The notes beneath the pieces were generated by a model. The model searched no databases. It worked only from the letters and a program-made list of their open reading frames with translations, and had not been told where the DNA came from. Positions 1-20,186 of a stretch of 20,186 nt of DNA are shown piece by piece. The DNA is from a virus. Each line of letters starts with the position of its first letter. Position 1 is the first letter of the stretch. The translations under genes and the position numbers were made by a program. The DNA lies in the IMG/VR virus record IMGVR_UViG_3300025853_000874, positions 1 to 20,186 of that record; one strand, given 5' to 3'.

Positions 1-2
1 GC

Positions 3-992
3 ACGTGGATTGCTAACGCTGTCATCGGTGCAGAGGCCGGCCATCCGTTCATGCAGACAATGATCCGTGCGATTGTCGATGCGGCAAAAGCAAACAAAGG
101 CAAAGCGGTCACGTGGATGACCGGGCCGCGTGTGTTCACGGCGCAGTGGAACGCGCTGAACTCTGAGGATAAGAAGAATTTTGTCATTCATCCGCGAAAG
201 TATTTCTTCCCCTACTCGTATCTAGAGTTCCGTGACCCGCGCCAGCCCGACCCTGCCCGTAACAAGTATCCCGAGGCGTATGCCGTACACCATTGGGAGC
301 ATCAGAGAGGGTTGCGAGGCCGCCCTTTAGTCGGTAGCGGCAACGGTCAACTGTCTGTTGCCATCATGGCTCATCGCAAGCGGGCTGATTGGGTTCCGCT
401 GTTGGAGGAGCAGGTGCCTCAGGCTCAGGTTGTTTGGGACACGAAGAGTGACCGTTGGGATACTGGGGCTAGGTCGCTTTTGGCTTACGATCCTGATGCG
501 GAATGGCATATGGTTATTCAGGACGACAGCCTGTTGCCCCCAGATTTTTATGAGGGGGTAAAACTGATGCTTAGTTTTGTGCCGCCAGAACACCCTGTTG
601 GCTTGTATTACGGGCGGGTGAGGCCGCGTAGCCTTGACACTGAGAATCTGGTTCGCCGGGCGCAACGGGAGAATGCCTCGTTTATTGTTCACAACGGCCC
701 CTGGTGGGGTGTTGGTATTGTTCTGCCGACAAAACATATTCGCGATATTGTCATGTGGGGGGATGCTCATCCTGGTATTCCGAACTATGACCGGCGGATT
801 TCCAGGTGGTACAGCGAAAAACAGATTCCCTGCTACTACACGGTCCCTTCTTTGATTGAGCACAGGACGGAGAACAATCCTTCGCTGGTGCCTGGCAGAA
901 CGGGCCAGAACAGGCGTGCGTGGCAGTTTGTTGGGCCACAATCGGCATTAACAGTAGAGTGGTCAGGGCCGGCCGTTAGGAGCGATATATGA
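3..992 (+). CDS. Glycosyltransferase, two-domain (GT32-like end plus second GT-A-like domain), 5' partial
   Basis: The reading frame is open from base 3 (TWIANAVIGAEAGHPF...), ahead of the first Met at 51, so the true start lies outside the window. The first ~100 visible residues match the C-terminal part of GT32/Gly_transf_sug sugar transferases: an N-A-x5-G-HPF motif, then TGPRVFT, then a YAVHHW ending. A GSGNG linker follows, and then a second domain beginning QLSVAIMAHRKRADW. This contains VIQDDSLLPPDF, a DXD-like metal/nucleotide-sugar site at about residues 155-166 counted from Met 51. The gene probably transfers sugars onto a virion protein, phage DNA or a host surface glycan; which acceptor is inference. 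It overlaps the adaptor gene by ATGA, so it is expressed with the structural genes. Sure of the glycosyltransferase call; unsure of fold class for domain 2 and of substrate. Confidence 0.8.
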   Translation, partial: TWIANAVIGAEAGHPFMQTMIRAIVDAAKANKGKAVTWMTGPRVFTAQWNALNSEDKKNFVIHPRKYFFPYSYLEFRDPRQPDPARNKYPEAYAVHHWEHQRGLRGRPLVGSGNGQLSVAIMAHRKRADWVPLLEEQVPQAQVVWDTKSDRWDTGARSLLAYDPDAEWHMVIQDDSLLPPDFYEGVKLMLSFVPPEHPVGLYYGRVRPRSLDTENLVRRAQRENASFIVHNGPWWGVGIVLPTKHIRDIVMWGDAHPGIPNYDRRISRWYSEKQIPCYYTVPSLIEHRTENNPSLVPGRTGQNRRAWQFVGPQSALTVEWSGPAVRSDI

Positions 993-1663
993 ATCTGAGC
1001 ACCCTTCGAGACAGGGTCAGGTCGCTTACTGGTATTCGCCTGCAGGACATCCGGTCTGACGACCAGATTGATACGGTGATCAACGAGTCGTACCAGGAGA
1101 TTATCGAGTCTACGAACTGGCCATTTCTTAGGTCTGACGCTTCGGTTTCTGTCGTTGCTGGGACGGAGGAGTTCAGCACCCCAGCAGGGTATTCGGAAGT
1201 GACTTCGGTTTCGTATTCAGACAATCTTGGGAACAACGTCAGGTTGAATCAGACCACTCTTGACGAAATCGACCTTATCGATCAGGATGAGGAAGGCGAC
1301 CCTGTTTACTATGCGAGGATCAACGAGGACACTTTCCGGCTTTGGCCCGTTCCTGTCACTGCGCTTACTCTGAACATCCGTGGGAAAGAAGTTGTCGCTT
1401 CGCTTTCTGCTGACAGCAGCACCCCAATTTTCGCCGAGCAGTTCCATCCGCTGATCGCTTACCGTTCGGCTTCCCGTATCCTTGCAGAAGAGGGCGACGA
1501 TTCGGGACGTTCGCAGTTCTATCAGAATGAGGCAAACAACTTCTTCTCGCGAATGCTACAGTTCTACACCCGTAACACGGACACGCGCATGTTTGTTATG
1601 GGGTCTCGCCGACGGAGGGAACGCATCAATGCCTATCCAAGAGTCTACCCTAGCGGATTTTAG
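989..1663 (+). CDS. Head-tail adaptor / tail tubular protein A-like (T7 gp11 / SU10 adaptor type)
   Basis: This 224-aa protein has the layout of podoviral head-tail adaptors. An N-terminal helical segment (LRDRVRSLTG, then INESYQEII and NWPFL) is followed by a beta-rich middle (VVAGTEEFSTPAGYSEV, YYARINEDTFRLWPVP, LTLNIRGKEV). It ends with a helical C-terminus around FAEQFHPLIAYRSASRILAEEGD. The P-x-YYA...LRLWPVP-like pattern and the late FH-x-LIAYRSA helix are typical of the gp11/SU10 adaptor group. In that family it forms a ring between portal and nozzle. The start codon overlaps the glycosyltransferase stop as ATGA, and the 3' end overlaps the next small gene by 35 bases. The next genes look nozzle-like, which fits the expected order. 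The family call rests on pattern recognition, not a search. Confidence 0.72.
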   Translation: MNLSTLRDRVRSLTGIRLQDIRSDDQIDTVINESYQEIIESTNWPFLRSDASVSVVAGTEEFSTPAGYSEVTSVSYSDNLGNNVRLNQTTLDEIDLIDQDEEGDPVYYARINEDTFRLWPVPVTALTLNIRGKEVVASLSADSSTPIFAEQFHPLIAYRSASRILAEEGDDSGRSQFYQNEANNFFSRMLQFYTRNTDTRMFVMGSRRRRERINAYPRVYPSGF

Positions 1664-1808
1664 CGGCGGGGAGATCCAGTCTCCTTCGTCCGCTGAACCT
1701 ACCGAGAACCAGTGGCTGTTGCTGGAAGGTTTTGTGCTGGACACGAACCGTCGTCTTCGTTCCCAGTGGGAAGGTGCGTCCTGGGCTATTGAACTGGCAG
1801 GTTCATGA
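1629..1808 (+). CDS. Small protein resembling the N-terminus of a tail nozzle protein (tail tubular B-like)
   Basis: 59 aa starting MPIQESTLADFSGGEIQSP. The ATG at 1629 is chosen because GGAGG (1614-1618) lies 10 bases upstream and because the text before it in this frame is the adaptor gene read out of frame. The F-SGG-(E/L)...P-x-EN-x-LLLEGF...D...RLRSQ pattern is what the first ~55 residues of many podoviral nozzle/stabilisation proteins look like. Here the frame ends at a TGA (1806-1808) that overlaps the next ATG (ATGA). The downstream 472-aa gene would supply the rest of the nozzle. It could be a genuinely separate subunit, a split nozzle, or the 5' part of a frameshifted protein. No slippery heptamer is visible in the short overlap window. 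Confidence 0.65.
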   Translation: MPIQESTLADFSGGEIQSPSSAEPTENQWLLLEGFVLDTNRRLRSQWEGASWAIELAGS

Positions 1809-3223
1809 GTAGCATTAACATCAGCGATTTCGGGATCGTGCGCGATCTTATCCTTGCCAGGTCGAACGATACGGGCAGTGAAGGCTGGTATGTCGCTACC
1901 ACTCCGGTTGGTGTGGAGCAGCCAGAATGGGAATATTTCCCTACGCCTGACCCGTTAGGGCGGTTGAACGTAATTGGCACTATGGCGTTGCAGGTTGACT
2001 CTGGCGGTTCAACCGTGTGGGTGGATGCGCTGCTCGTTAACTCGGCAGATGTTGTTGATGTGAACAACTTTGCCGTGTATCGCGACCCTGATACGGGGCT
2101 GCCAAAATACAAGGAATGGACGAACTTTTATCCTAACGGTACTCCTACTGCTGATGCGATGCCGCGTGCAGGTAAATGTGAGATGTGGAAAGACTTCCTT
2201 ATTCTCGGCAATATTGTTTGGAATAAAGACGACACGGTTCCTCTGTCGTTTGCGAACAGCGCCAGATACAAACACGGTCTGTGGTTCTCTCAGCCTGGTA
2301 AGACAGATTCGTGGGATCCAATTGACGTGGTGTTTACCGGGCAGAAGTCTGGCGAGAACTGTGTCCACGGCATTTTCCCGTTGGAACTTGGTTTGCTTGT
2401 AACTTCTTGTACGCTTGTTGCACTGCTTCAGGGTTCGCCGGACGATTTTATCTACCGTGAAATACGTGCGGGTATTAGCCCTCCAAATGCTAACCGTATT
2501 TCCGACTGGCCTTCTCAAGGTCAGGTTGCTTGGCTTGATCGTAATGGCCGGGTGTGGGTAACAAACGGTGAGGATTTCGTACGGCTTGATCTTCCTATTG
2601 ACATTTCTGTGAACAATTTTGGTGCCGTCGGAACGATTGACGATTATCTGGTTGTGTCGGGAGACGACAATGTGCACGTGTTTAGGCAGTTCGATGATGC
2701 AGGGGCGTGGACAAGGCTAACCGTTCCTTATGGTTGGCAGAAGATTGTGACCACTTCACGTCAGGTGTTTGGCCTTCAGGGTGGTCAGTCTGACGGTACT
2801 TTTGTTTTGGATGACCCAGTATTTGGACTGTTGGACCAGAACACGTTGTGGACTACTCCTGGCAGCATGACGGTGTTTGATGTGTTCTCTGATAAGCGTG
2901 GAAAGTTTGACGGAGAAGATTCTTCTTCCACTATCCGCACACGTCCGTTGCCTGGTTCCGGCCATGACATTACGTTCTGGCACAAGTTCGGCCTTCGTGG
3001 CGCGGGAAACGGCCGTCTTAAAAAGGTTGTTTCGCGCCCGTCTGCTGATGCTTCCGTGCGTGGATATGAGGTTCGCCCGTATGGAAAATTGTCTGATCGT
3101 AAAGATTGGATTTTTGATGCGCACGGTCCTAGCCTTGAAGCGACGTTCGACGCTGAGTTTAAAGGTGATGTGACAGTGGAGCACATGTCGGTTTGGGCTC
3201 ATGCTGGCAGTACGTCGCGATGA
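1805..3223 (+). CDS. Tail nozzle / tail tubular protein B-like structural protein
   Basis: 472 aa, beginning MSSINISDFGIVRDL. The protein is rich in short beta strands with aromatic and glycine turns, such as GWYVATTPVGV, GRVWVTNGEDFVRLDL, DYLVVSGDDNVHVFRQF and TRLTVPYGW. This is typical of the propeller-like nozzle or stabilisation proteins that follow the adaptor in short-tailed phages. It starts at an ATGA overlap with the 59-aa gene and ends in another ATGA overlap with the next gene, so it sits inside a coupled run. Its N-terminus lacks the usual nozzle opening, which is found in the preceding small gene. The assignment comes from position (directly after adaptor), size and beta-rich texture. 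A host-recognition beta-propeller is the main alternative. Confidence 0.6.
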   Translation: MSSINISDFGIVRDLILARSNDTGSEGWYVATTPVGVEQPEWEYFPTPDPLGRLNVIGTMALQVDSGGSTVWVDALLVNSADVVDVNNFAVYRDPDTGLPKYKEWTNFYPNGTPTADAMPRAGKCEMWKDFLILGNIVWNKDDTVPLSFANSARYKHGLWFSQPGKTDSWDPIDVVFTGQKSGENCVHGIFPLELGLLVTSCTLVALLQGSPDDFIYREIRAGISPPNANRISDWPSQGQVAWLDRNGRVWVTNGEDFVRLDLPIDISVNNFGAVGTIDDYLVVSGDDNVHVFRQFDDAGAWTRLTVPYGWQKIVTTSRQVFGLQGGQSDGTFVLDDPVFGLLDQNTLWTTPGSMTVFDVFSDKRGKFDGEDSSSTIRTRPLPGSGHDITFWHKFGLRGAGNGRLKKVVSRPSADASVRGYEVRPYGKLSDRKDWIFDAHGPSLEATFDAEFKGDVTVEHMSVWAHAGSTSR

Positions 3224-3750
3224 TTGAAAACCAGGGTTCTAGAATCCGTGTAGGTTCTATCAAAAACAACGAGACAGAAATTTTTCTGCTCAAAAAGCGC
3301 GTTCGCATTTTAGAGGAACGTTTCCACGGTTTCGTCTACTACAACACCCAGACCGAAGTGACCATCGACACCGCCGGAACCTATGTAGACCTGCCTTTTA
3401 CCGGCACGTTGGGGGAAAACGAAGGTGTCGCGTCGGTGGCAGGAAAGTTGGGGCTAAAGAATGTTTCTAAGAAGCCGTATCTGGTGGATGTGACGGCAAC
3501 GGCCGACTTGGAGGCGAAGGGGTCTTCAAAGGAGATGGGGCTGCGTATCGTGAAAAATGGTGCGTCGCTGGATGGGGGCGAGTGCCGTGCGACCGTGTCG
3601 AACAACACTATCGGGAAACTTCATTCTTTTGGCATTGTGGAGGTGGAGCCGGAGGACGAGTTGACGATACAGATTGCCAACTTTACGAACACCAACAACC
3701 CCGATTTTGAGCGTGGCCGTATGAAGTGGGTGCGTCTGCCGGGTATCTAG
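3220..3750 (+). CDS. Probable trimeric fibre/spike protein (coiled coil plus beta-sandwich)
   Basis: 176 aa from the ATG at 3220 (MIENQGSRIRV), which forms an ATGA overlap with the preceding stop. An upstream in-frame ATG at 3193 would run 31 bases into the previous gene and has no advantage. Residues ~14-36 (SIKNNETEIFLLKKRVRILE...) have hydrophobic heptad spacing and look like a short coiled coil. The remainder is beta-rich with alternating strands (VTIDTAGTYVDLPF, YLVDVTATADL, MGLRIVKNG, DELTIQIANF). It resembles C1q/TNF-like jelly-roll tips on phage fibres and whiskers. It lies directly before the head-spike-base-like gene, so a head spike or fibre is plausible. I do not recognise a specific family. 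Confidence 0.55.
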   Translation: MIENQGSRIRVGSIKNNETEIFLLKKRVRILEERFHGFVYYNTQTEVTIDTAGTYVDLPFTGTLGENEGVASVAGKLGLKNVSKKPYLVDVTATADLEAKGSSKEMGLRIVKNGASLDGGECRATVSNNTIGKLHSFGIVEVEPEDELTIQIANFTNTNNPDFERGRMKWVRLPGI

Positions 3751-3780
3751 GCCACGGTCCGCCCTACTATTGGACAGGAG
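3748..3780 (+). promoter_or_regulatory. Bipartite leader motif, copy A
   Basis: TAGGCCAC (3748-3755), 15 bases, TGGAC (3771-3775), then AGGAG (3776-3780). The TAG is the stop codon of the upstream gene. The Shine-Dalgarno is 6 bases before the ATG at 3787. It shares both boxes and the exact 15-base spacing with copies B and C. Function unknown: it could be a phage late promoter, an RNA-processing or translation-control site. Confidence 0.6.
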
Positions 3781-3786
3781 TTTATG

Positions 3787-4041
3787 ATGGCTGACACTTT
3801 CCAGAACTTTGACCGGGACCTTCTGGCCTCGTACACGAAGGCTGTTCCTGTCGTGGTTGGCACGGCTTTGGATCCGTACCCACGTGCCCTGTATTTTGGG
3901 ACAGGTGGTACGGCTACGGTCACGATGATGAACGGCGGGTCGGCCACGTTCAAGCAGATCCCTAACGGGTCTGTGCTTCCGGTCCGTGTGAAGTCTGTCG
4001 ATTCGGTTTCTGGCGCTGCGGATATTCTTGGTCTTCTGTAA
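3787..4041 (+). CDS. Head spike base-like protein (RcGTA Rcc01079 type)
   Basis: 84 aa, MADTFQNFDRDL.... The core reads PRALYFGTGGTATVTMMNGGS, then FKQIPNGSVLPVRVKSV, ending in GAADILGLL. This R-A-L-Y-x-G-T-G-G ... F-x-x-x-P-x-G-x-x-LPVRVK signature is that of the small spike-base proteins named after the Rhodobacter gene transfer agent Rcc01079. In that particle they anchor fibres to the capsid. Two adjacent ATGs exist (3784 and 3787). I choose 3787 because AGGAG then lies 6 bases upstream, the same distance as in leader copy B. It opens a new unit after leader copy A. Assignment is by remembered sequence pattern. Confidence 0.65.
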   Translation: MADTFQNFDRDLLASYTKAVPVVVGTALDPYPRALYFGTGGTATVTMMNGGSATFKQIPNGSVLPVRVKSVDSVSGAADILGLL

Positions 4042-4064
4042 TTCAAAACGATAAGGGAATATAG

Positions 4065-4412
4065 ATGGCAACTTTCGCAGATTATTCTGCTTCTCCGTAC
4101 GACGTGCGGATGACGCAGGGTGACACGTTCTCCGAGGCTATGCTCATGGAGGACGGCGACGGGGATGCTATCGACCTTGCCGGATATTCTTTCTTAAGCC
4201 AGTTGCGACGTACTGCGGATGGTGCGATCGTTGCCAACTTCGCCATCTCTACGGACTTCGGCACGTCCACGGTCACTCGTACGCTTAACTCCGCCATCAC
4301 CTCCACGCTTGATGGGACGTATGTTCACGACTTTCAGTGGACCAGCCCTTCCGGTCAGGTTCGCACGCTTTTCTCAGGAGAGTTCGAGATTGAGCCCGAG
4401 GTGACCCGATGA
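4065..4412 (+). CDS. Small structural protein, BppU-N-like / Ig-like fold
   Basis: 115 aa, [21 protein letters not shown].... The layout is [11 protein letters not shown]...[18 protein letters not shown]...TRTLN[17 protein letters not shown]...[17 protein letters not shown]. This is the pattern of the N-terminal domain of phage baseplate upper proteins and similar small Ig-like tail proteins, in which polymer-like strands end in a G-x-F-x-I-x-P tail. Its own Shine-Dalgarno (AAGGGA, 4053-4058) lies 6 bases before the ATG. The 23-base gap to the previous gene lacks the TAGGCCAC leader. It ends in an ATGA overlap with the collagen-like gene, so it may be the attachment partner of that fibre; this is inference. 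Confidence 0.6.
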
Positions 4413-4864
4413 GCATGGTCAACCTCAGGGTCTCTAGCACCCAGCCCCGCACCGTCGTCGTCAAGGTCCCCGGCCCGCAGGGTTCAAAAGGCGACAAAGG
4501 CGATACTGGGGCGACGGGCCCTCAGGGTCCGCAGGGCATTCAGGGTGAGACTGGTGCTACTGGTGCTACGGGTCCGCAGGGTCCGCAGGGTGACACGGGA
4601 CCTCAGGGTCCGCAGGGTGACACTGGCCCGCAGGGCATTCAGGGTATCCAGGGCATTCAGGGCGTGCAAGGCGACAAGGGTGACACGGGAGATACGGGGC
4701 CGCAGGGCGAGCAGGGGATTCAAGGCGAGACCGGACCCCAGGGCCCGCAGGGCGACCCAGGTGAGGGCGTTCCTGTCGGCGGAACTGCTGGTCAGGTCAT
4801 CGTCAAGCAGTCGGGTACGGACTACGACACGGCCTGGGAAGACTTTGTAGCAATCCTTGGTTAG
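4409..4864 (+). CDS. Collagen-like (Gly-X-Y repeat) phage fibre protein
   Basis: 151 aa. A 21-residue head ([10 protein letters not shown]...) is followed by 33 uninterrupted Gly-X-Y triplets (residues 22-120: GPQ, GDT, GIQ, GAT, GET, GDK and variants). A short C-terminal cap, [26 protein letters not shown], closes it. That cap type (GTAGQV...[12 protein letters not shown]) is common at the end of phage and prophage collagen-like fibres and probably nucleates trimerisation. The protein should form a rod-like triple-helical spacer in a tail or head fibre. Start is ATGA-coupled to the previous gene; an alternative ATG lies at 4415. Prolines are mostly in X with Q in Y, as usual for bacterial and phage collagen. 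Confidence 0.88.
4472..4768 (+). repeat. Collagen-coding tandem repeat region
   Basis: DNA encoding the 33 Gly-X-Y triplets. Near-identical 9-18 base units (for example CAGGGTCCGCAGGGTGACAC and CAGGGCATTCAGGG) recur several times. These make the stretch prone to expansion or contraction by recombination. Confidence 0.85.
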
Positions 4865-4894
4865 GCCACAAACGTAACTATATTTGGACAGGAG
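4862..4894 (+). promoter_or_regulatory. Bipartite leader motif, copy B
   Basis: TAGGCCAC (4862-4869), 15 bases, TGGAC (4885-4889), AGGAG (4890-4894), then six bases to the ATG at 4901. The TAG is the collagen-like gene's stop. Start distance from the motif (39 bases) is identical to copy A. The spacer is AT-rich here (TATATT), unlike in copy A. Confidence 0.6.
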
Positions 4895-4900
4895 TAATAA

Positions 4901-5617
4901 ATGGCGTGGACTACACCTAAAACGTGGGTAGCCGGTTCGCAGTTGACTGCGGCTGACATGAACACCTATGTTTCTGCAAACGACGCCGACCTTGACTTGC
5001 GCACGGTTAAGGTTTTTGCTGACGCTTCTGCGCGAACCACCGGCATTCCGTCGCCTACTGATGGCATGGTGACGTACCTTACGGGTACAGATTCACTGGA
5101 GGTGTACGACGGGTCCGCGTGGACGGCGCTGGGTGGCGGCGGTGGGTTCACGGCTTCGACGGCGATTACGGCGACGGATGCGTCGTGGACGGTGCCGACG
5201 CTTGCCGACCCGGTCGTGCGCGTGACGGTCGTTGGCGGCGGTGGCGGTGGCGGCAGGAATGTGTTTACTGCCGGAAGTGCGGGGGTCAGCAGTTCGTTCG
5301 CGTCGTCCGCTGGTACGGCGACTGCGACCGGCGGCGCTGGCGGTATTGCCGGTAGCAACACCACCCAGCAGTCGCAGTCGTCCAAGCGGTTCATGTCTTA
5401 CAACGGCGGTCAGGGCGGTCAGGGCGGGTCTGGCGGTCTGTGGTATGCGGCTCCGAACGCGGAGGGCGGCGAGATAGTTGTCGCGTACTTCGACCTCACC
5501 GGAGTGTCTACGGCGAGTGTGACGGTCGGTGCTGGCGGCTCACCTAACTACACCGGCTCGGGCGGCGGTCAAGAGGGCGGCGACGGTGTCGTCATCGTTG
5601 AGTATCGGGCGGGCTGA
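4901..5617 (+). CDS. Tail fibre / receptor-binding protein with glycine-rich tip
   Basis: 238 aa. The N-terminus (MAWTTPKTWVAGSQLTAADMN, then TYVSANDADLDLR) is the conserved attachment segment seen at the start of many phage tail-fibre proteins. The middle (GIPSPTDGMVTYLTGTDSLEVYDGSAWTAL) is a common fibre motif. From ~residue 77 the protein becomes glycine-rich, with runs such as VVGGGGGGGR, GGAGGIAG, NGGQGGQGGSGG and GSGGGQEGGDG, and ends VVIVEYRAG. Glycine-rich tips of this kind act as receptor-binding or adhesin surfaces in several phages. It opens a new unit behind leader copy B and is followed by a chaperone-like gene, the usual partner of a fibre gene. Function is well supported; receptor unknown. 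Confidence 0.78.
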   Translation: MAWTTPKTWVAGSQLTAADMNTYVSANDADLDLRTVKVFADASARTTGIPSPTDGMVTYLTGTDSLEVYDGSAWTALGGGGGFTASTAITATDASWTVPTLADPVVRVTVVGGGGGGGRNVFTAGSAGVSSSFASSAGTATATGGAGGIAGSNTTQQSQSSKRFMSYNGGQGGQGGSGGLWYAAPNAEGGEIVVAYFDLTGVSTASVTVGAGGSPNYTGSGGGQEGGDGVVIVEYRAG

Positions 5618-5973
5618 TGATGCGATACGGCGCGAAGGTTCAGGACGGCATCGTGACGGAGGTGCTGGTTCTCGCTGACGGTGCGAAGGGCGACGAGGCG
5701 CTGGCGGCGTTCGGTCTGGTCGAGCAGGCCGGGGTGCGTCCGGGGGTCGGCTGGTCTTGGGACGGCTCGGTGTTCGCGCCGCCGCCACCGCCTCCTCTGA
5801 CTTGGGACGACATTCGCCGGGAGCGTGACGGTCTGCTGGCCGCGTCGGACTGGACGCAGGTTGCGGACGCTCCGGTGAACGCAGCAGCGTGGGCGGTGTA
5901 CCGGCAGGCGCTCCGTGATGTGCCGCAGGACTTCGCCAGCCCTGATGCGGTCGTCTGGCCTACGGCGCCGTAA
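5617..5973 (+). CDS. Tail (fibre) assembly chaperone-like protein
   Basis: 118 aa. N-terminal half: YGAKVQDGIVTEVLVLADG ... GVGWSWDGSVFAPPPPPPLTWDD. C-terminal half: IRRERDGLLAASDWTQVADAPV, AWAVYRQALRDVPQDF and VVWPTAP. The 'R-x-x-LLAxSDWTQ...A-x-YRQALRD-x-P' block is the hallmark of small phage tail assembly chaperones (Phage_tail_APC type) that sit next to tail-fibre genes. Six consecutive prolines link the two halves. Start overlaps the fibre stop (TGATG); ATG at 5617 or 5620 are both possible. Confidence 0.75.
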   Translation: MMRYGAKVQDGIVTEVLVLADGAKGDEALAAFGLVEQAGVRPGVGWSWDGSVFAPPPPPPLTWDDIRRERDGLLAASDWTQVADAPVNAAAWAVYRQALRDVPQDFASPDAVVWPTAP

Positions 5974-6236
5974 TGGACCCGCTGATGATGTTCGGCGCAT
6001 GGGCCGCCGCCCTTGTATCCGTCATCACAGCCGGGAAACTCTTGTTCAACTCTTTTGTAAAGGCCACACGCGCCGCTGTTGGTGAGGAGTTCACGAAGAT
6101 TTGGCGGGAAATGGACGACGCTGACCGTTGGCACAAATCGAAATTTGATGCGCTTGAAGCGGCTATCGAGGCGCTGAAGCAACAGGTGCGCCGGTTGGAA
6201 GATTTGATGTACGCTCATATGAACGAGAACAAGTGA
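5973..6236 (+). CDS. Small membrane protein with coiled coil (lysis-cassette candidate)
   Basis: 87 aa, MDPLMMFGAWAAALVSVITAG.... One N-terminal hydrophobic stretch (about residues 7-28) is followed by a charged, heptad-patterned helix (WREMDDADRWHKSKFDALEA, then AIEALKQQVRRLEDLMYAHM). One membrane anchor plus a coiled coil would fit a spanin-like or accessory holin role. The context of two more small membrane proteins and an endolysin supports lysis. Start is coupled by TAATG to the chaperone-like gene. No family recognised. Confidence 0.6.
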   Translation: MDPLMMFGAWAAALVSVITAGKLLFNSFVKATRAAVGEEFTKIWREMDDADRWHKSKFDALEAAIEALKQQVRRLEDLMYAHMNENK

Positions 6237-6469
6237 GCGGACCGTCGTGGAAGCACCGCAGGCGTCTGATTTATGCGACGTATGTACTGGGCGTGGCGAT
6301 GATTGTGTTTGCAATGGCCGCTTACCGGACGGATACATCGGTTGCCTTGCAAATGGCTGTCGGTGGTGTCAGTCTGATTAGTATCATTCTGACGGCGTAC
6401 ACGGCGTTCGCTACGTTTGACGACAAATGGCATTACAATCCTACAGACTGGACTGATGATGAGGTTTGA
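6233..6469 (+). CDS. Two-transmembrane small protein, holin candidate
   Basis: 78 aa with a GTG start that overlaps the preceding stop (GTGA). A basic N-terminus (GPSWKHRRR) precedes two hydrophobic helices at about residues 12-31 (LIYATYVLGVAMIVFAMAAY) and 41-62 (MAVGGVSLISIILTAYTAFA...). The C-terminal tail is acidic (DDKWHYNPTDWTDDEV). Two helices, small size and the neighbouring endolysin are compatible with a class II-type holin, but the sequence is not diagnostic. Confidence 0.62.
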   Translation: MSGPSWKHRRRLIYATYVLGVAMIVFAMAAYRTDTSVALQMAVGGVSLISIILTAYTAFATFDDKWHYNPTDWTDDEV

Positions 6470-6785
6470 TAAGTATGACCTGTTCCTGTCACTCCGCCGA
6501 ACGGTGGTTCCGCTTGCGGTCGGTGCTGTTGCTGCCTCTGCGCTTGGCCCGTGGCTTCCGGCTGACCTGGTCGCCGAGTGGACGACGGTGCTTCTGGCGA
6601 CCGTATATTATTCTGCGCTGCGCTTCCTGGAACTGCGAGTGCCTGCTGCTGGGCTGCTGCTGGGAGGTCGTGCTGTTCCGCGATATGAAAATCCAGAGGC
6701 TGAGCGAAAGGCCTTTGAGGATTTTCTGAAGCACCTGCAGGAGATGTACGACTATCCTGACATTGAGGACACGGATCTGCCGTGA
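6459..6785 (+). CDS. Small membrane protein, second holin candidate
   Basis: 108 aa from the ATG at 6459 (MRFDKYDLFLSLRR; a tandem ATG lies at 6456). It overlaps the upstream gene by 11 bases. Hydrophobic segments lie at about residues 15-33 (TVVPLAVGAVAASALGPWL) and 37-57 (LVAEWTTVLLATVYYSALRF). An amphipathic, acidic C-terminus follows (ENPEAERKAFEDFLKHLQEM, then YDYPDIEDTD). The stop codon overlaps the endolysin GTG start (GTGA), so it is co-translated with the lysin. It could be the holin, an antiholin or a fibre-associated membrane protein. Extending further upstream to 6417 would only read the previous gene out of frame. Confidence 0.6.
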   Translation: MRFDKYDLFLSLRRTVVPLAVGAVAASALGPWLPADLVAEWTTVLLATVYYSALRFLELRVPAAGLLLGGRAVPRYENPEAERKAFEDFLKHLQEMYDYPDIEDTDLP

Positions 6786-7597
6786 CCGCCACCTGGCTTG
6801 CCAACACCCTGCGGGGCGCCGGCCTTACCGTTGAGGAGGCGCCCCGCTGGACGGTTCGTGGAGGCTCCACGTTCACGCCTAAGGGCGTTATGGTCCACCA
6901 TACGGCCACCGGCCCGAACTGGTCCAAAGAACGCCTTACACGGCTTCTGGTGCAGGGACGGCCGGACCTGAAGGGGCCGCTCTGCCATCTTCAGTTGGAG
7001 CGTGACGGCACTTTTGTGGTGATTGCTGCGGGGAAAGCGAACCATGCGGGGGCTGGTAAGTGGGGGAATATTACGGCTGGGAACACAAACTTTATTGGCA
7101 TTGAATGTGCTAACGACGGAGTGGGGGAACCTTGGCCTCAGAAGCAGATTGAAGCGCTTGGGGTCGGAACTGCCGCCCTGCTGCGAGTCATGCAGGCTAC
7201 TCCAAGCATGGTTGTCGGCCATAAGGAGTGGGCTCCTAAACGTAAGGTAGATCCTCGCGGCGTCGATATGGACATGTTCCGCCGTTATGTGACAAATCTT
7301 ATGGGTACTAAAGTCGAAGGTGGGGAGATTGTCAGGCCCATAGGGAAGGACAAGAAGATGAGTTTTCCTAACAGTTTGGGTCGTGGTAAACGTGGCTCGT
7401 GGGTTCGGCGTCTTCAGGGTCTGCTGTTTTCTGGCGGGTTTATGACTTTGGAAGGAAATCTGAACAAGGACGGCTGGTTGGATGGTGCGTTCGGGCCATC
7501 TGTGGAGGGGGCTGTGAAGCGTGCGCAGCAGAAGGCCAATCTTCCTATGTCTGGGGTGGCTAACCCGCGTTTGTGGAAGTTTCTGCTTGGCCTTTAG
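6782..7597 (+). CDS. Endolysin: N-acetylmuramoyl-L-alanine amidase (Amidase_2) with peptidoglycan-binding domain
   Basis: 271 aa, GTG start in a GTGA overlap. The Amidase_2 domain occupies about residues 20-165. VMVHHTATG carries the first zinc ligand (H39 or H40), NHAG(A)GKWGNI follows at 87-97, and FIGIECAND at 104-112. VGHKEWAPKRKVDPRG supplies H147, K155 and D157, in the same H...K-x-(C/D) spacing as T7-type amidases. Residues ~200-271 form a PG_binding_1-like domain (GSWVRRLQGLLF, AFGPSVEGAVKRAQQKANLP, LWKFLLG). It cleaves the amide bond between MurNAc and L-Ala in host peptidoglycan at the end of infection. No signal peptide, so a holin from the preceding genes is expected to release it. 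Confidence 0.93.
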   Translation: MTATWLANTLRGAGLTVEEAPRWTVRGGSTFTPKGVMVHHTATGPNWSKERLTRLLVQGRPDLKGPLCHLQLERDGTFVVIAAGKANHAGAGKWGNITAGNTNFIGIECANDGVGEPWPQKQIEALGVGTAALLRVMQATPSMVVGHKEWAPKRKVDPRGVDMDMFRRYVTNLMGTKVEGGEIVRPIGKDKKMSFPNSLGRGKRGSWVRRLQGLLFSGGFMTLEGNLNKDGWLDGAFGPSVEGAVKRAQQKANLPMSGVANPRLWKFLLGL

Positions 7598-7631
7598 GCC
7601 ACAGTCTCTCTCATTAGTGGACGCTTAGGAG
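7595..7631 (+). promoter_or_regulatory. Bipartite leader motif, copy C
   Basis: TAGGCCAC (7595-7602), 15 bases, TGGAC (7618-7622), four extra bases, AGGAG (7627-7631), then six bases to a TTG start at 7638. TAG is the endolysin stop. Box-to-box spacing equals copies A and B; only the distance to the Shine-Dalgarno differs. Confidence 0.58.
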
Positions 7632-7637
7632 CAGAAT

Positions 7638-8243
7638 TTGGCTGTAAAACCTTGGGACATTGATCTTGGAAGAACCGCCGGAGGCTACCGTCCTTCGGCA
7701 AAACCTGTTATTCCTAAGCCTGACCCGGACCCGGACCCAGACCCTACGCCTGATAACACTCGTACGGATTTGAAAGTCCCCGAGGTCCCTACGTATCCTA
7801 AGATTGCTCCGTCGTTGACTTCTGCGCAGTTGGGTGCGTTGGCTGACCGCCGCCGTGTTGCTGATGAGGCGTACCAGGAGGCTTTGGCTGGGGCTGCCAG
7901 GTCTGAGTCGCTGTCGCGACTTTCTGCTATTCGGAAGCGGCAGGCTGAGGACCGCAAGTTTAAGCGGAATCTTGAAGACCAGATGCGAGAGTTTGGCGGA
8001 GAAGGTACGGCTCGGGCTCCTATGGTTGCGGGCCGTTATGCGCGTAGGGCTGGCGAGGATCTGCGTTTGAAGTATGGGGAGATTGACTCGGAACTTTCGA
8101 CGAATCTTTCTGCGCTTTCCCAGATGGTTGAGGAATTGCGTCTGGACCGGGATCAGGAGATTGCTCGGGTTGATCAGGACGAGGCGTCTATGCGTTCTGC
8201 TATCGAGAATCTTTTGAACGTTTCGCAGTATCTGGGAGGCTGA
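7638..8243 (+). CDS. Virion-module protein with proline repeat and coiled coil, TTG start
   Basis: 201 aa, not recognised as a family. The TTG at 7638 is chosen because AGGAG lies 6 bases upstream, exactly as in leader copies A and B. Residues 2-6 (AVKPW) also match the start of the 725-aa protein encoded downstream. After residue ~27 comes a PKPDPDPDPDPTPD run (extended linker). From ~residue 60 to the end it is a charged alpha-helical, coiled-coil-like protein (LADRRRVADEAYQEALAGAA, IRKRQAEDRKFKRNLEDQM, MVEELRLDRDQEIARV). It opens the block of large virion-type genes behind the lysis cassette. A scaffolding or ejection-apparatus role is possible but unproven. Confidence 0.7.
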   Translation: MAVKPWDIDLGRTAGGYRPSAKPVIPKPDPDPDPDPTPDNTRTDLKVPEVPTYPKIAPSLTSAQLGALADRRRVADEAYQEALAGAARSESLSRLSAIRKRQAEDRKFKRNLEDQMREFGGEGTARAPMVAGRYARRAGEDLRLKYGEIDSELSTNLSALSQMVEELRLDRDQEIARVDQDEASMRSAIENLLNVSQYLGG

Positions 8244-8244
8244 T

Positions 8245-9969
8245 ATGGGTTTTCTTGAAGATGTAGTTTCTGGGATGTACTCCGAAGCAGGGGGCGTCCA
8301 GTATCAGCCTCAGCGTGTTAGCAACGGGTATGATTACGGCACGGGGTTTTACCGTTTTGGCGGCGAAGATCCTAATACTGCCGAACTTCTTATGACGCTG
8401 GCTGCAAACGAACTTGGTTTGGATAATGCGCGTCGTGCGTGGAATGCTGGGCAGCGTGGTGATTGGGGAGAGGCGCTGAAGGAAGGCGCGTTTGCTATTG
8501 CAAGTCCCCTTTCCTGGATTTACGGTGGCGGGGCTGTCACGGGGGCGTTGAAAGGCGGCCGTGCGCTTAGTGCACTTGGCCGTTCTGGTCGCGCTCTTCG
8601 TGCTGCTGGAACAGCAACTCGTGCGGCGGGTTTGCGTCATCCCTTCAGGGCCGCACGGGCAGGCATCGGTGGTGTTGTTAAGCCTGCGCTTCGTGTTGCT
8701 CGTCGTAATCCTCGTCTTGCTATTCCTGCCGCTCTTGCTGCGGGTATTTATGCTAATGTTGCTGGCAATGATCCGGCTCCTGCAAGTTCCGGTCAGCCGA
8801 GCGCTCTTCTTACTGGCGGCGCTACTGCGCCGACCAATGCTGCCGCTGCACGTTATGCTGGGATGGCTGACCGGATTAAAGAACAGGGCGCTTCTCCCGC
8901 AGGTAAGTCGTATCGGAGTCTTGCTGAAATGCAGGCCGGTGAAGGTGGGCGTAAGAATCCTAATGCTCGCGCTGCTGCTGAGGCGCTTGTTGCCAGCGGT
9001 GGCGGCAATCAGCCTTCGGCCCAGGCCGGTGCGAGCATGGGCGCTTTGAACGCTCAGTACAACAAGGCTTTGGCAAATCTGCGAAGCCAGTACCAGTTGG
9101 CTGAGACTGACGAAGAACGTGCCCGTTTGAAGTTTATGTTGGAAGACATTGAGGCGCAGCGTGCTGCTGGTGTTGAGGCGATCTCTTCGATTTATGCGGA
9201 GAAAGAATCTAAGATTCGTGACCGTGCTCGGATGTCCCGCGAGGGGACTGCTGCGGAAGTTGACCGTCTTGGCGAGTCTCTTGGCGGTGTTGCTTCGGAT
9301 CTTAAAACCCGGCTTGCTGAGCAGCAGACTGGCATGGCGCAGGATATGCGCGGCCTTGGATTGGGCGCTGCGGCAACTCCTTCCGGGAACGAATGGCTTA
9401 ACTTTGCTCAGGCTATGATTCCTGTTGAGCAGCAGTACACGCAGCGTATAGGCGACATCGGCGCAGAGGGCGTGGACTGGCTTGGCGACGTTACGTCCGC
9501 TCAGGGTGCCGCCCAGCAGGGCGATCTGCAGCGTGCTGCGGCGTTTGCCCGTTCTGGTGGTATTGCTAACTATCAGCGGGATGTTGCGAACCGTATCAAC
9601 CAGGAACGTTCTGAAATGCGGAATGCGGAGTTGAACCTGCTTATGCAGCAGTTGTCTGCTTCGCAGTCTGCTTCGGAGTTGAACGCCCGTCTGGCTGCTG
9701 AGCGTGCCGACCAGTTTGGGCCGGCCGCTACCCAGCAGTTTATTTCTGATGTTGCTGGCAGCGGCACGTTGGGTCTTGATGACTTTGTCTACCTGTTTGC
9801 TCAGCAGTTTGGGCGGCTTCCGACTCCTGAAGAAGAGTCGGTTTACTCGAATGTTTACGGCCCTGCGGCAAGTGACCTTGCTTTGCAGCGCCGTGTTGAT
9901 CAGATGCAGGCTGATGCTCTTGCTGCTGAAAGCGTTCCTCTCCCGGCTGCGGCGAATACGGTCGAATAA
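8245..9969 (+). CDS. Probable internal virion / DNA-ejection protein
   Basis: 574 aa; GGAGG (8235-8239) lies 5 bases before the ATG. No family recognised. Residues ~95-155 are strongly cationic and Ala/Arg-rich (LKGGRALSALGRSGRALRAA, HPFRAARAGIGGVVKPALRV). They lead into a hydrophobic stretch at ~156-174 (PRLAIPAALAAGIYANVAG), a membrane-active profile. The rest is Ala/Gln/Glu-rich helix with coiled-coil character (YNKALANLRSQYQLAETDEE, AELNLLMQQLSASQSASELN). This mix is what podoviral ejection proteins (T7 gp14/gp15 or P22 gp7/gp20 functional class) look like. The ATG of the next 1649-aa gene overlaps its stop (TAATG). Confidence 0.6.
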   Translation: MGFLEDVVSGMYSEAGGVQYQPQRVSNGYDYGTGFYRFGGEDPNTAELLMTLAANELGLDNARRAWNAGQRGDWGEALKEGAFAIASPLSWIYGGGAVTGALKGGRALSALGRSGRALRAAGTATRAAGLRHPFRAARAGIGGVVKPALRVARRNPRLAIPAALAAGIYANVAGNDPAPASSGQPSALLTGGATAPTNAAAARYAGMADRIKEQGASPAGKSYRSLAEMQAGEGGRKNPNARAAAEALVASGGGNQPSAQAGASMGALNAQYNKALANLRSQYQLAETDEERARLKFMLEDIEAQRAAGVEAISSIYAEKESKIRDRARMSREGTAAEVDRLGESLGGVASDLKTRLAEQQTGMAQDMRGLGLGAAATPSGNEWLNFAQAMIPVEQQYTQRIGDIGAEGVDWLGDVTSAQGAAQQGDLQRAAAFARSGGIANYQRDVANRINQERSEMRNAELNLLMQQLSASQSASELNARLAAERADQFGPAATQQFISDVAGSGTLGLDDFVYLFAQQFGRLPTPEEESVYSNVYGPAASDLALQRRVDQMQADALAAESVPLPAAANTVE

Positions 9970-12900
9970 TGTCACAGGGTTTTCTTCCTACCGAAGGTTC
10001 CCGTTCGGGAAGTCCGACTTTCGGTTCGTTCTTCCAGCGCCGTAGAGGCACAGGAAGTCTTGGCGCACCAGAACGTCAAACCTATGCAAGCCTACTCGGT
10101 ATGACCGAAGGTTCTATCGCAGAAGCACTTGGCGCCCCCGGTGGCACTGTCAGAAAAATTCAGGCGCAGCCGGAATACGACGTTGCCCAGGCTGCAGAGC
10201 AGGCGATCCCTGGAGTTGGGACAGAGCCGAACAAGGGCGTCGTTGCTTCGCTGTTTGATTTCCTTGGGCGCGGTTCGTCTGCCGGTGTCGGTGCTGTTAC
10301 TGGTCTTCTTGGTATGTCGCGGCCCGAAACGGGGGAGCGCGAGGCTGATGCGGCAAACCGAAACAACATCAACACTGCTATTCGTCGCGCTATGGAAGGC
10401 ATCAGCGGCGAGGACCAGTTCCGTTTCGCAGAGTTTACTTCTGTTGCGAATAAGAAGGCTCGCGGGGAAGAAGTCGGGCTGATCGAACGCGGGTTTAACA
10501 GCGCCCTTGGTTTTGTCATCGATACGGCTGTTGACCCGCTGACTTACATTTCTTTCGGCGGGTCTATTCTTGGCCGTCTTGGTGCGTCGCGTAAGGTTGC
10601 GTCGGCTACTCGGAGCGTTCTTAAGGGTGCGCTTGGCCGCCCGACTTTTGATGCGCGACGGTTTATTTCTGAGATGGTTCAAGACAATGTTGTCAAGTCT
10701 GATGCTGTGGCACGTATTATGCGCCGGGACATGGACGAATTGTTCTCAAACAAAGAGTTTTTGAACAGGGTCATTGACGGTAAGGACAAGGACTGGATTC
10801 GCAACTTTAACAAGTGGCGCAAGCAGGCGTTTGATCAGACCGACGAACTTGGTAGTGTGCTCCAGGATGCTGACATGCTGCGCCAGTATGTCGGGTTTGA
10901 CATCAGCCGCGACGTTGCCTTGCAGTTGGCTCCTGAGGCTGCGGCTTTGAACTATGCGCGCCGTTCGGCTGCAGGTTTGCGAGCCTGGGCGCGTAAGTCT
11001 TTCGGTGACGATTTCGGCGAAGCATATGTTGCATCGCTTCCAAAGGACATTCAGGGTGGTCTTCGTATCCGTGCGCCGTTTGTTCGAAACGCAGACGGTA
11101 CGGCAAAGGCTTGGGGCGTTCAGGGTGTTGGCGCTGGCCGTCTTGGTGAAAAGTACAAGGCTATTCGGAAGGCTACGGAACTGACGGAACGGGGCCGGGA
11201 TTATCTTCGCGCTGGGCTTGCTCCGGTTCTTGGGAAGATCACAGGTAAGAACGCTGACATCTATTATGATGCGATTGTTGCTGCGACGGGTCGGACTATT
11301 CCTTATGGTGCCGGCCGTTCTGCGGCAAGTTACCTTGACTATTCTGTCGCTGAGGCTGCACAGTTCCAAGCCCGCCAGGCTGACGCGCTGTTTGAACGTA
11401 AGATTTATGAGCGGCATACGACAGCGAACAACCTTTACATTTCTGGCCGTCAAGAGTATGGCGACCAGTTCCATGAACAGTGGAAGAACTACTTTTACAG
11501 CACTCAAAAGTTGAAGGAGGCGTTGGAGCAGCGTGACTCTTTGACGGAGATGCAGCAGCGCGCTTTGGACTCTGCTGCAATCTGGCGGGATATGTTGGAT
11601 GAGATCGGTAATGAAGCGGTCAGCGTCTACAACCGCGACTACACCAGTGCTTTCAATTTCCTTCAGGACTATGCGCCGCGTATTACAACTGGTCGTGAGG
11701 CGGCACGGCGGGCTCGCAAGGGCCGGATGTTTGTCACAACGGGTACTACTTCGGACTTTTCTAAAACCCGTTCACGGTTTGCTTCCGGATGGGCGCAGAA
11801 AAAGAACGGTGACATTGTTCGTGTTGGCTGGGAGCCGCCGGAAAACATTCTGACGATGGGCGACGAAGGCTGGGACGAAGTCTTCAAGGCAGACCCAACC
11901 CAGTTTATGGCCGACTATCTTATCGATACAAAGATGGCGCTGAACGAGCAGCGTCTCATCAACCTGTTTGTTGATTCTGGAGTTATTGCGCGCCCTCGTG
12001 CTAAGGACATTGCAAGCCTTCGGCGTGTGAACGAAAGCATTGTCGGCGAAGAGATCGTTGAGGCGCTAGGCATTGACCAGCCTGGTTGGCTGAAGATCCT
12101 TGAAGAAGAGTTGAAGACAAAGTTTGTCCCGCGGGCGGCAGCGTCTCGTCAGACTCTTCGCGAAGCAGAGGCTATTGCCGACAGGATCGCTGCCGCCGGC
12201 ATCGAAGTCACCCGGCGTGTTGACCTTGACGAATACACGCAGGGCAAAGGCGGTTCGTTTGTTAACAAGTGGGATGGCACTACGATCCGCAACAAGAAAG
12301 GCACATCCGAATGGGAGTTGCTGGACGCTAAAGGCAACCCTGTTTTGAACAAGGACGGCAGCCCTGTCGTGTTCGGCTCTTATCAGGACGCGAAAGTTTC
12401 TGCTGCAACTATCTTCCGTTCGAAGCGTACGGCTGCTTATAAGACGGCGATTGCTGACGAACGTGAAAAGATTCTGGAGGAGATTGCTGGGACCGAGCGT
12501 ACGTTCGGGTCGGTTTATCAGGGTTGGCTGAGAATGGTTGACAATGTTCCTCCTCAGGATCAGCCCGCCACGATCCAGGCCCTTGTGGAAATTGGTCTTC
12601 GTCAGATGCAGAAGTTTGGACGGCTTAAGCCCGGCGCAGATGTTTCTGCTAGCGGCCGTCCGTACATTCGCAAAGGTGACAAGGTTGCTGCGGTTACCGA
12701 CAAAGACCTTGCAAAAGGGTTTCGTGACTGGCTGACTGCACAGAACTACATGAACATCGAAGGAATGTCGTTTAACCCTGATGGGACTATTGCTAAAGAT
12801 TCTGTCGAACGGGTCAAGGACCGTGTGTCGCTGCAGATGCAGCAGATGTACGGGTCTGAGAAGTTGATGGAGTCTTTGCAGCGGATGTTTTCCGTCTACC

Positions 12901-14918
12901 AGGAACCCAAGTCTGAAGTCGCACGCATGATCAAGAACCTTTACATGCCGTTTTACGCAATGCAGAAGGCTTGGATGACGCTGGGCCGTGGCCCTGGATT
13001 CGTGGCCCGTAACATCCTCGGTGGTTCGTGGAACCTGCACATCACCGGGGTGGGGCGTGTTCACACGTCCGCTTCTGCCGCGCTTCTTACCGCACAGGTA
13101 AAGGCTCGCAGGATTGTTAAAGAAAAGTTGGGCGACACGATCTTTGAACGCGAGCCTTTGACTGTCGGCAACATGATGCGCGACGAAGTGTCGAAGATTA
13201 TTCGCGGTCAGTATGCTGGCAAAACCGGCAACTTCATCAAAGGCGTTGAAGACGGGGATGCTCTGATCGAACTGTGGGAACTGTTCCACAAGAACGGGCT
13301 TGGCGGTAACCGCAACACCTCACGTTTCGTGGGAGAAATCCTTGGGTTCAGCAGCCAGACCGGCCGAGCCGGAACTTTGAAGAACGAACGGCTTGACCCC
13401 AACACTGGCAAAGTCATCACCGAATACTTTGAGCCGAACATGGGTTCGACTGGTGCGCCGACGACCGTCGTCGCTTCTGGCGACATCGGGTTGTACGAAA
13501 AGTGGATGAACAAAGCGGCGTTCGATAACCCGTGGATCCGTAACGTCATGGCTCCTATGGCCGAATCCTCTGAAGAGTATCTGCGTATGGCTGCGTTCCT
13601 TAAGGGCGCGCAGGAAATGGGGTTGGAAGATGCTGCGTCTGGCATCCGTGGGTATGGTGCCTCGCAGTGGGTTAAAGCCAGCCAGTTCGATTACTCCGAC
13701 CTGTCTGATTTTGAACGGAACGGTCTGAAACTGCTGCTGCCGTTCTACACGTGGACCCGTTACAACGTCCCGCTGCAGGTTCGTGCCGCCATCCACCAGC
13801 CCGGCCTTATCCAGCAGGCTCTTCGTATCCACGAATCTTTGGGCGACATGTTCCAGGACGATGACGAGAATCCGGTCCCGTCGTATGTTGCCGACAGGTT
13901 CGGGTTCCAGATCGACGAGAACTCTGCAATCTTCGAGATGCTGCCAGAATGGATGCGCCCTCAGGGTGACGTGGCGATGGGCATGTTCCTTGCGGAACCG
14001 CTGACCGACTTGAACACTTGGCTTCGTATCCCTGGCGAAGGTGTGTCGAAGTTTAACCCGCTGAACTATCTGAACATCCGCGAGTTTGGGCAGAACCTGA
14101 ACCCTATCGCAAAGATGGGCGCCGAAATTATGAAAGGGATGGAAGGCGAACCTGCCATCTCTGAGATGCCTACCGAACCTGCCCCTGGTTGGACGCAGTT
14201 GCCAGGGTTCAAGCAGGTTCTTAGCCGCATCGACCCTTCGACTGGTGAACGGGTGGTCAACCGTAGTGCAATGATCGCGCTGCGTAGCGCTTTGCCTCAG
14301 GTGGGAATGATCGAACGGTATGCGGCGCCTGTTGCTGGTGGCGAACGTGACCCTGGCCGATGGCTTACTGCCATCGTGTCTGGTGTGCTTGGCCTGCCTG
14401 TGTCTACGTTGGACGACTGGAAGACTGCTGGTGAGATGAACCGTCGTACCGAGTTTGTGAAGCGCCAGTTGGAATCTAAGTTCGGCGAAGATTACGAATA
14501 CAAGATGGAAATGATTCGTGCTTTGGTCAAGGATGGTGCTACCCCAGAGTTCATTGCCAACCTTGACATTGTCGGTATGGGCTCCGAAGAGGTTGACGTT
14601 CGGAAAGCGGTGTCTGCCTGGCGTATGTTCCGCCGTATTGAAACGCTAATTGCCTCTGGCACGGCAGAAGAAGAGATTGTCGCTGCTCTGTCTGCCTACG
14701 CGCCTGAAGGGTCTCCGCAGTTGGACCTGATCCAGACGATCTGGCGGTATGTCCCGCCTGCCGACTCTGACGCAGAGCGTGGAATCCGACAGTTCGGGGT
14801 TCAGACGTTGGAGGAGGACGAACTTCAGAGCCTCGGGTTCTTGCCTGAGGATGTCCGTCGTATGGACGCTGATGAGCGGGCCAGGATTCTGTGGGAGTAT
14901 TCGCAGCGTGGACGCTGA
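9969..14918 (+). CDS. Very large virion protein (1649 aa), probable ejection / internal virion protein
   Basis: The longest gene in the window. Almost entirely predicted helical, with scattered hydrophobic helices near the N-terminus (KGVVASLFDFLGRGSSAGVG, LGFVIDTAVDPLTYISFGGS). Two conserved-looking blocks stand out. The first, at about residues 990-1030, is NLYMPFYAMQKAWMTLGRGP followed by GFVARNILGGSWN. The second, at about 1255-1290, is LLPFYTWTRYNVPLQVRAAI followed by HQPGLIQQALRIHE. I have seen comparable 'PFYTW-R-N-P-LQ' blocks in large virion proteins of environmental phages, but cannot name the family. Size, helical texture and neighbours match T7 gp16-like functions (periplasmic channel, genome entry). 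No transglycosylase catalytic motif was identified. A long tape measure is the alternative, but the adaptor/nozzle genes argue for a short tail. Confidence 0.65.
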   Translation: MSQGFLPTEGSRSGSPTFGSFFQRRRGTGSLGAPERQTYASLLGMTEGSIAEALGAPGGTVRKIQAQPEYDVAQAAEQAIPGVGTEPNKGVVASLFDFLGRGSSAGVGAVTGLLGMSRPETGEREADAANRNNINTAIRRAMEGISGEDQFRFAEFTSVANKKARGEEVGLIERGFNSALGFVIDTAVDPLTYISFGGSILGRLGASRKVASATRSVLKGALGRPTFDARRFISEMVQDNVVKSDAVARIMRRDMDELFSNKEFLNRVIDGKDKDWIRNFNKWRKQAFDQTDELGSVLQDADMLRQYVGFDISRDVALQLAPEAAALNYARRSAAGLRAWARKSFGDDFGEAYVASLPKDIQGGLRIRAPFVRNADGTAKAWGVQGVGAGRLGEKYKAIRKATELTERGRDYLRAGLAPVLGKITGKNADIYYDAIVAATGRTIPYGAGRSAASYLDYSVAEAAQFQARQADALFERKIYERHTTANNLYISGRQEYGDQFHEQWKNYFYSTQKLKEALEQRDSLTEMQQRALDSAAIWRDMLDEIGNEAVSVYNRDYTSAFNFLQDYAPRITTGREAARRARKGRMFVTTGTTSDFSKTRSRFASGWAQKKNGDIVRVGWEPPENILTMGDEGWDEVFKADPTQFMADYLIDTKMALNEQRLINLFVDSGVIARPRAKDIASLRRVNESIVGEEIVEALGIDQPGWLKILEEELKTKFVPRAAASRQTLREAEAIADRIAAAGIEVTRRVDLDEYTQGKGGSFVNKWDGTTIRNKKGTSEWELLDAKGNPVLNKDGSPVVFGSYQDAKVSAATIFRSKRTAAYKTAIADEREKILEEIAGTERTFGSVYQGWLRMVDNVPPQDQPATIQALVEIGLRQMQKFGRLKPGADVSASGRPYIRKGDKVAAVTDKDLAKGFRDWLTAQNYMNIEGMSFNPDGTIAKDSVERVKDRVSLQMQQMYGSEKLMESLQRMFSVYQEPKSEVARMIKNLYMPFYAMQKAWMTLGRGPGFVARNILGGSWNLHITGVGRVHTSASAALLTAQVKARRIVKEKLGDTIFEREPLTVGNMMRDEVSKIIRGQYAGKTGNFIKGVEDGDALIELWELFHKNGLGGNRNTSRFVGEILGFSSQTGRAGTLKNERLDPNTGKVITEYFEPNMGSTGAPTTVVASGDIGLYEKWMNKAAFDNPWIRNVMAPMAESSEEYLRMAAFLKGAQEMGLEDAASGIRGYGASQWVKASQFDYSDLSDFERNGLKLLLPFYTWTRYNVPLQVRAAIHQPGLIQQALRIHESLGDMFQDDDENPVPSYVADRFGFQIDENSAIFEMLPEWMRPQGDVAMGMFLAEPLTDLNTWLRIPGEGVSKFNPLNYLNIREFGQNLNPIAKMGAEIMKGMEGEPAISEMPTEPAPGWTQLPGFKQVLSRIDPSTGERVVNRSAMIALRSALPQVGMIERYAAPVAGGERDPGRWLTAIVSGVLGLPVSTLDDWKTAGEMNRRTEFVKRQLESKFGEDYEYKMEMIRALVKDGATPEFIANLDIVGMGSEEVDVRKAVSAWRMFRRIETLIASGTAEEEIVAALSAYAPEGSPQLDLIQTIWRYVPPADSDAERGIRQFGVQTLEEDELQSLGFLPEDVRRMDADERARILWEYSQRGR

Positions 14919-15084
14919 GTACGACCGTAAGGTTCATGCGAGGCTGCGGCGGCAACGGAAACTTCAGGACCTTAAAGACGGGCTTTCTTGGGGCGATAGG
15001 ACTATTCCTTCTGGCGCAGAATACAAACGTTCTTTGAAGCATAGGCCACAAACTGTGGAAGAGTGGGAAGAACTGGAGTTCTGA
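14908..15084 (+). CDS. Small basic/acidic hypothetical protein, 58 aa
   Basis: VDAEYDRKVHARLRRQRKLQ..., GTG start at 14908 with GGGAG (14893-14897) 10 bases upstream; overlaps the 1649-aa gene by 11 bases. Basic N-terminal helix (RKVHARLRRQRKLQDLKDG), acidic C-terminal end (TVEEWEELEF). Its stop overlaps the next ATG (TGATG), giving an unbroken coupled chain. The frame is open further upstream (to 14749), but that part is inside the 1649-aa gene and lacks a better start. The leader-like motif copy D lies inside this gene. Function unknown. Confidence 0.6.
   Translation: MDAEYDRKVHARLRRQRKLQDLKDGLSWGDRTIPSGAEYKRSLKHRPQTVEEWEELEF
15042..15078 (+). promoter_or_regulatory. Bipartite leader motif, degenerate copy D (intragenic)
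   Basis: TAGGCCAC (15042-15049), 15 bases, GGGAA in place of TGGAC (15065-15069), GGAG (15075-15078), and ATG at 15084. TAGGCCACAAAC is identical to copy B over 12 bases. Here the TAG is not a stop codon (reading frame CAT AGG CCA), so its conservation is not explained by termination. The second box is only 3/5 matched, so this copy is less certain. Confidence 0.4.
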
Positions 15085-17261
15085 TGGCTGTTAAACCGTG
15101 GGTTTCGGTGGCTCAGCGGATTGCCGATGGGCTTAGTTCTGGCGCTCTTCGGCGATTCTCTGACAATCTTTTTGAAGATGTTGGCACTGGCGAGTTGATT
15201 TCTAGGCCCGGCGCCGTTCTTAATTCCGATGAACTGGCCGCAATTCGACGCAGCCGTGGTATCCCTGAAGAGTCTCGCGGTGCGGAAGTTCCTTTTTCCC
15301 GCCGTCCTACCCTTCGACCTGATCTTCGCCCTGGCCCTCCGCCTGCTCCTCGGACCCCTGAGCAGATCGGGTTTGCTGGCCCGAGAGTTCCTCAGGGCGA
15401 AGGTCTGTTCCCGATCCGTCGCCCTCGTACTTTAAGAGATCCTCAGGACATTGGGTTTGTCGCTCCTGGTAGCAGGGTTCCTCCGGACAGTACGCCTGTC
15501 AGACGGCTGACGCCGTTCCGGGAGCCGGTTCCTGGCCGTCCGCAGTTGCGCCGACGGTGGAAGGATATTGCTGCGACTCTTGTCGACATGGATCCGAAGG
15601 AGAGAAAGCGCATCATTAATAACGCCCGCGAGTTTGAGCGGCGTGTTGAGGGGCAGGAGGGCTACGTTTACGCGGCGTTCCTTTCCCAGGCCGAAACTCC
15701 CGAGCAGTTTGAGATGATGTGGCGGGTCACCCAGCGTGCTGCCACTCAGGGCCGCAAGGTCGGGGTCGGTAGCGTCTCAGGTTATTCTGGCCGTGGCGGG
15801 GTTCAGGTCGGTTCTAACTTTGACTCTGGTGAACTTGCTGCTATCAATGAGGCTGCGCTTGAAACTGCGAAGCGTCTTAAGATGGCCGGGGTTAAGGGTA
15901 TTACTCCTGAGATGATGCTTACGCCGGTCAAGGACGGCGGACTTGGTCTGACTGTTCAGCAGGTTGAGGACATGGGGTTCGATGTTCCTCGTGACATTGT
16001 TGACACTGGCGTTAAGAAGGTCACTCGTAAGCAGGGTTCGCGTCCTGTCACTGGCATTGCTTTGGAAGTTTCGTCGAACAAACTTACGGTGTTCCGTGGT
16101 TTGAACGACAGGATCAAAGTCCTTGAAAAGAAGATGGATGCGGCCGGCTTGGACGAAGTCGAAGACTATCTTGTCCGTGGTCGTGAAGAAGCGCTGATTG
16201 AAGAGACGATCAACAAACTTACCCGCGAGTCTGCAGAGTTGCTTGGCGAGGCTGGCGAACGTGGTGTGCGCCGTTACAACGCCGCTACTGCTGGTGGTCT
16301 GAACGCCAACCAGTATGACCTCCTCCTTGGTAAAGTCCGCAAAGCCCGTGAGAAGATGGGTCAGGTGAAGCCTTCGGCTTCTTCGCAGGCTGCTGTCGCC
16401 GCTATCCGTTCTGGCGATTACACGGCTGGTAAGCATGCGTATGCGAAAGATTCTATTGCTAAGGCTCAGACAAGGTCTGATCTTTACAGTGTGTCGGCTG
16501 CAGCCCAGGAGGCGCTAACAAATACCAAGGGTTTGTCGGAGGCTGATGCTGCACGGTTCCGTTTGGAGTTGAACGACGCTGCGCTTGCCAAGATGGACGA
16601 GTTGCAGGGTGTCGATTCGATTGAGCCGCCTAGTCGTGTGCTTGGGGAAGACTTTGGTCCGACCGAGGTTGAGCGGCAGAACCGTGTGCTGACTGAGACC
16701 GCTGATTACCGTAGCGTTTCGGAAGACCCGACGAGCATGCGGCGTGTCACGGACCGTGGTGGAGAGTTTGAGCGTGAGTCTCCCGACTTCATGGGTGGCA
16801 TTCCTATGGACACGGGTCGTAAGCGTCGTCCTCGTAAGCAGAGCAGCAAGCAGCGTCAGAAGTCGGCAATGTCTTCTCGGCTGGAAGAGGCTCGTCGTGC
16901 AGAACTTGCAAAGCCGATTGACCAGATTCTTTCGGAAGGTGCGGCTGGCTTCGACCGTTACGAATCTCTAACGACTCCGAAAGTCCCTGGCCTTAGCCGC
17001 GCTGAAGCAATCGCTATGCAGACCGATGTTCCTGTCGTCTCTGGAGGCCAGGCAAGGTTCAATCGTGCCAGCACACCTGCGCAACTTCGTTGGACGCAGC
17101 GTTACGGTGCGCAGGCTTTGGAAACTGTGCGCAGTATTACTACCAAAGCAGAAGCCGACGAAGTTTATGCGCAGATGCTTTCGCAGAAGTCGCAGATCGA
17201 ACCGTGGCTGTACCGCCGTCTTGCTATGGAATGGCGCGAGGCCCTCAGGCGGATGATGTAA
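15084..17261 (+). CDS. Virion-module protein, 725 aa, proline/arginine-rich N-terminus
   Basis: Start is the ATG at 15084 (MAVKPWVSVAQRI), overlapping the previous stop (TGATG) with GGAG 5 bases upstream. The upstream in-frame ATG at 15063 would add MGRTGVL with no better ribosome site. The start AVKPW is shared with the 201-aa protein. Residues ~60-155 are Pro/Arg-rich and contain an internal duplication (RTPEQIGFAGPRVP at ~89, RDPQDIGFVAPGSRVP at ~118). Residues ~155-500 are helical and charged (WKDIAATLVDMDPKERKRII, VFRGLNDRIKVLEKKMDAAG). A basic patch, GRKRRPRKQSSKQRQK, lies near residue 580. The end, LYRRLAMEWREALRRMM, is helical. No enzyme motif recognised. Last gene of the late arm; its 3' end overlaps the convergent peptidase gene by 17 bases. 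Probably virion-associated by context. Confidence 0.65.
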   Translation: MAVKPWVSVAQRIADGLSSGALRRFSDNLFEDVGTGELISRPGAVLNSDELAAIRRSRGIPEESRGAEVPFSRRPTLRPDLRPGPPPAPRTPEQIGFAGPRVPQGEGLFPIRRPRTLRDPQDIGFVAPGSRVPPDSTPVRRLTPFREPVPGRPQLRRRWKDIAATLVDMDPKERKRIINNAREFERRVEGQEGYVYAAFLSQAETPEQFEMMWRVTQRAATQGRKVGVGSVSGYSGRGGVQVGSNFDSGELAAINEAALETAKRLKMAGVKGITPEMMLTPVKDGGLGLTVQQVEDMGFDVPRDIVDTGVKKVTRKQGSRPVTGIALEVSSNKLTVFRGLNDRIKVLEKKMDAAGLDEVEDYLVRGREEALIEETINKLTRESAELLGEAGERGVRRYNAATAGGLNANQYDLLLGKVRKAREKMGQVKPSASSQAAVAAIRSGDYTAGKHAYAKDSIAKAQTRSDLYSVSAAAQEALTNTKGLSEADAARFRLELNDAALAKMDELQGVDSIEPPSRVLGEDFGPTEVERQNRVLTETADYRSVSEDPTSMRRVTDRGGEFERESPDFMGGIPMDTGRKRRPRKQSSKQRQKSAMSSRLEEARRAELAKPIDQILSEGAAGFDRYESLTTPKVPGLSRAEAIAMQTDVPVVSGGQARFNRASTPAQLRWTQRYGAQALETVRSITTKAEADEVYAQMLSQKSQIEPWLYRRLAMEWREALRRMM
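15351..15482 (+). repeat. Two-copy internal repeat (IGF-x-P...RVP) in the 725-aa protein
   Basis: Codons for R-T-P-E-Q-IGFAGP-RVP (from 15351) recur as R-D-P-Q-D-IGFVAPGSRVP (from 15435), about 84 bases apart. The DNA has drifted, but the protein pattern is kept. Confidence 0.6.
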
Positions 17262-17664
17262 GCCAGCCGACCATCTTAGGATTCATGGTCAGCATGTGAA
17301 GCAGCAGCGGTGAGATGGCACGAATAATATCTTCGTGCATCTCCGCGTCCACTGCTGTGTGTTCCAGGATGGCGTGCATCATTTCGTGAAGGACAGTCTC
17401 CTTCTGAACCTGCACTGCTGCCGCACTGTCGTATTTGATGGTCGCAGTTCTGATGTCCCATTCCCCTAGGTTTTCTTCCATAGCACAACCGACAACCTTT
17501 ATATCAGCGTGGAGGAACCTGAGCCTTTTCGGGGCTCCGGTTTTGGCAGACGCTTTTCGAACTTCGCCATTTCTCTTTCGACTGCCAGCCTCTTCACGTC
17601 TTGGTTCCATATGTGGATTTTGTGGAACGCTTCGTGGTTTTCGTGCCATACTGATAGGCCGCAT
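17245..17664 (-). CDS. HEXXH metallopeptidase-like protein
   Basis: The long form is 139 aa. KETVLHEMMHAILEH carries an HEXXH zinc motif (residues 93-97), and E108/E111 in DAEMHEDIIRAISP are candidate third ligands. It is followed by LLLHMLTMNPKMVGWL. This matches small phage proteins with an LHE-hL-HA ... NP-x-LV-x-WL pattern, gluzincin-like by motif; the catalytic role is inferred. The start is uncertain. ATGs at 17664, 17649 and 17610 lack a Shine-Dalgarno and overlap the zinc-finger gene in another frame. The ATG at 17481 would remove the probable first strand (RFLHADIKVVG). The gene ends 17 bases inside the 725-aa gene on the other strand. Domain call is good; the N-terminal 46 residues may not be real. 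Confidence 0.65.
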   Translation of the reverse strand: MRPISMARKPRSVPQNPHMEPRREEAGSRKRNGEVRKASAKTGAPKRLRFLHADIKVVGCAMEENLGEWDIRTATIKYDSAAAVQVQKETVLHEMMHAILEHTAVDAEMHEDIIRAISPLLLHMLTMNPKMVGWLTSSA

Positions 17665-17690
17665 ACGTCACATGTTCCTTCGCTGCTCAC
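17499..17690 (-). CDS. Small C2H2-type zinc-finger protein
   Basis: 63 aa with a GTG start at 17690 and a Shine-Dalgarno (GGAG) 8 bases upstream. Residues 7-26 (CDVCGLSVWHENHEAFHKIH) give C7-x2-C10-x12-H23-x2-H26, close to the C2H2 spacing. Aromatic residues W15 and F22 could form the core. A basic C-terminal tail follows (KRLAVEREMAKFEKRLPKP, EPRKGSGSSTLI). Nucleic-acid or protein binding is likely, but the target is unknown. It lies directly downstream of the tRNA pair and upstream of, or overlapping, the metallopeptidase-like gene. Confidence 0.7.
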   Translation of the reverse strand: MSSEGTCDVCGLSVWHENHEAFHKIHIWNQDVKRLAVEREMAKFEKRLPKPEPRKGSGSSTLI

Positions 17691-17721
17691 GCAAGTATCT
17701 CCACTGGCTGATGAATATGCG

Positions 17722-17794
17722 TACCCCCAACGGGATTCGAACCCGTGCTGCCGGCTTGAAAGGCCAGTGTCCTAGGCCGCTAGACGATGGGGGC
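17722..17794 (-). tRNA. tRNA-Glu (UUC)
   Basis: 73 nt on the minus strand. The acceptor GCCCCCA pairs with TGGGGGT (G-U at the first pair), and the discriminator is A. Anticodon stem CTGGC/GCCGG encloses loop CTTTCAA with anticodon TTC. The T-arm is CACGGG-TTCGAAT-CCCGT. No 3' CCA is encoded. The sequence resembles actinobacterial tRNA-Glu as I remember it. It lies one base after tRNA-Leu, so both are probably cut from one transcript. Confidence 0.93.
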
Positions 17795-17795
17795 G

Positions 17796-17876
17796 TACCA
17801 CCGGCAGGACTTGAACCTGCACCCCTTTCGGGACCCGATTTTGAGTCGGGCGCGTCTGCCATTCCGCCACGGTGGC
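17796..17876 (-). tRNA. tRNA-Leu (CAA)
   Basis: 81 nt on the minus strand. Acceptor GCCACCG pairs with CGGTGGT; discriminator A; no encoded CCA. Anticodon stem CCCGA/TCGGG encloses loop CTCAAAA with anticodon CAA at 17841-17843, reading UUG. The variable arm (CCCGAAAGGGG) can form its own stem, as in class II tRNAs. T-loop TTCAAGT. The 5' end directly abuts the HNH gene's stop codon. TTG codons are frequent in this window's structural genes, so it may supplement the host supply. Confidence 0.93.
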
Positions 17877-18179
17877 TCATTCGCTGACGTTCCTTTTCAG
17901 CATCCATCCACGGTCATACGCCAACGCTGGGTTACGGTTGATGAAGTCGTGGCAGTTGTGGCAGATACCCACCATCTTGTCAATGTCGAGCATTCTGTCG
18001 CCGATCCTGCCCTGCTTGTGGTGGACTTCCTCGCACTGGCCCGTGCAGGACCAGGTAGCCTTGATCTCACAGGAGCCCCCACAACGCTCCCAGACGGCTT
18101 TACGGACCTCGTCATATGCCCTCCTACGCGCCGCACCCTTGCGGCTCTCACGTCGCATCTCAGAGCGTTTCAACGCCAT
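17877..18179 (-). CDS. HNH endonuclease, small
   Basis: 100 aa; ATG at 18179. An in-frame stop upstream prevents an extension. Zinc ligands are visible as C33-x3-C37 or C45/C49, then VHH (53-54), and C73-HN-C76-H in VGICHNCHDFINRNP. The HH ... C-x2-CH pattern is that of the HNH/treble-clef nuclease fold. Phage versions act in packaging, as nicking enzymes or as homing endonucleases; which one applies here is unknown. The terminator codon TGA (17879-17877) touches the first base of tRNA-Leu. It overlaps the upstream 50-aa gene by 10 bases. Confidence 0.85.
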   Translation of the reverse strand: MALKRSEMRRESRKGAARRRAYDEVRKAVWERCGGSCEIKATWSCTGQCEEVHHKQGRIGDRMLDIDKMVGICHNCHDFINRNPALAYDRGWMLKRNVSE

Positions 18180-18322
18180 CCTCGCAACGACCCTGGGTTC
18201 TTCCCAACCTTCCAGTCAGAACGCTTTCCCGAAGGGACACCACGAGAAGACGCCTTGATAGCCTCAGAAGACCGTCGCAACTCCTTCTCCGCCTTCGCAA
18301 CCATCCTGTCCCACTTCGTCAC
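18170..18322 (-). CDS. Small basic hypothetical protein, 50 aa
   Basis: MTKWDRMVAKAEKELRRSS..., ending GSLRGWR. The GTG start (18322-18320) overlaps the upstream gene's stop as GTGA, and the 3' end overlaps the HNH ATG by 10 bases. This fills what would otherwise be the only gap in a fully coupled operon. Rich in Lys, Arg and Ser with an N-terminal helix (KWDRMVAKAEKELRRSSEAI). No family recognised. An internal ATG (18304) would give 44 aa. Junction structure is the main evidence. Confidence 0.6.
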   Translation of the reverse strand: MTKWDRMVAKAEKELRRSSEAIKASSRGVPSGKRSDWKVGKNPGSLRGWR

Positions 18323-18651
18323 GCCAGTTCCGCCTCAGCCCTGTGAGCCGCCATCAGCGACTGCAACGCCGACATCTGCGTACGCCGAGACCTTACCGCC
18401 TCCAAAGCAGTGTACCTAGTGCCCTCAGCCAGATCCAAAGCCCGCTTCAACTCTGCAGTCTCAGCCTCAACATGAGCCTCACGCTGCGGCACCGTGCCCT
18501 TCGGAGCGTTCGTCCAGGCGATAGCCGTAGCCTTCCTCAGTTCAAAGTCCGCATGAGCAGCCTCCTTCGAGGCTGCAGCCAGCGTCTGAATACCAGCATC
18601 AAGCAGCCCCGAAAGGCGCGTCATCTCTTCCGTCATCTCATAAAGGTTCAC
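18319..18651 (-). CDS. Coiled-coil hypothetical protein, 110 aa
   Basis: MNLYEMTEEMTRLSGLLDAG... with a GTG start overlapping the upstream stop (GTGA). It is alpha-helical almost throughout, with heptad-like Leu/Ala spacing (LSGLLDAGIQTLAAASKEAA, AETAELKRALDLAEGTRYTA, TQMSALQSLMAAHRAEAELA). Similar small helical proteins sit in the recombination/replication cluster of many actinophages. I cannot assign a function. Probably co-translated with its neighbours. Confidence 0.68.
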   Translation of the reverse strand: MNLYEMTEEMTRLSGLLDAGIQTLAAASKEAAHADFELRKATAIAWTNAPKGTVPQREAHVEAETAELKRALDLAEGTRYTALEAVRSRRTQMSALQSLMAAHRAEAELA

Positions 18652-18938
18652 GGGTGCTCCTGAATCACCGAAGACTTCACATAATCAAGCATACCTTGAA
18701 CTTCCCACGGGCGAAGGTCATGCGACCCGAACGCTAGAAGATGCATATGACCGTACTCGTCAATCACTTCGCCGATAACAATCGTGCGGCCAATCATGTA
18801 GTCACCAAACGGCGTGAAATGGTGGCACGGGTTTGACTGAAGAAGTTGTTTCATACCTTCGTCGATACGCTGATGATGCTCATAACATTCTCGCAGCATC
18901 TCGCGAAAATCTTCTTCTTCTTCGTCAGACTCAAACAT
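18648..18938 (-). CDS. Acidic hypothetical protein, 96 aa
   Basis: MFESDEEEEDFREMLRECYE.... The ATG at 18938 is preferred over the TTG one codon earlier because GAGG lies 7 bases upstream. Very acidic N-terminus, then a mixed domain (YMIGRTIVIGEVIDEYGHMH, LLAFGSHDLRPWEVQGMLDY). Overlaps the nuclease gene by 8 bases and the next gene by GTGA. No family recognised. Confidence 0.65.
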   Translation of the reverse strand: MFESDEEEEDFREMLRECYEHHQRIDEGMKQLLQSNPCHHFTPFGDYMIGRTIVIGEVIDEYGHMHLLAFGSHDLRPWEVQGMLDYVKSSVIQEHP

Positions 18939-19251
18939 CAAACAACCTCATAAAATCCTGCCCCGACATCGTAACATACCAGCCACCTGGACTTCCAACA
19001 CCTCGCTTCTTATGCCAAACCACAGCCGGACGGCCCTCAGCATTCTCCTGAGCCTGACGCAACCAGCCCGACAGATCCATACGGCCATGATCTTTCACCT
19101 CAATCGACACAGGAAGGTCAGTTACAATATCGTCACCACGTCGAGTGCCCGTCCTAGCACGGGTCGTTTCCGCATCCCACCCGTTCTCCTTTAAGAAGTT
19201 CACAACCGCACGCTCAGCACGTGAACCCTTCGCACGTTCCGCGGCACCCAT
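18931..19251 (-). CDS. PD-(D/E)XK nuclease, Holliday-junction-resolvase-like
   Basis: 106 aa. E13 in SRAERAVVNFLKENGW, GDDIV (D40/D41), S-I-E51-V-K53 and Q68 in WLRQAQENAE give the E...D...E-x-K...Q order of archaeal-type resolvases (Hjc-like) and related VRR/RecB-fold nucleases. In phages this class usually cuts branched DNA during replication and packaging. Start ATG at 19251 overlaps the upstream stop (TAATG) and is preceded by GAGGAGG. The enzyme class is well supported; the exact substrate is inferred. Confidence 0.82.
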   Translation of the reverse strand: MGAAERAKGSRAERAVVNFLKENGWDAETTRARTGTRRGDDIVTDLPVSIEVKDHGRMDLSGWLRQAQENAEGRPAVVWHKKRGVGSPGGWYVTMSGQDFMRLFDV

Positions 19252-19658
19252 TAATCCTCCTCTTCATCTAAGAAGACAGGCGTTGAAAAATCGATGAACG
19301 AAACAGGGATCTTGTTATGAGTGATAGCCCCAACCCAGGGAGAAACTGCCAGCCACTCTTTAATAGACTGGATTCCCTTGCGTGCCCAGCGCCACACCGT
19401 CTTCTTATCGGTCGGCACACCACGCAGCCCTGAAATCACCTCCGCGGCTTCTTCATACGTGTACTGCGACATCACCGTCATCTGCACAGCAGACCGCTGC
19501 CACTCCGGCAACTGATCCACAAACTTCTCCACAACAAGACGAACCACATCATCGACGCTTTCCCGTGTGAACGACTCCCCATCGTTCGCACTCAAAGCCC
19601 CGATCCCCCCAGACTCCAACAGGTCTGGGGGGACGAAGTTCACCTTGTTGTAGAACAT
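19251..19658 (-). CDS. Sigma-70 region-4-like helix-turn-helix protein
   Basis: 135 aa from the ATG at 19658 (TGATG overlap with the ATPase stop; GTG one codon earlier is possible). The middle, VDQLPEWQRSAVQMTVMSQY followed by TYEEAAEVISGL...TDKKTVWRWARKGIQSIKEWL, has the sigma region-4 layout. This is an 'LPxxQR' helix, a 'sYeEaAevi' HTH helix, then a T-x-x-W-R recognition helix with WARKGI. No region 2 is visible, so it is not a complete sigma factor. A transcriptional regulator or anti-/co-sigma role is more likely. Could act on the leader motifs; unproven. Confidence 0.65.
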   Translation of the reverse strand: MFYNKVNFVPPDLLESGGIGALSANDGESFTRESVDDVVRLVVEKFVDQLPEWQRSAVQMTVMSQYTYEEAAEVISGLRGVPTDKKTVWRWARKGIQSIKEWLAVSPWVGAITHNKIPVSFIDFSTPVFLDEEED

Positions 19659-20186
19659 CACAGAGAAGACGGATACGCCACAGCAGAATCCTCACACGGA
19701 CGCAACTGCGCAAGCACAGGACGAGGCGGCTCAGAATCTTTCATCTTCCGGCAGATAGCCTGCAAAGTGTGCAAACCTGGATGCGTATAATCAGGAACAA
19801 TCTCCCACGTAGCATCTGCCGCACCACGAATAGCACCCGAACCTCGCTCTGAACCGCCAGACTTTTGCGAGTGATGAACAACCAACGACGAACAATCATT
19901 CACACGATAGATAGTGTCCAGCACAGAGATAGCCATACCCATGTCTTTGGCAGAGTTCTCGTCACCACCGACAGAAGCACGGGCGAACGTGTCGATCACC
20001 ACAAGTTTCGGTTCGTTCTTTGCGATCAGACTTTGAAAAGCCTCAGCAGACCGAGGGTCTAGCAGGTGCGGAGTCATAGGGATGACATTGAACTTGCGAA
20101 GGTCAGCCTCAGGATGGGCTTTGCGCCATGCCAGCACACGCTTACTGAACCCCTTGACACCTTCACCAAGGCAGTAGATGACTTTG
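19658..20186 (-). CDS. RecA-fold ATPase (RepA/AAA_25-like), 5' partial
   Basis: The C-terminal part of a gene entering from the right edge; the frame is open to base 186 of the last kilobase without a stop. Visible are KLVVIDTFAR (Walker B strand with D), a long helix (KDMGMAISVLDTIYRVNDCS), SLVVHHSQKSGGSERGSGAI (sensor/histidine strand) and RGAADATWEI. These are characteristic of AAA_25/RepA-type replicative ATPases of phages. The Walker A part is outside the window. In this family the ATPase is a replicative helicase or recombination ATPase. The GTG at 20137 is not needed as a start because the frame continues upstream (KVIYCLGEGVKGFSKR). Confidence 0.8.
   Translation of the reverse strand, partial: KVIYCLGEGVKGFSKRVLAWRKAHPEADLRKFNVIPMTPHLLDPRSAEAFQSLIAKNEPKLVVIDTFARASVGGDENSAKDMGMAISVLDTIYRVNDCSSLVVHHSQKSGGSERGSGAIRGAADATWEIVPDYTHPGLHTLQAICRKMKDSEPPRPVLAQLRPCEDSAVAYPSSL

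Follow-up and report, generated by a model that had tools for sequence, protein, structure and literature searches.

A probable phage tail nozzle protein encoded by two adjacent genes and conserved in this split form

The window, the whole stretch of DNA analysed here, is a virus record of 20,186 bases. Directly downstream of the gene for an adaptor, the head-to-tail connector, it carries two ORFs that meet in different frames. The features of this locus are as follows:

989..1663, + strand: adaptor (head-to-tail connector), 224 aa; Pfam PF24175 SU10_adaptor, E 1.1e-22, 81.9 bits against a cut-off of 27
1629..1808, + strand: ORF1, 59 aa; corresponds to the first ~47 residues in one-piece relatives, probably the N-terminal platform strands of a nozzle
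1805..1808, + strand: ATGA stop/start overlap in the sequence (ATG 1805-1807, TGA 1806-1808), the probable site of coupled termination and re-initiation
1805..3223, + strand: ORF2, 472 aa; corresponds to the rest of the protein in one-piece relatives, probably the beta-propeller and C-terminal platform of a nozzle

The 3' end of the adaptor gene overlaps the start of ORF1 by 35 bases. ORF2 lies in the -1 frame relative to ORF1, and its frame opens at 1793, which leaves 16 bases open in both. An earlier note on this DNA had given the coordinates and lengths of both ORFs, the ATGA meeting point at 1805-1808, and a -1 frame open from 1793; we found all of these as it had described them. It had seen no X-XXY-YYZ slippery site there, and we found that the whole of ORF1 lacks such a heptamer in frame. 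Gene overlaps are common in this DNA: of the 16 adjacent gene pairs listed in the window, with start codons chosen by hand, ten overlap by a few bases, seven by 4 and three by 1.

Several other genes in the window and its relatives deserve mention. In contig L005 (2054-3361), a gene of glycosyltransferase type (Pfam Gly_transf_sug, E 1.5e-10) runs right up to the adaptor gene, and 3-992 of the window hold a similar ORF, truncated where the contig ends, with no Pfam match for 51-989; a gene for such an enzyme is an odd neighbour for head-tail genes. Downstream, in the tail fibre region, lies a 151-aa protein composed mostly of collagen-like Gly-X-Y repeats (4409-4864). We also noted an endolysin-like gene with Amidase_2 and PG_binding_1 domains (6782-7597), and, on the other strand from the tail genes, a pair of neighbouring tRNA genes for Glu(ttc) and Leu(caa) (17721-17876, -). 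A protein of 1649 aa (9969-14918) has no PHROG match under E 0.1, its only match being a 75-residue stretch of a Cellulosimicrobium phage protein; it is possibly an ejected internal protein.

IMG/VR scans with ORF1 and ORF2 detected the split form in seven contigs of uncultured phages, in five lineages, the window included. Alignment scans with either ORF retrieved the same six split contigs, ORF1 adjoins ORF2 in every split contig found, and two of the contigs (3300021960 and 3300021961) are near copies. Besides the window and a second contig (L001), there are four diverged lineages (L013, L014, L016, L017), in which the ORF1 product is 62-66% and the ORF2 product 48-53% identical to that of the window. 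Across the 10 pairs of the five lineages, differences per codon at positions 1/2/3 were 0.31/0.155/0.575 for ORF1 and 0.34/0.26/0.60 for ORF2, and by this codon-position pattern both ORFs are protein-coding sequence under selection. Two scans of bacterial and archaeal genomes for prophage or host copies returned no relative.

One-piece relatives of the pair are also present in IMG/VR. The ORF1-family scan found a 668-aa protein encoded after an adaptor gene (L018), and when L018 aligned to ORF2 was used for a further scan, 16 loci came up, namely the six split contigs and ten with a one-piece protein (L018/L019, L020-L027, L032). In all ten the ORF is continuous across the place of the split; eight are complete (665-919 aa) and two run off the contig. 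The profile built from the eight complete proteins has 726 columns; the ORF1 family aligned to columns 4-47 with E 6.9e-13 (prob 97.8), and the ORF2 family aligned to columns 344-725 with E 8.2e-46 (prob 100). The comparison with related genomes proposed in the earlier note thus yielded a fused version with both parts in the same order, and not two genes that each match a different full-length family. The one-piece proteins share with the split form the place after the adaptor, the N-terminal motif and the C-terminal body; they differ in being one continuous ORF, and they are longer through inserted stretches. Among the eight complete one-piece nozzle-like proteins, encoded at 5004-7007 in L018, three have a Pfam fn3 match inside such a stretch (best E 2.1e-4), a feature missing from the split form. 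The break corresponds to a point shortly past the RSQ/RAQ motif of the one-piece protein, a position placed by MAFFT and by eye only because the first ~113 residues of ORF2 fall outside the profile alignment.

A branch with 100/100 support sets the split rows apart both in the adaptor tree and in the nozzle tree, the rows of the latter being joined (split) or whole (one-piece) proteins. When the adaptors of SU10 and of Microcystis phage Mae-Yong1326-1 were added as outgroups to the adaptor tree, the branch of the split clade kept a support of 96/94. Rooted on SU10, the split clade sits within the one-piece rows, but the two outgroup adaptors do not group with each other and stand on very long branches. 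The pattern is that looked for in gene fission, in that both pieces match the one-piece protein in order and the split form makes up one clade with the one-piece form outside it. Fission would be a simpler direction than fusion because the outgroups have single chains, a preference that rests on these single-chain outgroups and on a tree with very long outgroup branches. Our verdict is a probable tail nozzle that fission has turned into a conserved pair of genes, with good support for the split itself and for its homology to the one-piece proteins.

Could the two frames be an artefact, or be joined again during translation? An intact one-piece gene broken by a sequencing or assembly error has a single point in its favour, the two frames side by side in the window itself, and is scarcely credible. 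L001, which is 99.4% identical to the window over 6055 bases without gaps (38 of 6055 differ), has the identical junction, and the four diverged lineages are broken at the same place with different letters: ATGA in the window and L001, TGATG in L013, and TAATG in L014, L016 and L017. We therefore ruled out a sequencing error, and the frame change, which the earlier note had left to resequencing, is real. Programmed -1 frameshifting or hopping that fuses the ORFs into a chain of ~530 aa, perhaps for part of the product, deserves slightly more credit but is still highly improbable. ORF2 is in the same -1 phase in all five lineages, and a fused chain evidently works in the one-piece relatives; however, ATGA and TAATG overlaps yield this phase anyway, the junction sequence varies between lineages, and that of L017 reads TAA TGA in the ORF1 frame. 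None of the six split ORF1s examined has an X-XXY-YYZ heptamer in frame. The stretch open in both frames spans 16 bases in the window and in L016 and 43 in L017, but merely 4 in L013 (CTGA) and L014 (CTAA), where there is almost no room for a slip because it ends in the stop codon. On the lack of a slippery heptamer and the 4-base stretch in two of five lineages we rejected frameshifting; the earlier note had already thought separate translation likelier, and L013 and L014 strengthen its case. The stop codon of ORF1 and the start codon of ORF2 overlap in all five lineages, from which we infer translational coupling. Predicted anti-SD pairing upstream of ORF1 is -10.0 kcal/mol in the window, -9.5 in L013, -6.3 in L014, -5.8 in L016 and -12.4 in L017; upstream of ORF2 the values are -6.2, -7.1, -6.2, -4.9 and -2.2, respectively. 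These would suit coupled re-initiation, with L017 as the weakest case.

That the protein is a nozzle is likely; the grounds for this label are gene order, the N-terminal motif, a weak head-closure match and a low-confidence model. The position is that of a podoviral nozzle: the adaptor is directly upstream in the window and its relatives, and the major head protein lies upstream in L017 (major head protein, adaptor, ORF1, ORF2) and in L018 (scaffold, major head protein, adaptor, one-piece protein). Among the eight one-piece proteins, only L018 has a match to PHROG 578, head closure Hc3, and it is weak (E 0.0016). Searches with ORF1, ORF2 and the one-piece family found no sequence similarity to SU10 gp17 or to any PDB nozzle, nor any between the one-piece family and T7 gp12. 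ORF1 belongs to no family in PHROGs or Pfam; ORF2 has no Pfam match and just two PHROGs matches of unknown function (E 0.004 and 0.063). In cultured phages, tblastn gave no match for ORF2 of the window or of L017, nor for the one-piece proteins of L018 and L032, while the L025 protein had one 64-residue match to a Microbacterium phage tail protein (E 0.03). An AlphaFold2 model of ORF2 from five sequences is mostly beta but poor (pLDDT 45). In a fold-library search it matched propeller chains (residues ~1-111) and beta-sandwich chains (~352-469) with Z 5.5-7.8, which is within the stated background, and no nozzle entry is among the matches listed. In a second fold-library search, two records named P22 Gp10-like, at ranks 20 and 27 (E 1.2e-3 and 1.8e-3), have TM-scores of at most 0.15, and we did not count them as fold evidence. 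Modelled alone, ORF1 is a single helix (residues 26-48) with no strands (pLDDT 64.8). Of the earlier proposal of a nozzle split in two, the split holds, as one-piece relatives contain both parts, and the nozzle label is less certain, with no match to solved nozzles.

Two further readings accept the split and assign the products differently. The pair may be some other tail or head-completion protein in two pieces, such as a stopper, a fibre dock or a head-closure protein, as the absence of any sequence or solid fold match to solved nozzles would allow. We consider this improbable, given that the pair directly follows an SU10-type adaptor, as the nozzle gene does its adaptor in T7, and that in a cultured phage with an adaptor the second gene after it encodes a 'packaged DNA stabilization protein' whose opening is similar; the weak Hc3 match of L018 and the fn3 matches of three of the eight one-piece relatives, comparable to the Ig-like domains of the SU10 nozzle, argue in the same direction. 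Somewhat easier to entertain, though still unlikely, is that ORF1 has become a separate small protein outside the nozzle, for instance an assembly factor or an adaptor-binding peptide. Mean identity among split members is 0.70 for ORF1 vs 0.57 for ORF2, a gap that is nearly absent from the corresponding parts of the one-piece family (0.49 vs 0.47); this higher conservation, confined to split members, could reflect an added function, and the helix of the ORF1 model also agrees with an independent role. ORF1 nevertheless retains the N-terminal motif of the one-piece protein, ORF2 is always next door, and no replacement for the ORF1 segment occurs elsewhere in ORF2.

We favour, with a probability of roughly three in four, a fissioned nozzle made by coupled translation as two chains, the small one completing the platform in trans. 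ORF1 and ORF2 would derive from a single nozzle gene through one break, which took place in the ancestor of these phages. Both ORFs would be carried on a single message, on which a good Shine-Dalgarno site would bring ribosomes to ORF1; after stopping at ATGA (or TAATG/TGATG) they would re-initiate on ORF2, giving comparable amounts of the two chains. The 59-aa chain would provide the N-terminal platform strands, packed against the C-terminal strands of the 472-aa chain, and six ORF1-ORF2 pairs would bind beneath the adaptor ring. We infer that ORF1 supplies platform strands in trans because its length is close to that of the 45-residue N-terminus described for T7 gp12. That a separate 59-aa chain completes the platform we regard as an even bet; the nozzle would then be a tail component whose barrel is split in nature, and a present-day case of a permutation-type intermediate.

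The split affects a core tail part and is kept across lineages that differ at about half of their residues. A stable break at the probable boundary between platform and propeller shows where this protein tolerates a cut, and a two-chain system would allow the platform segment to be removed or tagged apart from the body. If the platform is indeed completed in trans, the pair offers a model for an intermediate on the route to the circular permutation suggested for this domain. There is also a warning for annotation: a small conserved ORF after the adaptor may be a tail part and should not be discarded.

Literature searches, judged by titles and the openings of abstracts, showed no split nozzle. 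In the accessible portions of the T7, SU10 and P-SCSP1u structure papers, the nozzle is a single chain (PMC6702177, PMC9509320, PMC10575957), and in those of PMC9599517 split genes appear only as a mention in the methods, concerning another protein. One of the closest known counterparts is the 'packaged DNA stabilization protein' UUJ74520.1 of Mae-Yong1326-1. It resembles the split form in its DFSGG opening and in its setting, since the second gene upstream encodes a homologue of the adaptor (21.5% identity, E 1e-3), but is one chain of 465 aa, with an HNH gene between it and the adaptor gene; its profile match to ORF1 is weak (prob 8.7, E 0.0038), and it has none to ORF2. T7 gp12 and SU10 gp17 likewise differ from the pair in being single chains without detectable sequence similarity to it, and by the SU10 paper these two nozzles lack sequence similarity to each other as well, that of SU10 having Ig-like domains (PMC9509320). 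They resemble the pair as tail genes downstream of an adaptor gene, directly after it in T7 and six genes after it in SU10. Three strands of the C-terminal platform barrel of T7 gp12 derive from its 45-residue N-terminus, and its authors suggested a circular permutation of the platform domain (PMC6702177); in both structures the N-terminal strands lie in the platform domain, just before the beta-propeller (PMC6702177, PMC9509320). The split falls near this boundary. Both published folds have a platform of N- and C-terminal strands around a propeller, which the pair may share.
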